Source: Candidatus Tanganyikabacteria bacterium
Lineage (GTDB): Bacteria; Cyanobacteriota; Sericytochromatia; S15B-MN24; VGJW01
Assembly (NCBI GenBank): GCA_016867265.1
Contig: VGJW01000005.1
Location: 62,001-126,000 of the forward strand
Reading direction: 5' to 3'
Length of the DNA stretch: 64,000 nt
Within the stretch, counting starts at the first letter, position 1. Every line of letters begins with the position of its first letter. Made by a program: the position numbers and the translations under genes. Positions 1-64,000 of the stretch are shown one piece after another. Below the pieces are notes generated by a model. The model worked only from the letters and a program-made list of their open reading frames with translations, was not told the DNA's origin and searched no databases.

Positions 1-983
1 TTGGGTGTGATCGTGACGTTGGTGACGGGGAACTTGTTGACGATCGTGATGGTCGCCTTCTTGTTGTCCTGGGCGGCCACCTTGGGGTTGGCGAGGACCG
101 TGGCGTTGTTGTTCTGGATGGCGGCGTCGAGCCGCGCGTTGAAGTTGGCCGTCAGGTTGTCGAGGGCGTGAAACGTGATGGCCGTGCCACCGTTCGTGGT
201 TGCCGGGTTGCCTGCTTGGTTGCCTGCCCCGCCCGCCGTCGTGTTGGGGTTGCTGTTGTTGAACGAGGCGCCGAACTTGGCGCCGCCAAAGCCGTAGTTG
301 AGCCCGAGCTGCTCGCTGACGCGCGAGGAGACCTCGATCATCTTGACTTCGATGAGGACCTGGGGCGTGGGGATGTCCAACGCCTGGATGAGGGCCTTGG
401 CCCGGTCCAGCGCGTCCTCCGAAGCCGTGATAATCAGGCTGTTGGTGCGCTCGTCGCTCAGGATGCGGATGGTCTCGTTGCCTGCTTTTTCGTCCCCTTG
501 GGCCAGCGCCTGCTTGATGCGCGGTTCCAGGTCCGTGACCTTGCTGTTGTCGATGCGGAACAGGACGGTCTGCATGCCCGTGAACTTCTTCTTCGCGAAG
601 ACCTCGCGTGTCGCGATGAGCAGGGTCGAACCGACGCGGCGCGCTTCCAGATCCTGCATCTTCATGACGAGGCCAAGGGCTTCCTCGAGGGGAACGGCCT
701 TGAGGGAGATGGTCACCTTGCCTTGGACGGAGTCGTCGATGAGCAGGTTCATGCCGCCCTTGCGGCCCATGGTCTCCAGGATTTGCCGAACGTCGACATT
801 GGCCAGGCTGAGCGTGACCAACGTCGGGTTCTGGATTAGGCGCGTGCGTTCCACGCCCAGAGAACGATCGCCGACGGCACGGACATCGCTGCCGGACGCC
901 TGCGCGAATGCGGGTTGGACCGCGCCCGGGACGGTCAGCACCGCCGCGAGCAGGCCCAGTATGCCTTGGGTCCGGCTTCTCAT
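1..983 (-). CDS. pilQ: Type IV pilus secretin PilQ, N-terminal part (cut by window edge)
   Basis: PilQ forms the outer-membrane ring through which the type IV pilus passes. The visible 327 residues begin with a Sec signal peptide (cleavage likely after Ala27, PAFA|QAS). A small STN/secretin-N domain follows at about residues 60-125, then a NolW-type N1 ring domain at about 135-210 (ending ALDIPTPQVLIEVKMIEV), then the start of the secretin domain. A glycine/asparagine-rich stretch interrupts the secretin domain near residue 245. The gene runs off the left end. Its ATG overlaps the stop of pilP by 4 bases (ATGA), so translation is probably coupled. No AMIN domain is present in the visible part. 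It is the last visible gene of the pilMNOPQ run. Confidence 0.93.
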   Translation of the reverse strand, partial: MRSRTQGILGLLAAVLTVPGAVQPAFAQASGSDVRAVGDRSLGVERTRLIQNPTLVTLSLANVDVRQILETMGRKGGMNLLIDDSVQGKVTISLKAVPLEEALGLVMKMQDLEARRVGSTLLIATREVFAKKKFTGMQTVLFRIDNSKVTDLEPRIKQALAQGDEKAGNETIRILSDERTNSLIITASEDALDRAKALIQALDIPTPQVLIEVKMIEVSSRVSEQLGLNYGFGGAKFGASFNNSNPNTTAGGAGNQAGNPATTNGGTAITFHALDNLTANFNARLDAAIQNNNATVLANPKVAAQDNKKATITIVNKFPVTNVTITP

Positions 984-1630
984 GGCGTGGTCTGTCCTCC
1001 GATGTTCTTGACGAAGCGGCGACCGCGGTTGAGCAGGACCACCTGGGTGCTGTTGATGCTGACGATCTTGGACCCGTCCTCCAGGATTTCGCCGATGCGG
1101 GCTTCCCGGGTCAGGCCATCCAGTTCGAGGACGGCCAGAGCCTCGCGCCCCGTATTCAGGATGCCCTGAAGCTCCCAGAGCGGTTCATCCGGGTCCAGAT
1201 AGACGATTTCCTCGATGTATTGGCCTCCTGGGCCGGGCCGTCGCAGCGTCCGCGCCACCTTGCCGGGCGGCGGCACGATGACGGGGGGCGGCGCAATCTT
1301 CGGCTTGATGATGACCGGTGCCGGAATCGGCACGACTTGCATGTTCTTGTCCCGAAGCAGGGAGCGGAAAGGATCCTCCCGTCCGGAACGGGAGCGGGCC
1401 TCGCGGATGAGCTGGTGAATCTTGGACTCGCGGTTCGTCGTGCCTGGTCCGGGATTCGGAACCGAGGCGCTCGCCGGTGGTGGCGAAGCCCCGAACTCGG
1501 GATTGCCCGAGCCTGATGCCGGCAGTGTTAAGGCCGCATCGCCCGTGGCAGGCTGCTGGGCCAGCCCAGGGGCTGGCAACAGACAAAGACCTGCTGCCAC
1601 GAGGGCCGTGCCTCTATTGATCCAGGGCAT
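980..1630 (-). CDS. pilP: Pilus assembly protein PilP
   Basis: 216 residues. PilP links the inner-membrane PilM-N-O complex to the PilQ secretin. An N-terminal signal peptide ends near Ala24 (APGLA|QQ). There is a Cys at position 16 but no proper lipobox, so unlike many PilP proteins this one looks secreted or membrane-anchored rather than lipidated. A proline-rich linker (about 103-125) precedes a C-terminal beta domain with the PilP-typical pattern LRDKN...YLDPDEPLWELQG...L...TREARIG. It sits between pilO (17-base overlap) and pilQ (4-base overlap). The call rests on position and domain pattern; sequence conservation of PilP is low. Confidence 0.85.
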   Translation of the reverse strand: MPWINRGTALVAAGLCLLPAPGLAQQPATGDAALTLPASGSGNPEFGASPPPASASVPNPGPGTTNRESKIHQLIREARSRSGREDPFRSLLRDKNMQVVPIPAPVIIKPKIAPPPVIVPPPGKVARTLRRPGPGGQYIEEIVYLDPDEPLWELQGILNTGREALAVLELDGLTREARIGEILEDGSKIVSINSTQVVLLNRGRRFVKNIGGQTTP

Positions 1631-2261
1631 AGGTCGTCACCCGGAAGTTGATGGAGAGGGTACGGTTCGCATTGTCCGGTTGGGCCGGGGCGACTGCGCC
1701 TTCGGCCGCGGCAGAGGCACCTGCGGGTGGCCGGATGGTCGGCGGACCAATCTGCAGCACGCCTTCATAGGCTGACAGGCGTTCCAGGAACTGCACGAAA
1801 TCAGGGAACTTGGCGTTGACTTCAAGTTCGATGGTCTGCGTGCCGAGCGCCGCGAACTCCGGGGGCAGGGACTCGTCGCCGGGGGCCTTTTCCTTGGGCA
1901 TGAAGTTGGAGGGTGCGAAGCGCCGGATTTCCACCTTGGACTCGGCTGCGAGGGATGCCAAGTCCACGAGCAGGATGGACAAGACCTGGGTGTTGGCCGG
2001 GATACCGCGTCGCATCCGCTCGAAATCCTCGTTGTTGAGGCGTTCGCGCTCCGCGATCTCGCCCTCCGTCGTCGTGAGGTTGATGGCGGCAAGCAAGGTC
2101 TGTTGGTTGGCCTCGATGGTCGTCTGCTTCTCGAGATACTCCTCGAATCGTGGCCAAGGCCCCAGATAGGTCTGCAGGAGCAGCAGCAGCAGGAAGAAGA
2201 GCAGTGCCGCGAAACGCTGCTGCTCCGGGTTGAAGCTCCTGCCGAATATTTCGATGTTCAC
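1614..2261 (-). CDS. pilO: Pilus assembly protein PilO
   Basis: 215 residues. PilO is a bitopic inner-membrane protein that pairs with PilN to form the alignment complex of the pilus machine. It has a short cytoplasmic N-terminus, one leucine-rich transmembrane helix at about residues 16-32, a coiled-coil region (EEYLEKQTTIEANQQTLL) and a C-terminal ferredoxin-like periplasmic domain. An alanine/proline linker lies near the end. It starts 3 bases after pilN stops and its 3' end overlaps pilP by 17 bases, consistent with one operon. Confidence 0.9.
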   Translation of the reverse strand: MNIEIFGRSFNPEQQRFAALLFFLLLLLLQTYLGPWPRFEEYLEKQTTIEANQQTLLAAINLTTTEGEIAERERLNNEDFERMRRGIPANTQVLSILLVDLASLAAESKVEIRRFAPSNFMPKEKAPGDESLPPEFAALGTQTIELEVNAKFPDFVQFLERLSAYEGVLQIGPPTIRPPAGASAAAEGAVAPAQPDNANRTLSINFRVTTYALDQ

Positions 2262-2264
2262 GGC

Positions 2265-2939
2265 TCAGGACGGCTCCTTGTCCTGCTCAGCCGGGGGCGG
2301 CGCCCCTGCCGCAGCTTCTCCCGTCCCTGCGGCCGGCGCAGCAGGCGGAGCTTCGCCGCCGGCGTCCTTGTGCGTGACGCGAACCGTAATCTCGAAGTTC
2401 AGGGCACCGTCCTCGCCCGGCTCCATCTCGATGGGCTTCAAGGCGGGGTCTGCAAAGTTCCGCGCCGTCTGCAGGTTCGTGTAGAGGTAGGCGATGGACC
2501 GTGAATCCAGTGCGGCCCCCCGCAGGGTGAAGGTGGTTCCCGACGCGCTCAACTCCGTCAACCACAGGTCCGTGGGCGTCAGCATGCGCAGCTCCTCCAG
2601 GACCTCGGCCCAGGGATTGGATCGATCGATCCGGGATCGCAGGGCATCGTAGGCCTGTTCCTTCTGCTCGAGGGTGGTCTTCCGCTTGACCAGCTTGGAT
2701 TTGTCTGCGGTCGATGCCTTGAGGCTTATTTCCTGGTCGGCAAGCGTCGCGTTAGCCTTTGCTACACACTGCGTGTCCACCAGGCCCGTCAAAAGCACGG
2801 GGAGGCCCAGGGAGACGATGCTTCCCACCACCACGACGAACACGAAGCCCGGATCGAGGTTGGCAAGATAGGGGGGCAGCTTGACCCCGGCAATCTCCTT
2901 GGATTCCGGGGGCAGCAGGTTGACCTTGAGGACCTTCAT
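2265..2939 (-). CDS. pilN: Pilus assembly protein PilN
   Basis: 224 residues. The N-terminus carries the conserved PilN motif that binds PilM (MKVLKVNLLPPES), though here the usual 'IN LLP' reads 'VNLLP'. A single transmembrane helix lies at about 31-52, followed by a coiled coil and a ferredoxin-like periplasmic domain, then an Ala/Gly/Pro-rich tail. The ATG overlaps the pilM stop by 4 bases. Together with PilM and PilO it forms the inner-membrane platform. Confidence 0.92.
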   Translation of the reverse strand: MKVLKVNLLPPESKEIAGVKLPPYLANLDPGFVFVVVVGSIVSLGLPVLLTGLVDTQCVAKANATLADQEISLKASTADKSKLVKRKTTLEQKEQAYDALRSRIDRSNPWAEVLEELRMLTPTDLWLTELSASGTTFTLRGAALDSRSIAYLYTNLQTARNFADPALKPIEMEPGEDGALNFEITVRVTHKDAGGEAPPAAPAAGTGEAAAGAPPPAEQDKEPS

Positions 2940-4060
2940 TCGCCGAGGGCCCCTCTAATCGCGAGGCCGATGGCCGTCGCCAGCGTGGGGCCTTGGGGCA
3001 GGAGGATGTCCGGCGGGAACTCGGCCTCGTCGAACTCGATGTGGTGGAAGGGGTTGATCGGCTCGACCGGCATGGCGACCCGGCTGGCCAGATAGCGCTC
3101 GATGCCGCGGATGTTGCCGCCGCGACCGGACAGCACGACTCGATCGATGGGGTCCGAGCCTTGGGCAAGGTAAAAGTCGAGCGACCGGCTGATCTCGCCT
3201 GTCAACTCACCCAGCGCAGGCCGGATGCTTTCGGCAGCCTGCTCGGCCTCGGGCGACATGTCGAAGCCGCCCTGAGGGTCGACGTCCACTTCGTCGAGCA
3301 GCTTGCGGGCCGTTTCCTCGTCGACGCCCATGCTGTTGATGAGCAGGTCGAGCAAGTAGGCGAAGCCGATGGGGATCGAGCGCGTGAACCGGGGCACGCC
3401 GGAGACCAGGATGTTGATGTCCGTCGTCCAGCCCTGGATGTGGACCAAGGCCGTCGTCATCTCGTCTCGGCACTGGTCCGTGTCGGCGATGGTCCGGACG
3501 ATGGCGAACGAGGCGACATCCAGCGCGTCGAGCTGGATCTCGGCACCCTTGAGTGCCTCGACCAGCGTGTTGACCAGCGTCTTCTGGGCCGCGACCAGAA
3601 TGATCTCATGCTTGAGCGCGCCATCTTCCTCGATTTCGCCCACGCGGTCATAGGCGAGGTTGACGTCCTCGATGGCGAAGGGGATATAGCGTTCCGCCTC
3701 GTAGCTGATGACTTCCTTGAGTTCGCTGTCGGGCATGGCCGGGAAGCGCACGGGCCGGACGATCGTCGACTGTCCTGCGACGGCCGAGATGGCCCGGCGG
3801 CTTTCAATCTCGTTGTCGACCAGCAGGGCCTGGATGGTGTCGGCGAGGGCGGTCGGGTCGGTGATCTCGCCTTCCTGGACCGAGTTCCAGGGGGTGTTGC
3901 CGAGGATGACCTGCCTGAGGACCACGGTGCCCTTCACGCGCCGCAGTTCGACGATGACGATGGTGTCGGACGTGATGTCGATGCCGATGCGGACGACGGG
4001 CTTGAAGATGGCCCTGATCTTCTCGAAGCCCTGCGTGACGGTCTGCTGGAAGTTCGCCAT
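2936..4060 (-). CDS. pilM: Pilus assembly ATPase-fold protein PilM
   Basis: 374 residues, the normal length for PilM. It is an actin/FtsA-fold cytoplasmic protein that binds the PilN N-terminus. The first phosphate-binding strand is visible (RIGIDITSDTIVIVEL, about residues 22-37), and the adenosine-binding motif lies near the C-terminus (VVLSGRGGNIRGIERYL). The SHS2-like 1C region with SYEAERYIPF is also typical. It follows pilD directly (one base between the pilD stop and the pilM ATG) and overlaps pilN by 4 bases. Confidence 0.94.
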   Translation of the reverse strand: MANFQQTVTQGFEKIRAIFKPVVRIGIDITSDTIVIVELRRVKGTVVLRQVILGNTPWNSVQEGEITDPTALADTIQALLVDNEIESRRAISAVAGQSTIVRPVRFPAMPDSELKEVISYEAERYIPFAIEDVNLAYDRVGEIEEDGALKHEIILVAAQKTLVNTLVEALKGAEIQLDALDVASFAIVRTIADTDQCRDEMTTALVHIQGWTTDINILVSGVPRFTRSIPIGFAYLLDLLINSMGVDEETARKLLDEVDVDPQGGFDMSPEAEQAAESIRPALGELTGEISRSLDFYLAQGSDPIDRVVLSGRGGNIRGIERYLASRVAMPVEPINPFHHIEFDEAEFPPDILLPQGPTLATAIGLAIRGALGE

Positions 4061-4061
4061 C

Positions 4062-5003
4062 TCAGGCCATCCCTTCCAGGTACCAGCGAAGCAGGCGATC
4101 CCCCGTCAGCATCGCCACCCATCCGCCGAGCACCAGAGCTGGTCCGAAGGGAAAGGGTCTGGTCTGGCGGTCGCGTACGGACCGCCACGTGGCGCCGAAA
4201 CCATAGCCTTGACGCACGAACTCGACGAGGATGCCCAGCAGGCTGCCGAGCACGAAGGACCCGGCGATGGCGACCACGAGGGGACGGGGACCGAGCCATG
4301 CGCCCAGTGCGGCGGCAAGATGGGCATCCCCGCGACCCAGCGCATCCCGTCTGAAGACTGCGAAGGCCGTTGCCTCGAGGGTCCGGAAGCCCAGGTAGGC
4401 CGCGATGGTGGCGAGGATCGCCCCGGCCGGGTCTCCCGCCCATGCCTGCCAGGCAAGGCCTGCCCATATGAGCGGAAAGGTGATGCCCGTCGGCAGCATC
4501 ATAGTGTCCACGTCAATCCAGAAGAGCGCCATGGTGGCCGCGAAGAAGCCGATCCAGGCCAAGGTGGCCCCCGTAGCCCCGAAGCAGTCGAAAATGGCCA
4601 GGCAACCGGCTGCGGTCGCGAGCTCGACGAGGGGGTACCTGGGGGAAATGGTTGCCGCGCAGTTGCGGCAGCGACCCTTGAGCAGCAGCCAGCCGATCAC
4701 GGGCAGATTGTCGTGCCAGGGAATGGGCTGGCGGCAGGCCGGGCAGGCCGATCCGGGCTGGGCCAGGTCGTAGTCCGGATGGACCGGAAGGGGCTGGGCC
4801 ACGGTATGGTCACCGATTTCGAGGGTGTGATTGCCCACCACGGGCAGGGGGACGCGTGGTTCTGGGAGGGGGGCGTACCCCCCCATGCGGGGCAACCGAT
4901 GAATGACGACATTCAGGAAGCTGCCCAAGATGGCCCCGAACAGCACGGCCGCCACCGGCAGGAAGCCCGGCGGCCACCATGACGCATCGAAGGGGTTGGC
5001 CAT
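4062..5003 (-). CDS. pilD: Prepilin peptidase/N-methyltransferase PilD
   Basis: About 313 residues. PilD is an integral membrane aspartyl protease that cleaves the leader of prepilins such as the pilA product and methylates the new N-terminus. It has the N-terminal GAILGSFLNVVIHRLP motif, the cytoplasmic four-cysteine domain (CPAC...CRNC), and both catalytic aspartates, in FWIDVDTM and in the GxGD-type motif GRGDAHLA. Multiple hydrophobic helices follow. I chose the ATG at 5003; an in-frame GTG at 5012 is an alternative and neither has a strong ribosome site. The gene lies between a TPR gene and pilM, as part of the pilus cluster. Confidence 0.95.
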   Translation of the reverse strand: MANPFDASWWPPGFLPVAAVLFGAILGSFLNVVIHRLPRMGGYAPLPEPRVPLPVVGNHTLEIGDHTVAQPLPVHPDYDLAQPGSACPACRQPIPWHDNLPVIGWLLLKGRCRNCAATISPRYPLVELATAAGCLAIFDCFGATGATLAWIGFFAATMALFWIDVDTMMLPTGITFPLIWAGLAWQAWAGDPAGAILATIAAYLGFRTLEATAFAVFRRDALGRGDAHLAAALGAWLGPRPLVVAIAGSFVLGSLLGILVEFVRQGYGFGATWRSVRDRQTRPFPFGPALVLGGWVAMLTGDRLLRWYLEGMA

Positions 5004-5039
5004 CGTCAACACCCGTTTGTACCACCCATCATGGCCATG

Positions 5040-5756
5040 TTAACGGCCGGAGCGGTCCGGTGCCGTGACGGATGCCCGTTCCCGACGCAGCCGTTCGAGG
5101 GCGCGACGGGCCACGCCGGCAAGCCGGTCGTCCCCGCGGCGCCGGGCATCCTCGGCGATGGCTCGCCACAAGCGACCGGCAAGATTCGGGTCGTTTCGGC
5201 GTTCGGCAAGCCCGGCCGCCATCTTCATGGCGTTGCGTACGATGGCGAGGTCCTGCGGGTGCGCGCCCGGAGCGGCTGCAGCCATGAAGGCGCTTATGGC
5301 CCCGTCCAGATCTCGAAGCAGGAGGAAGCGCACGAAGCCCAGTTGGTACAGGAGCTGACGGTCTCCCGGGCGATGGGCCAAGCCACGCTCCAGCAGGTCC
5401 TGTGCGGCCTGGGGACGGTCGGCATCTCCCAGGGCCCAGCTGCCGAAGACATACGCCACAAGATAGTCGGGATCGAGGGTCGTCACGGTCTGCAGGCCGG
5501 CCTCCAAGGCCCCGAAGCGTCGATCCGACGCATCCCGGGCCATGATGGCTCCATCGTGCTGGAGGAAGGCAAGCCAGGCCATGTCGGCCCAGAGCGCGTC
5601 GAAGTCCGTAGCCAGAAGCTTCGCATAGCGTGCCGGCAGGGGGCGGTAGTCGCGCGCCGGGTCCTCGGCAAGGTTGCCTGTTGCCCGGACGTGCGTCGTT
5701 ACGGCCACAAGGGCCGCTGCCACCAGCACGAGGCCCGGGCGAAGGTCAGGCTTCAC
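5040..5756 (-). CDS. TPR-repeat membrane-anchored protein of the pilus cluster
   Basis: 238 residues of unknown exact function. An N-terminal hydrophobic segment (about residues 8-24) is a signal or anchor. The rest consists of alpha-helical repeats with TPR-like signatures (for example LDPDYLVAYVFGSWALGD and ALEAGLQTVTTLDP). Its start overlaps the upstream ABC permease gene by 11 bases, so it very likely works with it. I recall the Myxococcus pil cluster having three genes, pilG, pilH and pilI, at this position (an ABC transporter plus an accessory protein). This gene could be the accessory partner, but I cannot confirm homology to PilG. Confidence 0.7.
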   Translation of the reverse strand: MKPDLRPGLVLVAAALVAVTTHVRATGNLAEDPARDYRPLPARYAKLLATDFDALWADMAWLAFLQHDGAIMARDASDRRFGALEAGLQTVTTLDPDYLVAYVFGSWALGDADRPQAAQDLLERGLAHRPGDRQLLYQLGFVRFLLLRDLDGAISAFMAAAAPGAHPQDLAIVRNAMKMAAGLAERRNDPNLAGRLWRAIAEDARRRGDDRLAGVARRALERLRRERASVTAPDRSGR

Positions 5757-6519
5757 GGCGATGGAAGGCGAGTATGCCGGTGCTCAAGGCCAGCACGCAC
5801 CAGGAGACGCCATGCGTGACGGCGGCAAGGGCAAGTCCGGGCGTCAACGATTGTCCATGGATGATGCGGTTCTTGAGGTCCAGCAGCGAGAAGTCCGGCA
5901 GGATGTGGCCGATGACCGCAAGCAGGGTTTTCGAGGGCCATGGCAGTTGCGCCGCCAGGCCCTGCAGGCTGTCCAGGTTGTGGCCCGTGACATAGAGCGC
6001 CAGCGTGGCCAACAAGGTGACGGGCGTCGAGGCAAAGGCCGAAAAGCCGACGGCCAGCGAGGCCGCCACCATGGTCTGGAGCAGGACAAGGGGAAGCTGG
6101 CCCAGCAAGGGCCAGACCTCGAGCCCACGCAACGCCAGAAGGAACAGCAGGATCACGGCCTGGACGGCAACCAGCAAGGTGCCCATGGCGAGTAGGCCGA
6201 AGGCCTTCCCCAGCAAGAAGCTGGTGCGCGAGACCGGCTTGGACAACACAAGGAAGGAGGTCCGGCGTTCCCACTCGCGGGGCAGCATCTGGGCACCGGC
6301 GACGATGACCAGCAAGACCGAGGTCACTTCGAGGCTGGCGAAGCCGAGGTCCGCCAGAATGCGACCATCCTGACCCAGCGAGAGTCCGCCGAGCGGTATG
6401 GCGATCAGCAGGATCACGACGGAGGCGAGCATGGCCCCCGAGACCAGCCGTTCACGCAGCAACTCGCGCCATGTCTGGTGGGCCAGCGCCATGATGTGGC
6501 CAGCGGACATCAGATTCAC
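5746..6519 (-). CDS. ABC-2 type transporter permease (PilI-like by context)
   Basis: 257 residues with about six hydrophobic helices and the ABC-2 family arrangement (a soluble amphipathic N-terminus ALAHQTWRELLRERL, then paired helices; the conserved SKPVSRTSFLLGKAFGLL loop). It is the membrane half of the transporter whose ATPase is encoded immediately upstream with a 4-base overlap (ATGA). In Myxococcus a comparable ABC system in the same position is needed for pilus assembly; that role is inferred here from synteny only. Confidence 0.85.
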   Translation of the reverse strand: MNLMSAGHIMALAHQTWRELLRERLVSGAMLASVVILLIAIPLGGLSLGQDGRILADLGFASLEVTSVLLVIVAGAQMLPREWERRTSFLVLSKPVSRTSFLLGKAFGLLAMGTLLVAVQAVILLFLLALRGLEVWPLLGQLPLVLLQTMVAASLAVGFSAFASTPVTLLATLALYVTGHNLDSLQGLAAQLPWPSKTLLAVIGHILPDFSLLDLKNRIIHGQSLTPGLALAAVTHGVSWCVLALSTGILAFHRREA

Positions 6520-7274
6520 GCCGTGGCGGCGACGGCCTTCGGAGCGCGGACCGTTTCCATGAACAAGGTCTCGAGTTCCCGGCCCTGTCGCTTCAGATCG
6601 TCGACGGCAGCCTGAGCGGCAAGCCGACCTTCCACAAGAATGCCGACCCGATCGCAGATTTCCGACACGTCCGACAGGATGTGCGAGTTGAAGAAGATGG
6701 TCTTGCCCTGGCGTTTGAGGTCCAGGATGAGCTCGCGGAACTCGTGACGCCCGACCGGGTCGAGGCCGCTCATCGGTTCGTCGAGCAGCACCAGCTCCGG
6801 ATCGTTGATGAGGGCCTGGGCGATGCCGACGCGCTGCAGCATGCCCTTGGAATACTTCTTGAGCTGGACCTTGCGGGCCTCCTGCATCCGGACCTGCGCC
6901 AGAAGTTGGTCGGTGCGCGCCTCGACCAAATGCCGCGGCAGGTTGAACAGGCCGCCGCAGAACCGCAGGAACTCCTCGCCCGTCAGGTGCTGGTAGAAGT
7001 AGGGATTCTCTGGGAGATAGCCGATGCGGTTCCGGACATCCGGGTTCTCGGGACTTTGCCCGAAGACCCGAATCGTGCCGCGCGTCGGTCGCGCAAGGCC
7101 CAGGAACAGCTTTTGCGAAGTGGTCTTGCCCGCGCCATTGGGGCCGAGCAGGCCAAAGGTCTCTCCGGGCTGGATCACCAGGTCGAGGCCGACGAGGGCC
7201 TGTCGCGCCGGCTGCCCGATCTGGGCGGCATAGGTCTTGGAGAGGCCGGAAGCCTCGAGGACAAGTTCGCTCAC
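6516..7274 (-). CDS. ABC transporter ATP-binding protein (PilH-like by context)
   Basis: About 252 residues from a GTG start at 7274, chosen because AGGTG lies upstream at normal spacing and because the longer in-frame extension to 7331 would translate the hairpin described at 7299-7335. Walker A is GPNGAGKTT, the signature is YSKGMLQRVG (a variant of LSGGQ), Walker B is LVLLDEPMSGLD, and the H-loop is FNSHIL. The best match is to CcmA/NatA-type ATPases that pair with ABC-2 permeases, here the overlapping downstream gene. It lies between pilA and pilD, suggesting a role in pilus biogenesis. Confidence 0.92.
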   Translation of the reverse strand: MSELVLEASGLSKTYAAQIGQPARQALVGLDLVIQPGETFGLLGPNGAGKTTSQKLFLGLARPTRGTIRVFGQSPENPDVRNRIGYLPENPYFYQHLTGEEFLRFCGGLFNLPRHLVEARTDQLLAQVRMQEARKVQLKKYSKGMLQRVGIAQALINDPELVLLDEPMSGLDPVGRHEFRELILDLKRQGKTIFFNSHILSDVSEICDRVGILVEGRLAAQAAVDDLKRQGRELETLFMETVRAPKAVAATA

Positions 7275-7298
7275 GATCGCTTGTTCACCTGCAGGCAT

Positions 7299-7335
7299 CG
7301 CGATGGCCTGCCGCCGAGGGCGACAGGCCATCGCG
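7299..7335 (-). terminator. Long hairpin between pilA and the ABC-transporter genes
   Basis: A 17-bp inverted repeat (7299-7315 against 7319-7335) with a 3-base loop and a single G-U type mismatch lies 12 bases after the pilA stop. There is no T-run on the minus strand after it. It probably acts as a partial terminator or an RNA-stabilising 3' end for the abundant pilin message, with readthrough into the downstream pil genes. Confidence 0.7.
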
Positions 7336-7346
7336 CACGTTCCGAA

Positions 7347-7838
7347 TCAGTTGTTCTTGAGAACCGACACCACGACGGCTTTGCTCGCCTTCTTGCCGAT
7401 GCCCGTGATGGTGTAGGTGTCGCTGGCGGACCCGCTAACGGCATAGCAGACTGCACCGTAGTGGCTCTCGATGAAGGTGCCATTATTGACTCCGTCGGCG
7501 GTGCCGATCTGACCGTTCAAGACCGTAACGGTGGGCACGACGTTGGCAGTCTGGGGACCCTTGCCCCACGGTGTCTTGGGATAGGCCCCGCCAGCCATGT
7601 ACTCGACCTTTTGAATGACCTGAGCGTAGAAGTTCCCGTTGTCGGGGTAGACGCCGGCCTGGTCGACGCCGTACTGCTCCAGCGCCATCTGAACGCTGTG
7701 GGCGTTGGCCTGGACGCCGGCGTTCTTGGCCTTGTCCTGAGCGCCCATGAAGTTGGGAACGGCCACGGAGGCCAGGATGCCGATGATGACGACGACCACC
7801 AGCAACTCGATCAGGGTGAAACCACGAGACTTGCGCAC
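7347..7838 (-). CDS. pilA: Type IV major pilin (PilA-like)
   Basis: 163 residues with a GTG start (GGAG 8 bases upstream). The short leader MRKSRG is followed by the class III signal FTLIELLVVVVIIGILASVAVPNF, with the glycine at -1 and Glu5 required for processing by PilD and for assembly. The globular domain is small and ends without the C-terminal disulfide loop (only one Cys). The N-terminal half resembles GspG/PilA proteins with QANAHSVQMALEQYGVDQAGVYPD. Position at the head of the pil cluster and its own upstream control region favour the major pilin, although a type II-like pseudopilin cannot be excluded by sequence alone. Confidence 0.88.
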   Translation of the reverse strand: MRKSRGFTLIELLVVVVIIGILASVAVPNFMGAQDKAKNAGVQANAHSVQMALEQYGVDQAGVYPDNGNFYAQVIQKVEYMAGGAYPKTPWGKGPQTANVVPTVTVLNGQIGTADGVNNGTFIESHYGAVCYAVSGSASDTYTITGIGKKASKAVVVSVLKNN

Positions 7839-7889
7839 CTGCTGGGCTCCATGCTTCTGGCAAAGGGGGCTATCGGGATTGAGCGTTCC

Positions 7890-7943
7890 CCCTGACGCGA
7901 CAGGTTAAACCATCCCCCGGGAAAGGGCCACCTCGCGTCAGGG
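7890..7943. promoter_or_regulatory. Inverted repeat upstream of pilA
   Basis: The 220-base divergent region 7839-8059 lies between pilA (minus) and the fliK-like gene (plus). It contains a perfect 11-bp inverted repeat: CCCTGACGCGA at 7890-7900 and its complement at 7933-7943, separated by 32 bases. The centre holds GGTTTAACC-type sequence that could carry the pilA -10 element on the minus strand. I see no sigma-54 -24/-12 motif. The repeat could be a paired regulator site or a long-loop RNA structure; function is unknown. Confidence 0.45.
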
Positions 7944-8059
7944 CGAGGCCCGGTCGGCGGTTTGTTGAAAGGTCATTAAGGGCGGGTTTGAGCCCCGGAG
8001 GCAAGGGGTAGACAGGCATTGGGGCGACTTGGCTACGGCCCCCGCTGCAGGAGAGAACC

Positions 8060-9220
8060 TTGGCCTTCAACCCCCTGAACCGGCTGGGAGGCGGCGGACT
8101 GGATTCCGCGCTGACCCGCACGGGCTCGGCCGTGGGCGGCCGGGGGGGCAGTCAGCCGGATCCGGCCATCGACGCCAATGCCAAGTCCCCGTCGTGGACG
8201 GCACTTGGCCGTACCGGAGCCGCGGATCCTTCCCTCGAGGCGGCTGCGCGTCAGAAGCCCTCTGGCCCCACGTGGTTCGGCTACCACAACGATTCGTCCA
8301 TCCTCGCGCGGCTTGCCCAGCAGGGCGTCGCCCCCACTCCCGTCCACCTGCGCATCGCGCAGCAGATGCTGCGCTACGGCGTGCCCTTGCAGCCGACCAA
8401 CATCGAGCAGATCCGCGCCCTGTGGCAGGCGCTGGGTGGCAGTTCGCTCGTCGACCTCGAGGCGCTGACGGCCCTGTTTGCCGCAGGCCTGCCCACCGAG
8501 CCGGACAACTTCAAGGCCATGGCACGCCTCCTGGCAGGGGGGCCGACGGCCCATTTGCTGGCGCGGACCGCCATGACGCTGCGTACAGCCGGTCCGGCAG
8601 GCCCGCAGGCCGAGGCCCTCAAACAGTCGCTGCAGGCCTGGTGGAAGCTGGGCAACGGGCCGGAGCTGCTGGCTACCGAGATGCCGCAATTCCAGCAGGT
8701 CGCGACACGCATCCGCCAGCAGGTGACGACCCTGGCCGCGGCGCGCCTGCCCGAACCACTGGCACAGGATGTGCAGGCACTTGGCGAGCACTTCAGGGCC
8801 CACGAGATGCTACAGCGGACGCCACAGAACACGCTCTACGTCCCGTTCTTCCAGTGGCGGGACCAGCAGCCCCTCCCGGGCGAGATCCTGATTCACGCCG
8901 ACAGGGAAGGTGGGGCCGAACGTCGCGCGCAGTATGCCCAGGTCACCATTGCCATCGACACGCGCAATCTCGGGCGCATCACAATCGATCTGACGGCGAG
9001 CAGGGGGCACCTCGGCATCGGCTTCGAGGTCCAGGATGCCCAGATCAAGGCCTTCTTCGATGCGCGAACCGGAGAGCTGGGCAGGCGCATCGGTCCGCGC
9101 ACGGGCTATGTGCTCGCCGGCATGCGGGTCGATGCCGTGGGCAACGGGCGCAGCATTTCGATTCTGCTTCCCCGCCGCAGGGACCTGCGGCGGTTGTCAC
9201 GAGCCGTGGGGGTCCTGTGA
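8060..9220 (+). CDS. FliK-like flagellar hook-length control domain protein
   Basis: 386 residues from a TTG start with AGGAG seven bases upstream. The N-terminal 250 residues are helical and not recognisable. The C-terminal part (about 265-375) has the pattern of the Flg_hook domain at the end of FliK proteins: a strand-rich block LGRITIDLTASRGHLGIGFEV followed by a helix with FFDARTGELGRRI. Two facts of context agree: the next gene is a FlhX/YlqH-like protein, as in the Bacillus ylqG-ylqH pair, and all following genes are flagellar. I therefore read it as a FliK/YlqG-type protein, possibly a hook- or rod-length regulator. The assignment rests on fold pattern, not on strong identity. Confidence 0.6.
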   Translation: MAFNPLNRLGGGGLDSALTRTGSAVGGRGGSQPDPAIDANAKSPSWTALGRTGAADPSLEAAARQKPSGPTWFGYHNDSSILARLAQQGVAPTPVHLRIAQQMLRYGVPLQPTNIEQIRALWQALGGSSLVDLEALTALFAAGLPTEPDNFKAMARLLAGGPTAHLLARTAMTLRTAGPAGPQAEALKQSLQAWWKLGNGPELLATEMPQFQQVATRIRQQVTTLAAARLPEPLAQDVQALGEHFRAHEMLQRTPQNTLYVPFFQWRDQQPLPGEILIHADREGGAERRAQYAQVTIAIDTRNLGRITIDLTASRGHLGIGFEVQDAQIKAFFDARTGELGRRIGPRTGYVLAGMRVDAVGNGRSISILLPRRRDLRRLSRAVGVL

Positions 9221-9447
9221 AAGGCAACCGTCCCGACGATGATGCCCTCTGGAATAGCCTGGCGCAGGTCGCCGAGGCCTACGGGGCGCCTCCGGCCGAA
9301 GCAGCGGCGCTGACGCGGGTGCTCGGTCAGTTGGACCCTCGGGCCGTGCCTCCCGAGCTTGCCGCCGCCGTGGCGGAGACGCTGGGGTTCGTCTTTGCGC
9401 TGGATCAGCAGGTCGAAGTCTCCGGGACGAAGGAGGGGCGTCGATGA
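9217..9447 (+). CDS. FlhX/YlqH-like protein (free FlhB C-terminal domain homologue)
   Basis: 76 residues from a GTG that overlaps the previous stop (GTGA). The core reads IPPELYxAVAE-like (VPPELAAAVAETLGFVFALDQ) after a helix ending in a PAEAAALTRVLGQLD segment, which is the pattern of the small FlhB cytoplasmic-domain homologues found next to fliK-like genes. FlhB_C controls the switch in export substrate specificity. A free copy could act with the full FlhB, which is not in this window. The NPTH autocleavage motif is absent, as is usual for these short homologues. Confidence 0.7.
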   Translation: MKGNRPDDDALWNSLAQVAEAYGAPPAEAAALTRVLGQLDPRAVPPELAAAVAETLGFVFALDQQVEVSGTKEGRR

Positions 9448-10175
9448 TTCGCGGTATCTACACGGCTGCCTCCGCCATGCAGCTCAACACGCACATGGTG
9501 GACGTGATGGCCGACAACCTCGCCAACTCGGCGACGACGGGCTACAAGCGCAAGGAAGCAGTCGTCCGGTCCTTCGGTGACGTTCTCGTCGACCTGACGG
9601 GCGATGCCGAGCCGGGCCGCGTCCAGCTGGGCGCCCAGATCGACGAGGTGGCCCGGGATGGCAGGGCGGGCAGTCTCCGGCGTACCGACGGCCTGCTGGA
9701 CGTGGCCGTCGAGACCGATGATCACCAGATGCTCGCGCAGCGCGCCGATGGCACGCGGGTCTTCACCCGGAACGGTCAGCTCAGGATGGACGCGGATCTG
9801 TACCTGGTGACCAGCAACGGGGATCGGATCCTCGATGCGGGGCTGGTACCCATCGAGCTGCCCCAGGATCTGACAGGCCTCAAGATCGAGGCGGATGGTA
9901 CGGTTCGCGGGTCGGAGGGCGTGCTCGGACGCATCGGCCTGTTCACCCCGTCCGTCGCGCAGCTCGCCGCCTTTCCCGTCGCGCTCGGCGCACTCCTGCC
10001 GGCCGAGGGCGGCCGCTTGCAACAAGGCTTCCTCGAGTCCTCGAACGTCAACATCGTCACCGAGATGATGGGGTTGATCGAGGCAAATCGGCACTTCGGC
10101 CTCGGGCAGAAGCTGGTCACGGTGCACGACCAGTTGCTCCAGAAGGCCAGCAATGACCTTGGCCGTACCCAGTAA
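9444..10175 (+). CDS. flgF: Flagellar basal-body rod protein FlgF
   Basis: 243 residues, with the N-terminal rod motif (ADNLANSATTGYKRKEA) and the C-terminal FlgE/F/G motif (LQQGFLESSNVNIVTEMMGLIEANRHF). It is exported through the flagellar type III apparatus and builds the proximal rod. It overlaps the upstream flhX-like gene by 4 bases and is followed by flgG after 27 bases. FlgF rather than FlgE is indicated by its length and by being directly upstream of flgG. Confidence 0.9.
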   Translation: MIRGIYTAASAMQLNTHMVDVMADNLANSATTGYKRKEAVVRSFGDVLVDLTGDAEPGRVQLGAQIDEVARDGRAGSLRRTDGLLDVAVETDDHQMLAQRADGTRVFTRNGQLRMDADLYLVTSNGDRILDAGLVPIELPQDLTGLKIEADGTVRGSEGVLGRIGLFTPSVAQLAAFPVALGALLPAEGGRLQQGFLESSNVNIVTEMMGLIEANRHFGLGQKLVTVHDQLLQKASNDLGRTQ

Positions 10176-10202
10176 GTCCCTGTTCCACGGAGGAATGTCG
10201 CC

Positions 10203-10982
10203 ATGATGCATTCGATCTGGACCGCCGCGACCGGTATGCAGGCGCAGCAGATGCGCATTGATGCCATCGCCAACAACCTGGCGAACGTCAACACCACCTC
10301 GTACAAGAAGAGCCAGGTGGACTTCCAGGACCTGCTCTACCAGGCCGTCCAGGCGCCGGGTGTCGAGACGGCCGGCATGCAGGTCGGCCTGGGCGTCCGG
10401 CCGTCGGCCATCTCCAAGTACCACGCCCAGGGCAACTTGCAGGTCACCAACAACCCGCTGGACGTTGCCATCGACGGATTCGGCTTCTTCCAGGTGACGA
10501 CGACGGATTCTCGGGTGGTCGGCAACACGGCCTACACTCGGGATGGTTCCTTCAAGATCAACAATTTCGGCCAGCTCGTCACGTCCTCGGGCCTTGTTGT
10601 CCAGCCCGAAATCAACCTGGGCAGCGCGACGGACGTGCGCATCCGGGAGGACGGCGCCGTGTTCGGTCGTATCGCCGGAACCGGGCCCGTCACGGAGTTG
10701 GGAGCCCTCCAACTCGTCAGCTTCCCGAATCCCGCAGGCATGATGTCGATCGGGAACAACCTCTATATGGCCACGGACGCGGCCGGGCAGAGGACGGGGC
10801 CGGCCGCCGGCGGATCCGTCGGCATGGGGCGTGTCGTCCAGGGAGCCCTCGAGGCTTCGAATGTCGAGCTCGTGACCGAGATGGTCATGATGATCGCCAC
10901 CCAGAAGGCTTATGACACCTCTTCAAAAGCCATCAATGTGTCCGACAAGATGATGGAGTCGACCAACGGCCTCATCCGGTAG
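10203..10982 (+). CDS. flgG: Flagellar distal rod protein FlgG
   Basis: 259 residues, the standard length. N-terminal motif ANNLANVNTTSYKKSQVDFQ, and C-terminal motif VVQGALEASNVELVTEMV with a final heptad-rich helix. FlgG forms the distal rod, which passes through the P and L rings encoded by flgI and flgH downstream. A clear GGAGG ribosome site precedes the ATG. Confidence 0.97.
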   Translation: MMHSIWTAATGMQAQQMRIDAIANNLANVNTTSYKKSQVDFQDLLYQAVQAPGVETAGMQVGLGVRPSAISKYHAQGNLQVTNNPLDVAIDGFGFFQVTTTDSRVVGNTAYTRDGSFKINNFGQLVTSSGLVVQPEINLGSATDVRIREDGAVFGRIAGTGPVTELGALQLVSFPNPAGMMSIGNNLYMATDAAGQRTGPAAGGSVGMGRVVQGALEASNVELVTEMVMMIATQKAYDTSSKAINVSDKMMESTNGLIR

Positions 10983-10993
10983 GAGTCGGAAAC

Positions 10994-11734
10994 GTGAGCA
11001 GCATGCGTGCATGGGGATCTCGAGGGGTGGCTGCGGCCGCCCTCGCCCTCCTGCTCGCCTGGCCATCACCTGTGGCAGCGCGGACCCCGATCGGTCGGAT
11101 CGCCGTCGACATGGTCCGTGCCGCACTTCAGGTCCAATACCCGGCCGGGGAGATCGAGGTCCGGCCCCTGCTGCCCGAGGTCGCGAGCCTGGTGCCCAAG
11201 GGCACGGTCGATGCGACGCTGCGCCTCGCCGGCCCCATTCGCCAGTTGGGGCCTTCCGTGCCTGTGTCCTTCGACGTGATGGACGGTACCGGACGCAAGG
11301 TCGCATCCGTGGTTCCCCGGTTCGCAGTCGAGGCTTGGCGCAACCTGCCTGTGCTGGCCCATCCCATGGAACGCGGGGTCGCTCTGGCTCCGGCGGACAT
11401 CGAGATGCGTCGTCTGGCCCAGAGCCGCGTGACGGGACCCGTACTGCTGGATGTCGGGGCCTTGATAGGGGCCAAGCTGGTGCGCAGCCTGGCGAGCGGC
11501 AGCGTGCTCATCACGAATGTGCTGGACCTGCCGCCCGTGGTGCGTCAGGGGGCTACGGTCCGCGTTCACGTCCGCTCTGGCGGACTCGAAGTGCTCGGTC
11601 AGGGCACCGCCTTGCAGGATGGTCGTGTCGGGCAGGTCATCCGCATCGTCAACCCCTCGTCCCGAAAGGACTTCCTGGCGCGCGTCCGGAATGCCGAGGT
11701 GGTCGAGATGGACCTCGGGGAGGATTTGGAATGA
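10994..11734 (+). CDS. flgA: Flagellar P-ring chaperone FlgA
   Basis: 246 residues from a GTG with AGGAG upstream. A signal peptide ends near PVAA|RTP. The C-terminal half is a SAF-type domain (AGPSHG-like LAHPMERGVALAPADIEMR, then LIGAKLVRSLASGSVLITNVLDLPPVVRQG and VLGQGTALQDGRVGQVIRI). FlgA is periplasmic and assists FlgI polymerisation into the P ring; flgH and flgI follow directly. Confidence 0.94.
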   Translation: MSSMRAWGSRGVAAAALALLLAWPSPVAARTPIGRIAVDMVRAALQVQYPAGEIEVRPLLPEVASLVPKGTVDATLRLAGPIRQLGPSVPVSFDVMDGTGRKVASVVPRFAVEAWRNLPVLAHPMERGVALAPADIEMRRLAQSRVTGPVLLDVGALIGAKLVRSLASGSVLITNVLDLPPVVRQGATVRVHVRSGGLEVLGQGTALQDGRVGQVIRIVNPSSRKDFLARVRNAEVVEMDLGEDLE

Positions 11735-12360
11735 GTCGCAGACTTCTTGCGCTGGCGCTTATGGTGCTCGTGTCGTTTGCCCCCGCGCTTGCGGCCCGGG
11801 CCGACTCGCTGTTCCCGGATAGCAACTACGGCGGATTGATCAGCGATCAGGTGGGCGACCGGCGGATGGCCATCGGCCCGGGATCTCTGGTGACGGTCGT
11901 CGTGACCGAGAACATCCAGGCGGAACAGGCGGCAACGACGCGCACCATCAAGGACTCCAAGGTCACGTCGTCGTGGGACTTCGGTACGATTTTCGGGGCG
12001 GGCGCCAACAACCGGGGAGGCGCCTTCAACAACCAGGTCGAGATGGTCGGCAAGTCCGACTTCAACGGCGACGGTGTGACCCGCCGGGGGGGCGCCATCT
12101 CGATGCTGGTCGCGGCTCAGATCACCGAAATCCTTCCGGATGGCTCGATGCGGATCAAGGGCTCCAAGGAGCTTGTGGTCAACGACGAAAAGTCTACGGT
12201 CGTCATCTCGGGCGTCGTTCGTCCGTGGGACATCGGGATCGACAACCGCATTCCCAGCCAGCGCATCGCCGGCTTCCAACTCGAATACCAAGGGTCTGGC
12301 CCCAATACGGCCAAAACCACACCTGGCCTGTTCACCCGCCTGCTGAACTGGCTCTTCTAG
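11731..12360 (+). CDS. flgH: Flagellar L-ring protein FlgH
   Basis: 209 residues from an ATG that overlaps the flgA stop (ATGA). The family core is present: SLVTVVVTENIQAEQAATTRTIKDS, SMLVAAQITEILPDGSMRIKGSKEL, VVISGVVRPWDIGIDNRIPS. FlgH forms the ring in the outer membrane. Odd: the N-terminus is an ordinary signal peptide (cleavage near ALAARA|DS) with no cysteine, whereas FlgH is normally a lipoprotein. Confidence 0.96.
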   Translation: MSRRLLALALMVLVSFAPALAARADSLFPDSNYGGLISDQVGDRRMAIGPGSLVTVVVTENIQAEQAATTRTIKDSKVTSSWDFGTIFGAGANNRGGAFNNQVEMVGKSDFNGDGVTRRGGAISMLVAAQITEILPDGSMRIKGSKELVVNDEKSTVVISGVVRPWDIGIDNRIPSQRIAGFQLEYQGSGPNTAKTTPGLFTRLLNWLF

Positions 12361-12372
12361 GAACCTGCCACC

Positions 12373-13500
12373 TTGAGACAAGCCCACCCCGTCGCTGCGG
12401 TCCTCGCCTTGATCGCACTGGTGCTGGCGCCGGCCCTTCAGGCCCGGGCACAGGTCCTGCAAGGCAAGCCTGCCCGTCTCAAGGACATCGCCACGGTGTC
12501 CGGGGCGCGCTCCAACATTCTGCATGGCGTGGGCCTCGTCGTCGGTCTCGATGGCACGGGCGACTCGCAGACCACGGGATTCACCGAGCAGGCCCTGCGC
12601 AACTTCATCCAGGCTTCGGGCATGTTCCCTACGGAGCGTCTGAGGACCCGCAATATCGCCGTCGTGTCCGTCGACGCGCGACTGCCGCCCTTCTACAAGC
12701 CCGGCCAGACCATCGACGTCACGGTGTCTTCCATCGGTGACGCCCGCAGCCTGAACAACGGCGTCCTCATCCCGACGGCCCTCAAAGCTGCCGATGACAA
12801 GGTCTATGCCGTGGGGCAAGGTCCGCTGAGTACCGGTGGCTTCGGCATCGAGGCCAATGGCTCGCAAGTCAAGAAGAATCCGACGCTCGTCGCACGCATC
12901 CCCAACGGCGGCATCGTCGAGCGTGAGGTGCCCGTCACCGTGCTCGATGCCAATGGCTTCCTGTACATCAACCTCAACAACCCCGACTTCATCACGGCGT
13001 CACGCGCTGCCGCGGCAATCGGCCGTTCGTACCTGGGGTCGGCGCAGGCGCTTGATGCCGGCACCATCCGGGTCTACGTGACCAACCAGTATCGGGACAA
13101 TCTTGTCGACCTCGTGGCGCGTCTCGAGGGCCTCGAGGTCGCACCCGACGCCGTGGCGCGGGTCGTGGTCGAGGAGCGTACGGGTACGGTCATTCTGGGC
13201 TCCAACGTCAAGATCGATCCCGTGGCGATCAGCCACGGTGGCCTCATCATCAAGGTCGAGACCAAGTTCAACGTCTCGCAGCCGAACCCTCTGGCCGGGG
13301 GCCAGACGACCGTGACCCAGGAGTCCCAGGTCTCGGCCGAAGAGCAGAAGGCCAAGGCCGTCATCTTCGACAAGGGGACGACGCTCGGGACCCTGGTGCG
13401 GGCGCTCAATGCCCTCGGCACCACCTCGCGCGATCTCATCACCATCCTGCAGAACATCAAGGCAGCCGGTGCGCTCAACGCCCAGCTGGAGATCATCTGA
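12373..13500 (+). CDS. flgI: Flagellar P-ring protein FlgI
   Basis: 375 residues from a TTG start. The signal peptide ends at ARAQ. Hallmarks include RLKDIATVSGARSNILHGVGLVVGLDGTGDS and TTLGTLVRALNALGTTSRDLITILQNIKAAGALNA. FlgI forms the ring around the rod at the peptidoglycan layer. Twelve bases separate it from flgH, and its stop overlaps the next ATG (TGATG). Confidence 0.97.
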   Translation: MRQAHPVAAVLALIALVLAPALQARAQVLQGKPARLKDIATVSGARSNILHGVGLVVGLDGTGDSQTTGFTEQALRNFIQASGMFPTERLRTRNIAVVSVDARLPPFYKPGQTIDVTVSSIGDARSLNNGVLIPTALKAADDKVYAVGQGPLSTGGFGIEANGSQVKKNPTLVARIPNGGIVEREVPVTVLDANGFLYINLNNPDFITASRAAAAIGRSYLGSAQALDAGTIRVYVTNQYRDNLVDLVARLEGLEVAPDAVARVVVEERTGTVILGSNVKIDPVAISHGGLIIKVETKFNVSQPNPLAGGQTTVTQESQVSAEEQKAKAVIFDKGTTLGTLVRALNALGTTSRDLITILQNIKAAGALNAQLEII

Positions 13501-13943
13501 TGCAGGTCCCCCCTCCTCCCGGCCTGCCCCCGTCCGGCTACCGCAAGGCCCCGCCGTCTGTCGCCACCGGGCTTCCGGATCCGCTCCAGGGTTCGCTTCC
13601 GCCGGTCCTGCCCCAGCAGGTCCAGCTGGCTGGCGGACTGCCGCTCGTCTCCACTTCGGAGGCTACCCAGGGCACCACGGTCGGACCGACCAACCCCGAG
13701 GAGGCGGCCAAGGCGTTCGCAAGCATTCTTTTCGGGTACATGTTTGCGGAGATGCGCCCCAAAGAGGAGGACAGCCTGCTGGGGGGCGGGGACACCGAGA
13801 TGTTCATGGACTTCTTCGACCAAGCGATGGCCAGGAACTTCGTCGATCAGGGCAACCCCCTCGTCGACCTGATCGTTGATCGCCTGACGCCCAGAGAAGC
13901 CGGCAAGACGGAAACGGGCAAGGGAGAAGCCGGACCCTCATGA
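13500..13943 (+). CDS. flgJ: FlgJ-type rod-cap protein (rod-binding domain only)
   Basis: 147 residues. A proline-rich N-terminal half is followed by the FlgJ rod-binding domain (EEAAKAFASILFGYMFAEMRP, then GGGDTEMFMDFFDQAMARNFVDQG). The C-terminal muramidase domain seen in enteric FlgJ is absent, as in many other phyla, so peptidoglycan opening must come from a separate enzyme. Placed after flgI as usual, with a one-base overlap. Confidence 0.88.
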   Translation: MQVPPPPGLPPSGYRKAPPSVATGLPDPLQGSLPPVLPQQVQLAGGLPLVSTSEATQGTTVGPTNPEEAAKAFASILFGYMFAEMRPKEEDSLLGGGDTEMFMDFFDQAMARNFVDQGNPLVDLIVDRLTPREAGKTETGKGEAGPS

Positions 13944-14662
13944 GCGACAAGCGTGCCACGATGCCGGGCTCCAAGGGGGCACCGGCGCTCGATGCCGCGC
14001 AGATCAAGAAGTACGAGGGTCTGGTCCGCAGCATCGCCCGCAAGCAACTCGGGAAGCTGCCCCAGCATTACGAACTCGAGGAACTGATCGCCGACGGCTG
14101 GATGGGCCTGATGATGGCCCACGATCGCTTCGACCCGGAGCGCGGTGTCAAGTTCGAGACCTTTGCCACGTACTACATCCGTGGTGCCATGCTCGACAAC
14201 CTGCCCAAGCTCCCGAAGCCCCCGAAAATCAGGGGCGAGAAGCCCGCGGAGGTTCCGGAGGGCGCCCCCGCCGAGGGTGATGACGAGGGCGAGGCAGCCC
14301 TCATGGTCAACCGCGTCACGGAACTGGCCTACAGCTACCTGCTTTCGCTCGACGATCCCGCCGGTGGCGACGGGGATGACGGGTACTCGCGACTCGATCA
14401 ATTGGGTCGCTGGGACAACAAGCAGAAGGAACTCGAGGAGCAGGACCTTCATCGCATCCTGAAGCTCACGATCCAACTGCTTGAAGACCGCGAGCGCATC
14501 ACGCTCGAGAACTACTACTTCAAGAACATGAGCTTTGCCGAAATCGGCGAGATGCTGGGCCTTTCAGAGTCCTGGGTCAGCCGTATCCACCGGCGCGCAC
14601 TCAGTCAGGTGCGTCAGAAACTGGGCAAGAAGAAGTCGATTGACGACTTCATCAGCTGGTAG
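13940..14662 (+). CDS. fliA: FliA/WhiG-type flagellar sigma factor (sigma-28)
   Basis: 240 residues. Region 2 is clear (HYELEELIADGWMGLMMAHDRFDPERGVKFETFATYYIRGAMLD) and region 4 carries the helix-turn-helix MSFAEIGEMLGLSESWVSRIHRRAL. Between them lies an unusually acidic, alanine/proline-rich stretch (about residues 95-150, PAEVPEGAPAEGDDEGEAA) in place of a well-conserved region 3. It lies inside the flg operon with a 4-base overlap to flgJ. It probably directs late flagellar genes; no anti-sigma FlgM gene is seen nearby. Confidence 0.88.
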   Translation: MSDKRATMPGSKGAPALDAAQIKKYEGLVRSIARKQLGKLPQHYELEELIADGWMGLMMAHDRFDPERGVKFETFATYYIRGAMLDNLPKLPKPPKIRGEKPAEVPEGAPAEGDDEGEAALMVNRVTELAYSYLLSLDDPAGGDGDDGYSRLDQLGRWDNKQKELEEQDLHRILKLTIQLLEDRERITLENYYFKNMSFAEIGEMLGLSESWVSRIHRRALSQVRQKLGKKKSIDDFISW

Positions 14663-14676
14663 GACTGGAGGACAAG

Positions 14677-15078
14677 ATGGACCTGTTCGGCAAGGAAGTC
14701 CGCGGCCTCGAGCGGGCGATGGATGGCTTGTCAAGGCGCATGGAGGCGACGGCCCTCAATCTTGCCAATGTTCATACGCCCGGTTATGCGCGCCGGGACG
14801 TGAAGTTCGAGGATTCGCTCGCCGAGGTCCTTGATTCGATGGAGGTGCCCATCGATCCGGAGCGGTCCGAGGCGCCCGAGGATACCTCGTACCTGATCGA
14901 GCAATGGCAACCCCGTACCGAGGTCGATGAGCGTCGTCCCCAGCGTCTGGATGGAAACGGCGTGGTGCTCGAGAAGGAAGTCTCCGCCGCCACGCAGGCC
15001 GCCTTGCGATTCAACGTGCTGGCGACCAGCCTTGCCGCGGACTACAGGGATCTCAAGTTCGTCATCGACGCCAAGTAG
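14677..15078 (+). CDS. flgB: Flagellar basal-body rod protein FlgB
   Basis: 133 residues. N-terminal rod helix with ATALNLANVHTPGYARRDVKFE and a C-terminal helix (ATQAALRFNVLATSLAADYRDLKFVI). It forms the proximal rod with FlgC, FlgF and FliE. A strong terminator follows, so flgB is the last gene of the first flagellar transcription unit although flgC is the next gene. Confidence 0.94.
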   Translation: MDLFGKEVRGLERAMDGLSRRMEATALNLANVHTPGYARRDVKFEDSLAEVLDSMEVPIDPERSEAPEDTSYLIEQWQPRTEVDERRPQRLDGNGVVLEKEVSAATQAALRFNVLATSLAADYRDLKFVIDAK

Positions 15079-15085
15079 GCTTCGG

Positions 15086-15118
15086 AAAAGGCCCCGGGGG
15101 ATGCTCCGGGGCCTTTTT
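15086..15118 (+). terminator. Rho-independent terminator after flgB
   Basis: A 12-bp perfect stem (AAAAGGCCCCGG at 15086-15097 with its complement at 15106-15117), an 8-base loop and a run of five T. This splits the flagellar genes into two transcription units between flgB and flgC. Positions 15119-15210 must therefore hold a promoter for flgC onwards; TTGTTG at 15125 with CATCAT at 15147 is a weak candidate. Confidence 0.9.
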
Positions 15119-15210
15119 AATTGTTTGTTGGCGAACTTTTCGGTTGCATCATCCGGGGGTACAAGAGAGGCAAGCGGTCTTGGCCCGGTTTTCGCTGGAG
15201 GTGGCGTCCG

Positions 15211-15609
15211 ATGAGCCTGATGAACGTCTTCAATACGGGGGAGAGTGCGCTTGCGGCCAACCGCATGTGGCTCGAGGTCATCGCGGGCAACCTGGCCAAC
15301 GCGCAGACCACCCGGACCGAGGAGGGGGGACCCTACCGACGCAAGGTCCCGCTGTTTTCCGAGGTCCTCGATGCCGAGATCCAGGGCGTCCGCGTGTCGG
15401 CCATCGAGCAGGACCAGAGTCCCCTCCAGCGTGTCTACAAGCCCGGGCATCCCGATGCTGACAAGGACGGTTTCGTCAGCATGCCCAACGTCAACGTCGT
15501 GACCGAGATGGTCGACATGATTGGTGTGCAGCGCAGCTATGACGCCAACGTCACCGTGATGCAGGCCATCAAGTCGATGGCCAACAAGTCCATGGACATC
15601 GGGAGGTAA
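15211..15609 (+). CDS. flgC: Flagellar basal-body rod protein FlgC
   Basis: 132 residues from the ATG at 15211, which has GGAGG upstream; longer in-frame extensions to 15121 lack family similarity. Motifs: VIAGNLANAQTTRTEEGGPYRR at the N-terminus and GFVSMPNVNVVTEMVDMIGVQRSYDANV at the C-terminus. It is the first gene after the flgB terminator, followed by fliE after 3 bases. Confidence 0.96.
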   Translation: MSLMNVFNTGESALAANRMWLEVIAGNLANAQTTRTEEGGPYRRKVPLFSEVLDAEIQGVRVSAIEQDQSPLQRVYKPGHPDADKDGFVSMPNVNVVTEMVDMIGVQRSYDANVTVMQAIKSMANKSMDIGR

Positions 15610-15612
15610 CGG

Positions 15613-15990
15613 ATGCGTATCGACGGGTTCCGTGCCCCGGGTATCGGTCAGGCTCTGGGTGGTTTTCCCGCGTTCGGAGATTTTCCGGCCATGCCGGATG
15701 CGCTCTCGGCCGACAGCAAGATGCCGTCCGTCACCGATTCCTTCGGGGCAAGCGAGGATGATGGTCCGGGAGCGCACTTCATGGCCGTGCTGAACGATGC
15801 CATCGACTCGGTGAATGCGCAGCAGAATCGTTCGGAGCAGATCACGATGGACTTTGCCCTGGGCAAAGCGGTGGACCCGCATGCCGTCATGATCGAGAAC
15901 GCCAAGGCAGAGACGCTTGTCCATCTCACCAGCAGCGTTACCAACAAGATGGCGCAGTCGTTCCAGACCTTGATGAACCTCCAGATCTGA
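15613..15990 (+). CDS. fliE: Flagellar hook-basal body complex protein FliE
   Basis: 125 residues. The C-terminal half carries the FliE pattern (FMAVLNDAIDSVNAQQNRSEQ, then DPHAVMIENAKAETLVHLTSSVTNKMAQSFQTLMNLQI). FliE joins the MS ring (FliF, next gene) to the proximal rod. The N-terminal 50 residues are Gly/Pro-rich and not conserved. Confidence 0.93.
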   Translation: MRIDGFRAPGIGQALGGFPAFGDFPAMPDALSADSKMPSVTDSFGASEDDGPGAHFMAVLNDAIDSVNAQQNRSEQITMDFALGKAVDPHAVMIENAKAETLVHLTSSVTNKMAQSFQTLMNLQI

Positions 15991-15997
15991 TCGCGGC

Positions 15998-17932
15998 ATG
16001 GGCTTCCTGCAAAATCTGACCCCCCAGCAGCGTATCGCCTTGCTGGGCGGCGGCGCCGGCTTGGTGCTGCTGTTGGTGGTGGCCATTGCCTTTGCGGTGA
16101 TGTCTGGAGGCAAGAAGGAAGATCCCCAGGCACGGGAGCAGGAGTCGGGCTACGAGGTGGTCTTCAAGTACCTGCAGCCCAAGGAAATGGATGAGGCTGC
16201 GGCTGCACTCAAGGCCCAGAAGATCAGGGAGTTCAAGTTCACGGAGGACGGCACCCTTCTGGTCCAGAAGGACAAGGTCGTCGATGCCCGGGTCGCCCTC
16301 GGCGAGGCGCAGGTTCCCAAGAACCCCAACAACCAGGGACTCGAGATCTTCAACAAGAAGGACTTCATCTCGACGGATTTCGACAAGAAGATCGCTTTCC
16401 TTCGGGCGCTCAACGGCGAGTTGACCCGGCTGGTGCGCAAGGTGCAGGGCGTCGATGACGCCACGGTTCTTGTGAACATGCCTGAAGACACCCTCTTCCA
16501 GCAGGAGAAGAAGGCCATCACGGCGAGCGTCATGGTCAAGATGGAATCCAATCGCCAGTTGACGGCCCAGCAGGTCGAGGGCATCCAGCACATGGTGGCT
16601 TCGGCGGTGCCCGGCCTGCTGACCGATAACGTCACGGTCGTGGACGACCAGGGCAACCTGATCTCGAGCGGTCTCGAGACGAACATCGGGGACAACAACG
16701 AGCGCTTGGTCTCGCGTGCCATCGACCAGCAGATGAAAATCACGCGGTCGATGGAGAGCGAGATCCAGACCAGTTTGCAGTTGTTGCTGGACAAGCTCGT
16801 GGGCGCCGGCAAGTCCGTGGTCCGGGTACGCCTGGAGCTCGACTTCAACAAGCGGCAGGTCCGCAATCGCCTGCTCGCACCGGTCACGGCCAACGGCGAA
16901 CCGATGAGCAGCGCCCGTTCCGTCCAGCGCGAGACGCTCAAGAATGGGGCCCAGGGCGCCGCGCCCGGCACCACGGCCAATCTTCCGAGCTATCCGTTGC
17001 TTCCCGGCAATGTCGCCGGCCAGCCGGGCGTGGTCGGGTCATCGCAGGGCCAGGAAACCTCTCGCGAAAACATTCGGGAGCAGCCGGCATTCAACCAGGA
17101 AGACCAGATCGTCCAGACGGCCTCCGGCAACATCAAGCGCATGAGCATTGCCGTGTTGCTGCCGGAAACGGTGAAGCCCGAGGCCGTGGACAAGTTGCGC
17201 AACGTCATCGCGGCGGCAGCGGGTGCCGATCCGGCCCGTCGGGACCAGGTGACGGTCGAGCGCGTCAAGTTCGACACGACCCTGATGGACCAGCTCAAGG
17301 ATCAACTCAGCAAGAAGGAAGCCGAAGCGAAGGCCGCTGCCAAGAAGAAGGGGGCCGTCGGCTGGAACCTCGTCATCTGGGGTGGCGTCGCCGCCTTCGT
17401 GTTCGCGGCCATCGTCGCGCTGGTCTCCCGCCGCAAGCGGTCCACAGAGAATCCCTTCGATGTCCTGTCCTCGGGGCTCGATGCCGAGGCCTTGCCTGCC
17501 GGCTTCGAGGGGCCCGGCGCCCTCGGCGGCTTTCCGACGCCCGAGCAATTGGGTGCCTTGCCCGGCGGGATGCCCCAGATGGGCGGTTTCGATCAGGACC
17601 AGTCGGCCTACGGTGCCCAGGCGGCCTATGGCGCGCCCCAGCAGCAGGGTTATGGGGCCCAGCAGCAGGCCGCCGGGGAAGGACCCTTCGATTTCGCTTA
17701 CCAGGTCGGCCCCGAGCAGCTTGCCGAGGCACTCGCGACGGAGCGTCCGGCAACGGTGGCGGGCGTTCTGGCCCAGCTTGACCCCTCATTCGCCGAGACG
17801 GTCATCGCCAGCTTGCCGCCAGACATCCAGGGTGACGTCTTCAACCGCATGGGCTCCTCCGGGCCCCTGCCCTCGATGACGCAGCGCATGGTTTCCCAGA
17901 ATCTCAGGCGCAAGCTGGGGGTTCCGGTCTAG
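15998..17932 (+). CDS. fliF: Flagellar MS-ring protein FliF fused to a FliG middle-domain-like C-terminus
   Basis: 644 residues. A first transmembrane helix (about 11-33) is followed by the YscJ/FliF ring-building modules and the FliF C-terminal domain (FNQEDQIVQTASGNIKRMSIAVLLPE). The second transmembrane helix is at about 455-477. After it, instead of only the short FliG-binding tail, come a Gln/Ala/Gly/Tyr-rich linker (about 525-560) and a block at 563-644 that closely matches the FliG middle domain (PFDFAYQVGPEQLAEALATE, VLAQLDPSFAETVIASLPPD, RMVSQNLRRKL). The FliM-binding EHPQR motif of FliG reads ERPAT here, and the torque domain is missing. No separate fliG follows; flhA is next. Confidence 0.93.
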   Translation: MGFLQNLTPQQRIALLGGGAGLVLLLVVAIAFAVMSGGKKEDPQAREQESGYEVVFKYLQPKEMDEAAAALKAQKIREFKFTEDGTLLVQKDKVVDARVALGEAQVPKNPNNQGLEIFNKKDFISTDFDKKIAFLRALNGELTRLVRKVQGVDDATVLVNMPEDTLFQQEKKAITASVMVKMESNRQLTAQQVEGIQHMVASAVPGLLTDNVTVVDDQGNLISSGLETNIGDNNERLVSRAIDQQMKITRSMESEIQTSLQLLLDKLVGAGKSVVRVRLELDFNKRQVRNRLLAPVTANGEPMSSARSVQRETLKNGAQGAAPGTTANLPSYPLLPGNVAGQPGVVGSSQGQETSRENIREQPAFNQEDQIVQTASGNIKRMSIAVLLPETVKPEAVDKLRNVIAAAAGADPARRDQVTVERVKFDTTLMDQLKDQLSKKEAEAKAAAKKKGAVGWNLVIWGGVAAFVFAAIVALVSRRKRSTENPFDVLSSGLDAEALPAGFEGPGALGGFPTPEQLGALPGGMPQMGGFDQDQSAYGAQAAYGAPQQQGYGAQQQAAGEGPFDFAYQVGPEQLAEALATERPATVAGVLAQLDPSFAETVIASLPPDIQGDVFNRMGSSGPLPSMTQRMVSQNLRRKLGVPV

Positions 17933-17946
17933 CGGCCGGCTGACGC

Positions 17947-20052
17947 ATGCCGCAGCGCAAGGGGCTGATCCCCGATCTGATCCTGGCCGGGATCGTCATC
18001 CTGGTCTTGGCGATCCTGGTGATTCCGCTTCCTCTGTGGATGCTGGATCTGCTGCTGGTCATCAACCTGGTCGCGGCCCTCGTCATCGTCTTCGTCTCGT
18101 TGTACCTGGTCAGGCCGCTCGAATTCGCCAGCTTCCCGTCGTTGCTGCTGATCATGGCCCTGTACCGACTGGCCTTGTCGGTGGCCACATCCCGGTCGAT
18201 CCTGAGCCATGCCGAAGCCGGAAAGGTCATCGAGACCTTCGCCAACTTCGTCGTGGGTGGCAACTTCATCGTGGGTTTCATCCTGTTCGCGATCCTGATC
18301 ATCGTGAACTTCATCGTCATCACGGAAGGCGCAAAGCGCGTCGCCGAGGTCGCGGCCCGCTTCACTCTGGACGCCATGCCCGGCAAGCAGATGTCGATCG
18401 ATGCAGATCTTGCGGCAGGCCTGATTGATGCCGAGGGCGCCAAGAAGCGCAGGACCGACCTCGAGCGGGAGGCCAACTTCTTCGGTGCGATGGACGGCGC
18501 CAACAAGTTCGTCCGGGGCGATGCCATCGCGGCCATCATCCTGATCTTCGTCAACATCATCGGCGGCATCCTGATCGGCATCCTGCAGAAGGACATGGAG
18601 GTCGAGCAAGCGCTCAAGATCTATTCCTTGCTGACCATCGGCGATGGCCTCGTCGGCCTGATCCCGGGCCTGCTGATCTCGATCTCGGCGGGTTTCGTGA
18701 CGACCCGCGCCGCGTCGGACTTCAACCTGGCGACCGACCTGAAGAACCAGTTGTTTACCAGCCCCAAGGTCCTCGGCATCGTGGGCTTCGTCATCGTCAT
18801 GATGGGTTTCATCCCGGGCTTCCCGACGATTCTGATGCTGCTGCTGGGCCTCGCGATCCTCTTCGCGGCCTTCGTGGCCTACAGGGGTGGCTTGCTGGGG
18901 GCAGCGCCCGCATCCCAAGTCGGCGATGCCGCGCCGATGGGAGACGAGTTCGACGATTACCAACCGGAGTCCGACGAGGATCTGAAGAATCCCGAGAACG
19001 TCATGAAGATGCTCGGGGTGCCGCCGCTCACGCTCGAGCTTGGCCTGGATCTGGTGCCGCTCGTGGATCCCGGCTTGGGCGGCGAACTGATGGACCGTGT
19101 CGTACCCATGCGCGTGGCGATTGCTCTGGACCTTGGCTTCGTCATGCCCGGCATCCAGTTCAAGGACAACCTCAACCTGCGGCCCAATGCCTACCAGATC
19201 CTGGTCAAGGGCAATACGGTCGCCAGTGGCGAACTGCTCGTAGGCTACATGCTCGCCATCCAGCTCAACACGACGGACCTGTCTCAGGAGCTGGTCGGCT
19301 TCCCGACCAGCGACCCTGCCGGCAATCGCCCTGCCGTATGGGTGGCTGGTGCCGAGGCTCAGCGTGCCGCGCAACTGGGGTACCTGATCCAGGACCCGAC
19401 CAACGTGCTGACGGCCCACCTCGAGGAGGTGGTCCGCACCCACGCCCACGAGATTCTCAGCCGCGAAGAGGTCAAGATGATGCTCAACCGGCTGCAGGAG
19501 CGGGCGCCCATCACGGTCAAGGAGCTGGTGCCCGAGGTGCTCGCACTGGGCGAGGTGCAGCGTGTGCTGCAAGCCCTGCTGCGCGAGCGGGTCAGCATCC
19601 GCGATCTGGCGACCATCGCCGAGAAGCTGGCGGACTTCGGCAAGATGACCAAGGATGTCTTCACGTTGACCGAGCTGGTCCGGCAGCAGCTGTCTCGGAA
19701 TATCTGCGGCTCGGTGGCCGACGAGGAGGGCCGGATCGACGTGATCACGCTGGACCCTGCCGTGGAGGGGGCGATCCAGCAGGCCATCCAGCCGGGGCCT
19801 CAGGGGCCGACCTTGGCGCTCAACCCGCAAATTGCCCAACTCATGCTGGCGCGCCTGGCCGGCGTCGTGAACGAGGCACTCGCGCGGGGGCAGAATCCGG
19901 CGGTGCTGGTCAGCCCGATTGTGCGGCCCCACGTCAAGAATCTGGTCGATCGCAACTTCCCGAACCTCTCGGTGCTGTCCTACTCGGAAATCAACGCCAA
20001 GTTCAAGGTCCAGGCCATCGGAGCCGTATCGATTGCGGTCGGGGCAGCCTGA
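17947..20052 (+). CDS. flhA: Flagellar export apparatus protein FlhA
   Basis: 701 residues, full length. The N-terminal half has about eight transmembrane helices and the FHIPEP region (FTLDAMPGKQMSIDADLAAG, then RREANFFGAMDGANKFVRGD-like sequence) at about residues 139-200. The C-terminal cytoplasmic domain (about 340-701), which docks chaperones and substrates, is complete. FlhA forms the proton-driven export gate ring inside the MS ring. It follows fliF by 14 bases and ends the plus-strand flagellar run. Confidence 0.97.
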   Translation: MPQRKGLIPDLILAGIVILVLAILVIPLPLWMLDLLLVINLVAALVIVFVSLYLVRPLEFASFPSLLLIMALYRLALSVATSRSILSHAEAGKVIETFANFVVGGNFIVGFILFAILIIVNFIVITEGAKRVAEVAARFTLDAMPGKQMSIDADLAAGLIDAEGAKKRRTDLEREANFFGAMDGANKFVRGDAIAAIILIFVNIIGGILIGILQKDMEVEQALKIYSLLTIGDGLVGLIPGLLISISAGFVTTRAASDFNLATDLKNQLFTSPKVLGIVGFVIVMMGFIPGFPTILMLLLGLAILFAAFVAYRGGLLGAAPASQVGDAAPMGDEFDDYQPESDEDLKNPENVMKMLGVPPLTLELGLDLVPLVDPGLGGELMDRVVPMRVAIALDLGFVMPGIQFKDNLNLRPNAYQILVKGNTVASGELLVGYMLAIQLNTTDLSQELVGFPTSDPAGNRPAVWVAGAEAQRAAQLGYLIQDPTNVLTAHLEEVVRTHAHEILSREEVKMMLNRLQERAPITVKELVPEVLALGEVQRVLQALLRERVSIRDLATIAEKLADFGKMTKDVFTLTELVRQQLSRNICGSVADEEGRIDVITLDPAVEGAIQQAIQPGPQGPTLALNPQIAQLMLARLAGVVNEALARGQNPAVLVSPIVRPHVKNLVDRNFPNLSVLSYSEINAKFKVQAIGAVSIAVGAA

Positions 20053-20142
20053 CCCGGTCGGTCTGCGCGAAGGATCCCCTCGTGTCGCGCACCCGTCGGT
20101 CTCGACGGCCAGCGGAGTGCCGGCGACGAAGCCAATCGGCCC

Positions 20143-20187
20143 TCCCCTGCCCCGGGCAGGGGAAGGCCGGCCCGGATCAGCCGGCCT
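20143..20187. terminator. Tandem hairpins between convergent flhA and pucR-like genes
   Basis: Two adjacent inverted repeats: TCCCCTGCCC at 20143-20152 with its complement at 20154-20163, and AGGCCGGC at 20164-20171 with its complement at 20180-20187. The second overlaps the last codons of the convergent regulator gene. Neither has a T-run, but the position suggests a shared bidirectional terminator. The rest of 20053-20142 shows nothing else recognisable. Confidence 0.5.
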
Positions 20188-21817
20188 GAGCGTCCAGAAT
20201 TTGCTGCATCTTCAGGCCGATATGCAGCATCAGGCGGGTTTCTGCCGTGTCGAGGTCGACCTGGGTGATGTCGCGGATGCGTTCCAGGCGATACTTCAGC
20301 GTGTTCCTGTGAATGAACAGGCGCTCGCTGGTCTCAGTCAGGTTTCCGTTGCAGTCCAGGAAGGCACCGAGCGTCTTGACCAACTCCTTGTCGGCCTGCT
20401 GGTCGTAGGCCATCAGGCGGCTCAGTGCCTCGCACAGGAACGCTCCCGGGCTGCGATCGGCGGCGAACTGGTAGAGCATCCGGTAGACCCCCATGTCGTC
20501 GAAGCAATGGACCTGGCCGGCCCCGTGCAAGGTGCGGCCGATCCTGAGGGCCTGTACGGCTTCCTGATGCTGACGCCCAAGGGCAAGCAGGTCCCCCGGT
20601 GCCAGGCCGACGCCGACGGAAACGGTGTCGCCCTGGGCGCCCAAGCGATCGCGGATCGTCAGGGCCAGCCGACGCATCTGGTCGATGCCCGGGGGATCGG
20701 CCGTGACCGGCACGAGAATGCTGGCACCGTAGGTCTGCGGCACGATGATGCACTGCCTGAAGGACAGGATGGCCGCGAGCGTGGTCTGCAATTTCTGACG
20801 CAGGGCCTCGGCCTGCGGCAGGGGCAAGCTTCGATCGAAGGCCACGGCCATCGGCCAGTAGCGTTGTGCCAGCGGCATGCCCAGCCAGTGTGCCCGGCGT
20901 TGCACCTCGCCCCGGGAGAAGGCACCCGGTCGCTGCAGCAGGTCGAGGAAGAAGTGCCCGCGGGGGTCGCTCTCCTCGGGCAGTTGGGCGGCCACGATGG
21001 CGAGGGCGGCACAAGCGCCCCCGATGCGTGCAAGATGGATCTCATCCCGTCTCTGGGGCGCGCCCAGCACCATCAAGGTCGCGATCCAGCGCTCGCCCTT
21101 CATGACGGGCCACAAGGTCCGTGTGCCACCCGGGGCCTGGATCTCGATGGGCTGGCGGCCTTCGCGGAAGGCCGGCCATTCGAGATGGTGCTGGATGGCC
21201 GTGATCAGGTCGTCCGGACTGCCATCTTCCTCTTCGTCGACACCGTGGCTCGCCACATCGCCTGCCACGGCCAAGCGGTTGAAGCGCGTGTCCTCCAGAA
21301 GCAGCGGCCGACCAAGCTCGGCCGCCAGGTCCTCGAGCATCCGGGCGGGCGTGGCGCCGCCGATGGCTTGGCGAATCCATTCCTGCTGGCGGGCCATGCA
21401 CTGGGCCAGCAGCCACGGTCGGCCTGATGCTTGCTGGCGTTGCAGTTGCCGTGCCAGGCTGGCCGACTCCCCGTCGTGGCGCAGCAGGGGCAGGCCGTGG
21501 TCCCGGGCGCGGGCGACGAGGGCTTCGGGGACTTCACCGCTGCCGCAAGCCAGCAGACCTGCAGCCCGAGCAGCGGCCAGTCCGTCAATCCATGTCGGTG
21601 CGACCCCGGCCAGGAAGGCCAGACAGGTCAGGACCAATTCGCCTCCTTGCAGCCATTTCGCCGGCTCTTCTGCTTCCAGCACGAGGACTTGGGCAATTTC
21701 GGACGGCGACGGTAGTTGACCGAACAGGATCTCTGCTTGGGCGAGAGGATCCTGCAGGCCTTGGGGAGGTGGGGAACCGGTGGCAGCCGAGTTCGGGGAC
21801 AGGAAACTGATGTTCAT
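20177..21817 (-). CDS. PucR/CdaR-family transcriptional regulator
   Basis: 546 residues from the ATG at 21817, which has a perfect GGAGG; longer in-frame starts upstream would read through the promoter. The N-terminus has the PucR domain pattern (EAEEPAKWLQGGELVLT, about residues 35-60). A GGDEF-like CdaR middle region follows (about 270-430), and the C-terminal HTH_30 domain (GNLTETSERLFIHRNTLKYRLERI) binds DNA. Such regulators respond to purines, sugars or amino acids; the ligand cannot be told here. The neighbours (flhA, clpB) give no target, and an inverted repeat in its own promoter suggests autoregulation. Confidence 0.9.
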   Translation of the reverse strand: MNISFLSPNSAATGSPPPQGLQDPLAQAEILFGQLPSPSEIAQVLVLEAEEPAKWLQGGELVLTCLAFLAGVAPTWIDGLAAARAAGLLACGSGEVPEALVARARDHGLPLLRHDGESASLARQLQRQQASGRPWLLAQCMARQQEWIRQAIGGATPARMLEDLAAELGRPLLLEDTRFNRLAVAGDVASHGVDEEEDGSPDDLITAIQHHLEWPAFREGRQPIEIQAPGGTRTLWPVMKGERWIATLMVLGAPQRRDEIHLARIGGACAALAIVAAQLPEESDPRGHFFLDLLQRPGAFSRGEVQRRAHWLGMPLAQRYWPMAVAFDRSLPLPQAEALRQKLQTTLAAILSFRQCIIVPQTYGASILVPVTADPPGIDQMRRLALTIRDRLGAQGDTVSVGVGLAPGDLLALGRQHQEAVQALRIGRTLHGAGQVHCFDDMGVYRMLYQFAADRSPGAFLCEALSRLMAYDQQADKELVKTLGAFLDCNGNLTETSERLFIHRNTLKYRLERIRDITQVDLDTAETRLMLHIGLKMQQILDAQAG

Positions 21818-21835
21818 GGACGACCTCCAAGGAGG

Positions 21836-21864
21836 TTTGTAACATTTATTTACAATGAGATCAA
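21836..21864 (-). promoter_or_regulatory. Promoter and inverted-repeat operator of the PucR-type gene
   Basis: On the minus strand, TTGATC (21864-21859) and TACAAA (21841-21836) are separated by exactly 17 bases. Overlapping the -10 is a perfect dyad, TTGTAA-N7-TTACAA, at 21837-21855. Right after it, ACCTCC-AA-GGAGGT-type sequence around 21823-21836 makes the ribosome site part of a second short palindrome. Confidence 0.55.
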
Positions 21865-21872
21865 GCACATGG

Positions 21873-21894
21873 GATGGCATGGGGCGATGGCATG
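21873..21894. repeat. Pair of 9-bp direct repeats between pucR-like gene and clpB
   Basis: GATGGCATG occurs at 21873-21881 and 21886-21894, a 13-base period, with a related CATGGGATGG just before. They may be regulator half-sites; no function is known. Confidence 0.35.
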
Positions 21895-21986
21895 AAATCC
21901 TTGTCCTGACTGGCTCTTGCGATAGTGATTGGCGTGGTTTGCGGATTCCCGGGGTTGCGCTCTCCACACATTGGTTGTGCGGTGAC

Positions 21987-22014
21987 TTGACAATGACTGA
22001 CTAAGGTTGATGAT
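21987..22014 (+). promoter_or_regulatory. Candidate clpB promoter
   Basis: A perfect -35 TTGACA at 21987-21992 is followed 16 bases later by GATGAT (22009-22014), a weak -10. No CIRCE element is present here, unlike at groES, so clpB seems to be under different control from groESL. Confidence 0.4.
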
Positions 22015-22040
22015 GGTTCCGTGAGGGAGGCAGGACCCCG

Positions 22041-24662
<2,622 letters not shown>

Positions 24663-24666
24663 GCAA

Positions 24667-25110
24667 TCAGGCCGTGGGCAGAAGGTCCGCCAAGGCGGCG
24701 AGGCCCAGCCTGTAGCTGGTCAGTCCGAGGCCCGTGATGACGCCACGGCACGCGGCAGCCGTCACCAGGACCTGTCGGCCGGGTTCACGCGCGTGGACAT
24801 TCGACAGGTGGACCTCGATGACAGGCAAGGCAACGGCCGCCACGGCGTCCCGCAAGGACCAGGACCCGTGCGCCAGTCCCCCGGGATTCAGGACGATTCC
24901 TGCGTGCCCCTCGGCCTGGGCATCGTGCAGCCAGTCGATGAGTTGCCCCTCGTGGTTGCTCTGGCGGCTCGTCACCTCGAGGCCCAGGTCAAGGCCCCAT
25001 GTCCGCAGGCGTGCGTCCAGCTCTGCCAGCGTCTGATGGCCATAGATGCCGGGTTCGCGCTGACCCAGCAGGTTCAGGTTCGGGCCGTGCAACACCAGCA
25101 CAGGGGTCAT
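24667..25110 (-). CDS. aroQ: Type II 3-dehydroquinate dehydratase
   Basis: 147 residues. It converts 3-dehydroquinate to 3-dehydroshikimate in the shikimate pathway. Motifs: LVLHGPNLNLLGQREPGIYG with the catalytic Tyr, SNHEGQLIDWLHDA, VLNPGGLAHGSWSLRDA and IEVHLSNVHARE with the catalytic His. The usual NPGAYTHTS reads NPGGLAHGS, a mild change in the substrate loop. It overlaps aroC by 4 bases, so the two pathway genes are co-translated. Confidence 0.95.
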   Translation of the reverse strand: MTPVLVLHGPNLNLLGQREPGIYGHQTLAELDARLRTWGLDLGLEVTSRQSNHEGQLIDWLHDAQAEGHAGIVLNPGGLAHGSWSLRDAVAAVALPVIEVHLSNVHAREPGRQVLVTAAACRGVITGLGLTSYRLGLAALADLLPTA

Positions 25111-26303
25111 CGCGGGTCCTCCGTCGGGTGGGCCAGTCGTCGGGTGGCCTCGAGGTGGGCAAGGACTTCGTTGAGGCTGTCGCCTCCGGTTTTCTCGAGC
25201 AGGGCGTCCGCCAGGACGAAGGCAACCATGGCTTCGGCCACGACGCCTGCGGCCGGCACGGCGCAGACATCGGCGCGCTCGAAATGCGCCGGCGCCGGTT
25301 CGCCGTCGGGCCAGCGCGCGCCCTGCAGGGGGCGCCGCAGGGTCGAGATGGGCTTCATGGCGCCCCGCACGACCAAGGGTTGACCGTTGGTCATGCCGCC
25401 TTCCAGACCTCCGGCACGGTTGGTGACGCGGTCGAAGCCCGTGGCGAACTCGTCATGCACGGTGCTGCCGGGCCGCTGGGCCGCGTCGAAGGCATCACCG
25501 AACGAGACGCCTTTGACGGCCTGGATGCTCATCACGGCCTGAGCGAGGCGCCCGTCGAGGCGGCGGTCCCACTGGACGTGGCTGCCAAGGCCGACGGGCA
25601 GCCCCGTCACGATGACCTCGAAGACGCCCCCGAGGCTGTCCCCGGCTTTGCCCGCCGCATCGATGGCCGCAACCATGGCCGCGGAGGCCTCCGCGTCGGC
25701 GCAACGCACCGGCGAGGCTTCTGCCGCGTCCCGCAGGTGCGGGAGGACGTCTGTCCGGCTGTCCAGCCACGCCAGGTCAGCCGTCACCGGGCCGATGGTG
25801 CGCACGTGTGAGGTCAGCCGGATGCCCGCGGCCTCGAGCAAGGGCATCAGGATGCCTGCGGCAGCGACGCGCGCAACGGTCTCGCGTGCGCTGGCCCGCT
25901 CGAGCACGTCCCGGACATCTTCGAGGCCATATTTCACGACACCGGGGTAGTCGGCGTGGCCGGGACGCAGCCGCGTGATGCGTCCTAAATGTTCAGCTTC
26001 CTGACCGGAAGTCCGTGGCGGTTCGTGCGGGTCCATGACCTCGTTCCAGCGGGCGTGGTCGAGGTTGGGGATGGCGATGGCGACGGGCCCACCCGTTGTG
26101 CGGCCGTGCCGGATACCGCCCTGAATCTCGGGCCTGTCCTGCTCGATGCGCTGGCGGCCGCTGCGGCCGTGTCCGACCTGGCGTCGCCGCATGTGGGCCT
26201 GCAACCGGTCAGGATCGTAGGGAAGTCCGGCGGGAACGCCCTCAAGCAGGGCCAATTGCCAGGGTCCGTGGGACTCACCGGCCGTCAGCAATCGCAGGGG
26301 CAT
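25107..26303 (-). CDS. aroC: Chorismate synthase
   Basis: 398 residues. It makes chorismate from EPSP using reduced FMN, the last step of the shikimate pathway. Signatures: LTAGESHGPWQLALLEGVPAG at the N-terminus, RPGHADYPGVVKY, and RASARETVARVAAA in the flavin site, all intact. Its ATG is at 26303; the 116 bases to the divergent RsbW-like gene presumably contain both promoters, but I see no strong match. Confidence 0.97.
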   Translation of the reverse strand: MPLRLLTAGESHGPWQLALLEGVPAGLPYDPDRLQAHMRRRQVGHGRSGRQRIEQDRPEIQGGIRHGRTTGGPVAIAIPNLDHARWNEVMDPHEPPRTSGQEAEHLGRITRLRPGHADYPGVVKYGLEDVRDVLERASARETVARVAAAGILMPLLEAAGIRLTSHVRTIGPVTADLAWLDSRTDVLPHLRDAAEASPVRCADAEASAAMVAAIDAAGKAGDSLGGVFEVIVTGLPVGLGSHVQWDRRLDGRLAQAVMSIQAVKGVSFGDAFDAAQRPGSTVHDEFATGFDRVTNRAGGLEGGMTNGQPLVVRGAMKPISTLRRPLQGARWPDGEPAPAHFERADVCAVPAAGVVAEAMVAFVLADALLEKTGGDSLNEVLAHLEATRRLAHPTEDPR

Positions 26304-26419
26304 GGCTTCATGCTACACGTTGCCGGGAGGCTTCCCGGAGAAGGCCGGATAGGTTGCCACATGGCCGGGGTATGGACCCTCCGGGTATCGACCACGATGA
26401 CCGGAAACACACCTTTACG

Positions 26420-26836
26420 ATGCCAGCCCTCCACTTCCTGAGTGACATGGACCGGGTCGATGTCGTCCGGGCATTCGTCGAGGACACGGCCTCGGGGCTC
26501 GTCCTGACAAAGGACGAGCGCTACCACCTCGAGCTGGCCGTGCTGGAAGCCGTCATGAACGTCATGATTCACGCCTATCGCTCCGAGGCCGGCCATCCGA
26601 TCCGAGTCGTGATCGAGGTCGATGGCGAGGGCTATCTCCAGGTCGAGGTGCGGGACAAGGGCGTGTTCTTCAACATTCTCGACCTGCCCGCGCCCGACCT
26701 CCAGCGGCATATCGAGATTCAGAAGCGGGGTGGCCTCGGGGTGCACCTGATGCGTAACCTGATGGACGAGGTGGCCGTGTTGCAGGATGGCGACGAGAAC
26801 GTCCTGCGGATGCGCAAGCGGCTCGCCATCGCCTGA
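26420..26836 (+). CDS. RsbW/SpoIIAB-like anti-sigma factor kinase (HATPase_c_2)
   Basis: 138 residues from ATG 26420; an in-frame ATG at 26372 would add 16 residues and cannot be excluded. GHKL ATPase signatures are present: N box HLELAVLEAVMNVMIHAY, G1 region EVRDKGVFF and G2 RGGLGVHLMRNL. Proteins of this size usually bind a sigma factor or phosphorylate an STAS antagonist. Neither an STAS protein nor a PP2C phosphatase is encoded nearby, so it is an orphan in this window. The following genes encode exported proteins. Confidence 0.85.
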   Translation: MPALHFLSDMDRVDVVRAFVEDTASGLVLTKDERYHLELAVLEAVMNVMIHAYRSEAGHPIRVVIEVDGEGYLQVEVRDKGVFFNILDLPAPDLQRHIEIQKRGGLGVHLMRNLMDEVAVLQDGDENVLRMRKRLAIA

Positions 26837-26892
26837 ATGGCGCCGAAACCCGGCCGCATGCCGGGTACGATGATGGCGGGGAGTCTCGGGAC

Positions 26893-27954
26893 ATGCGTGC
26901 GACTGTGGTGGTGCCCCTGCTGGTGGCCTTGGCCGGTGGCCGTTGTCAGGATGCTCCGCCGCCGGATAGCCGCGAGGCCCAGGTGGCGCGGGGCCAGGCC
27001 GCGTATGCACGGACCTGCGCGATCTGCCATGGCCGCGCAGGCGAAGGTTACGCAGCCGACAATGCCCCGGCACTCGCCAACGAGGATTTCCTCGTCACCG
27101 CGTCCGACCAGTATCTCTACGAGACCATCGCCCGCGGACGGCCGGGCACGGTGATGTCCGGTTGGGCCAAGGAACACGGGGGGCCCTATGACGAGGGGCA
27201 GGTGCAGGACCTCGTGGCCTGGTTGCGTTCGTGGCAGAAGGGAACGATGCGGCCGCTCGATCAGGCCCGATTGCAGCCCGGCAGCCACGACGGCAAGGCC
27301 CTGTATGTCCGCCACTGCGCCTCCTGCCACGGTGCAGGCGGCATCGAGGGCCCGTACAACCGACTGGCCCATCCGCAGTTGCTGGATATCGCGTCGGATG
27401 GCTTCCTGCGCGCCAGCATCGTGGAAGGCCGGTCGGGCACGCCCATGAAGGGTTTCCGTGGCTTGTTGCAGCCCGCCGAGGTCGACGCCATCATCGCGTA
27501 CCTGCGCCAGAACCCGGCTCGGGTTCCGGCCGTAGGACGGCCGGCGGCGACGGCCAGCGCCACCGTGGCCCTGCCGGTCGGTGGGGAGCCCGCGTTCCCC
27601 GGGGATGCCCGGTTCATCGGCGTGGACCTGGCAGCCCGCGAGATGCGCCGCGGGGCGCGGATCCTGTTCGTCGACGCCCGGCCGCCCTCCGATTTCCAGG
27701 CAGGCCACATCCGCGGGGCCGTCAACCTGCCCTTCTACGAGGCTCCCGAGCGCGCAGGCGAGATTCCGAAGGGCACCTGGGTGCTCACGTACTGCGGCTG
27801 TCCGCATGCCGAGTCCGGCGAGGTGGCGGGCGTCCTGCGCGGTCGCGGGCACGACCGGGTCGCCGTCCTGGATGAGGGATGGGGACCCTGGAAGACGCGG
27901 GGCTACCCTGTCGAAGAGCCGCCGGCGTCAGCATCGTCGGGAATCGGGCCCTGA
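26893..27954 (+). CDS. Exported dihaem cytochrome c-rhodanese fusion protein
   Basis: 353 residues. A short signal sequence (about 1-18) is followed by two cytochrome c domains, with haem sites CAICH (Cys42, Cys45, His46; likely Met88 ligand in GTVMSGW) and CASCH (Cys142, Cys145, His146; likely Met185 ligand in GTPMKGF). After a linker comes a rhodanese domain (about 240-342) with VDARPPSDFQAGHIRGAVNLP and active-site Cys301 in TYCGCPHAE. A second Cys (303) lies two residues later. Such a fusion could couple thiosulfate, persulfide or sulfane sulfur chemistry to electron transfer in the periplasm; this is inference. Its stop overlaps the start of the next lipoprotein gene. Confidence 0.88.
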   Translation: MRATVVVPLLVALAGGRCQDAPPPDSREAQVARGQAAYARTCAICHGRAGEGYAADNAPALANEDFLVTASDQYLYETIARGRPGTVMSGWAKEHGGPYDEGQVQDLVAWLRSWQKGTMRPLDQARLQPGSHDGKALYVRHCASCHGAGGIEGPYNRLAHPQLLDIASDGFLRASIVEGRSGTPMKGFRGLLQPAEVDAIIAYLRQNPARVPAVGRPAATASATVALPVGGEPAFPGDARFIGVDLAAREMRRGARILFVDARPPSDFQAGHIRGAVNLPFYEAPERAGEIPKGTWVLTYCGCPHAESGEVAGVLRGRGHDRVAVLDEGWGPWKTRGYPVEEPPASASSGIGP

Positions 27955-29144
27955 TGGATCCTGTCCGTCGCCTGTTGTTGCTGGCCGTGTCACTCGCAGC
28001 CTGCACGGTCACGCCGCCCGTACAGGCGCCTGCCGACGTCGGGCCGGCCGCGGGGCACGACGCAAGCCATCCCGTTCCGACGCCTGTGGCGAACACCCCG
28101 GTCACGTCCGTTCCCGCAGCAAGACTGGCCCCCGGTGATACGGGGCCGCGGGATGCCCATCACTTGTGGGTCATGGGTACCGGGACGTCGGCGAGCACCT
28201 ACTGCTGGATACCTGAATTCCACGCGTGGCAGGTCCTCGATCCCGTGAAGGCGGGCCTGCCCAACCTGCCCGTTGGCGCTTGGGTGGGCAGCAGGCCTGG
28301 CGGGGAGGCCGAGCAGGCCTGGGCGGAGGAGGTCTTCGGCGGCGTGTACGTGGCCAAGTACGAGGCCAGCCATGAGGATGCCGTGCCGGGCGATCCCCGT
28401 ACCGGTGCCGGCGCGGTCGCGGGCACGTCGGGGCGGGTCAAGTCTGCGGCCCTTTGCCCCGTCTGGTCGAATGTCCATTGGGATGACGCCTTGGCCTTGG
28501 CCCGCAGCGTGGGGCCGGAGGCCGATCTCATGGGTGATGAGGACTGGACGGCCCTCGCCGTCTGGTCGGCCATTCATGGCGTTCAGGTGCTTGGCAACAA
28601 CAGCGGCGGGACCTTCCGCGATGTGACGGATACGACGGTGCGCTTCCTGGCCCCGCCTGCCTTCCCCACATCCGGCGTCGCCTTGACGGGGTCCGGCCAC
28701 GGCGACGCCTGGCCGTACGGTGTCGATCGCACGACGCACACGGGCCTGGTCGCCGGGGTTGCCGACCTTAACGGCAATCTCGAGGAATGGACGGCCGATG
28801 TTGCCGTGGGGGGTGGTCCCGGCGTGCCGGGTACCTGGCTGTTGCGGGGCGTCGCGTCGGGTGTCCGCGTGCCCGTCGTACAGGGGGCGGCCAGCGCCAT
28901 CAACAGCCTTGCGACCTCGCCGGAGTTGCGTCGCTTTGGCCTGCCGGCGACCCTCGGGGACTCCGCCTTGCCGGCCTTTGACTTCGACCACGCCATCCAT
29001 GACGGCAGTACGGGCGTCCGGGCCATGCGCGGGGGAGGGTTCTACGATGTCGCGCGTGCAGGCGTGTGGCACATGCACCTGACCCGGCGTCACGACTTCG
29101 CCAACCAATACTTCGGCTTCCGCGTCGTCCTGCGCTATCGGTGA
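27954..29144 (+). CDS. FGE/SUMF1-fold lipoprotein
   Basis: 396 residues from the ATG that overlaps the previous TGA. A lipoprotein signal with lipobox LAAC (Cys16) is followed by a Pro/Val-rich linker to about residue 60. The rest has the formylglycine-generating-enzyme/C-type-lectin-like pattern: GGVYVAKYEASHEDA, LMGDEDWTALAVWSAI, DLNGNLEEWTADV and a C-terminal RGGGFYD...YFGFRVVLRY. The catalytic cysteines of true FGE are not evident near the C-terminus, so a binding or other role is likelier than formylglycine formation. Co-translation with the cytochrome-rhodanese protein suggests a shared envelope task. Confidence 0.75.
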   Translation: MDPVRRLLLLAVSLAACTVTPPVQAPADVGPAAGHDASHPVPTPVANTPVTSVPAARLAPGDTGPRDAHHLWVMGTGTSASTYCWIPEFHAWQVLDPVKAGLPNLPVGAWVGSRPGGEAEQAWAEEVFGGVYVAKYEASHEDAVPGDPRTGAGAVAGTSGRVKSAALCPVWSNVHWDDALALARSVGPEADLMGDEDWTALAVWSAIHGVQVLGNNSGGTFRDVTDTTVRFLAPPAFPTSGVALTGSGHGDAWPYGVDRTTHTGLVAGVADLNGNLEEWTADVAVGGGPGVPGTWLLRGVASGVRVPVVQGAASAINSLATSPELRRFGLPATLGDSALPAFDFDHAIHDGSTGVRAMRGGGFYDVARAGVWHMHLTRRHDFANQYFGFRVVLRYR

Positions 29145-29176
29145 CGCCGCGCCGGGATGTTTGTTAACATGCGGTC

Positions 29177-30430
29177 ATGGGACAGTTTCGTGTTCGTTTT
29201 CATGCCTTGCCCGCTGCGGCCCTTGTCGTCGCGTCCTGCGGGACCCTCGAGGTGCCGTCCCGCCCCGTTGCCGGGGGCACGCAGCAAGTAGCCTCCGCTG
29301 GCGAGACGCGCCTGCTCGTCCGCTGGCAGGCCGAATCCGCAGCCCTGGGCATGGCGGGTCTCATCGGCGCGAAGGGATGGCAACGCGCTGCCCGCCAATC
29401 ACAGGACCTCCTCGTGGAAGGTTGGGTGGCGTACGAGGGACCGGCCGGCACGGCCTCGGACCTGCGCCGGGCACTTTCGGGCCGAAAGGCCGTGTTGGCC
29501 GTCAGCGGGGTGGGCCGGGTCGGCACGGGGCCCGAACGACCCGAGCCGGTGCCCGGTATCGCCGCTGATCCGGGCGTTCGCCAACAGTATCACCATGCCT
29601 TGCTGCGCACGGCCTCGGCCCACGCCATCACGCGAGGGCGCCCGGACATCGTGGTGGCCGTCGTCGATACCGGAGCCGACATCCTTCATCCCGACTTCGC
29701 GGGGCGTGGTGGCGCCAGTCGGGTCGTCGCCGGCCGTAACCACCTCGATGGTGGCAGCGATCTTACGGATGGCACGGGGCACGGGACGCATTGCCTCGGG
29801 GTCGTGGGGGCGACGGCGGGCAACAACATCGGGGTCGAGGGCATGGCGCCCGAGACGGGCCTTCGTGCGGAACGGGTGCTCGATGCGCGCGGGCAGGGGA
29901 CGTGGGAGTCGGTCGCCAGCGGCATCCTGGCCGCTTCCCGCGCCGGAGCCCGGGTCATCAGCCTGAGCTTGGGCGACACCTACAGCGCACCTGTCCTCGA
30001 GCAGGCGGTGACGGCTGCGCAGTCCCGCGGCGCCCTGGTGGTCGCCGCGATGGGCAACTTCGGCGATGCGCGGCGCGTTTATCCGGCGTCGCTGCCCGGT
30101 GTTCTGGCTGTCGGGGCGACCAACCAGCAGGACCAGCGCACGGGCTTTTCCTGCCAAGGGCCTTGGATTGGCATCGTGGCGCCCGGCATGCAGATTTACT
30201 CCACGCTGCCACATACGGGTCGCTATGCCTACGGCTACATGTCGGGAACGTCGATGGCCGCGCCGATGGTTTCGGGTCTTGCGGCCCTCGTGATGGCCCG
30301 GCATCCCGCGTGGACCGTCGAGCAGGTCGCACGGCGCATTCGCGAGTCCGCACGCGACCTCGCGGAGCCGGGCTTCGACGTGCAGACCGGGAGCGGTCGG
30401 ATCGACCCCGTGGCGGCCCTGGCCGATTAG
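29177..30430 (+). CDS. Subtilisin-like (S8) serine protease lipoprotein
   Basis: 417 residues. Lipobox VASC (Cys21) in the N-terminal signal. An N-terminal domain of about 120 residues (inhibitor/propeptide-like) precedes the S8 catalytic domain with Asp164 (VVDTGADILHPDF), His202 (GHGTH) and Ser359 (SGTSMAAP); the oxyanion Asn is in AAMGNFGD. All catalytic residues are intact. The protein ends just after the catalytic domain. It is 32 bases downstream of the FGE-fold gene and may be co-expressed. Confidence 0.94.
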   Translation: MGQFRVRFHALPAAALVVASCGTLEVPSRPVAGGTQQVASAGETRLLVRWQAESAALGMAGLIGAKGWQRAARQSQDLLVEGWVAYEGPAGTASDLRRALSGRKAVLAVSGVGRVGTGPERPEPVPGIAADPGVRQQYHHALLRTASAHAITRGRPDIVVAVVDTGADILHPDFAGRGGASRVVAGRNHLDGGSDLTDGTGHGTHCLGVVGATAGNNIGVEGMAPETGLRAERVLDARGQGTWESVASGILAASRAGARVISLSLGDTYSAPVLEQAVTAAQSRGALVVAAMGNFGDARRVYPASLPGVLAVGATNQQDQRTGFSCQGPWIGIVAPGMQIYSTLPHTGRYAYGYMSGTSMAAPMVSGLAALVMARHPAWTVEQVARRIRESARDLAEPGFDVQTGSGRIDPVAALAD

Positions 30431-31344
30431 GCGCCTGACCGCCCGCCGGGCGGCGGGACATGGGTGGGGGTACCTGCGTCGAGGAAGTCCAGCACGGTCT
30501 TCGTGACGCGCAGCCGTGACCGGGCCTCGGGGTGTTGTCGCGGGCTAATCATGGCGTGAGGAACGCCATCCGTGGCGACGAAATGCTGCCATCCGCTTCC
30601 CGTTGCCCGGCGTCGGGCCCAGAACCGTCCCGCAGCGCCGGGATCCGCAAGGTCATCGCGGCTGGTGGTGAGCAATTGCAACGGGATCGCCAACTGGTGT
30701 GCTCTCGGCATGATGTCGGCGACGAACCGCAAGATGCCGACCAGGTTACCGGCGGCGAAGCGCCAGTGACCGGGGCGCACCCAGCCATCGTCGTGGCGGG
30801 GCGGCGCGTCGCCCCAGGCGAAAGGCCGGTTGTCCAACCAGCGGCCGATGCGTCCGCCCGAGGGACCGTCCGTGGCCTGGACGAGCCGGTAGGCAAGGCG
30901 GGCCTTGGGCGCGGCAGGCACGAGCAGGGGGGCCATGGCGCAGACCCGCGCGATGCCTTCATGCCGGATGGCAAGGTCGAGGGCGACGGCTCCCCCGGCC
31001 GACAGGCCGCACAGGACGAGGGGCGGCTCCAGATCGCGTGCCACGGCGAGCGCTTGTTCGGCCGCCTCGCGGTAGCGCAAGGCTTCGTGGGCGCGGGGCA
31101 GGAAGCGGGGATCCTCTTCGCCAGTCGCCGTCGCATGGCCGTGCCCGGCGAGCCTAGGCAACAGGACGTTCCAGCCCAGCGCAAGCAAGTCCTCGGCAAG
31201 GTTCTCGAACTGCCAGGGGCCTGCGGAGAAACCGTGGAAGGCAAGGACGGTGCCCTTGGCCTGCGTGCCATCGGGACGGAGCAGCCGCCCCCGGCAGGCA
31301 GGCTGCAATCGTTGGCCGTCGTCTCCCGGGAAGCCCGCATCCAT
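30427..31344 (-). CDS. Alpha/beta hydrolase (carboxylesterase/lipase-like)
   Basis: 305 residues from the ATG at 31344; in-frame extensions upstream run into the divergent gene and lack similarity. Oxyanion motif LAFHGFSAGPW, nucleophile elbow GLSAGG with the catalytic Ser, then the acid in TTSRDDLADP and His in DGVPHAMIS. Resembles monoacylglycerol lipase/esterases; the substrate is unknown. No signal peptide, so probably cytoplasmic. Convergent with the upstream subtilase gene, overlapping it by 4 bases. Confidence 0.88.
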   Translation of the reverse strand: MDAGFPGDDGQRLQPACRGRLLRPDGTQAKGTVLAFHGFSAGPWQFENLAEDLLALGWNVLLPRLAGHGHATATGEEDPRFLPRAHEALRYREAAEQALAVARDLEPPLVLCGLSAGGAVALDLAIRHEGIARVCAMAPLLVPAAPKARLAYRLVQATDGPSGGRIGRWLDNRPFAWGDAPPRHDDGWVRPGHWRFAAGNLVGILRFVADIMPRAHQLAIPLQLLTTSRDDLADPGAAGRFWARRRATGSGWQHFVATDGVPHAMISPRQHPEARSRLRVTKTVLDFLDAGTPTHVPPPGGRSGA

Positions 31345-31366
31345 GGTTCGAGGGTACAACACCGTC

Positions 31367-33277
31367 ATGCGTAGTGGGCTCCCTTTCCTTGTCCTTGCTC
31401 TGGCTGGCTGTGCTGCTGCCGGGACTGCCGGTCGCTCGGGTGCCTCGATGGTGCTGTCCAGGGGAAACCCGGGTGCCGTGCAGGACGTCGCCACTCCGTC
31501 GCCCGTGCTGGCGGGGGGGGCCACGCCCGTTTCCGGCCCTGACACGGCCATGCTGGTGGCCAACTCGGCGGGCAGTCTGATCGCCAATCAAGTCGCGGGC
31601 TTGTCGGGCGATGTCCGGGCTTTCGGATCGCTGATTGCCAACGCGGCCGGCAGTCGTCGCGTCCTGGCCGTCGGGGACGAGGTGCCGTTGCAGCGCGCCC
31701 TCATCTACCTGGCGGACACGCGTGAGCGGTTGTGGCTCAATCCGCAGGACGGCAGCATTCTCGGGACGACCTCCGATGACCAGGGTCGATTCGCCTTCGC
31801 GAAGGCGCCGCTTTCAGAGGCCCTGCTGGTGCATGCCGTGATGTCGGGCAATCGTCGCCTGGTCGGTCACCTGGATACGCGCGGCGGCGGTGCGACGGTC
31901 TCGATTGACGTGGCCTCGACGATGGTGACGGAGATGCTGCGTGCACGCGCCCTAGCCATAGGGGCATCGGCGAGTATCGCCACTCTGGATCCCGGCCTGG
32001 CTGCCACGCCCGGGCTGCAGCGTCTCACCCGGGAGGGCCTTCTCGAGGGCAATATTTCGCTGCCGTCCCTCGCCATCGGCCAACTGCCCGGGATGGTGCG
32101 GCGCTATCTCATTGACTTTGCCACCCGGACGCCGGCGTTGAAGCAGGCATGGGAAGACCTGCTGGGCGAGGACCTGCGTGTCGTGCATACGGTAGGCGGG
32201 GTGACCCCGGGTTTCGGCGGTGATGGCGGGCCGTTGGCCAAGGCGTTGCTCAACTCTCCGCAGGACCTGTTGCGCAAGCCGGATGGCACCATCCTGCTGG
32301 CCGACATGGGCAATGATCGTATCCGGGCCATCACGCCCGCAGGCGTGATCACGACCGTGGCCGGGGGCGGTAGGGCCACGAACCTGGCGGTTGGCTTCGC
32401 GCTCGGTGGGCTGGCCAACGAGATTGGCGACGGGGGGCCGGCGGTCGGTGCCCTGCTCGACGACCCGCGCAGCATGGCGTGGGATGAGGCGAACAAGCGT
32501 CTTTTCATCGTCGAGTCGGCAGGTCGGCGCGTCCGGATGGTCGGTCCCGACGGCCGGATATCGACGGTGATGGGCCCCGACCGGCAACATCGGCGCCGGC
32601 CAGGGCTGTTGTCCGCGGAAGAGCCGCCCACCTTGGGCCTGCCTTCGTTCTGCCACATGGAGTCGAGCAGCAGCTTGCTGGTCTCGGATATCATCGGCGG
32701 TGGCATCTGGCGCCTGACGGTGCCTGCCGATCAGCCGACGACGACCTGGCGGGCGGACCGCTTCCTCGGGACCTTCGACAGGCCGAGGACCTTGCCTGAG
32801 GACGGGAACCAGGCCTCAGAGTCCCCCATCGTTGGTCCCACGCAGGTCTGTCAGGACGAAGCCGGAAACTTCTATGCCGCCTCGACGTTGCTGCATGTCA
32901 TTCTCAGGGTGGACCCTGCCGGACACATCTACAGGTTTGCCGGACAGTACGGCGTGGATGGTGCCACCGGTGATGACGGGCCTGCGCGGTCCGCGGCCCT
33001 GGGCTATCCGACTTCCGTGGCCTGGGATGCTGCAGGAAAGCGCATCCTTGTGGGCAGTAGCCAGACGCCTCGGATTCGCGCGATTGCCGCTGACGGCAGC
33101 AACGTCACGACGCTTGCCGGTCTGGGCACCGAAACCGAGGATGGCCTTGCCCGATCCAGTCGACTGGGCGATGTCTTCGGTATTCTGCCCGAGGCCGACG
33201 GCGGGCTGCTCTTCACGGACGGTGCCGGTGGGCGCCTGCGTCGACTGGCCCCGCCACGGCTCCTGCCGTTGCCCTGA
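31367..33277 (+). CDS. NHL-repeat beta-propeller lipoprotein
   Basis: 636 residues from the ATG at 31367 (GAGGG upstream). Lipobox LAGC (Cys14). Residues to about 270 form a domain of unknown type with Ala/Gly-rich segments. From about 273 to the end are NHL-type repeats (GGVTPGFGGDGGPLAKALLN, LLADMGNDRIRAITPAGVIT, FIVESAGRRVRMVGPDGR and later copies), predicting a six-bladed propeller. Such propellers bind proteins, glycans or polymers. Its start region is separated from the divergent hydrolase by only 22 bases, so their promoters must overlap the coding ends. Confidence 0.88.
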   Translation: MRSGLPFLVLALAGCAAAGTAGRSGASMVLSRGNPGAVQDVATPSPVLAGGATPVSGPDTAMLVANSAGSLIANQVAGLSGDVRAFGSLIANAAGSRRVLAVGDEVPLQRALIYLADTRERLWLNPQDGSILGTTSDDQGRFAFAKAPLSEALLVHAVMSGNRRLVGHLDTRGGGATVSIDVASTMVTEMLRARALAIGASASIATLDPGLAATPGLQRLTREGLLEGNISLPSLAIGQLPGMVRRYLIDFATRTPALKQAWEDLLGEDLRVVHTVGGVTPGFGGDGGPLAKALLNSPQDLLRKPDGTILLADMGNDRIRAITPAGVITTVAGGGRATNLAVGFALGGLANEIGDGGPAVGALLDDPRSMAWDEANKRLFIVESAGRRVRMVGPDGRISTVMGPDRQHRRRPGLLSAEEPPTLGLPSFCHMESSSSLLVSDIIGGGIWRLTVPADQPTTTWRADRFLGTFDRPRTLPEDGNQASESPIVGPTQVCQDEAGNFYAASTLLHVILRVDPAGHIYRFAGQYGVDGATGDDGPARSAALGYPTSVAWDAAGKRILVGSSQTPRIRAIAADGSNVTTLAGLGTETEDGLARSSRLGDVFGILPEADGGLLFTDGAGGRLRRLAPPRLLPLP

Positions 33278-33335
33278 TGGGTCGATCCCTCGTGGGTAGG
33301 CTTTGCAGGGTATGGTAACCGCGGAGGGTTCTCGC

Positions 33336-34637
33336 GTGCGCAAGGCCGATGCTGTCCGGGACAAGTCGCCCCTTCGGCCTGTCCGGAATGGGTCGGAAGC
33401 CACGCAGGTTGCGGTACCCCTGAACCCGGCAGCTGCCCAGAACGATAAGCGTCGCAACAATCTGGAGGCCGGGGAGGTCGGAAAGAGGGTTCGGTCCGAA
33501 ACGCGCGACGAGATCGCCCGGGTCGTCCGTCGTCAGGATGGTGCTGCAAACGGTGCCCACGGCGATGTGAGCGAGACCTATGCGGATCTCGTGGCGGACT
33601 CCATCCGGCAGCCGCCCTCGGCGACGGATCGGACCATCCTCAGGAACATTGCCGACGTTACCAAGGTGGTGCCGCCCACCTCGGAGGCAGGCAAGAAGCT
33701 GGACGACGCACGGGCCAACAATGCTGCGGCCGAGACACGGGCGCTCGAGGCGCTCTCGCCCGCGGATCGGGCGGCGTATCAGCGCCTGGCCCGGGGTGTC
33801 GCCGGTGATGCGGCGGCTCGGCTCGCCCTGCAGGTCCTGCTCCTCTGCGACCGTCTGCCCGGGCAGCCGGCAGAACGTGGCGGGCCGGATGCGCTCGAAG
33901 GCCTCGATCGCCTTCTGGGTGCGGCCCCCTTGGCCGAGGGGATCGACCGCAAGGCGCTCGTCGGCCAACTGGTGCGCGAGATGGCTGCGCCTGCGGCGAT
34001 CAGCCAGAAGGGCAAGGGAACCTGCACCGTTACGTCCCTGCAGATCTTCATGGCCGACCGGAGACCGGCCGAGTATGTCCGGATCGTGACGAGGCTGGCG
34101 TCGCCCGACGGCAAGGCCGTCCTGAGCGATGGATCCACCGTGCTCCGTGAGCCCGGGACGGCCGGGGACGATGGCTCCAAGCGGTCGATTCCGTCCCGGT
34201 TGTGGCAACCCGCCATGATGGAGCGTGCCAATGACCGTGACTACGACAATGCCGCGGACAACTTCGACGGGGATGATGATCGCCGGGGTCTCAACGTGGG
34301 TGACATCGGCAATGTCTTCCGGGCCGTCACGGGTGATCGGGTGCTTTCACGGTCCGTGAAGGGTTTCGCGTGGAAAAGCAAGGAGCGACTTTGGGAAAAG
34401 CTGATAGGGGACTCCCTGACCCGGGGCGATGCCGTCCTCGTGGGTCTGCAATGGACGTCCGTCGACGCCAAGTCCGGCAAGGAGCGCACGAGCGGCCACA
34501 AGGTCTTGGTGACGGGATTTGATGACGACGTCGTCCACTTCACGAACCCCTGGGGCCAGGAGGAAGTGATGAGCCGGCGCGACTTCACGCAGCGGCTCAA
34601 GGACATCAATGTGCTGATCCCCGGGGACTCCGACTGA
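33336..34637 (+). CDS. Putative papain-like cysteine peptidase
   Basis: 433 residues from GTG 33336, chosen because GGAGGG lies 7 bases upstream; an ATG at 33312 and a TTG at 33303 are also in frame. The first 220 residues are charged and helical without recognised domains. The C-terminal half shows the papain-fold arrangement: Cys230 in QKGKGTCTVTSLQIF, His388 in SGHKVLVTGFD and Asn404 in VHFTNPWGQ, in the right order and spacing for a catalytic triad. No signal peptide is seen, so export, if any, would use another route. Family assignment is from motif order only. Confidence 0.65.
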   Translation: MRKADAVRDKSPLRPVRNGSEATQVAVPLNPAAAQNDKRRNNLEAGEVGKRVRSETRDEIARVVRRQDGAANGAHGDVSETYADLVADSIRQPPSATDRTILRNIADVTKVVPPTSEAGKKLDDARANNAAAETRALEALSPADRAAYQRLARGVAGDAAARLALQVLLLCDRLPGQPAERGGPDALEGLDRLLGAAPLAEGIDRKALVGQLVREMAAPAAISQKGKGTCTVTSLQIFMADRRPAEYVRIVTRLASPDGKAVLSDGSTVLREPGTAGDDGSKRSIPSRLWQPAMMERANDRDYDNAADNFDGDDDRRGLNVGDIGNVFRAVTGDRVLSRSVKGFAWKSKERLWEKLIGDSLTRGDAVLVGLQWTSVDAKSGKERTSGHKVLVTGFDDDVVHFTNPWGQEEVMSRRDFTQRLKDINVLIPGDSD

Positions 34638-34652
34638 TCCGGGAAGCGGAGC

Positions 34653-34674
34653 CGCCCTCGCCCATCCGAGGGCG
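34653..34674 (+). terminator. Hairpin between the peptidase-like gene and fhs
   Basis: CGCCCTCG (34653-34660) and its complement (34667-34674) form an 8-bp stem with a 6-base loop, 16 bases after the stop. No T-run follows. It could be a weak terminator. Confidence 0.4.
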
Positions 34675-34704
34675 TACCATGGGGCTGTCCGCGAGGAGGA
34701 TGTC

Positions 34705-36372
34705 GTGTCGGATCTTGCCATTGCCCAGGCAGCCCGCCTGCTGCCCGTGACCGAGGTAGGGGCGTTGCTTGGCCTCGGGTCCGACGACCTCGAGCCCTAT
34801 GGGCGCCACAAGGCCAAGATTGCCGCACATGTGGCGAGTCGTCTCGCCGATGCTCCAGAAGGTGACTTGGTGCTGGTTTCGGCGATCTCGCCCACGCCCG
34901 CGGGCGAAGGCAAGACGACGATGACCATCGGTCTTGGCGATGCCCTCAGGCGCATCGGCAAGCGCGCCGTGATTGCACTGCGCGAACCGTCGCTCGGACC
35001 GGCCTTCGGAGTCAAGGGTGGAGCGACGGGAGGTGGGCAGGCGCAGGTCGTCCCCATGGAGGATCTCAATCTGCATATGACGGGTGATTTCCACGCGGTG
35101 ACGGCTGCCAACAACCTGCTGGCGGCCATGATTGACAACCACCTGCAGCAAGGCAATGCGCTCGGCCTCGACCCCCGGCGCCTGACTTTCCGCCGGGTGA
35201 TGGACGTGAACGATCGTGCCCTGCGGCATGTCCTGGTGGGCCTCGGTGGCCCGGCCGACGGTGTGCCGCGTGAGGATGGCTTCATGATCACTCCGGCCTC
35301 CGAAGTCATGGCGATTCTCTGTATGGCAGCGGACCTTGCGGACCTCAAGGCCCGTTGCGCCCGCATCATCGTCGGGCAGGACCGTGAGGGCGGGTCGGTC
35401 ACGGCGGGCGATCTCGGGGCTGCCGGGGCGATGGCGGCGCTGATGCGCGATGCGATCAAGCCCAATCTCGTCCAGACCCTGGCCCACACGCCCGCGTTGG
35501 TCCACGGAGGACCATTCGCGAATATCGCGCACGGCTGCAATAGCCTGCAGGCGACGCGCCTCGCGCTGAAACTGGGCGAGATCGTGGTCACGGAGGCTGG
35601 CTTCGGTGCCGACCTCGGTGCCGAGAAGTTCATCGACATCAAGTGCCGGCTGGGTGGCCTCCGTCCGTCCGCGGTGGTTCTGGTGGCCACGATCCGTTCG
35701 ATCAAGATGCACGGTGGCGTGGCGCGTACCGAACTGGGCCGTCCGGATGTCGACGCGCTGCGGCGTGGGGCGGCGAACCTGCGTAGGCATGTCCGTAATG
35801 TCACCGAGGTCTACGGCCTGCCCTGCGTGGTCGCGCTCAATCCTTTCCCGGGCGATACGCCCGAGGAGTTCGCGGTGCTGGAGGAGGTCGTGGCGGATCT
35901 GGGCGTCCGCCTTCTACGTGCCTCGGTCCATGCCGAGGGCGCGGCGGGGGGCGAGAGCCTGGCCCGTGCCGTTCTGGACCTGGTGGCCGAGCGGCGCCGT
36001 CATGCCTTCGTGTATGACGACGAGGATGACCTCGAGACGCGCGTCAGCAAGGTCGCGACCCGTGTCTATGGCGCCGAGGGCGTCACGTGGTCACCCAAGG
36101 CACGCAAGGGTCTGGCGATCCTTGCCGCGGGCCCCCTCGGTCGTGCACCCGTCTGCGTCGCCAAGACGCCTTATTCGTTCTCCGACGACCCCTCGAGGCT
36201 TGGGGCGCCCGAGGGCTGGACCTTGCGGGTCGAGGACGTTCGCCCCGTTGCCGGGGCCGGTTTCGTGCTGGTCCTTGCGGGCGACATCATGACCATGCCC
36301 GGTCTGCCGGTCGCGCCTGCGGCCCTGAACATCGACGTCGATCCAGATGGCCGCATCCACGGGCTCTTCTGA
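34705..36372 (+). CDS. fhs: Formate-tetrahydrofolate ligase
   Basis: 555 residues from a GTG with GAGGAGG upstream. It joins formate to tetrahydrofolate using ATP, feeding one-carbon metabolism. The P-loop is TPAGEGKTT (64-72), and family blocks REPSLGPAFGVKGGATGGGQAQ, DFHAVTAANNLLAAMIDNH and FANIAHGCNS are intact. No Wood-Ljungdahl genes are nearby, so a general C1 role is likelier than acetogenesis. Its 3' end overlaps the next gene by 26 bases. Confidence 0.98.
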   Translation: MSDLAIAQAARLLPVTEVGALLGLGSDDLEPYGRHKAKIAAHVASRLADAPEGDLVLVSAISPTPAGEGKTTMTIGLGDALRRIGKRAVIALREPSLGPAFGVKGGATGGGQAQVVPMEDLNLHMTGDFHAVTAANNLLAAMIDNHLQQGNALGLDPRRLTFRRVMDVNDRALRHVLVGLGGPADGVPREDGFMITPASEVMAILCMAADLADLKARCARIIVGQDREGGSVTAGDLGAAGAMAALMRDAIKPNLVQTLAHTPALVHGGPFANIAHGCNSLQATRLALKLGEIVVTEAGFGADLGAEKFIDIKCRLGGLRPSAVVLVATIRSIKMHGGVARTELGRPDVDALRRGAANLRRHVRNVTEVYGLPCVVALNPFPGDTPEEFAVLEEVVADLGVRLLRASVHAEGAAGGESLARAVLDLVAERRRHAFVYDDEDDLETRVSKVATRVYGAEGVTWSPKARKGLAILAAGPLGRAPVCVAKTPYSFSDDPSRLGAPEGWTLRVEDVRPVAGAGFVLVLAGDIMTMPGLPVAPAALNIDVDPDGRIHGLF

Positions 36373-37564
36373 GGCCAAGGCCGGTCCGAGGATCCTCTGG
36401 ATAAGCAACGGCCACGGGGAGGACCGCATCGCGCGTGTCCTGATGGACCAGGAGCCCTGGAGGACCTGGGACCATCGCGGCTTTCCCCTCGTGGGCGAGG
36501 GGCACGCGTACCGTGAGGCAGGCGTGCCGATCGTGGCACCGCTGCGGGCCATGCCGTCCGGGGGGTTCATTCTGGGGCAACGCGGTGCGCTTGCCGCCGA
36601 CGTCCGCCACGGTCTGCTGGGACTTCTCTTGCGGCAGTTGGCATCGGTTCGTCCCCAGGCGGCCTCAGCAGATCTGATCGTGGCAGTCGGGGACCTGCTG
36701 CCCTTGGCTTTTGCGGTCTATGCCGGTCGTCCGTGCGTCTTCGTGGGTTGTGCCAAGTCCGATCATTACCGGCAGCCCGGTCAGGAAGACTACTTGCCCG
36801 TGGAGCGGTGGTTCATGCGGCGCAATGCTTGCCTGGCGGTGTATCCCCGGGATGGATTGACTGCAGCGGGGCTCGTGCGCCGGGGCATCCGGGCGCACGA
36901 CATGGGCAATCCGATGATGGACGACATGGTGGAAAGCGGCATCGGGTGGCCACATGACCATCCGGGACCCGTTCTCGGCATCCTGCCGGGCAGCCGCCGG
37001 GACGCGCCTGCCAACCTGGTCCCGCTGTTACAGGCAGCCCTTGCTTTCCTGCAGGCGCGATCCGATGCCGCGTTGTGGTCCGTGGCCGTGGCCGTGGCAC
37101 CGCAGGTTCCTCTGGCAGACTTGTTGGCCGTTGCCCGCGATGCTGGCTGGTCCCCGGGACCGGAAGGTGTCTGCCGGGCTCCGGGTGGACAGCGCCTCGA
37201 TTGGCTGATTGGGCGCTTCGGGGACTGGGTGGGGCGCGTTCGCTTGGTCTTCGGGATGGCGGGCACGGCCATAGAGCAGTGCGTGGGGCGGGGAGTGCCG
37301 GTCGTGACGTTTCCCGGCACGGGGCCGCAATTCAATCGGGCCTTTGCCGAGGCTCAGGCCCGTCTGCTGGGTGACGCCGTGCAACTTGCACGTCATCCCG
37401 ATGAGGCGGCAGCCTTGGCGGTCCGGATTCTGGCGGACGAGGCCTTGCTGGCGCGGATGCGTGCGGTCGGGGCCGAGCGGATGGGGCCACAAGGCGCGGC
37501 TGGCCGGATCGCGGCCCACGCGGCTCAACTGGTGACAGGAGTGGGGCGCGAAACCTCGATCTGA
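36347..37564 (+). CDS. Lipid-A-disaccharide synthase-related protein (cyanobacterial-type family)
   Basis: 405 residues. N-terminal motif LWISNGHGEDRIARVLM, then PLVGEGHAYREAGVPI, the PSGGF motif and a C-terminal glycosyltransferase-B half resembling LpxB (VFGMAGTAIEQCVGRGVPVVTFPGTGPQFN). I recall this combination as the family TIGR03492, described from Cyanobacteria and a few Deinococcus. The reaction is not established; an LpxB-like sugar or lipid transfer is the natural guess. The start overlaps fhs, and the 3' end overlaps the convergent HD-domain gene by 40 bases. Confidence 0.85.
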   Translation: MAASTGSSEAKAGPRILWISNGHGEDRIARVLMDQEPWRTWDHRGFPLVGEGHAYREAGVPIVAPLRAMPSGGFILGQRGALAADVRHGLLGLLLRQLASVRPQAASADLIVAVGDLLPLAFAVYAGRPCVFVGCAKSDHYRQPGQEDYLPVERWFMRRNACLAVYPRDGLTAAGLVRRGIRAHDMGNPMMDDMVESGIGWPHDHPGPVLGILPGSRRDAPANLVPLLQAALAFLQARSDAALWSVAVAVAPQVPLADLLAVARDAGWSPGPEGVCRAPGGQRLDWLIGRFGDWVGRVRLVFGMAGTAIEQCVGRGVPVVTFPGTGPQFNRAFAEAQARLLGDAVQLARHPDEAAALAVRILADEALLARMRAVGAERMGPQGAAGRIAAHAAQLVTGVGRETSI

Positions 37565-38169
37565 AGCGCCCCACAGGCGAAGACCAGATCCCGGTTCCAT
37601 ATCCGGGCGCCCCAGCCGGCCTTGCGCGGCAGTGCCTTGCCCATCGTTTCGAGGTCGACGTGGGCCAGCTGGAATATCAGCCTGGGCGCGTCGAGCGGGA
37701 TGTCCACGGTCCAGATGCGTGCTTCCTGCCTGTGGTCACGGTCGAGGACATCGGCAATCCTGAGGATGGATGCCCATGGCCGGATGGCTTCCCTGACCGG
37801 CTTCGGGGTCTTCTTCATCTGTACCTCCCGGACCTTGCGGTGGTTGGCAGCCAAAAGGCCGACCCACTCGCGGGCCTCGGGGGACCAGCCTTCCAGCAGG
37901 GCATCGCGCCGGATCAGGTAACGGCTGTGGCGATGGTGATCACGCTCGCCGATCAGGTGCCCGACATCATGGAGGAGGGCTGCTGCCACGAGCAGATCGC
38001 GCTCCGGGCGACTGCCCCCGTGCACGGGGACCAACGCGTCGAAAAGCTGCCCTGCAAGGTCTGCGACCTTGCGGGCGTGGCTGGTATCTGCGCTGTACTT
38101 GAGCAGCACCTCGAGGCAGGTGGCCTCGTGGTCCCCGGGTATGGGCGGCGCTTGTCGGATGAACGGCAT
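37525..38169 (-). CDS. HD-domain phosphohydrolase (Ppx/GppA C-terminal-like)
   Basis: 214 residues. The HD motif is in AALLHDVGHLIGERDHHRHSRYLI, preceded by a helix with SADTSHARKVADLAGQLFDAL, as in the C-terminal domain of exopolyphosphatase/pppGpp phosphatases. The N-terminal Ppx ATPase-fold domain is absent. The C-terminal 60 residues are beta-rich. A metal-dependent phosphohydrolase is likely; the substrate is unknown. It lies downstream of the tRNA cluster, beyond a terminator hairpin. Confidence 0.85.
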   Translation of the reverse strand: MPFIRQAPPIPGDHEATCLEVLLKYSADTSHARKVADLAGQLFDALVPVHGGSRPERDLLVAAALLHDVGHLIGERDHHRHSRYLIRRDALLEGWSPEAREWVGLLAANHRKVREVQMKKTPKPVREAIRPWASILRIADVLDRDHRQEARIWTVDIPLDAPRLIFQLAHVDLETMGKALPRKAGWGARIWNRDLVFACGALQIEVSRPTPVTS

Positions 38170-38232
38170 AGGGTCCTCGTCGGCCAGGCGGGCTTGAGGA
38201 CATCATGCCCGGCCAAGTCCGGAAAAGGCGAT

Positions 38233-38258
38233 GCCCCTCGGTCCGGGGACCGGGGGGC
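38233..38258 (-). terminator. Terminator hairpin after the tRNA cluster
   Basis: GCCCCTCGGTCC (38233-38244) can pair with GGACCGGGGGGC (38247-38258) with one bulge. On the minus strand it is followed by CATCGCCTTTTCC. It lies 6 bases after tRNA-Arg(CCG). Confidence 0.6.
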
Positions 38259-38263
38259 ACGAG

Positions 38264-38336
38264 CGCGCCTGACAGGATTCGAACCTGTGACCTCTTGCTC
38301 CGGAGGCAAGCGCTCTATCCACTGAGCTACAGGCGC
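38264..38336 (-). tRNA. tRNA-Arg (anticodon CCG)
   Basis: Complete cloverleaf on the minus strand: acceptor GCGCCTG/CAGGCGC, D arm with GCTC...GAGC, anticodon loop CTCCGGA between CTTGC and GCAAG, T loop TTCGAAT. CCA is not encoded. Reads CGG arginine codons. Confidence 0.97.
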
Positions 38337-38340
38337 ATGG

Positions 38341-38414
38341 GGCGGATGATGGGAATCGAACCCACGAATGGAGGAACCACAATCCTCTGCCTTAACCACT
38401 TGGCTACACCCGCC
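38341..38414 (-). tRNA. tRNA-His (anticodon GTG)
   Basis: Acceptor GCGGGTG/CATCCGC with an extra G at -1 pairing with discriminator C, the hallmark of tRNA-His. Anticodon loop TTGTGGT between GAGGA and TCCTC; T loop TTCGATT. CCA is encoded at 38340-38338. Lies between the two arginine tRNAs. Confidence 0.97.
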
Positions 38415-38445
38415 ATGGATGTGTCGCCCACGACCGCCTCGATGG

Positions 38446-38518
38446 CGCGCCCGGCTGGATTCGAACCAGCGGCCAGCCGCTTAGAAGGCGGCTGCTCTAT
38501 CCCCTGAGCTACGGGCGC
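38446..38518 (-). tRNA. tRNA-Arg (anticodon TCT)
   Basis: Acceptor GCGCCCG/CGGGCGC, D arm GCTC...GAGC, anticodon loop CTTCTAA between GCCGC and GCGGC, T loop TTCGAAT. CCA is encoded at 38445-38443. First gene of the cluster. It reads AGA/AGG, rare codons in such a GC-rich genome. Confidence 0.97.
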
Positions 38519-38536
38519 TCGTAGCACGACGAGGAC

Positions 38537-38542
38537 AGTATA
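38537..38542 (-). promoter_or_regulatory. Likely -10 element of the tRNA cluster
   Basis: TATACT on the minus strand, 18 bases before the first tRNA; start of transcription would fall near 38529. No convincing -35 at 17 bases. The rest of the 229-base gap 38519-38747 holds only this element and the asd terminator. Confidence 0.5.
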
Positions 38543-38709
38543 GCACGCAGGGGTGAAGCGCGGGAGTCATGCCGTCAAGGACCTGTAAGCAGCCTGCTTG
38601 ACGCTCTCCGGGGTCCTGCTGCATCATGAACCTCGGCGGTTGTCCCTTGTTCTTTTTCTGATTACTGGTCTGTCGACCTGATTTCGGGACGCCCCAACCC
38701 CTTGCGACG

Positions 38710-38735
38710 CCCCCGGAAGCTTGGCTTCCCGGGGG
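38710..38735 (-). terminator. Hairpin after asd
   Basis: CCCCCGGAAGC (38710-38720) pairs with GCTTCCCGGGGG (38724-38735) with a single bulge and a TTG loop, 12 bases after the asd stop. No T-run. It is the probable end of the long def-to-asd transcription run. Confidence 0.65.
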
Positions 38736-38747
38736 TGACGCAGCCTT

Positions 38748-39773
38748 TCACGCCGAACGCGTCGAGACGCCGATGCGCCCCTCCCGGTGCAGGATATCGG
38801 CGATCTGGACGGCGTTCAGGGCCGCACCCTTTCTCAGGTTGTCGCCCGATACCCAGAGGTCCAGCCCGTAAGGGTGTGACCGATCGGCGCGGATGCGACC
38901 CACGAGAACGTCATCCGACCCTGCTGCGTCACGGGGCGTCGGGCCATCCGGCTCTGCGACGACGTGCACGCCCGGGGCTTCGCGCAGGACTGCGGCCACG
39001 TCCCCGGGTGCCACGGCCCGATCGAAGGTCAGGTTGACGGAGGCGCTGTGGCCGACGATCACCGGCACCCGCACGCAGGTGCACGTGACGGCCAGCTCTG
39101 GCTGGGCCAGGATCTTCCGGGCCTCCTCCTCCATCTTGGCCTCCTCGCTCGTACGGCCATCCGGCAAAAGGCGCCCGATCCGCGGCAGGACATTGCCCGC
39201 AAGCGGTGCGTGGAATACCCGGTGTTCGGGTGTGCGTCCCTCGAGGTGGGCGGCCATCTGGGAGTCAAGCTCCTTGACGGCTTCCTTGCCTGCACCCGAA
39301 GCTGACTGATAAGTGCTGACGACCAGCCTTGCGAGGCCGCCAAGGGCGCGCAAGGGGGCAACGGCCATCAGGACGATGGCCGTGCTGCAGTTGGGGTTCG
39401 CGATGATGCCGTGGTGGTCGCGCACGGCGTGACCGTTGATCTCGGGAATGACCAGCGGCACGTCGGCGTGCATCCGGAAATGGGCGGTGTTGTCGACGAC
39501 GATGGCGCTGGCGGCGGCGGCGCGCGGTGCCTCACGGGCACTGATTTCCTCGCCCGCGCTGGCCAGGACCAGGTCGACGTCCCGGTAATCGAAGCCATCC
39601 GTGCCGAGAACGGCATGGGGACGTCCTCTGAAGTGCACCGTCCGCCCTGTTTCCCCGCTGCCGGAAGCCAGCGGGACCAGGGTGGCGACAGGAAAAGCCT
39701 GTGCCTCCAAGACGCGCAGCATCTCCTGGCCGACCATGCCCGTCGCACCCAGGACGGCAACCTTGTAGCTCAC
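38748..39773 (-). CDS. asd: Aspartate-semialdehyde dehydrogenase
   Basis: 341 residues from a GTG that overlaps the dapB stop (GTGA) with AAGGA upstream. It reduces aspartyl phosphate to the semialdehyde for lysine/diaminopimelate, threonine and methionine synthesis. The NADP-binding GATGMVGQEML motif, catalytic Cys in ANPNCSTA and the STYQSASGAGKEAV block are intact. It is the last gene of the run, adjacent to dapB, which uses its pathway product. Confidence 0.97.
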   Translation of the reverse strand: MSYKVAVLGATGMVGQEMLRVLEAQAFPVATLVPLASGSGETGRTVHFRGRPHAVLGTDGFDYRDVDLVLASAGEEISAREAPRAAAASAIVVDNTAHFRMHADVPLVIPEINGHAVRDHHGIIANPNCSTAIVLMAVAPLRALGGLARLVVSTYQSASGAGKEAVKELDSQMAAHLEGRTPEHRVFHAPLAGNVLPRIGRLLPDGRTSEEAKMEEEARKILAQPELAVTCTCVRVPVIVGHSASVNLTFDRAVAPGDVAAVLREAPGVHVVAEPDGPTPRDAAGSDDVLVGRIRADRSHPYGLDLWVSGDNLRKGAALNAVQIADILHREGRIGVSTRSA

Positions 39774-40555
39774 TTGGTTCCTTCTCCCAGAACGTGTTCC
39801 AGGCCGATGGCCAGGCCCCGGACCCGATCGAGGCCCCTGATGGCCAGCAGCAATCCGGGCAGGAAGCATTCCCTGCCCATGGCATCGTGCCGGATCGTGA
39901 GGACCTCGCCGTGTCCCCCGAAGACCACCTCCTGGTGGGCCAGCAGGCCGGGGAGGCGGAGGGCATGGACCGGGACGCCCGACACGTCGAGGCCCATCGC
40001 TTGCTGATCGCCGAGGGACTTTCCGGCGCGGCCACGGCTAGCCGCGATGCGTTCGGCCGTTCGCCGGGCCGTGCCCGACGGGGCGTCACGCTTGGCGGGA
40101 TGATGGCCTTCGATAATGGCGACATCCGGCAGCCAGCGGGCGGCCTCTTCGGCAAATCGCATCATCAGGACGGCCCCCAGCGAAAAGTTGGGCACGACGA
40201 GCACGGTGCCCGGATGCGTCTCGAGACGGGCTCGCCACGCGTCGAGCGCCGAAGAGGCCATGCCGGTGGCCCCGACGATGATCCTGAGGCCCGCCTCGAG
40301 GGCAAGGGGGACATGGGCGGTTGCGGCCTCACCCGTCGTCAGGTCGAGCCAGATGTCTCCGGGACGGCTTTCTGCGAGCAGGGTGGTGGCATCCGCGGAC
40401 CAACGCGTGGTCCAGGGCAGGTCTGCCGGCGCGGCTTGGCGGCTGAGTGCGCCGACGACATCCACGTCAGGTGCCTCTGCCAGGCCAGGCCACATCGCTT
40501 TCCCCATCCGGCCCGATGCGCCCGCCAGATTGATCCGGTAGGTCGTCGTGTTCAA
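39770..40555 (-). CDS. dapB: 4-hydroxy-tetrahydrodipicolinate reductase
   Basis: 261 residues from a TTG at 40555, chosen because AAGGAGG precedes it and the TTGA overlap matches the neighbours; a longer start at 40639 lies inside dut. NAD(P)-binding GASGRMGKAM, catalytic EGHHPAKRDAPSGTA and C-terminal FGGHGEVLTIRHDA are present. It makes tetrahydrodipicolinate in the diaminopimelate pathway. Overlaps asd by 4 bases. Confidence 0.95.
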   Translation of the reverse strand: MNTTTYRINLAGASGRMGKAMWPGLAEAPDVDVVGALSRQAAPADLPWTTRWSADATTLLAESRPGDIWLDLTTGEAATAHVPLALEAGLRIIVGATGMASSALDAWRARLETHPGTVLVVPNFSLGAVLMMRFAEEAARWLPDVAIIEGHHPAKRDAPSGTARRTAERIAASRGRAGKSLGDQQAMGLDVSGVPVHALRLPGLLAHQEVVFGGHGEVLTIRHDAMGRECFLPGLLLAIRGLDRVRGLAIGLEHVLGEGTK

Positions 40556-41004
40556 GGGGCCTCCTTGCCCGTCGACCCCCAGCCTTCCGACCTTCTCGTC
40601 GAATCCAGAACTGCCGTTTCGGTGAATGCAGGCGTCCATGAGGGCTCGATGGCAAGCTGGGCGATGCGGTCCCCGACGGCAAAGCGGAAAGCTTCGTCAC
40701 CGTGGTTGAACAGCAGGACGCCAATCTCGCCCCTGTAGCCCGAGTCGATTAGTCCTGCTCCGACATCGATGCCAAACTTCAGGGCAAGGCCCGAGCGTGG
40801 CATGATGCGGCCGCGGGTGCCAAGCGGCAGGGCGAGGGCGAGGCCCGTTGGCACCACGGCGCGGCCTCCGGGCGGGATCTCCCCGGCCTCTGCCGCGCAG
40901 AGGTCGGCTGCCGCATCGCCGTCCTGCATGACGGCCGGGATCCGGGCGTGGTCCGAAAGGCGTCGCAGGGGCACTTGTACCGTGCGGACCCCGGGTTCGA
41001 TCAC
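40552..41004 (-). CDS. dut: Deoxyuridine 5'-triphosphate nucleotidohydrolase
   Basis: 150 residues, GTG start overlapping the upstream stop (GTGA). All five trimeric dUTPase motifs are visible: DAAADLCAAE, MPRSGLALKFGIDV, GLIDSGYRGEIGVLLFN, GDRIAQLAI and STRRSEGWGSTG. It hydrolyses dUTP to dUMP, keeping uracil out of DNA. Sits in an unusual place between an M16 peptidase and dapB, joined by 4-base overlaps on both sides. Confidence 0.97.
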   Translation of the reverse strand: MIEPGVRTVQVPLRRLSDHARIPAVMQDGDAAADLCAAEAGEIPPGGRAVVPTGLALALPLGTRGRIMPRSGLALKFGIDVGAGLIDSGYRGEIGVLLFNHGDEAFRFAVGDRIAQLAIEPSWTPAFTETAVLDSTRRSEGWGSTGKEAP

Positions 41005-42248
41005 AGGGCCTTGATGCGCCGGAGGGGGCCGACGATGGTGAACGAGAACTGGTCCGGTGCCATGCGGGCTGCCAGGTCCGAGACCTGTTCCACCGTGATG
41101 GCCTCCATGCGCTCGAGAATCTCCTCAATCGGGATGAAGCGACCATGGAACAGTTCGTTGCGTGCCATGCGGTTGGCCCGGGTCCGAGGCTGCTCAAGCG
41201 CGAGCAGCAGGTTGCCGCGGGTCTGGCGCTTGGCCCTGTCGAGTTCTTCGTGGGTGATGGGCCGCTGCAATTCCTCGAAGGTCACGGCCAGCAGATCGTC
41301 GACCTTGCGGGCGTTCGTGCCTGCGTAGATGCCGAACATGCCCCCCAGGCGATGGTGGGCGCCGTAAGACGAGATGGAGTAGCACAGGCCGCGCTTTTCG
41401 CGGACCTGTTGGAAAAGCCGCGCGCTCATGCCCCCGCTCAGGATGGCGTCGAGCATGTGGTGGATGTAGAGGTCGGGGTGGTCGACGGAGACACCGTCCG
41501 TCCCCAGCAGAACCTGGACCTGCTCGGTATCGCGGTACTTGACGACCCGGCGGGTGCTGGCGGTGGGTGTCGTCAGCGTATGAGGGGCGCTCTTGCGCGG
41601 CAGATCGGCCAGCAGGCGCTCGAGCTGTGCCACGACCTTGTCGCCGTCGATGCGACCGGCGATGGAGACGACCAGGCGATCGGCTGCGTAGAAGCGATCC
41701 TTGTAGGCCAGCAGGGCCTCGCGACTCAGGCGACGTACCGAATTCCGGGTGCCGGCGATCGGCCGCCCCATGGGATGGTCCGGCCAGAAGACGGTCTGGA
41801 ACAACTCCGACGCGTATTCGTCCGGGTTGTCCTCATACATCTTGATTTCTTCCAGGATGACCTTGCGCTCGCGCTTGACCTCGTCCGGATCGAAGAGCGA
41901 ATGCAACAACATGTCCGAGAGGACATCGAGGGCAAGTTCCACCTGGTCCTCGAGGACCCGGGCGTAGTAGCAGGTCTGTTCCTTGTTGGTGAAGGCGTTC
42001 AGGCTGCCACCCGTGTCTTCGAGGGCACGGGCAATCGCGAGGGCGGACCGGCTGGGCGTGCCCTTGAAGAGCATATGCTCGATGAAGTGGCTCGCCCCCT
42101 CGATCTCGGGGGTCTCGTTGCGGCTGCCGGTATCGACCCAGAAGCCGATGGAGGCCGAGTGGACATGCGGGAGCTCCTCGAGGAGCACCCGCACGCCGTT
42201 CGACAGCGTGACCTTGCGAGATTGGGGGGGCGCGACCACGTTGGTCAT
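41001..42248 (-). CDS. M16-family zinc peptidase (processing-protease-like)
   Basis: 415 residues from ATG 42248, 4 bases after the pnp stop. The inverted zinc motif HxxEH is HFIEH, with the distal Glu in ILEEIKMYEDNPDE, and the second-half R/Y region is in FQQVREKRGLCYSISSY. One-chain M16B proteins of this size sit downstream of pnp in many bacteria, for instance Bacillus ymxG/mlpA. The cellular substrate is not known. Confidence 0.95.
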   Translation of the reverse strand: MTNVVAPPQSRKVTLSNGVRVLLEELPHVHSASIGFWVDTGSRNETPEIEGASHFIEHMLFKGTPSRSALAIARALEDTGGSLNAFTNKEQTCYYARVLEDQVELALDVLSDMLLHSLFDPDEVKRERKVILEEIKMYEDNPDEYASELFQTVFWPDHPMGRPIAGTRNSVRRLSREALLAYKDRFYAADRLVVSIAGRIDGDKVVAQLERLLADLPRKSAPHTLTTPTASTRRVVKYRDTEQVQVLLGTDGVSVDHPDLYIHHMLDAILSGGMSARLFQQVREKRGLCYSISSYGAHHRLGGMFGIYAGTNARKVDDLLAVTFEELQRPITHEELDRAKRQTRGNLLLALEQPRTRANRMARNELFHGRFIPIEEILERMEAITVEQVSDLAARMAPDQFSFTIVGPLRRIKAL

Positions 42249-42252
42249 GATG

Positions 42253-44382
42253 CTACTTGCCGCTGACGGCAAGCTCTTCGGCCAGCACGGCCTTGCGGCT
42301 CAGGTTGATGCGGCCCTGGGAGTCGATCTCGGTGCACTTGACCGAGATGATGTCACCGATGTTGACCACGTCCTCGACCTTGGCGACCCGCTCGGGTGCC
42401 AGCTGGCTGATGTGGACCAGGCCTTCCTTGCCGGGCAGGATCTCGACAAACGCACCGAAGTTCAGGATGCGCGTCACCTTGCCGGTGTAGAGGCGACCCA
42501 CCTCGGCCTCGGCCGCGATGCCCTGGACCCAGCGCATCGCCGCGTCGGCAGCCTGCGCATCCGAGGTCGTGAGGTATACGGTGCCGTCGTCCTCGACATC
42601 GATCTTGACGCCGGTCTCTTCGGTGATGCGCTTGATCATCTTGCCGCCGGGGCCAATCAGCGCACCGATCTTCTCGGGGTTGATCTTGAGCGTGATGATC
42701 CGGGGGGCGTAGGGCGAAAGCTCCGTCCGGGGCTTCGCGATGGCGCCTTCCATGATGTCGAGGATGCTCAGGCGGGCCACACGGGCCTGCTCGAGCGCCT
42801 GCTGCATGATCTCGAGGCTGATGCCCGCGATCTTGATGTCCATCTGGAGGGCGGTCACGCCTTCACGCGTCCCGGTGACCTTGAAGTCCATGTCGCCGAG
42901 GTGGTCCTCGATGCCCTGGATGTCGGTCAGGACGGCGAAGCGCTCGTCTTCCTTGATCAGGCCCATCGCGATGCCCGCGACCGGAGCCTTGATGGGCACG
43001 CCCGCGTCCATCAGCGACAGCGTCGAGCCGCAGGTCGAGGCCATCGAGGTCGAACCGTTCGACTCGAGGACTTCGGACACCAACCGGATGGCGTAGGGGA
43101 ACTCGTCCACTCCGGGCAGCACGGGCACGAGTGCGCGCTCGGCGAGGGCGCCGTGGCCGATTTCGCGGCGGCCGGCACCACGGCTGGGCTTGACTTCACC
43201 GACCGAGAAGCCGGGGAAGTTGTAGTGGTGCAGGTAGCGCTTGGACGTGACCGGGTCGAGGCCGTCGATCTTCTGGGCATCACCCATCGAGCCCAGCGTG
43301 CAGATGTTGAGCACCTGCGTCTGGCCGCGGGTAAAGAGGCCCGTGCCGTGGGTCCTGGGCAGGACGCTGACTTCCGAGGTCACCTTGCGAATCTCGGTGG
43401 TCCGACGGCCGTCGATCCGAAGACCCTTGTCGAGCACCAGGCTGCGGACGATGCCTGCCTCGAGTTCGTAGAGCGCCTCGCCGAGCGCCTTGGCGCGCCC
43501 GCCAGTCGACGCCTTGACCGGATGATCCTCGGCCATCGCGGCGAACTGGGCCTTGACATCGGCCATGACGGCGTCGGTGGCGACATCGCGGGCCTTCTTG
43601 TCCGGGTTCTGGATGGCGGCGGAAAGCTGGCCGTTGAACGACGCGGCCCAGGTCACGAGGGCTTCCGGCAGGGCGACGAGGTTCGGCTGAAGCTTGGTCT
43701 TGCCGATCATCCGGGCGATTTCCTGCTGCCAGGTCACCAGCTCCTGGACGGCCTGGAAACCGACGTCGATGGCGTCAAGCACCTGGTCCTCGGGCACGAT
43801 CTTGATGCCGGCCTCGACCATCATGATGGCGTCGGCGGTGCCGGCCACGACGAGGTCGAAGTCGCCTTCCTCGGACTCCTGGAAGGTGGGGTTGACCAGC
43901 CACTGGCCATTGACCCGACCCACCCGGACGCCGCAGCAGGGGCCCTGGAAGGGGATGTCCGAGACCGTCAATGCCGCGGAAGCACCGACCATGGCCAGCA
44001 TGTCGGGCTCGACCTGCTGGTCGCAGGACAGCGTGTAGGCGACGACCTGGACGTCATTGCGGAAGCCGTCGGGGAAGAGGGGGCGGATCGACCGGTCGAT
44101 CAGGCGGCCCGAAAGGATGGCGTGCTCGCCGGCGCGACCTTCGCGACGATGGAAGCTGCCGGGAATGCGACCCACCGAGTAGTGCTTCTCCTCGTAGTCC
44201 ACCAGCAGCGGGAAGAAATCGATGCCTTCGCGGGGAGACTTGCTCATCGTGGCCGTAACGAGGACCGCGGTGTCGCCGGACTCCACCAGCACGGCTGCGT
44301 TCGCCTGCTTGGCGTACTTGCCGAAGGTCATCTTGATCTCACGGCCGCCCAGGGCGTACGTGAAGGTCTTCACATCAGTCAA
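42253..44382 (-). CDS. pnp: Polyribonucleotide nucleotidyltransferase (PNPase)
   Basis: 709 residues from a TTG at 44382 that follows GAAAGAAG; upstream in-frame ATG at 44424 would add residues without similarity. Two RNase PH domains (about 10-220 and 310-540), a KH domain (INPEKIGALIGPGGKMIKRIT) and an S1 domain (GRLYTGKVTRILNFGAFVEIL). It degrades RNA 3'-to-5' by phosphorolysis. Placed after rpsO, the classical rpsO-pnp order. Confidence 0.98.
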   Translation of the reverse strand: MTDVKTFTYALGGREIKMTFGKYAKQANAAVLVESGDTAVLVTATMSKSPREGIDFFPLLVDYEEKHYSVGRIPGSFHRREGRAGEHAILSGRLIDRSIRPLFPDGFRNDVQVVAYTLSCDQQVEPDMLAMVGASAALTVSDIPFQGPCCGVRVGRVNGQWLVNPTFQESEEGDFDLVVAGTADAIMMVEAGIKIVPEDQVLDAIDVGFQAVQELVTWQQEIARMIGKTKLQPNLVALPEALVTWAASFNGQLSAAIQNPDKKARDVATDAVMADVKAQFAAMAEDHPVKASTGGRAKALGEALYELEAGIVRSLVLDKGLRIDGRRTTEIRKVTSEVSVLPRTHGTGLFTRGQTQVLNICTLGSMGDAQKIDGLDPVTSKRYLHHYNFPGFSVGEVKPSRGAGRREIGHGALAERALVPVLPGVDEFPYAIRLVSEVLESNGSTSMASTCGSTLSLMDAGVPIKAPVAGIAMGLIKEDERFAVLTDIQGIEDHLGDMDFKVTGTREGVTALQMDIKIAGISLEIMQQALEQARVARLSILDIMEGAIAKPRTELSPYAPRIITLKINPEKIGALIGPGGKMIKRITEETGVKIDVEDDGTVYLTTSDAQAADAAMRWVQGIAAEAEVGRLYTGKVTRILNFGAFVEILPGKEGLVHISQLAPERVAKVEDVVNIGDIISVKCTEIDSQGRINLSRKAVLAEELAVSGK

Positions 44383-44482
44383 AGGGATACTTCTTTCTTG
44401 GCACCATGAGCGGCCCGCCCGCAATCGGCGTCCGCATCATGGCAAGGGGAGGGTTCAGGCACGACAAGGGCCGTGCCGAGGA

Positions 44483-44752
44483 TCACTTGCGCAGGCCGAG
44501 CTTCGCGAGGATGCCGCGGTAGGCATCGAGGTCGGTGCGCTGCAGGTAGCTGAGCAGGCCGCGGCGCTGGCCGACGAGCTGGAGCAGCCCGCGACGGGAC
44601 GCGTAGTCCTTCTTGTGCTTCTTGAGGTGCTCGGAAAGCTGGTTGATGCGCTTGGAGAGCAGCGCGATCTGGACCTGCGTCGAGCCCGTGTCGGTCTCGG
44701 CAATGCGGAAATCGCCGATTACCTGAGTCTTCTCGGCGGTGGAAAGGGGCAC
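44483..44752 (-). CDS. rpsO: Ribosomal protein uS15
   Basis: 89 residues, the canonical length, from a GTG with GGAGGAGA upstream. Contains [21 protein letters not shown] and [18 protein letters not shown]. Binds 16S rRNA in the small subunit. 100 bases separate it from pnp; that gap has no clear terminator. Confidence 0.98.
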
Positions 44753-44812
44753 GATATCTCCTCCAAGGCCAGCACACGCCAGCCAAAACAACATTATGAA
44801 TACAGCGTGATG

Positions 44813-44821
44813 ATTGTATCA
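44813..44821 (-). promoter_or_regulatory. Candidate extended -10 promoter before rpsO
   Basis: On the minus strand TGATACAAT forms an extended -10 (TGN then TACAAT) about 60 bases before the rpsO start. It would give rpsO-pnp its own promoter within the longer run. No good -35. Confidence 0.4.
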
Positions 44822-44844
44822 GGATTCGGGATGGAGTGCGAGGG

Positions 44845-45528
44845 TCAGGTGCCCGGTACCACCACGAAGCCCGGAGGCGGCTGAAGCGGTCCGGTGACCT
44901 TGCGCAGCACCGACTGGATCTTGGTGTGGAGGATGTCGACCGCCACTTCGTTCATGCCGCCTTCGGGGACGACGACGTTGGCGAATCGCCGGGATGGTTC
45001 CACGAACTGTTCCTGCATCGGGCGCACGGTCGCCAGGTACTGGTCGATGATGGACTGGGGGGAGCGACCGCGTTCGACGATGTCGCGGCGCAAGCGCCGG
45101 ATGAAGCGCAGGTCGGCATCCGTGTCGACGAAGACCTTGATGTCGAGGTGGCGCCGGATTTCCGGAATGGCCAGGATCAAGATGCCCTCGACCAGGATGA
45201 CGCGTCGCGGCTGCACGATTTTGGGCTCGGGCAACCGGGCGTGTCGCGTGAAATCGTACAGGGGCGTCTCGGCCGGTTGCAATCGCTGAAGTGTCCGCAG
45301 GTGCTCGACGAACAGGGCGTTGTCAAGGGATTCGGGGTGGTCGTAATTGACGGCCGCCCGTTCTTCGGGCGAGAGGTGCGCGTGGTCGTGGTAGTAGGCG
45401 TCGTGGCAGAGGTGGGCCACGTTCTCCGCGCCGGCCAACTCAAGGATGTTCCGGGCCACGGTGGTCTTGCCTGAGCCCGACCCGCCCGAAACGCCGATGG
45501 TGAGGGGTTTGCGTCCCGGTGGTTGCAC
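44845..45528 (-). CDS. udk: Uridine kinase
   Basis: 227 residues from a GTG at 45528, 5 bases after def; the exact start is uncertain. Walker A GVSGGSGSGKTT, the HDAYYHDHAHL and NYDHPESLDNALFVEHL substrate segments, and VEGILILAIPEIR are typical of Udk. It phosphorylates uridine and cytidine in pyrimidine salvage. Confidence 0.95.
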   Translation of the reverse strand: MQPPGRKPLTIGVSGGSGSGKTTVARNILELAGAENVAHLCHDAYYHDHAHLSPEERAAVNYDHPESLDNALFVEHLRTLQRLQPAETPLYDFTRHARLPEPKIVQPRRVILVEGILILAIPEIRRHLDIKVFVDTDADLRFIRRLRRDIVERGRSPQSIIDQYLATVRPMQEQFVEPSRRFANVVVPEGGMNEVAVDILHTKIQSVLRKVTGPLQPPPGFVVVPGT

Positions 45529-45533
45529 AGGGT

Positions 45534-46079
45534 TCAGCGCCCCCCGGCCAGCATGGCGGCCTGGCGGGCGGCGCGCAGGTCGACGAGGCGTGCGTCGAGC
45601 GCCTTGAGTTCCTCGTCCCGGCGCGTACCATCCGTGACGTGATCGGTGAAGACCTTGCCGTCGAGGTGATCGATCTCGTGCTGGATGCACCGCGCCAGCA
45701 GGTCGGACGCCTCGAAGCGAAGCAGCCGCCCCTTCTCGTCGCGGCCTTCGACCAGGATGTCCCGGGGACGCGTGACCTCGAGGAAGACGCCCGGTAGTGA
45801 GAGGCAGCCCTCCTCATCGGTCATGGGCGGGCCCGAGCGGCGCTTGAGCACCGGGTTGACGAGGCAGAAGGGATCGAGATCGTGCTCGGACAAGTCGATG
45901 ACGATGATGCGCTTCGCGAGGCCGACCTGGGGCGCGGCAAGGCCGATGCCCTGCTCCGCGGCACACGTCGCGAACATGGACTCAATCGTCTTGCGCACCT
46001 CGGAAGAGATGGCCTTGACGGGTTCGGCCACCTGCCGGAGGACATCGTCACCCAGGTAGGAGAGCGGCAATGCGCCCAT
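45534..46079 (-). CDS. def: Peptide deformylase
   Basis: 181 residues from ATG 46079 with GGAAGGGGA upstream; longer in-frame starts lie in the divergent promoter region. Motif 1 GIGLAAPQVG, motif 2 EGCLSLPG with the metal Cys, and motif 3 QHEIDHLDG with the two His and catalytic Glu. It removes the formyl group from new proteins. First gene of the minus-strand run to asd. A TATGAT at 46119-46114 may be its -10. Confidence 0.97.
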   Translation of the reverse strand: MGALPLSYLGDDVLRQVAEPVKAISSEVRKTIESMFATCAAEQGIGLAAPQVGLAKRIIVIDLSEHDLDPFCLVNPVLKRRSGPPMTDEEGCLSLPGVFLEVTRPRDILVEGRDEKGRLLRFEASDLLARCIQHEIDHLDGKVFTDHVTDGTRRDEELKALDARLVDLRAARQAAMLAGGR

Positions 46080-46193
46080 CGGTCCCCTTCCGTGCGCCTC
46101 CGCGCACCCTTTCATCATAGCTCCAGACCCGCTTTGCGGGCCAGTCGCCGTGCGGGCGTGGACGCACGAGCCTGGGGCGGGTACAAGGGGCGC

Positions 46194-47054
46194 ATGGCTG
46201 CCGCTGTTTGCAATATTCATCGCGCCCCGGCCTCGGGCCGGTGTGCCAAGTGCAAGACCCCGACCTGCCTGCGGTGCGGCGAAGTGGGAAAGACCTGCTC
46301 ATTCTGCCGCGAGGGCGTCATCCAGGCGCTCGAAGTGCTGCAGGAGGAAAGCGATGACTGCGTCAACCACGACCGCATCCGCTCCGTCTCTGCTTGTCCC
46401 TCCTGCCGGCGGCGCTTCTGCGCCACATGCCTGAATACGCAGGGTACCTGTTTCAGTTGTGCCCAGCGGGCCATCGACAGGGCGGTGCAGAAGGAGTCCC
46501 GGACAAAGTCGCTGGAGGGCAAGCTCAAGCGCCAGCGGCAGAAGCGCCGCCAGATGACCCGCCGCGTCGGCATCGTCGCCGGCGTCATGTTCCTGCTGGT
46601 GGTGGCTTCGATCATCTATCGCGGCCACCTGCCCTTCATGGGACCGCGTGAAGAGGTGCGGATGGGGGGACTGGCGCCGCGCAAGGTCTACGATGCGGAC
46701 AGGCGGGTCCAGCAGGGCAGTCGCATCTGGAAGGCCCCGACAGGAAAGACCCAGGGCGCAGCCGGGGCGGGCTTGCCGCCTGCGCCGGGCGTGGTGGCCG
46801 TGGACCGCCCTGCGGAGGGGGCACGCGTGAGCGGTCGTACCGTTATCGATGCCCGCATCGCCCAAGGCGTGCCCCAGAAGGTGGAACTGTACGTCAATGG
46901 CACTTGGCTCGGAGTCAGCGATCATGCCCCCTACCAGTTCGTCTGGGATACGCGGTCGATCGGCAGCGGGCCTGCCCGCATCGAGATTGTGGCCTACGGC
47001 TTCGACGGTTCGTTGCGTCGCTCGTCCCCGGTCTCGGTCCAAGTCGTGCCGTAG
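46194..47054 (+). CDS. Membrane protein with two B-box-like zinc fingers and an Ig-like domain
   Basis: 286 residues, no known function. Two consecutive cross-brace zinc-finger modules share one spacing pattern: Cys6, His9, Cys17, Cys20, Cys25, Cys28, Cys35, Cys38; and Cys56, His59, Cys68, Cys71, Cys76, Cys79, Cys86, Cys89. A basic, coiled segment (about 98-122, KLKRQRQKRRQ) leads into one transmembrane helix (125-143). The C-terminal part (about 200-286) is a bacterial Ig-like domain (VDRPAEGARVSGRTVIDARI, VELYVNGTWLGVSDHAPYQF). Positive-inside topology puts the fingers in the cytoplasm and the Ig domain outside. The next gene is an exported subtilase. Confidence 0.85.
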   Translation: MAAAVCNIHRAPASGRCAKCKTPTCLRCGEVGKTCSFCREGVIQALEVLQEESDDCVNHDRIRSVSACPSCRRRFCATCLNTQGTCFSCAQRAIDRAVQKESRTKSLEGKLKRQRQKRRQMTRRVGIVAGVMFLLVVASIIYRGHLPFMGPREEVRMGGLAPRKVYDADRRVQQGSRIWKAPTGKTQGAAGAGLPPAPGVVAVDRPAEGARVSGRTVIDARIAQGVPQKVELYVNGTWLGVSDHAPYQFVWDTRSIGSGPARIEIVAYGFDGSLRRSSPVSVQVVP

Positions 47055-47097
47055 AACAGTCTTTTAACGTCAGGAGCGGCGTCGGGGCGGGCACACC

Positions 47098-48726
47098 ATG
47101 GAGGTGAGCCTTGCAAAAGCCCCGACACCGAGCCTACTCGCCTTGCTGTCCGGCGTCCTCGCGCTCTCCGCCTGCGTGGCCCCGAAGACAGGCGTGGCTC
47201 CGTCCCGCTATGTCCGACAGGTCGACGAGAATCAGGGGGTCATTGCCAACGAGTGGGTCGTGCGCATTCGTCCGGGTACCGCCTTGCCCATGGATCATGA
47301 CTTGCTGTCACCCGGCATGGCTCTGGTGCGGTCCGCAGATGCGGCTTCGGCAGGCCGGATGCGGGAGATCCTGCTAAAGACGGGCGGAGTAGTCGATGTG
47401 GCGTCCAACAGGGTCTTCCATGCCGTGGTCGACGCGACAGCCGTCACGGACCCGTTCCGGTCCCGCCAGTGGGGCCTCGACGTGGTCGGTGCCGAGGTCC
47501 TCGATCAGTTGCCGCCGGGACGTTTGGTCAAGGTGGCCGTTCTTGATACCGGCGTGGATCGGACCCACCCGGACATGGCCGAGGTGACGCTGCCGGGCTT
47601 CACCGTCATTGCCGACGGCCCTGCGCTTGGCATGGATGACCAGGAGCACGGCACCCACGTCGCTGGCCTCATCGGGGCCTCCATCCGCAACGGCATCGGC
47701 ATCTCCGGCATCTCGGACCGGGTTCGCATCCTGCCGGTCAAGGTCCTCGATGCCGATGGTTCCGGGACGCTCGATGACGTGATCCGTGGCCTCGCCTACG
47801 CGAAGTCTGCTGGTGCCCAGGTCATCAACATGAGCCTGTCTTCGCCAGCATCCTCCAACCTCGAGCGCCAGGCGGTCCAGGACCTTGTGAACTCGGGCGT
47901 GGTCATCGTCGCGGCCGCGGGAAACGAGGGCAGCTCCCAGCCCATGTCGCCCGCTGCGCTGCCGGGTGTCCTCGCCGTGGGGGCGACCGATCCGGGCGAT
48001 GCACGCGCCGGCTTCTCCAGCTACGGGACGCATGTGCGGCTCGCGGCCCCCGGCACGGACATGTTGTCGACGGTTCCCGGCTCGGCTTACCGTACCCTTT
48101 CCGGAACCAGCCAGGCGACTCCCCTCGTGGCCGGCATCGCGGCTTCCATCCTGTCCGTGGCCCCCGGGACGTCGCCCAAGGTCATCCAGGACCTGCTCTA
48201 TGAAACAGGCGCGCCTACGTCGGGTTTCCCGCAGGAGACACGCAGGGTAGACCTGCGGCGCCTCGTGGCCTTCATCAAGGCCTACCTGCCCCAGCCGACG
48301 CCTGCGCCGACGGTCGCACCCGCCACTCCTGCTCCGGTGACGCCCGTCCCCGCGACGCCTGTACCGGCCACTCCGGCGCCGACGATGGCACCTCCCCAGG
48401 TGCCGACGCCCGGCCCCGTGGCGACGCGGCAGCCCGAGACGCCGTTCCCGCGACCCGTGGCGACCCAGCCGCCGCAGGTGGCCGCCGATCCGGTTCCGAC
48501 GGCTCGGCCGGACTCGGACTACTCCAATCTGATCCCCGTGGCGGATGGCCCTGCTCGTGACGGCGGCGGCGGCTCCGGTTCGGGCCCGGACCAGGGTGGT
48601 TCCAAGCCCGGCTACGTCTGGGTCCCGGACTTCGGCGGTGGCTCGGGGGCTGCGTTAAGACCTGTCGAGGACGGCCCTGCCTTGGGCGGCAATTCGATGG
48701 TCCCGGTGGTCAGTCCGTGGTGGTAG
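47098..48726 (+). CDS. Subtilisin-like (S8) serine protease lipoprotein with Pro/Thr-rich tail
   Basis: 542 residues. Lipobox LSAC (Cys26). An N-terminal propeptide-like part (about 40-125) precedes the S8 domain with Asp150 (VLDTGVDRTHPDM), His184 (HGTHVAGLIGA) and Ser338 (SGTSQATPLVAG). After about 400 comes a Pro/Thr/Ala linker of repeated TPAP/TPVP units, then a Gly/Ser-rich C-terminus. The linker may span the cell wall or act as a glycosylated stalk. The fold is like the protease at 29.2 kb but the two differ in tail and sequence. Its 3' end overlaps guaB by 17 bases. Confidence 0.93.
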   Translation: MEVSLAKAPTPSLLALLSGVLALSACVAPKTGVAPSRYVRQVDENQGVIANEWVVRIRPGTALPMDHDLLSPGMALVRSADAASAGRMREILLKTGGVVDVASNRVFHAVVDATAVTDPFRSRQWGLDVVGAEVLDQLPPGRLVKVAVLDTGVDRTHPDMAEVTLPGFTVIADGPALGMDDQEHGTHVAGLIGASIRNGIGISGISDRVRILPVKVLDADGSGTLDDVIRGLAYAKSAGAQVINMSLSSPASSNLERQAVQDLVNSGVVIVAAAGNEGSSQPMSPAALPGVLAVGATDPGDARAGFSSYGTHVRLAAPGTDMLSTVPGSAYRTLSGTSQATPLVAGIAASILSVAPGTSPKVIQDLLYETGAPTSGFPQETRRVDLRRLVAFIKAYLPQPTPAPTVAPATPAPVTPVPATPVPATPAPTMAPPQVPTPGPVATRQPETPFPRPVATQPPQVAADPVPTARPDSDYSNLIPVADGPARDGGGGSGSGPDQGGSKPGYVWVPDFGGGSGAALRPVEDGPALGGNSMVPVVSPWW

Positions 48727-49813
48727 GCTGCGCGAGGGGTGCTGCGGCGGCGTGAGCCCGCGTTGTCGCGTGAGGCTGGTTCTCCTGCTGGCCTGCCGAT
48801 GACACCTTGACCAGTTCGATGGTCTGCTCGTGCAGGTCTTGGATGGATCGGGCATTGCAATAGGACAGGCCGCTGCGGACGCCACCCTCCAGTTCTTCGG
48901 CCAACGGTGCCACCGGACCCTTCCAGGGAATCAAGGTTTCGACGCCTTCGGGCGTGCGTGCCACACCGAGTACCTCCATGGCGCCTGCGGAGGCCATGCC
49001 GCGGTACCGCTTGCAGGGCTGACCGTCCCGCAGCAGGACCTCGCCGGGTGATTCCTCGGTGCCTGCGAAGAGACTGCCGATCATCACCGTGTCGGCGCCG
49101 GCGACGAGCGCCTTGACGATGTCGCCCGAGTTGCGAATCCCCCCGTCCGCAATGAGCGTCGGGGCGTGCGCGACCCTGGGCCGGGCCTTCCGGCGCTCGA
49201 CCTCCCACCAGCGGTCCATGGCGGCACGCGCCCGGAGCACGGCCGTCAGCTGGGGCACCCCGCAACCCGTCACGATACGCGTGGTGCAGACGGCCCCGGG
49301 GCCTACGCCCACCTTGATGGCATGGGCCCCGGCCTCCAGAAGGTCCCACGTGCCCTCGGCGGTGGCCACGTTGCCTGCGATGACCCACAGCGTCGGAAAT
49401 CGGTCGCGCAGGTCATGGATGCGGTCGATCACCCTGTCCGCGTGACCATGGGCCACGTCGACAAGGACGGCGGCCAACCCTTCGGCCCGAGCCACCAGGT
49501 CGAGGTCGCCCTCCTTGACGCCGATGGCCAGCACGCGTGGTCCCGGCACGGCCGCCATCTCGGCGAGATGCTGGTCCGGCGACAGGAATCGGTGGACGAC
49601 GCCAAGTGCCCCCATGCCGTGCATGGCGCGGGCCATCCGGGCCTCCGTCACGGTGTCCATGTTGGCGCTCAGGAAGGGCAGGTCGAGCTCGATGTCACCC
49701 ACCAGGCGGGTCCGCAGGGAGGTCTCCTTGCGGGAATAGACGCTGCTTCGGCGCGGGACGATGAGCACATCGTCATAGGTCAGGGCAGGGGCATCGAGGA
49801 TGCGGACGGACAT
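48710..49813 (-). CDS. guaB: IMP dehydrogenase-type enzyme lacking CBS domains
   Basis: 367 residues from ATG 49813. It has the TIM-barrel core of IMP dehydrogenase/GMP reductase: [13 protein letters not shown], catalytic Cys in [31 protein letters not shown], and the active-site flap region [12 protein letters not shown] with [25 protein letters not shown]-like end. The flap features favour IMP dehydrogenase over GMP reductase. The pair of CBS domains usually inserted after about residue 90 is entirely missing, shortening the protein by about 120 residues. The C-terminus ends in a low-complexity tail. Confidence 0.85.
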
Positions 49814-49899
49814 GGCGACGACTCCGGTCAATGGCGCCCTACTCTAGCATGGGGCGGGTGGTATCATCGCCATGGGCCATGGCGGGTCCGAGGGTGCCG

Positions 49900-51321
49900 A
49901 TGACCACACAGGCCGCGTCCGCTTGGCGGATCGAGACCGATCCGCCGGGAGACGTGCAAGTACCCCGCGCAGCGTACTACGGTGCCGCCACGATCAGGGC
50001 TGTTCACAACTTTCCTGTTTCGGGGCGGTCGCTCTCCGCGTCCGTTATCCGTTCCTTGGCCCTTGTCAAGGGATGTGTCGCGCAGACCCGTGCCTCGCTG
50101 GGATGGCTGGATCCCCTGATGGCCGCCGCCATCAGGCATGCGGCCGACGAGATCGTCGCGGGTGAACTCGCGGACCAGTTCACGGTCGAGGTCTACCGGA
50201 CGGGCTCGGGAACCAGCACGCACATGAACCTGAATGAGGTGTTGGCGCGTCGGGCCGCCGAGTTGTTGGGGCCAGGCAGCACGGTACACCCCAATGACCA
50301 TGTCAACCCGGGCCAGAGCAGCAACGATGTCTTTCCTACGGCGATGCACCTGGCTGCGGTGGATGCCGTGCGCAACGGCCTGATGCCCGTCCTGGATCAC
50401 ATGGCCGAGGTCCTGGAGGCCCATGCGGCCTCGTGGACGGACATCCTGAAGCTGGGTCGGACGCAAATGATGGACGCGACCCCCTTGACGCTGGGCCAGG
50501 AGTTCTCGGGCTATGCAGCCCAGATCCGTGCGGCGCGTCGTGGCCTGGACCCCTTGCTGGAGCCGTTCTTGGCGCTGCCGCTGGGCGGGACGGCGGTAGG
50601 AGCCGGCCTCAACGGGCATCCCGAGATGCCGGCCCGGGCCTGCGCGTTGCTGGCGGAGCGGACCGGTGAGGCGTGGGGGCCGACCCGGGAGCCCTTCGCG
50701 GCTGTGGCCAGCCGGGACGGGCTCGTCGCCTTGTCCGGCGGCATCCGGACGGTGGCGGTGGCAGCTGCCAAGATCGCGGGGGACATCAGGTTGCTGGGTT
50801 CCGGTCCGCGAGGCGGCCTTGGCGAGCTCGAACTGCCGGCCCTGCAGCCGGGCAGTTCGTTGATGCCGGGCAAGGTCAATCCGGTCCAGTGCGAGATGGG
50901 GCTCCGGGTCGTGGCTCGCGTGGTGGGTTGCGATGCGACGGTGGCGTCTGCCGCCATGGGCGGGGTGCTCGAACTCAACACGATGATGCCGGTGATGGCG
51001 GCCAGCCTCCTCGAAGCCGTCGATCTCCTGCGGGCTTCGCTGGGGGCTTTCGTCGCCGGCACCCTGACGGCGCCTCGTCCCGTGCCGGAACGTTGTGCCC
51101 ATTGGCTGGAGCAGGGCCTGGCGCTCGTCACGGCGCTGACGCCCCTGCTCGGGTATGACCGTGCTGCGGCATTGGCTGCCGAGGCGCGCCGGTCCGGCCG
51201 AACGCTCCGGGCTGTCGTTCTGGCGGAGTCGGGCCTCGAGCCGGAGGTCGTGGAAAAGTGGCTGGATGCCGGGGCCATGTGTGCGCCGGACGCAGGGAGG
51301 TCGGGCCATGGAGCCGGTTGA
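49900..51321 (+). CDS. fumC: Fumarate hydratase class II
   Basis: 473 residues from ATG 49900 (GAGGG upstream). Iron-independent fumarase interconverting fumarate and malate. Active-site segments TGSGTSTHMNLNEV, PNDHVNPGQSSNDVFP, LKLGRTQMMDATPLTLGQEF and signature GSSLMPGKVNP are intact. Divergent from guaB; a TATCAT at 49862 may be its -10. Its end overlaps the next gene by 14 bases. Confidence 0.96.
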   Translation: MTTQAASAWRIETDPPGDVQVPRAAYYGAATIRAVHNFPVSGRSLSASVIRSLALVKGCVAQTRASLGWLDPLMAAAIRHAADEIVAGELADQFTVEVYRTGSGTSTHMNLNEVLARRAAELLGPGSTVHPNDHVNPGQSSNDVFPTAMHLAAVDAVRNGLMPVLDHMAEVLEAHAASWTDILKLGRTQMMDATPLTLGQEFSGYAAQIRAARRGLDPLLEPFLALPLGGTAVGAGLNGHPEMPARACALLAERTGEAWGPTREPFAAVASRDGLVALSGGIRTVAVAAAKIAGDIRLLGSGPRGGLGELELPALQPGSSLMPGKVNPVQCEMGLRVVARVVGCDATVASAAMGGVLELNTMMPVMAASLLEAVDLLRASLGAFVAGTLTAPRPVPERCAHWLEQGLALVTALTPLLGYDRAAALAAEARRSGRTLRAVVLAESGLEPEVVEKWLDAGAMCAPDAGRSGHGAG

Positions 51322-51808
51322 GGCGACGACGGTTGAACCCCGCGCAGGGACCATCCGGCTTCTTTCCGAAGGCGATGGCGATCAGGTGCTGACCCTGGTC
51401 AAGAACATGCTCCTGACCTACGGCTTCCGCTGGGACCCGGAGGGTCTCGATGCGGATGTCCTGGCTCCCGAACGCTACCTGCTAGAGGGGGGCACGTTCC
51501 TCGTGCTCGAGCGTGACGGACACATTCTGGGGACGATTGCCGGCCGTCGCCTCGATCACGAGCGCCTCGAGCTCTGCCGGATGTACCTGCATCCTGCCCT
51601 GTGGGGCGAGGGCTGGGGCTCCCGGCTTTTCAGCCGTTTGATTGCGTGGGCGGGTGAAGGGGGCTATCGGAGGGTCGAGCTCGAGGCCGATCCCCGTTTT
51701 GACCGCAGCATCGGTTTCTATGAGCGAAAGGGGTTCCGGAGAATGCCGGAAGAGCCCGGTGCGACGACCGGGCCCTTGCGTTACGCGCTCGACTTGCGCT
51801 CGGCCTGA
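51308..51808 (+). CDS. GNAT-family N-acetyltransferase
   Basis: 166 residues from ATG 51308, inside the fumC 3' end. GNAT fold: acetyl-CoA loop in CRMYLHPALWGEGWGSRLF and C-terminal GFYERKGFRRMPEE. The substrate is unknown; many such small proteins acetylate amines or protein N-termini. Co-translated with fumC by overlap. Confidence 0.88.
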   Translation: MEPVEATTVEPRAGTIRLLSEGDGDQVLTLVKNMLLTYGFRWDPEGLDADVLAPERYLLEGGTFLVLERDGHILGTIAGRRLDHERLELCRMYLHPALWGEGWGSRLFSRLIAWAGEGGYRRVELEADPRFDRSIGFYERKGFRRMPEEPGATTGPLRYALDLRSA

Positions 51809-51814
51809 CGAGGA

Positions 51815-52405
51815 TCAGTACTCGACGTACCGACCCAGCGCCCGTGCTCGACTGATCCAGACGTTGAGCGTCGTGACCGAGGGAATGCGATCGGACAGGC
51901 GGAAGCCGCCCTTGATGTGGGCGCTCTCCAGCGTGGGGCGCAGGTTTCGGGCATCGCGGCGGGCCAACTCTGCAACTGTATCCACGCCGGCTTCCTCGAG
52001 CAGGCGGGCATAGACCGGACCCGTCCGGGTCATGCGCATCAGATCGGCGTGGTTGACCCACGTCAGCAGCAGCTTGGTGCTGATGCCGGTCTTGCGCGCC
52101 AGACGCTCCCGGCCGGTGCGGGTGTGGCCGTTCTCGAGCAGGTGCATCACGTTCTCGACACCGGCCTGCCGGAGGGCTTCCGCGTAGACGGGGCCGATGC
52201 CCAGGATGCTGATGGCGCGGTAGAGGGCGGCCTTGTCCGTCTTGATGTCCGACTCGGTACCATCGGCTTCGAGTACGTCCGTGCCCGGCACGGCCAAGGT
52301 CGACATCGCCGTGGTCGCGCTCGCCGCAGGGGCAGACGGAGTCTGTCCGCAAGCCGCAAGGACCATGCTGGAACTCAGGATCAGGGAAAGGTGACGAGCA
52401 GTCAT
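51815..52405 (-). CDS. DUF4332 helix-hairpin-helix lipoprotein
   Basis: 196 residues. Lipobox LAAC (Cys19) in the signal peptide, then a Ser/Ala/Thr linker to about 50. The rest matches DUF4332: ILGIGPVYAEALRQAGVENV, GRERLARKTGISTKLLLTWV, LMRMTRTGPVYARLLEEAGVDTVAELARR. These are two tandem helix-hairpin-helix-like units, a fold used for DNA binding or protein contacts. Presence outside the cytoplasm is odd for such a fold. Divergent from the PAP2 gene across an AT-rich promoter region. Confidence 0.85.
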   Translation of the reverse strand: MTARHLSLILSSSMVLAACGQTPSAPAASATTAMSTLAVPGTDVLEADGTESDIKTDKAALYRAISILGIGPVYAEALRQAGVENVMHLLENGHTRTGRERLARKTGISTKLLLTWVNHADLMRMTRTGPVYARLLEEAGVDTVAELARRDARNLRPTLESAHIKGGFRLSDRIPSVTTLNVWISRARALGRYVEY

Positions 52406-52417
52406 GTCGGGGTACCC

Positions 52418-52473
52418 TTTATAGGACCAAGTTGTAGGTTTAAGTTAAAGAAGATTTAAAAAGACAATAATAT
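52418..52473. promoter_or_regulatory. AT-rich divergent promoter region (DUF4332 lipoprotein / PAP2)
   Basis: In a very GC-rich setting, 52418-52475 is strikingly AT-rich. Minus strand: TATAAA at 52423-52418, 13 bases before the lipoprotein ATG. Plus strand: TTAAAG (52445-52450), 17 bases, TAATAT (52468-52473), 40 bases before the PAP2 start. The runs of A/T may act as UP elements. Confidence 0.5.
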
Positions 52474-52513
52474 CCTACCATGGTGACTCGTGAGCTGACA
52501 AGAGGTGAACCCG

Positions 52514-53110
52514 ATGACTGAGCGAGGACGTGCCGGACTGCTTGCCTGGGGGCTGTGTGTCGCCTGCAGCCTGCCATTGCCCGCTTGGGCCGCAGACCCG
52601 GAGGGCCCCCTCGTCCAAGGCGCCCAGAGCGTCCTGCAGGTGACGGGCCTTCCGGAGTTGGCCGTGGGCGTCTCGTGGGCGCCGATTTCTGCGGGCGTGC
52701 CCGTCCTGCTCGGTGGCCTTGCCGAACCCCGTGACCCCGGAGTTGCGCTCAGGATCCTTGCGACCGAGGCCGTGGCAGCGGGTCTTGCCGAGGGTCTCAA
52801 GGCCCTGATCCTTCGGCCGCGGCCGTTTGTCACGGACCCGACGCTGCGATTGCCCGCAGGTCCTGCGGACAGCACCTCGATGCCTTCCGGCCATGCCGCC
52901 GTGACCTTTGCAGGAGCGTCCGTCCTCGCCACGATGCGACCGGACATGGCTCCGTGGGCCTGGGGGTGGGCCACGGCGGTCTCCCTGAGCCGTGTCGTGC
53001 TCGGTGTCCACTATCCGTCGGACGTGCTTGCCGGTGCGCTCCTCGGCATCGGCACGGCGGCGACGGCTGCCTGGTTGGTGCCGTCACCCGGCGCGACGCC
53101 GTCTCGCTGA
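52514..53110 (+). CDS. Exported PAP2-family phosphatase
   Basis: 198 residues from ATG 52514, chosen for AGGTGA 6 bases upstream over a GTG at 52505. Signal peptide ending PAWA|AD. The three PAP2 motifs are present: KALILRPRPF, SMPSGHAAVTF and SRVVLGVHYPSDVLAG, with the catalytic His residues. It lacks the full six helices of membrane PAP2 lipid phosphatases and may be a periplasmic acid phosphatase-like or undecaprenyl-PP phosphatase-like enzyme. Confidence 0.9.
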   Translation: MTERGRAGLLAWGLCVACSLPLPAWAADPEGPLVQGAQSVLQVTGLPELAVGVSWAPISAGVPVLLGGLAEPRDPGVALRILATEAVAAGLAEGLKALILRPRPFVTDPTLRLPAGPADSTSMPSGHAAVTFAGASVLATMRPDMAPWAWGWATAVSLSRVVLGVHYPSDVLAGALLGIGTAATAAWLVPSPGATPSR

Positions 53111-53117
53111 GTGCTCC

Positions 53118-54230
53118 TTACGGGGTAGCTTCTTCCCGGATGCCCGTCAGACGGACATTCCAGGGACCGCCGTCCTCCCTCAGGACCAGCGTCAGGCCAC
53201 GGGTATCCGCGGCGAGGTCCTTGCCGACGTGCAGGTGGCGGCTCTGCTGTTCGCCGGGGGCAAGCGTCCACGCTGCCTCTTCCCCGCTTGCCCGCGTCAC
53301 CCACGCCGTCAAGTCCTCGCCTTCCCGGGTGGCCAACTGGATGTCGCCATCCTGACCCAGCAAGGTCAGGGGGTGGTCGGTACCGTTGGCTACCTGCACC
53401 GTCACCCGCAGGCCGTCGCCCGTGACCATTCGGGCATTGAACGAGGCGGAAACGCCCTGCTGGACGACGACACGGCTGATGTACTCGAGGATCGGAGGCG
53501 GTGTCGGGGCCGGCGTCGGGGTCGGTACCGGGCTGGGTTCGACCGCGAATACACCGCCGCTGGCCGTCGCAATATCTGCCGATGCCGTTGCGCCCGATGC
53601 CTCGAGCATGGCGGTCCACGGTTCGATCGGAGCGGGAGCCGGGGCGCCGATGGATTGGCGCAGGGCCGGCACGGGGGTCGAGGGCCCCACCAGCCACAGC
53701 GTCAGGCCGGCACCCAGCAGGAACCCGGCCACCCCGGTGCCGACGAGCAAGGTCGTCTGGCCGCTGCCGGTCTCGGGATCGGGCTGGTCCGGGTCGACGC
53801 CCTCGAAGGCCTGCCGCAGCCATCGGACGACCGGACGCTTGGCCGGCTCCGGGTCCAGGGCATCCAGCAGCACGAGGTCGATGGCCGAGGACAAGCCGCG
53901 GACGAGGTCGCTGGGCCGGGCGAGGCCACCGGAACGAGGCTGGCGGGCGCCTTCGGGAAAGGCCTGGTGGCCGGTCAGGACCTCGTAGGCGAGGGCGGCC
54001 AATGCATGAACGTCGGCTGCCGGACCCGTGGCGGGTTCCTCAGGCGCCGTCCATCGCCCCGGTATTTCTGCCGGCGTCTCGGGGACCTTGAATCGCCCGA
54101 GGCACAATTCCTCAAGGGTTTCGCCAGCCAACTGGCCATGCCAGCGATGTTCCTGGTGCAGGGCCTCGAGGCGGCGGGCAAGGTCTTGAACCTGGGGCCA
54201 GAGCGTCGTGGAGAGGGGCTTGCCGGTCAT
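53118..54230 (-). CDS. Membrane-anchored pseudokinase with extracytoplasmic domain
   Basis: 370 residues. The N-terminal 145 residues look like only the C-lobe of a Ser/Thr kinase. The catalytic loop reads [10 protein letters not shown] (31-40; Asp replaced by Gln), APE is kept (TAPEE, 61-65), then [19 protein letters not shown] (73-91) and LDPEPAKRP. The nucleotide-binding N-lobe, catalytic Asp and DFG are absent, so it cannot be an active kinase. A transmembrane helix (159-181) leads to a Pro/Ala/Thr linker and a C-terminal beta-rich domain (about 255-370, [20 protein letters not shown]). It probably transmits or scaffolds a signal across the membrane. The start overlaps the uvrB stop by 4 bases. 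Confidence 0.8.
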
Positions 54231-56287
54231 GACCTGCGTCCTTTGGGGCGCCGGGCGCCCGGTGTGTCCTGGGGTGGGGTGCCGAGGGCCTCGGCTGCCT
54301 GGGCCTGGGCCCGGCCATGATCGGCCATCTGGAGACGAAGCGACTGGATGCGATCCCGAAGCTCCGCCGCGTGCTCGAACTCGAGCGACTGGGCTGCCGC
54401 ACGCATCTCGCCCTCGAGGCGCTTGATGGCGGCGGGGATGTCCTCCGGCCGTACGATCGTGGCCGAGTCGACCTCGGGCGCGGCACCCAGTGCCTCGAGC
54501 AAGGCGTTGCGAGACGACTTCACGATGGGTTGGGGCACGATGCCGTTTGCCTCATTGTGGGCTTCCTGAAGCTTTCGGCGCCGGTTTGTCTCATCGATCG
54601 CCCGCTCCATCGAGCCCGTGATGCGGTCGGCATACATCAGGACGTGGCCTTCGGGATGTCGGGCGGCGCGCCCCATGGTCTGGATCAGGGAACGACCATC
54701 CCTCAAGTAGCCTTCCTTGTCCGCATCGAGGATGGCCACGAGCGAGACCTCGGGCAGGTCCAGTCCCTCGCGCAGCAGGTTGACGCCCACGAGGATGTCG
54801 AACACGCCCTGGCGCAGGTCACGCAGCAAGGCGATGCGCTCGAGCGACTTGACGTCGCTGTGCAGGTAGCGTGCCTTGAGGCCGATCTCGAGCATGTAGT
54901 CCGTCAGGTCCTCGGCCATGCGCTTGGTCAGCGTCGTGACGAGGACCCGGTGGCCTCGACCGGTGCGTTCCCGGATGACGCCGACAAGATGGTCGACCTG
55001 GCCCGTGACCGGTCGGACCTCGATCGTGGGGTCGATCAGGCCCGTGGGGCGGATGATCTGCTCGACCACGTTGGCGCCCGCTTCCTTCATTTCGCGGTCG
55101 CCCGGCGTCGCCGACACGTACATGACCTGACCCACGCGTTGCCAAAACTCGGCCGCCTGCAAGGGACGGTTGTCCAGCGCGCTGGGCAATCGGAAGCCAT
55201 GATCGACGAGCACGGTCTTGCGCGACCTGTCCCCGGCATACATCGCCTGTACCTGTGGCAGGGTGACGTGGCTCTCGTCGATGAACAGCAGGAAATCCTT
55301 GGGGAAGTAGCTGAGCAACGTGGCGGGAGGTTCGCCCTCGCGCCGGCCCCCGAGGTGGCGAGAGTAGTTCTCGACGCCGTTGCACTGGCCGATCTGGCGC
55401 AGCATCTCGAGATCATAGCGCGTCCGCTGCTCGATGCGCTGGGCTTCGAGCAGCTTCTGGTGGCGCATGAACCAGCCCAGACGGTCGTCGAGTTCGGTCT
55501 CGATGTCCCGCAGGGCACGCCCCAGGTCCTCCTCGGGCGTCACGAAGTGCTTCGCCGGGAAGATGGTGACTTGGTCGATATCACGCAGGATTTCGCCCGT
55601 GACGGGATCGATCACCCGGATGCGATCGACCTCGTCCCCGAAGAGCTCGATGCGGACCACCGACTCCTCGTAGCTGGGTACCAATTCGACCGAGTCGCCC
55701 CGGACTCGGAATCGACCGCGTCCCAGGTCGATGTCATTGCGTTCGTAGTAGACGGAGACCAGCGCGCGAAGCAGGGCTTGCCGGCTGATGGTCTCGCCGA
55801 CGTGGATGCGTCGCGCCCCCCGCGCATAATCCTCCGGTGGGCCCAGACCGTAGATGCACGAGATCGAGGCCACCACCACGGTATCCCGGCGTTCGAGCAG
55901 GTTGCGCGTGGCCGAGTGCCGCAGGCGGTCGATGTCGTCGTTGATGGCCGACGTCTTCTCGATGTAGGTGTCCGTCGAGGGAATGTAGGCCTCGGGCTGG
56001 TAGTAGTCGTAATAGCTGACGAAGTACTCGATGGCGTTGTCGGGAAAGAACTCGCGCAGCTCGTTGCAGAGCTGCGCTGCTAGGGTCTTGTTGTGCGCCA
56101 GGATCAGCGTCGGGCGTTGCAGGCGCTCGATGGCGGCCGCCATGGTGTAGGTCTTGCCAGTGCCCGTGGCCCCCAGCAGGACGACCCGTTCCGTGGCGGG
56201 GTCACCAAAGGCCTTCGCGATGGCCTCGATGGCCTTGCCTTGGTCCCCTGCCGGCCCATAGGGGGCCTTGAGCGTGAAAGGTGGCAC
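54227..56287 (-). CDS. uvrB: Excinuclease ABC subunit B
   Basis: 686 residues from a GTG, 9 bases after tatA. The helicase P-loop is GATGTGKT (39-46); the damage-probing beta-hairpin with [15 protein letters not shown] lies at about 91-105; DEAD-type IDESH motif; C-terminal UVR domain for UvrC (about 625-660, [18 protein letters not shown]). Nucleotide excision repair. No SOS box is seen directly before it, so it relies on upstream transcription or is not LexA-controlled. Confidence 0.98.
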
Positions 56288-56296
56288 CCGGAAGCG

Positions 56297-56500
56297 TCAG
56301 CCCCCGGTCGCCGGGGGAGTCGGGGGCAAGTCGCCACCATCCCCGGGTGCTGCCTGGCTGCTGCCCAAGGCTTCGGCATGGCCGTCCTTGAACTCGCGAC
56401 CGGAACGGCGGATGGCTCGGGCGAGCTCCGGGATCTTCTGGGAACCGAAGAGGAGGACACCCAGACCCACGATCACGGCGGCATCGGCAAAGGACAACAT
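56297..56500 (-). CDS. tatA: Twin-arginine translocase subunit TatA
   Basis: 67 residues from ATG 56500. N-terminal transmembrane helix followed by the TatA hinge and amphipathic helix (LLFGSQKIPELARAIRRSGREFKDG), then a Gly/Pro-rich tail. TatA forms the pore for folded proteins with Tat signals; tatC is not in this window. TatA and TatE/TatB are hard to separate at this size; the FG hinge favours TatA. Confidence 0.9.
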   Translation of the reverse strand: MLSFADAAVIVGLGVLLFGSQKIPELARAIRRSGREFKDGHAEALGSSQAAPGDGGDLPPTPPATGG

Positions 56501-56538
56501 GGATGAATTGTAGCTCCGGCCCCGGCTCGGGACAAAGG

Positions 56539-56572
56539 CCGGGGGGGCCGGCCTGGTGGCCGACCCCCCCGG
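56539..56572 (-). terminator. Terminator after groEL
   Basis: CCGGGGGGG-C-CGGCC (56539-56553) pairs with GGCCG-A-CCCCCCCGG (56558-56572) around a TGGT loop: 14 pairs with one opposed mismatch. The minus strand continues CTTTGTC. It isolates groESL from tatA-uvrB. Confidence 0.75.
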
Positions 56573-56610
56573 GTTCATGCGGACGTCAGGTAGATGCAGG
56601 TCCCGAAGGC

Positions 56611-58254
<1,644 letters not shown>

Positions 58255-58294
58255 TTAACTCGCTTTATATGCGCTTTAGGGTAGGGAAACCGGA

Positions 58295-58597
58295 TTACTC
58301 GATGATGCCGAGAATGTCCTTCTCGGCCAGCAGCAGATACTCGGCGCCGTCGAGCTTGACCTCGGTGCCGGAATACTTGGCGAAGATGACGCGCTCGCCC
58401 GTCTTGACGTCCATCGGCAGGCGATCGCCGTCATCGTCCATCTTGCCGGGGCCGACAGCGATGACTTCGCCCATCTGCGGCTTCTCCTGCGCGGTGTCCG
58501 GCAGATAGATGCCGCCCGAGGTTTGCTCCTGCTTGAGAACCTTGACGACGACCCGATCCCCGAGGGGCCGGATCTTGCTCATGGTGGCTGTTGTCAT
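58295..58597 (-). CDS. groS: Co-chaperonin GroES
   Basis: 100 residues from ATG 58597 (GGAGG 12 bases upstream); an internal ATG at 58582 gives the commoner 95 residues but lacks its own ribosome site. Core [28 protein letters not shown] with the mobile loop, and C-terminal [14 protein letters not shown]. Lid of the GroEL chamber. Confidence 0.97.
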
Positions 58598-58632
58598 GGG
58601 TGGTTTGAACCTCCGTAGAAACCAATCTCTGG

Positions 58633-58659
58633 TTAGCACTCATTCGAGGTGAGTGCTAA
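58633..58659. promoter_or_regulatory. CIRCE operator (HrcA-binding site) of groESL
   Basis: TTAGCACTC, 9 bases, GAGTGCTAA: a perfect match to the CIRCE consensus. It lies between the groES promoter and start codon, where HrcA repressor binding blocks transcription until heat stress. hrcA itself is not in this window. Confidence 0.97.
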
Positions 58660-58667
58660 CAGCCGCT

Positions 58668-58697
58668 ATCGTACCCCACCCCTTCCCGGTCGCGCAA
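58668..58697 (-). promoter_or_regulatory. groESL promoter
   Basis: Minus strand TTGCGC (58697-58692), 18 bases, TACGAT (58673-58668). Transcription would begin about at the CIRCE edge, the usual geometry. Confidence 0.55.
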
Positions 58698-58730
58698 GGC
58701 GACAGCGGGTGGCTTGCGTCGCGGCCCTGC

Positions 58731-59345
58731 CTAGACGCGGCGGATCAGGCCCACGACCTTGCCCTGAATGGTCACGTCGGGCACCAGGATCGGTTCCATC
58801 GCCGCGTTGGCCGGTTGGAGGCGGTAGCCCTGCGGGTGCCGATACAGGCGCTTCAGGGTCGCTTCGCCGTCCTCGAGGAGGGCCACGACAATCTCGCCGT
58901 CGCGTGCCGTCTGTTGCTTGCGGATGACGACCCAATCCCCCGGCGTGATGTGGTCCTCGATCATGGATTCACCCTTGACCTCGAGGAGATACACCTGATC
59001 CTGAGGCCAGAGGTCGGCCAGGTCGACCTGATCCTGTCCCTCTATGGCCTCGATGGGCCGACCTGCCGCGATTCGCCCGGCCATCGGCAGGACACTCGCC
59101 GGTCGTTCGACGGCATCGTCGCCCATGATGCGGATGGCGCGGTTGCGCCCCTTTTCCCATTCGATGAGCCCGCGGGCCGCGAGGCTGGTGAGGTGGTAAT
59201 GGATGGTCGAGGTCGACCGAAGGCCCGTCGCGAGGCCGATTTCCCGAATCGAGGGCACGTAGCCCTTCTCCGTGCGCCACTGGCGAAGGACCTCGAGGAT
59301 CTCGGCCTGACGCGCCGGAAGGTCAAGTTCGCTCGGGTGGGTCAT
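58731..59345 (-). CDS. lexA: LexA SOS repressor
   Basis: 204 residues with GGAGG before the ATG. Winged helix N-terminal domain (PSIREIGLATGLRSTSTIHYHL). Self-cleavage site Ala94-Gly95 in RIAAGRP, catalytic Ser127 (KGESM) and Lys165 (ATLKRL) in the S24 domain. Represses DNA-damage genes until RecA triggers cleavage. Its own promoter carries a matching operator, indicating autoregulation. Confidence 0.98.
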   Translation of the reverse strand: MTHPSELDLPARQAEILEVLRQWRTEKGYVPSIREIGLATGLRSTSTIHYHLTSLAARGLIEWEKGRNRAIRIMGDDAVERPASVLPMAGRIAAGRPIEAIEGQDQVDLADLWPQDQVYLLEVKGESMIEDHITPGDWVVIRKQQTARDGEIVVALLEDGEATLKRLYRHPQGYRLQPANAAMEPILVPDVTIQGKVVGLIRRV

Positions 59346-59367
59346 GGTAGGGGCCTCCTGCGGGACG

Positions 59368-59379
59368 GAACAATGGTTC
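59368..59379. promoter_or_regulatory. SOS box (LexA operator) of lexA
   Basis: GAAC-AATG-GTTC, the GAAC-N4-GTTC pattern of LexA boxes in Bacillus-type bacteria, 2 bases downstream of the lexA -10 and covering the start of transcription. Confidence 0.85.
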
Positions 59380-59380
59380 G

Positions 59381-59409
59381 ATTCTCGTTTGGAGGTGGCC
59401 CCCTGTCAA
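59381..59409 (-). promoter_or_regulatory. lexA promoter
   Basis: Minus strand TTGACA (59409-59404), 17 bases, GAGAAT (59386-59381). Perfect -35 and usable -10, directly upstream of the SOS box. Confidence 0.8.
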
Positions 59410-59422
59410 GCGGCGAGGGGTC

Positions 59423-59451
59423 TTGAATCAAGGTAAAGCTACCGTTAAGAT
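59423..59451 (+). promoter_or_regulatory. Promoter of the hypothetical gene at 59458
   Basis: TTGAAT (59423-59428), 17 bases, TAAGAT (59446-59451), near consensus. The predicted start of transcription (about 59458) coincides with the GTG start codon, which suggests a leaderless mRNA or a later start codon. It is back to back with the lexA promoter, 13 bases apart. Confidence 0.65.
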
Positions 59452-59457
59452 GTCCAT

Positions 59458-59850
59458 GTGCACCTTGCCGTTCTTCATCTCGCCTTCGATGGCAGCCTGG
59501 CCAAACGCCGGCGGGCCTCGATGTCGGGGCGTGGCTGGGGTGTCTACCACCTGCACCCGACGGGGGCGGCGCTGACGGCGCTTCGCGAGTTTCCGCCCGA
59601 TGTGCTGGTGGTCGAGGCCGCCAGTCGCGAGGACGAGGTCCGGCCGATCCTCGGCGCCTTGGCTGCCGAGCGTCATCGTCGCGGGGGCCTCTTTCCCATC
59701 GTCGTGGTGGGGGGCGAGGCATTGGACGCGGCGTCTTGGCCGTCGGCCCCGGGGGGCTGGCGGCGCTTTCTCGCGCCGGGCGCCACGGACGTCGAGGTCG
59801 AGGAGGCGTGCCTTGCGGCTGCCGGCCTGCGCCGTGAGGCCATGGCCTGA
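59458..59850 (+). CDS. Hypothetical protein, possible degenerate receiver-like fold
   Basis: 130 residues from GTG 59458; an ATG at 59521 is an alternative. A Rossmann-like alternation is visible (TALREFPPDVLVVEA, LFPIVVVGGEAL), reminiscent of a response-regulator receiver domain, but the phosphoacceptor Asp and the conserved Thr and Lys are not in place. I do not recognise a family. Its TGA overlaps the ATG of the SpoIID-like gene, so the two are co-translated. Confidence 0.6.
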   Translation: MHLAVLHLAFDGSLAKRRRASMSGRGWGVYHLHPTGAALTALREFPPDVLVVEAASREDEVRPILGALAAERHRRGGLFPIVVVGGEALDAASWPSAPGGWRRFLAPGATDVEVEEACLAAAGLRREAMA

Positions 59851-61106
59851 TGCGCTGCCCCGGACGCTTGGTCCCGGTTCTCGTCGCCGCCGTCGGCCTT
59901 TCCGCCTGCGGGACGGCCCCGAGTCACCTTTGGGCCGGGCCAGCATTCCGGCCATTGCCCGGTGCATTCGAGGCGGATCAGGACGTCGGGGTGGGCGGGA
60001 CGCGCAGGGCCCTGATGCCGGCCCAGATTCGCACGATTCGAGTAGGTCTCACGCTCGGTGCGGCCGAAGTCCAGTTGGGTCTCGCGCCGGGCAGCTCCAT
60101 TCAGGGCCAGGTGCTGGAGCCTGGCGGCGTGCTCGCGGTGGCCGCCACCGGCGCCGGCAGGGCCCGCCTCACGGGACCGTGGGGTGACGTGGAACAGCGC
60201 CTTCCCCTTTGGATTCAGCCGGCGTCCGCGACCCAGGTGCAACATAAGGGCAGGCGCTACGGAGGGCTGATCGAGGTGCTCGATGCCCCCGACAGGCCGG
60301 GTTCGCTCACGGTGGTCGAGCGCGTGCCCCTCGAGGATTACCTTCGTGGTGTCGTTCCCGCCGAGATCAAGGCTTCGTGGCATCCCGAGGCGCTCCGCTG
60401 TCAGGCTGTGGCTGCGCGGACCTATGCCTGCGCCAACCTCGGGCGGCGCGCGGCCATGGGTTTCGATCTGATGGATACCGTCTCGGACCAGGTCTATGGG
60501 GGGGTCGGCGCCGCCCACCCGCTGACGGATGAGGCCATCCGGGCGACGGAGGGCGTCGTCATGACGTGGCAGGACAAGCCCATCGAGGCGTACTTCCACA
60601 GCTCTTCGGGCGGCGAGACGGACGACGGGCTTGCCGTATGGGGCTTGGACCTGCCCTACCTGCGCGGTACGGTGGACGTTGATGCTTCCCCCAATGCTTC
60701 GTGGCAGGTCGAGATCACGCCCGAGGCCCTGCGGCGCGGCTTGCAGGTGCTCGGCGTCTCGTGCGGCGTCCCCGAGCGCCTCGAGGTGGTGACCCGAACG
60801 CCGCACGGGAGGGCCCGTTGGCTCGCGGTGACGGGCAACGAAGGTATGGTGCGGGTGGATGCCAACAAGCTCAGGCTTGCCTCGGGTTGGCGCAGCACGC
60901 GCTACGCCGTCACCAGCGTGGCCGCCGGCTGGCGTCTGGATGGCGGGGGCTGGGGGCATGGCCTGGGCATGAGCCAGTGGGGCGCCAAGGCTTTCGCCGA
61001 GGCGGGCATGTCGGCGCCTGCCATCCTCGAGCGGTATTACCCGGGTGCTCGCTGGACAGCACCGCAAGCGTCCGTTTCCGGCCTAATGCCGCTGGTGGGG
61101 CGCTGA
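59850..61106 (+). CDS. SpoIID/LytB-domain lipoprotein
   Basis: 418 residues. Lipobox LSAC (Cys20). The SpoIID domain (about 150-400) shows VPLEDYLRGVVPAEI, ALRCQAVAARTYACAN, YFHSSSGGETDD and a C-terminal GHGLGMSQWGAKAFAEAG. In sporulating bacteria SpoIID is a lytic transglycosylase acting on denuded glycan; homologues are common in cyanobacteria and other non-sporeformers. A role in peptidoglycan remodelling is likely. The catalytic Glu of VPAEI is kept. The 3' end overlaps the convergent amidohydrolase by 197 bases. Confidence 0.92.
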   Translation: MRCPGRLVPVLVAAVGLSACGTAPSHLWAGPAFRPLPGAFEADQDVGVGGTRRALMPAQIRTIRVGLTLGAAEVQLGLAPGSSIQGQVLEPGGVLAVAATGAGRARLTGPWGDVEQRLPLWIQPASATQVQHKGRRYGGLIEVLDAPDRPGSLTVVERVPLEDYLRGVVPAEIKASWHPEALRCQAVAARTYACANLGRRAAMGFDLMDTVSDQVYGGVGAAHPLTDEAIRATEGVVMTWQDKPIEAYFHSSSGGETDDGLAVWGLDLPYLRGTVDVDASPNASWQVEITPEALRRGLQVLGVSCGVPERLEVVTRTPHGRARWLAVTGNEGMVRVDANKLRLASGWRSTRYAVTSVAAGWRLDGGGWGHGLGMSQWGAKAFAEAGMSAPAILERYYPGARWTAPQASVSGLMPLVGR

Positions 61107-62040
61107 CGCGTTTCAGGCCCAGCAGCTGCATCGCGCTGCCCCCGAGCACCGCATCGCGTTCCGGTCCCGGGGGCAGCGCCCTGCGGACGTGGGCCAGGGC
61201 GTAGCGCACCTTGAGCAGGGGCCAGTCCGAGCCGAACAGGACCCGGTCCGCACCCAGCCTTTGTACGGCAGCGCCTATCGTTGCCGGGTCCTGCCAACTG
61301 GTCTCGACGAGCACCCAGGGACGGCGGGAAGCAAGGTCGAGGACACGCTCCGACTGATCCCAGCCAATGTGGGCCAGGATGACCGGTTGTCGACTACACG
61401 CGTCCAGGAGCGGCACCAGCAGGCGTGCGTCCTCCCAGCCGCAAGTCCGGAACGCAAAGGTGCCCGTGTGAAAGGTGACGGCCAGGCGGTGCCTCTCTGC
61501 CAGGCCCATCAGCCGATCGAGGCGTGGGTCACCAAGGTGTATCAGTTGCAGCTGGGGATGAATCTTGAGGCCGTGGATAGGATGGCGTTCCAGCAGTTCG
61601 GCCAGGCGTGCCTCGGGGTCCAAGTGGTAAGGGTCGAGCCCCACGGACAGGCTGAATCGACCGGAATATGCCGAGATGGCCTCGATGACGGGTTCGCTGG
61701 GGAAGTAGGGCTCCAGGGTGTGGACCCAGGTAGGGGCGATGCCGCTCCGGTCCATGTCGGCCACCATATCGCGGACACCCAGCCGGCTGAAGATGGCTTG
61801 GACCTGCGGCCAGCCAAGGTCACTCATGGCCTGAGACAGGGCCTGGGGCCAGCCGTGCCGCCCGAAGGTCGCGAGGCGGCCGAGCCGCGGGTGGGCGATG
61901 GGCTCGGTCCAGGTCAGCAGGCTGCTCAGCAGTGCCTCACCGGGATGGCGGGCAAAACGCTTGAGCAGCAAGCGAGGACCGCCCAGGCTGCCGAGGTGGG
62001 CCAGGGCATCCACCACAACTTCCGCTTCGGGCCTGACCAT
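60910..62040 (-). CDS. Amidohydrolase-2 family TIM-barrel protein
   Basis: 376 residues from ATG 62040. Amidohydrolase_2 pattern: GLKIHPQLQLIHLGDPRLD, VTFHTGTF, VILAHIGWDQSERVLDLA and FGSDWPLLKVRYALAHV, with the metal-type His and Asp positions kept. The reaction is unknown (decarboxylase or lactonase-like). The usual N-terminal HxH is not clear (VVVDALAHLGS has only one His). The family fold ends near LLGLKRV; about 65 further residues are encoded antisense to the SpoIID gene and look like unselected basic tail. Confidence 0.8.
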   Translation of the reverse strand: MVRPEAEVVVDALAHLGSLGGPRLLLKRFARHPGEALLSSLLTWTEPIAHPRLGRLATFGRHGWPQALSQAMSDLGWPQVQAIFSRLGVRDMVADMDRSGIAPTWVHTLEPYFPSEPVIEAISAYSGRFSLSVGLDPYHLDPEARLAELLERHPIHGLKIHPQLQLIHLGDPRLDRLMGLAERHRLAVTFHTGTFAFRTCGWEDARLLVPLLDACSRQPVILAHIGWDQSERVLDLASRRPWVLVETSWQDPATIGAAVQRLGADRVLFGSDWPLLKVRYALAHVRRALPPGPERDAVLGGSAMQLLGLKRVSAPPAALGRKRTLAVLSSEHPGNTARGWQAPTCPPRRKPWRPTGSCPGHAPSPRHPDASRRPRW

Positions 62041-62050
62041 CCCAGAAAGC

Positions 62051-62087
62051 CGTAGCCCCCGCAACCTGTCTTGGTGCGGGGGCTACG
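62051..62087 (-). terminator. Terminator hairpin after khpA
   Basis: CGTAGCCCCCGCA (62051-62063) and its complement (62075-62087), a 13-bp perfect stem with an 11-base loop, followed on the minus strand by GCTTTCT. It lies just before the amidohydrolase start and 14 bases after the khpA stop. Confidence 0.75.
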
Positions 62088-62101
62088 AAAGACCTGGGCC
62101 G

Positions 62102-62350
62102 TCAGGCGACGGCTTCCTCAAGTTCGATGGAGACCTGCTGGCCACCACGCTGTGCAGCCGCCTTCACGATTTGCCGCAGGGCAGCGATGGTCCTGCCCGA
62201 GCGGCCGATGACCCGGCCGACATCACCGGGAGCGACCGTGACGAGCAACTGCAGCACGTTTCGCTCGTGGCCGAGCGTAATCCGGACCTCATCCGGATGG
62301 TCGACCAACGGCGTCAGCAGGTGAAGCAGCAGGGCCTCGTAAGGATCCAC
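62102..62350 (-). CDS. khpA: KH-domain RNA-binding protein KhpA
   Basis: 82 residues from a GTG. Single KH domain with the GxxG loop in GRVIGRSGRTIAALRQIVKAA. KhpA (YlqC) is a small RNA chaperone linked to cell division in Firmicutes and is typically encoded right after rpsP, as here (10-base gap). Confidence 0.95.
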   Translation of the reverse strand: MDPYEALLLHLLTPLVDHPDEVRITLGHERNVLQLLVTVAPGDVGRVIGRSGRTIAALRQIVKAAAQRGGQQVSIELEEAVA

Positions 62351-62360
62351 GCGCGAACCT

Positions 62361-62648
62361 TCAGACGGCCTTGGCAGCCTTGGCGTCGGCCTTGGCCTTC
62401 TCGAAGGCCGCCAGCGTGCCGGCGCGACCGAGCAGGCTCTTGACCGTCTCAGAAGGCTGGGCGCCGTTCAACAGCCAATGCACGGCTTCCTCTTCCTTGA
62501 CGCGAAGCTCGACCGGCTCACGCTGGGGATCGTAATAGCCGACCTCGGCCAGCACGCGACCATCGCGGCGGGTCCGCGAGTCGACGACGACCATGCGGTA
62601 CTTGGCATGCTTGGTGGCGCCCAAGCGCTTGAGACGAATCTTGACCAT
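62361..62648 (-). CDS. rpsP: Ribosomal protein bS16
   Basis: 95 residues: MVKIRLKRLGATKHAKYRMVV opening and the DGRVLAEVGYYDP segment identify bS16. A lysine/alanine-rich tail follows. GGAGG precedes the ATG. Part of the conserved ffh-rpsP-khpA order. Confidence 0.98.
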   Translation of the reverse strand: MVKIRLKRLGATKHAKYRMVVVDSRTRRDGRVLAEVGYYDPQREPVELRVKEEEAVHWLLNGAQPSETVKSLLGRAGTLAAFEKAKADAKAAKAV

Positions 62649-62682
62649 GCGATCCTCCGGGACGAAAGCCTAAAGGGGAAAC

Positions 62683-64000
62683 TTAACGAGGGGGAAAAGG
62701 AAAACCAGGGAGGCCGGGGAACTTGCCAGATGGGCCGAATGGCAGCCGCCGCTTGCCACCCATCCGCTTCTGCATGCCCGAAAACTGCTTCATCATCTGC
62801 CGCATCTGGGCAAATTCCTTGAGGAGGCGGTTGACTTCCTGAACGGACGTGCCCGAGCCACGCGCGATGCGAATCTTGCGCGACCCTTGGATTATATCAG
62901 GATTTCGCCGCTCGGAGGGAGTCATCGAGCCCAGGATGACCTCGATGCGCCGCAATTGCTTCTCTCCCTGAGCCAATCCGTCGCTGCCGAGCGCCTGGCT
63001 CAGGCCGGGAATGGGCAGCATCTTCAGGATGCTCTCGAGGGAGCCGATGTTGCGCAGCTGGCGCAGTTGAGTGGCAAAGTCCTCGAGGTCGAATTCGGCC
63101 TTGCGGAACTTTTTCTCGAGGGCCTTGGCCTCTTCCTCGGTGACGTTCTCCTGCACCTTCTCGATGAGTGTCAGGACGTCACCCATGCCGAGAATGCGCG
63201 TCGCGACGCGGTCAGGGTGGAAGGGTTCGAGGGCGTCGACCTTCTCGCCCGTGCCCGCGAACTTGACGGGGCAACCCGTGATGACCTTGGCGGACAAGGC
63301 TGCACCGCCCCGGGTATCGCCGTCGAGCTTGGTCAGGATCAGCCCTGTCAGGCCCATGGCCGCGTGGAAGGCCTCGGCCGTGCGCACGGCGTCCTGCCCC
63401 ATCATCGCGTCCACGACGAGCAGGGTCTCCTCGGGCTGCAAGGCGTCGCGGAAGGCCTGGGCCTCGGCCATCATCGCCTCGTCGATCGCGAGCCGGCCCG
63501 CGGTGTCGACGATCAGCAGGTCGTGGCCGTCCGCACGCGCCTGCTCGCGTGCCTTGAGCGCGATGGGGACGGGGTTGGTGGCTTCAAGGTCCAGGACGAC
63601 GGGCACGCCGATCTGCTTGCCCAGGACCTCGAGCTGGCGGGCTGCCGCAGGACGGTAGGTATCGCACGCGGCCAGCAGGGGGCGGCGGCCCAGGCGCTTC
63701 AGGTGCAGCGCCAGCTTGGCCGAGGTGGTGGTCTTGCCCGAGCCCTGCAGGCCGACCATCAGGATGACGGTGGGCTTGCCACCCATCGCGAGCGGGGTCC
63801 GTTCGCCCCCGAGCAGCCGCAGCAACTCGTCATGGACGGCCTTGATGAAGTGCTGCGAGGGGTTCAGGCCCGGAGCAACCTCCTGACCGACGACCTGGTC
63901 CCGTACCCGCTGGACCAACTCCTTGACCACGGGCAAGGCGACGTCGGCCTCCAGCAGGGCCCGACGTACCTCGCGCAGGGCCTCGGAGACGTGCTCCTCC
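62683..64000 (-). CDS. ffh: Signal recognition particle protein Ffh (N-terminus beyond window)
   Basis: At least 439 residues visible; the frame stays open to the right edge, where EEHVSEALREVRRALLEADVALPV is the normal Ffh N domain, so only a few residues and the start codon are missing. GTPase motifs: GLQGSGKTTTSAKLA, DTYRPAAARQL, DTAGRLAID, TKLDGDTRGG. The C-terminal M domain (about 310-400) carries SRKIRIARGSGTSVQEVNRLLKEF for 4.5S RNA binding and a Met/Gly/Pro-rich end. It targets membrane proteins to the translocon. Confidence 0.97.
   Translation of the reverse strand, partial: EEHVSEALREVRRALLEADVALPVVKELVQRVRDQVVGQEVAPGLNPSQHFIKAVHDELLRLLGGERTPLAMGGKPTVILMVGLQGSGKTTTSAKLALHLKRLGRRPLLAACDTYRPAAARQLEVLGKQIGVPVVLDLEATNPVPIALKAREQARADGHDLLIVDTAGRLAIDEAMMAEAQAFRDALQPEETLLVVDAMMGQDAVRTAEAFHAAMGLTGLILTKLDGDTRGGAALSAKVITGCPVKFAGTGEKVDALEPFHPDRVATRILGMGDVLTLIEKVQENVTEEEAKALEKKFRKAEFDLEDFATQLRQLRNIGSLESILKMLPIPGLSQALGSDGLAQGEKQLRRIEVILGSMTPSERRNPDIIQGSRKIRIARGSGTSVQEVNRLLKEFAQMRQMMKQFSGMQKRMGGKRRLPFGPSGKFPGLPGFPFPPR

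Follow-up and report, generated by a model that had tools for sequence, protein, structure and literature searches.

FliF proteins joined to parts of FliG are known both from nature and from the laboratory. Chlamydiaceae, non-flagellated bacteria that were described with few flagellar genes only (FliF, FliL, FlhA), encode a FliF of ca. 330 aa whose periplasmic part is shortened and to which the FliG middle domain is fused, and the author of that work suggested that this protein may bind SctQ, a homologue of FliM/FliN (PMC4768692). In Salmonella, FliF–FliG deletion fusions devoid of most of the N-terminal domain of FliG (FliG_N) build C rings and retain rotation (PMC7355467, PMC4768692). It has long been studied how the rings of FliF and FliG match each other and whether attachment of the C ring to the MS ring requires FliG. 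Here, we describe a fusion of FliF to the FliG middle domain (FliG_M), of a kind already known since its publication for Chlamydiaceae, from a genome of the Sericytochromatia, a non-photosynthetic class within the cyanobacterial phylum. The fusion protein, FliF2, is encoded in the window, i.e., the whole stretch of 64,000 nucleotides that was analyzed, and coordinates refer to this stretch unless another locus is named.

The MS-ring gene fliF2 (15998..17932, + strand) is one open frame of 644 aa that contains both FliF domains of Pfam, YscJ_FliF (residues 49–223, E=3.6e-49) and YscJ_FliF_C (residues 264–425, E=2.2e-25), and its product scores above the whole-protein cut-off for FliF (TIGR00206, 199.1 vs 129.75 bits). 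An earlier note on this DNA had read the last 82 residues as a FliG middle domain by eye, and profile searches bear this out: residues 572–640 (17711–17917) match Pfam FliG_M (PF14841) over profile positions 1–69 of 76 with 49.8 bits and E=3.9e-13 (gathering score 25), the match persists with the tail as sole query (E=2.5e-13), and residues 563–639 match positions 111–187 of the NCBIfam fliG model TIGR00207 with 29.5 bits, far below the 226.7 bits of the whole-protein criterion for a FliG with N, M, and C domains. MgtE_N, tried as another identity of the tail, was rejected at 15.4 bits in Pfam. A profile of the tail also matches FliG structures in the PDB with E-values down to 9e-14, and its AlphaFold model is all-helical and confident (mean pLDDT 88.6). 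The top Foldseek matches of this model are all FliG_M (TM 0.67–0.81 to the query, probability 1.00, with E-values of only 6e-3 and up for so short a domain), and the best of them is 4fq0_C, the FliG chain of the FliG–FliM complex of H. pylori (TM 0.77/0.84).

Sequence comparison and predicted fold hence confirm the tail as FliG_M, and together with its conservation they place the fused domain at 17684..17929 (+ strand, residues 563–644). It had previously been called truncated, which is not the case because coverage runs to the natural C-terminal end of FliG_M; what FliF2 does lack are the other parts of FliG, FliG_N and FliG_C, and the absence of the torque domain was thus recognized correctly. 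As also described before, the domain follows the second membrane helix of FliF2 and a Gln/Gly/Tyr-rich linker, which, judging from FliF topology, would put linker and tail on the cytoplasmic side. The linker (17444..17678, + strand, residues 483–560) is poorly conserved. The EHPQ(R/T) motif that contacts FliM is indeed altered, reading ERPAT in most families, EKPQS in one genome, and ERLPT in families f5 to f7, as compared to EHPQT in 12/12 of the separate FliG proteins (FliG1) of the class.

Like the chlamydial protein, FliF2 occurs naturally and ends, on the cytoplasmic side, in a FliG middle domain with neither FliG_N nor FliG_C. Unlike its chlamydial counterpart, it retains the YscJ_FliF and FliF_C domains and is encoded in a near-complete flagellar operon beside a second full flagellar system. 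NCBIfam NF004606, which we regard as a model of the chlamydial-type fusion because it matches both FliF2 and FliG_M, gives FliF2 no more than 36.8 bits, below its cut-off of 297. The Salmonella mutants share with FliF2 the direct joining of FliF to FliG, once without most of FliG_N, but they are laboratory constructs that keep FliG_C and rotate, whereas FliF2 arose in nature and lacks FliG_C. As far as our searches show, with a genome scan that covered the Cyanobacteriota, this is the first full-length FliF with FliG_M that lies in a near-complete operon, occurs class-wide, and stands beside a canonical system; among 13 papers naming both Sericytochromatia and flagella, no title mentions flagella.

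Searching 386 genomes of the phylum with the tail profile recovered the fusion in 16 of the 18 Sericytochromatia genomes, across seven families and including all high-quality ones (9/9), and in none of the 368 others (0/368), where the remaining matches were ordinary FliG-sized frames or weak. The two Sericytochromatia genomes without the fusion are 87% and 73% complete. The tails of the 16 genomes align without gaps. Of the two options raised by the earlier note, a natural fusion of MS ring and C ring is well supported. The tails form one clade (support 96/92), as do the FliF2 proteins versus FliF1 (support 100/100), which points to a single origin of the fusion; relative to FliG1, the tails find no resolved position in an 87-column tree with long branches. 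Within FliF2, the tail is the best-conserved segment (mean pairwise identity 0.58, zero gaps), ahead of the ring-building domain (0.49), and the linker between them appears free to vary (0.22, with 38% gaps).

The fusion gene is the penultimate member of an operon on the + strand. It is preceded, in this order, by a fliK-like gene with a Flg_hook domain (8060..9220; PF02120 E=8.9e-5, 22.7 bits, below the Pfam cut-off of 29.8), the rod gene flgF2 (9444..10175) and the distal rod gene flgG2 (10203..10982), both with a Flg_bbr_C match in frame and a place in the conserved operon, then flgA (10994..11734), flgH for the L ring (11731..12360), and flgI for the P ring (12373..13500), all three named from sequence and conserved operon position, and a flgJ-like rod gene assigned by its conserved position (13500..13943). 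These are followed by a gene for a FliA/WhiG-like sigma factor (13940..14662; Sigma70_r2 2.1e-15, Sigma70_r4 3.7e-13, but with 130.9 bits below the TIGR02479 cut-off of 189.6), the rod genes flgB2 (14677..15078; named by homology and conserved position, with the start codon set by eye) and flgC2 (15211..15609; Flg_bbr_C match in frame, orthologues in the conserved operon), and fliE2 (15613..15990; PF02049 E=8.1e-19). Downstream of fliF2 there is no fliG, fliH, or fliI, as had been noted; the next gene, within 14 bases, is flhA2 (17947..20052; FHIPEP E=8.7e-241), which encodes the export gate and lies 3' of fliF2 wherever the contig runs on. The order of the whole operon is unchanged across the class wherever the contig is long enough.

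The window genome encodes two FliF proteins only, FliF1 and FliF2. FliF1 belongs to a canonical flagellar system (system 1) on contig C15, where its gene is followed by those of a full three-domain FliG, FliH, and FliI in a cluster that also encodes FlgB, FlgC, FliE, FlgD, FlgE, MotB, FliL, FliM, FliN, FliP, FliR, FlhB, and FlhA, while contig C16 contributes FlgF, FlgG, FlgK, FlgL, a FliW-like protein, CsrA, and homologues of FlhF and FlhG (named from sequence). The genome thus does contain the separate fliG that the earlier note had envisaged, on another contig and in a different flagellar cluster. No flgA, flgH, or flgI is present in the system 1 clusters (C15, C16; L008, L021, L190), and the only copies seen in the window genome are those of the fliF2 operon; the cells are probably two-membraned. 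A second cluster, on contig C19 and with a core conserved across the class, encodes FlgD2, FlgE2, a FliM-like protein, a membrane-SpoA protein, FliN2, FliO, FliP, FliQ, and FliR. Based on co-occurrence, homology, and complementary content, the fliF2 operon and the C19 cluster, which sit on at least two contigs, appear to specify one machine (system 2) with genes for rod, hook, P/L rings, export gate, and FliM/FliN-like ring proteins; neither cluster shows fliH, fliI, or a full flhB.

System 2 shares with the canonical switch of system 1 a FliF core, the FliG_M fold, and FliM-like and FliN-like ring proteins. In system 1, however, FliG is a separate three-domain protein bound via the C-terminal helix of FliF, and FliM carries an N-terminal EIDAL motif and GGPG. 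Nonflagellar type III secretion systems (SctJ/SctD with SctQ) resemble system 2 in having a cytoplasmic ring protein of the FliM/FliN type without FliG, but FliF2 differs from SctJ by its flagellar FliF_C domain (SctJ score of 68.8 bits, below the cut-off of 162) and is encoded together with rod, hook, and P/L-ring genes.

We propose that Sericytochromatia have a second type III machine, flagellar in type and inherited vertically, in which FliF2 builds the MS ring and the FliG_M at the C-terminus of FliF2 stands in for FliG. About 30 FliF2 subunits in a ring would thereby display a further ring, of FliG_M domains, at the cytoplasmic face; this would bind the FliM-like protein of system 2 directly and the FliN-like proteins through it, resulting in a cytoplasmic ring that serves substrate delivery and assembly and does without a FliG subunit. 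We assign a probability of roughly 0.62 to this reading, drawn from sequences and models, that the fused domain replaces FliG and docks the FliM/FliN ring of system 2 directly on the MS ring; as a role for the fusion, such docking is better supported than the fixing of rotor stoichiometry that had been considered before.

This reading gains support from the nature of the tail, which is FliG_M by sequence and fold, fixed in the class, more conserved than the rest of FliF2, and apparently of single origin. It is further supported by the fact that FliF1 proteins end in a conserved FliG_N-binding tail (…QEVARLVRTWMLED) that the fused domain has supplanted in FliF2, where a profile of the FliF1 tail gave noise-level matches only, even with filters off, and by the occurrence of FliG_C just once per genome in the good genomes G003, G006, and G016, namely in the FliG adjoining FliF1. 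The candidate partner argues in the same direction: the FliM-like protein, encoded beside the membrane-SpoA protein, FliN2, and fliPQR in the class, matches FliM1 with 98.7% probability, its model matches FliM of the Salmonella C-ring (E=5e-15) and also the FliM chains of FliG–FliM complexes, and the N-terminal EIDAL motif of FliM1 is absent from it. That a join of this kind is workable can be seen from the Salmonella fusions, given that these build C rings and rotate without most of FliG_N. What weakens the docking reading is that the contact motifs differ on both sides, since FliF2 deviates from EHPQ(R/T) and the GGxG expected of the FliM-like protein from the sequence of the window genome is not kept in its relatives, so that any contact between the two would have to be remodelled. 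It is likewise weakened by the spread of the system 2 genes over separate contigs and by the possibility that system 2 uses the membrane-anchored FliG of families f1 and f3 or the second FliG of f5 and part of f7.

The latter concern leads to an alternative in which the fused FliG_M stacks with a separate FliG, be it that of system 1, the membrane-anchored one, or the second one, which would bring in the torque domain and give mixed rings with normal rotation. A full FliG1 in most genomes of the class, the additional FliG proteins of f1, f3, f5, and part of f7, and the wide occurrence of a second MotAB pair, f6 included, would suit such an arrangement. We nevertheless consider it unlikely, and the extra docking module for a separate FliG that the earlier note had offered as its other option is disfavoured with it: FliF2 has no FliG_N-binding tail, FliG1 is encoded together with FliF1 as part of a different, complete flagellar system, the membrane FliG of f3 is encoded beside a MotAB pair of its own and a FlgO-like protein rather than with system 2, G003, G006, and G016 have FliG1 only, and two f6 genomes with system 2 genes (74% and 87% complete) show neither FliG_C nor flagellin.

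Less probable still is that the tail merely stabilizes or spaces the MS ring via contacts between FliG_M domains and binds no C-ring protein. The altered FliM-contact motif and the unconserved GGxG of the FliM-like protein would agree with this, but a segment that is the most conserved of its protein, has no gaps, and follows a linker free to vary is in keeping with a flexibly tethered surface for binding a partner, and system 2 encodes FliM-like and FliN-like proteins of its own. An artefact, i.e., an assembly error or frameshift that joined fliF and fliG or a decaying pseudogene, has nothing in its favor other than the oddity of the join and can practically be dismissed. The ungapped alignment of the tails from 16 genomes rules out chance and frameshift as their origin, the same join recurs across these seven families in frames of 611–657 aa that are always without stops, FliF2 shows purifying conservation, and flhA2 follows closely in the window.

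If docking of the FliM/FliN ring on the fused domain is direct, as we favor, MotA would not drive the ring of system 2 by the known mechanism, because FliF2 has no FliG_C and a dedicated FliG is not found in several families. It is conceivable, though we hold this only tentatively, that system 2 is a flagellum-shaped, non-rotary type III machine that has rod, hook, and P and L rings, a FliM/FliN ring on the fused FliG_M of its MS ring, and no torque ring; equally tentative is the corollary that such a non-rotary machine is kept alongside a normal rotating flagellum throughout the class. System 2 may also rotate, given that the second MotAB pair is widespread (also in f6) and that family f2 has flagellin-like genes directly behind flhA2 (L191:1409-2398; L192:7498-9462), where system 2 may therefore export filament protein. 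With two rings fused by evolution and the torque domain dropped, in a complete flagellar operon and a phylum far from Chlamydia, FliF2 suggests that the scaffolding and torque roles of FliG are separable, and its tail and the FliM-like protein form a defined pair for testing this separation. It also means that two flagellar machines are retained in a class of the cyanobacterial phylum that is not photosynthetic.

We note some further proteins with FliG, MotB, or SpoA domains in these genomes. The membrane-anchored FliG of the window genome (L009:9643-11718, - strand, contig C20; relatives L212, L213, L214) begins with an N-terminus resembling a signal peptide, weak similarity to FliF_C, and a single membrane helix, and continues with FliG_N, FliG_M, and FliG_C. 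Only families f1 and f3 have it, and the gene of the f3 version lies together with those of a TPR protein, a FlgO-like protein, MotA, and MotB, which suggests an envelope machine driven by MotAB and separate from the flagellum; owing to this distribution and the own MotAB in f3, the C20 protein was downgraded as a candidate for the FliG of system 2. The second FliG of f5 and part of f7 is very divergent (L143:9257-10324; L144:9352-10422; L145:6121-7119) and only 24–28% identical to FliG1. Three MotB-type proteins are encoded in the window genome (G000:C3:61071, G000:C10:106349, G000:C15:44199), and one MotAB type recurs class-wide, including the f6 genomes that show no FliG_C. The membrane-SpoA protein of the C19 cluster (L022:8025-9404, + strand) has several predicted membrane helices followed by a C-terminal SpoA (FliN-type) domain and is matched over its whole length by no named family; this protein and its relatives (in L148-L159), from 459 to about 700 aa long, adjoin the FliM-like protein and FliN2 class-wide.

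Follow-up and report, generated by a model that had tools for sequence, protein, structure and literature searches.

A dihaem cytochrome c-rhodanese fusion with a Cys-x-Cys active site, conserved in myxobacteria, and its possible role in passing thiol or sulfane-sulfur electrons to c-type haem

The fusion gene and its surroundings

The stretch of DNA analysed here (the window; 64,000 nucleotides, G000:C5:62001-126000) belongs to a draft genome of 2.85 Mb that is 98.2% complete. It contains an intact ORF with an ATG start, which is preceded at about 10 nt by the purine-rich sequence GGGGAG and encodes a protein of 353 amino acids (Table 1). The Pfam models for c-type cytochromes (PF13442/PF00034), Cytochrome_CBB3 (75.6 bits) and Cytochrom_C (65.8 bits), each match two stretches of the protein above the curated cut-off, and both stretches have a CxxCH motif and a candidate distal Met. 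A rhodanese superfamily domain (PF00581) with an active-site Cys follows in the same chain, with the codons of C301 and C303 at 27793-27795 and 27799-27801, respectively. Neither an FAD domain nor a signalling domain was found in the chain with Pfam. The arrangement described in the original prediction, two CxxCH haem domains with candidate Met ligands and then a rhodanese domain with Cys301 and Cys303, is confirmed in one chain by the Pfam matches and by conservation among 72 family members.

Table 1. Features of the fusion gene, its downstream neighbour and related loci in the window's genome and others (positions are those of the window unless a locus or contig is named)
Feature	Position	Strand	Evidence
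Dihaem cytochrome c-rhodanese fusion gene	26893..27954	+	ORF, Pfam, homologues
Signal-peptide-like N-terminus, C18 at lipobox position	26893..26952	+	Sequence
Haem 1 motif C42-A-I-C45-H46	27016..27030	+	Pfam; invariant 72/72
M88, candidate distal ligand of haem 1	27154..27156	+	Invariant 72/72
Haem 2 motif C142-A-S-C145-H146	27316..27330	+	Pfam; invariant 72/72
M185, candidate distal ligand of haem 2	27445..27447	+	Invariant 72/72
Rhodanese domain, residues 249-334	27637..27894	+	PF00581 53.2 bits, cut-off 22.2
Rhodanese active site Y300-C301-G-C303-P304	27790..27804	+	Y300, C301, C303, P304 invariant 72/72
Probable lipoprotein, weak FGE-sulfatase match	27954..29144	+	FGE 14.7 bits, below cut-off 23.3
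CxU rhodanese-mono-haem cytochrome c, candidate selenoproteins	L167:1108-2010, L175:1117-1965	-	Two genomes of the window's taxonomic order
tRNA-Sec, anticodon TCA	G000:C11:42536-42628 (L154)

The N-terminus of the fusion protein, MRATVVVPLLVALAGGRC, resembles a short signal peptide. This signal-peptide-like stretch, expected of the exported chain that had been predicted, was still there on re-inspection, and we infer that the fusion protein is exported. A Cys is aligned with C18 in 60 of the 71 alignment rows, and a loose lipobox pattern is present in 50 of 73 loci. Lipid anchoring of the window protein itself is uncertain because its '-GGRC' is an atypical lipobox with Arg before C18, which fails the loose pattern.

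The stop codon of the fusion gene overlaps the start codon of the next gene (TGATG at 27952-27956), which encodes a probable lipoprotein. Translational coupling to an FGE-fold lipoprotein had been put forward; the overlap is real, while the FGE match lies below its cut-off and no such neighbour recurs. The latter result comes from 22 neighbourhoods that were read, in 21 of which the fusion gene was recognised by gene calling (it was missed at L058). Among these 21, no neighbour family occurred in more than six loci, and the family present in six, which reads like a protein kinase, is not adjacent to the fusion gene. The fusion gene stands alone, without a conserved operon, and the downstream lipoprotein is probably not a conserved partner; the FGE-like neighbour was dropped as a clue to function since the neighbours do not recur. 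After the lipoprotein gene lies a subtilase gene at 29177-30430 (PF00082, 173.5 bits).

Distribution, conservation and other unions of the two modules

A first scan of named genomes yielded two full-length homologues, both from Polyangiaceae drafts, with identities of 38 and 41% (alignment A1); full-length relatives overall are 35 to 47% identical to the window protein. In one myxobacterial class, 120 of 317 genomes had a match at an E value of ≤1e-30. Full-length relatives (E ≤ 3.3e-88) were present in 107 of the 317, a count that includes G066, whose match is cut off by a contig end, and the other 13 matching genomes had weaker, split or incomplete matches only (best E above 1e-80). Of 377 genomes sampled from the phylum, 68 had a match at E ≤ 1e-60, and 30 of the 68 came from outside the class set. 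The 107/13 split and the 30 of 68, like the 63 rhodanese matches (22 and 41) described below, were counted by eye from tables. The fusion gene is present more than once in several genomes. No second full-length fusion was found in a search of 59 genomes that included the window's own, and a plasmid search returned 38 records with partial matches, none of which reached 80% coverage.

The dihaem-rhodanese fusion forms a conserved family in myxobacteria, and the window's genome encodes one member of it; the architecture is not rare (107/317 genomes of one class). Full-length homologues in more than 100 genomes indicate that the observation is more than chance. The AroC encoded just upstream of the fusion shares 67% identity with that of a genome of the same family, and the contig looks native to the window's genome; on these data and the homologues, we reject a one-off or an assembly chimera. 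In the rhodanese-domain tree, the window sequence falls within the fusion group with a support of 80 and on a long branch, a topology with which horizontal transfer into the window's genome would be compatible but which is not proof of it.

The conservation set was obtained from 86 loci with a member by removing identical sequences and L071, which is cut by a contig end, and contained 72 distinct sequences. The haem-binding residues and candidate distal ligands (C42, C45, H46, M88, C142, C145, H146, and M185) were invariant in all 72, as were D261, R263, Y300, C301, C303, P304, S308, E328, G329, and W333 of the rhodanese part. The 16 further members that come from beyond the class set all keep two CxxCH motifs and YCxCP, and 15 of the 16 have both Met sites by a loose pattern. 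This invariance indicates strict selection on the two haems and the two redox cysteines alike.

The two modules are also joined in the opposite order. In G007 and G008, a CxU rhodanese is followed by a single haem domain, with Pfam matches above the cut-off, and these fusions belong to a different clade of the rhodanese-domain tree from the window's. The dihaem-CxC form occurs in Myxococcota and in the window's genome, and the CxU-monohaem form occurs in the window's taxonomic order. The start of a ResA/TlpA-like gene (L202:2572-3102, minus strand; model matches below the cut-off) lies within the end of the G008 fusion gene, an overlap seen at this locus only. In the myxobacterium G087 (L142:7701-8825, G087:C67), the modules are encoded unfused and side by side: the first gene specifies a dihaem cytochrome whose N-terminus is lipoprotein-like, and the second a CxC rhodanese with a signal-like N-terminus of its own.

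Among 63 rhodanese matches from 18 genomes of the window's class, with four loci that had been fetched twice entered once, a haem fusion was found in 3 of 22 CxC/CxU rhodaneses versus 0 of 41 others (Fisher p 0.039, a weak value given that the query profile was built from the CxC/CxU group and that the rows are related by descent). The other 19 of the 22 are exported-looking CxC/CxU rhodaneses without haem.

Dihaem cytochromes without a rhodanese were also observed. Two of them, about 40% identical to the haem part of the window protein, lie in a cluster of G009 (L128:2318-11627, G009:C22) that, from its sequence, reads like a periplasmic molybdopterin oxidoreductase of the nitrate-reductase type with ferredoxin-like and molybdenum cofactor genes.

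The Cys303 position as a selenocysteine site in relatives

Among the rhodanese models of NCBIfam, NF041203, rhodanese-related (seleno)protein, matches the window domain best (44.5 bits; cut-off, 115), and the same model is the best for eight relatives, at 51.8 to 88.5 bits and likewise below the cut-off. The model and the window protein share a single rhodanese domain with YCx[U/C], which is YCGC in the window and YCxU in six relatives, and they differ in that the 126-position model has no haem domain. NF041203 is given as a CxU selenoprotein in a table of one review (PMC13188914).

Six exported-looking rhodaneses of the window's class (G002, G004, G007 with two genes, G008, and G010) have an in-frame TGA exactly at the Cys303 position, with the motifs YCTU, YCAU, and YCSU. 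A SECIS-like hairpin with up to 7 pairs and a 5-nt loop containing GUG lies at +17 to +36 after the UGA. At least five of the seven pairs, including the inner four, can form in 5 of the 6 UGA genes; the corresponding values are 1.9% for positions in the flanking DNA and 2 of 16 for Cys forms. In G008, 3 of the 7 pairs are in register and the hairpin has to include a bulge. Two of the pairs are changed on both sides, and the covariation score was reached by 17 of 500 shuffles.

Consistent with these sites, tRNA-Sec scored above the cut-off in all five genomes with a UGA form, and ARAGORN assigned the anticodon TCA in G002, G004, G007, and G010. The same holds for the window's genome, which also encodes a separate exported rhodanese in the Cys form (YCTC), and the window's organism probably makes selenoproteins. 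In G006 and G009, no UGA form was found and the best match was a tRNA-Ser below the cut-off. The Cys303 position is probably redox-active, because UGA occurs there in relatives together with the SECIS-like hairpin and tRNA-Sec.

All seven myxobacterial genomes tested had tRNA-Sec above the cut-off, with a weak score in G373 (50.4 bits). No dihaem fusion member examined has UGA at the Cys303 site, although tRNA-Sec scored above the cut-off in 8 of 8 genomes checked, 6 of which carry the fusion. A UGA in the fusion gene of G146 was considered as a Sec form and rejected, being an ordinary stop after the last residues.

Known systems and possible function

Several known systems resemble parts of the fusion protein. 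CcoP- and QcrC-type dihaem cytochromes have two tandem CxxCH domains, and CcoP and QcrC chains are among the PDB matches. However, the window protein scores far below the cut-offs of TIGR00782 (48.7 bits versus 179.95) and NF050122 (47.8 bits versus 200), has a rhodanese domain, and is not encoded next to oxidase or bc1 genes at the loci read. FccAB, flavocytochrome c sulfide dehydrogenase, oxidizes sulfide with a dihaem cytochrome c and a redox-active cysteine pair, FccB being the FAD protein, whereas the window chain has no flavin domain and no FAD subunit appears as a recurrent neighbour. TsdA and SoxAX are c-type haem enzymes that oxidize sulfur compounds and have a Cys-ligated haem. In contrast, the window family has Met at both candidate distal positions in 72 of 72 sequences, and the SoxX model gave 21.5 bits against a cut-off of 61. 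The classical thiosulfate sulfurtransferase loop is CRxGx[R/T], but the window loop is CGCPHAES, and the GlpE and PspE models reached only 18.2 and 17.2 bits against cut-offs of 102. In SQR-rhodanese and rhodanese-persulfide dioxygenase fusions, the rhodanese is joined to a sulfur-oxidising partner (PMC13047784), which is a flavoprotein or an MBL dioxygenase and not a cytochrome as in the window protein. No description of a rhodanese-cytochrome c fusion was found in the literature searched, including the parts consulted of PMC13047784 and PMC13188914, in agreement with the earlier remark that the domain order was not that of a described enzyme. The dihaem-rhodanese fusion is apparently undescribed, and it is a new functional combination of known domain families.

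Rhodaneses are usually viewed as redox-neutral sulfur carriers. From the sequence features described above, we tentatively propose, with a likelihood that we place somewhat short of even, that the fusion protein is an envelope-bound thiol/sulfane-sulfur:cytochrome c oxidoreductase in which the Cys301/Cys303 pair passes electrons via the haems to an oxidase. The substrate bound by the rhodanese-fold domain would be either a protein thiol or a sulfur compound in reduced form, and the cysteine pair would cycle between a dithiol (or persulfide) and a disulfide. Each of the two high-potential His/Met haems in that chain would then accept one of the two electrons, and the haems would relay them to cytochrome oxidase. 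His/Met haems normally have potentials of +200 to +350 mV and cysteine disulfides have potentials well below zero, so that flow from thiol to haem would be downhill, whereas such haems lie much too high in potential for the reverse step, the reduction of a cysteine disulfide. The presence of two haems would also fit a two-electron donor. Direct electron transfer, this direction of flow and this class of substrate are what we infer; an AlphaFold prediction on a three-row alignment (mean pLDDT 55.7, pTM 0.38) was too low in confidence for a Cys-haem distance.

The suggestion that electrons pass from a sulfur compound to c-type haem is indirectly favoured by the Sec at the Cys303 position in relatives, the reverse-order CxU fusions, the split pair of G087, and the overlapping ResA/TlpA-like gene. 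Thiosulfate, named originally as one possible donor, is less likely because the CRxGx[R/T] loop is absent and no relative of one SQR-like protein was found in the window's genome at E ≤ 1e-20. The query was one flavoprotein of G003 that is called SQR-like from a reading of its sequence, and other SQR types could escape it. SoxZ also had no match in the window's genome, a result that is uninformative since the control search had no match anywhere either. A Sox or SQR route, the subject of the check proposed with the original prediction, gained no support from these searches of the window's genome.

As for sinks and sources, the window's genome has one COX1, clustered with COX2, a dihaem cytochrome c, and SCO1. 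In addition, genes for TusA, a DsrE2-like protein, a YeiH-like transporter, and a rhodanese/MBL-fold protein, which may be a persulfide dioxygenase, are clustered at L201:5194-9293 (G000:C10). Sulfane sulfur is probably handled in the window's organism, as judged from this cluster.

The same cluster would suit a different explanation, in which the two modules have independent functions and share one tether. The rhodanese would move or detoxify sulfane sulfur, sulfide or cyanide near the oxidase, the dihaem part would be an ordinary carrier, and no electrons would pass between the domains. Each module does exist alone, as seen in the two G009 cytochromes and in the 19 haem-free CxC/CxU rhodaneses. 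However, the classical loop is replaced by CxCPHxxS with the second Cys at the Sec position of relatives, and the modules are joined in both orders; we consider this explanation unlikely, though it is the strongest of the alternatives.

Slightly less likely still is a protein-thiol oxidase, in which the Cys(Sec) pair would swap disulfides with thioredoxin-fold partners of the ResA/TlpA type and deliver electrons to cytochrome c, serving disulfide making or envelope thiol balance and not inorganic sulfur. Cys/Sec pairs are typical of thiol oxidoreductases, and the ResA/TlpA-like gene that overlaps the CxU rhodanese-cytochrome c gene of G008 points the same way, but such a neighbour was seen at that one locus, and no widely recurring neighbour stands beside the dihaem fusion. 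A redox or sulfide sensor, in which the haem/Cys state would signal to another protein without enzymatic activity, would suit a stand-alone gene that lacks conserved pathway neighbours and is present in more than one copy in several genomes, but it is improbable given that the chain has no signalling domain and that the residues needed for turnover are all invariant.

If the proposed oxidoreductase is real, a widespread myxobacterial family would give electrons from sulfur compounds or thiols a new route into respiration that requires neither flavin nor Cys-ligated haem. A broader and distinctly more doubtful extension is a flavin-free family of sulfide/persulfide:cytochrome c oxidoreductases, in which Cys-x-Cys or Cys-x-Sec would make the rhodanese fold a redox enzyme that delivers electrons directly to c-type haems in both domain orders, and which would link selenium, sulfane sulfur, and aerobic respiration in the envelope. 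Which atom carries the chemistry could readily be tested in the CxU relatives. The selenocysteine link adds interest beyond the original observation, and the architecture itself is less unusual, being common in one phylum.

A further exported rhodanese family, with the motif YCGCPHHLS and a C-terminal domain of about 100 residues, was found at L144:6898-7635 and at L162, L165, L166, L168, L170, and L174; in the one member tested with Pfam, this C-terminal domain had a weak carboxypeptidase-regulatory-like match.
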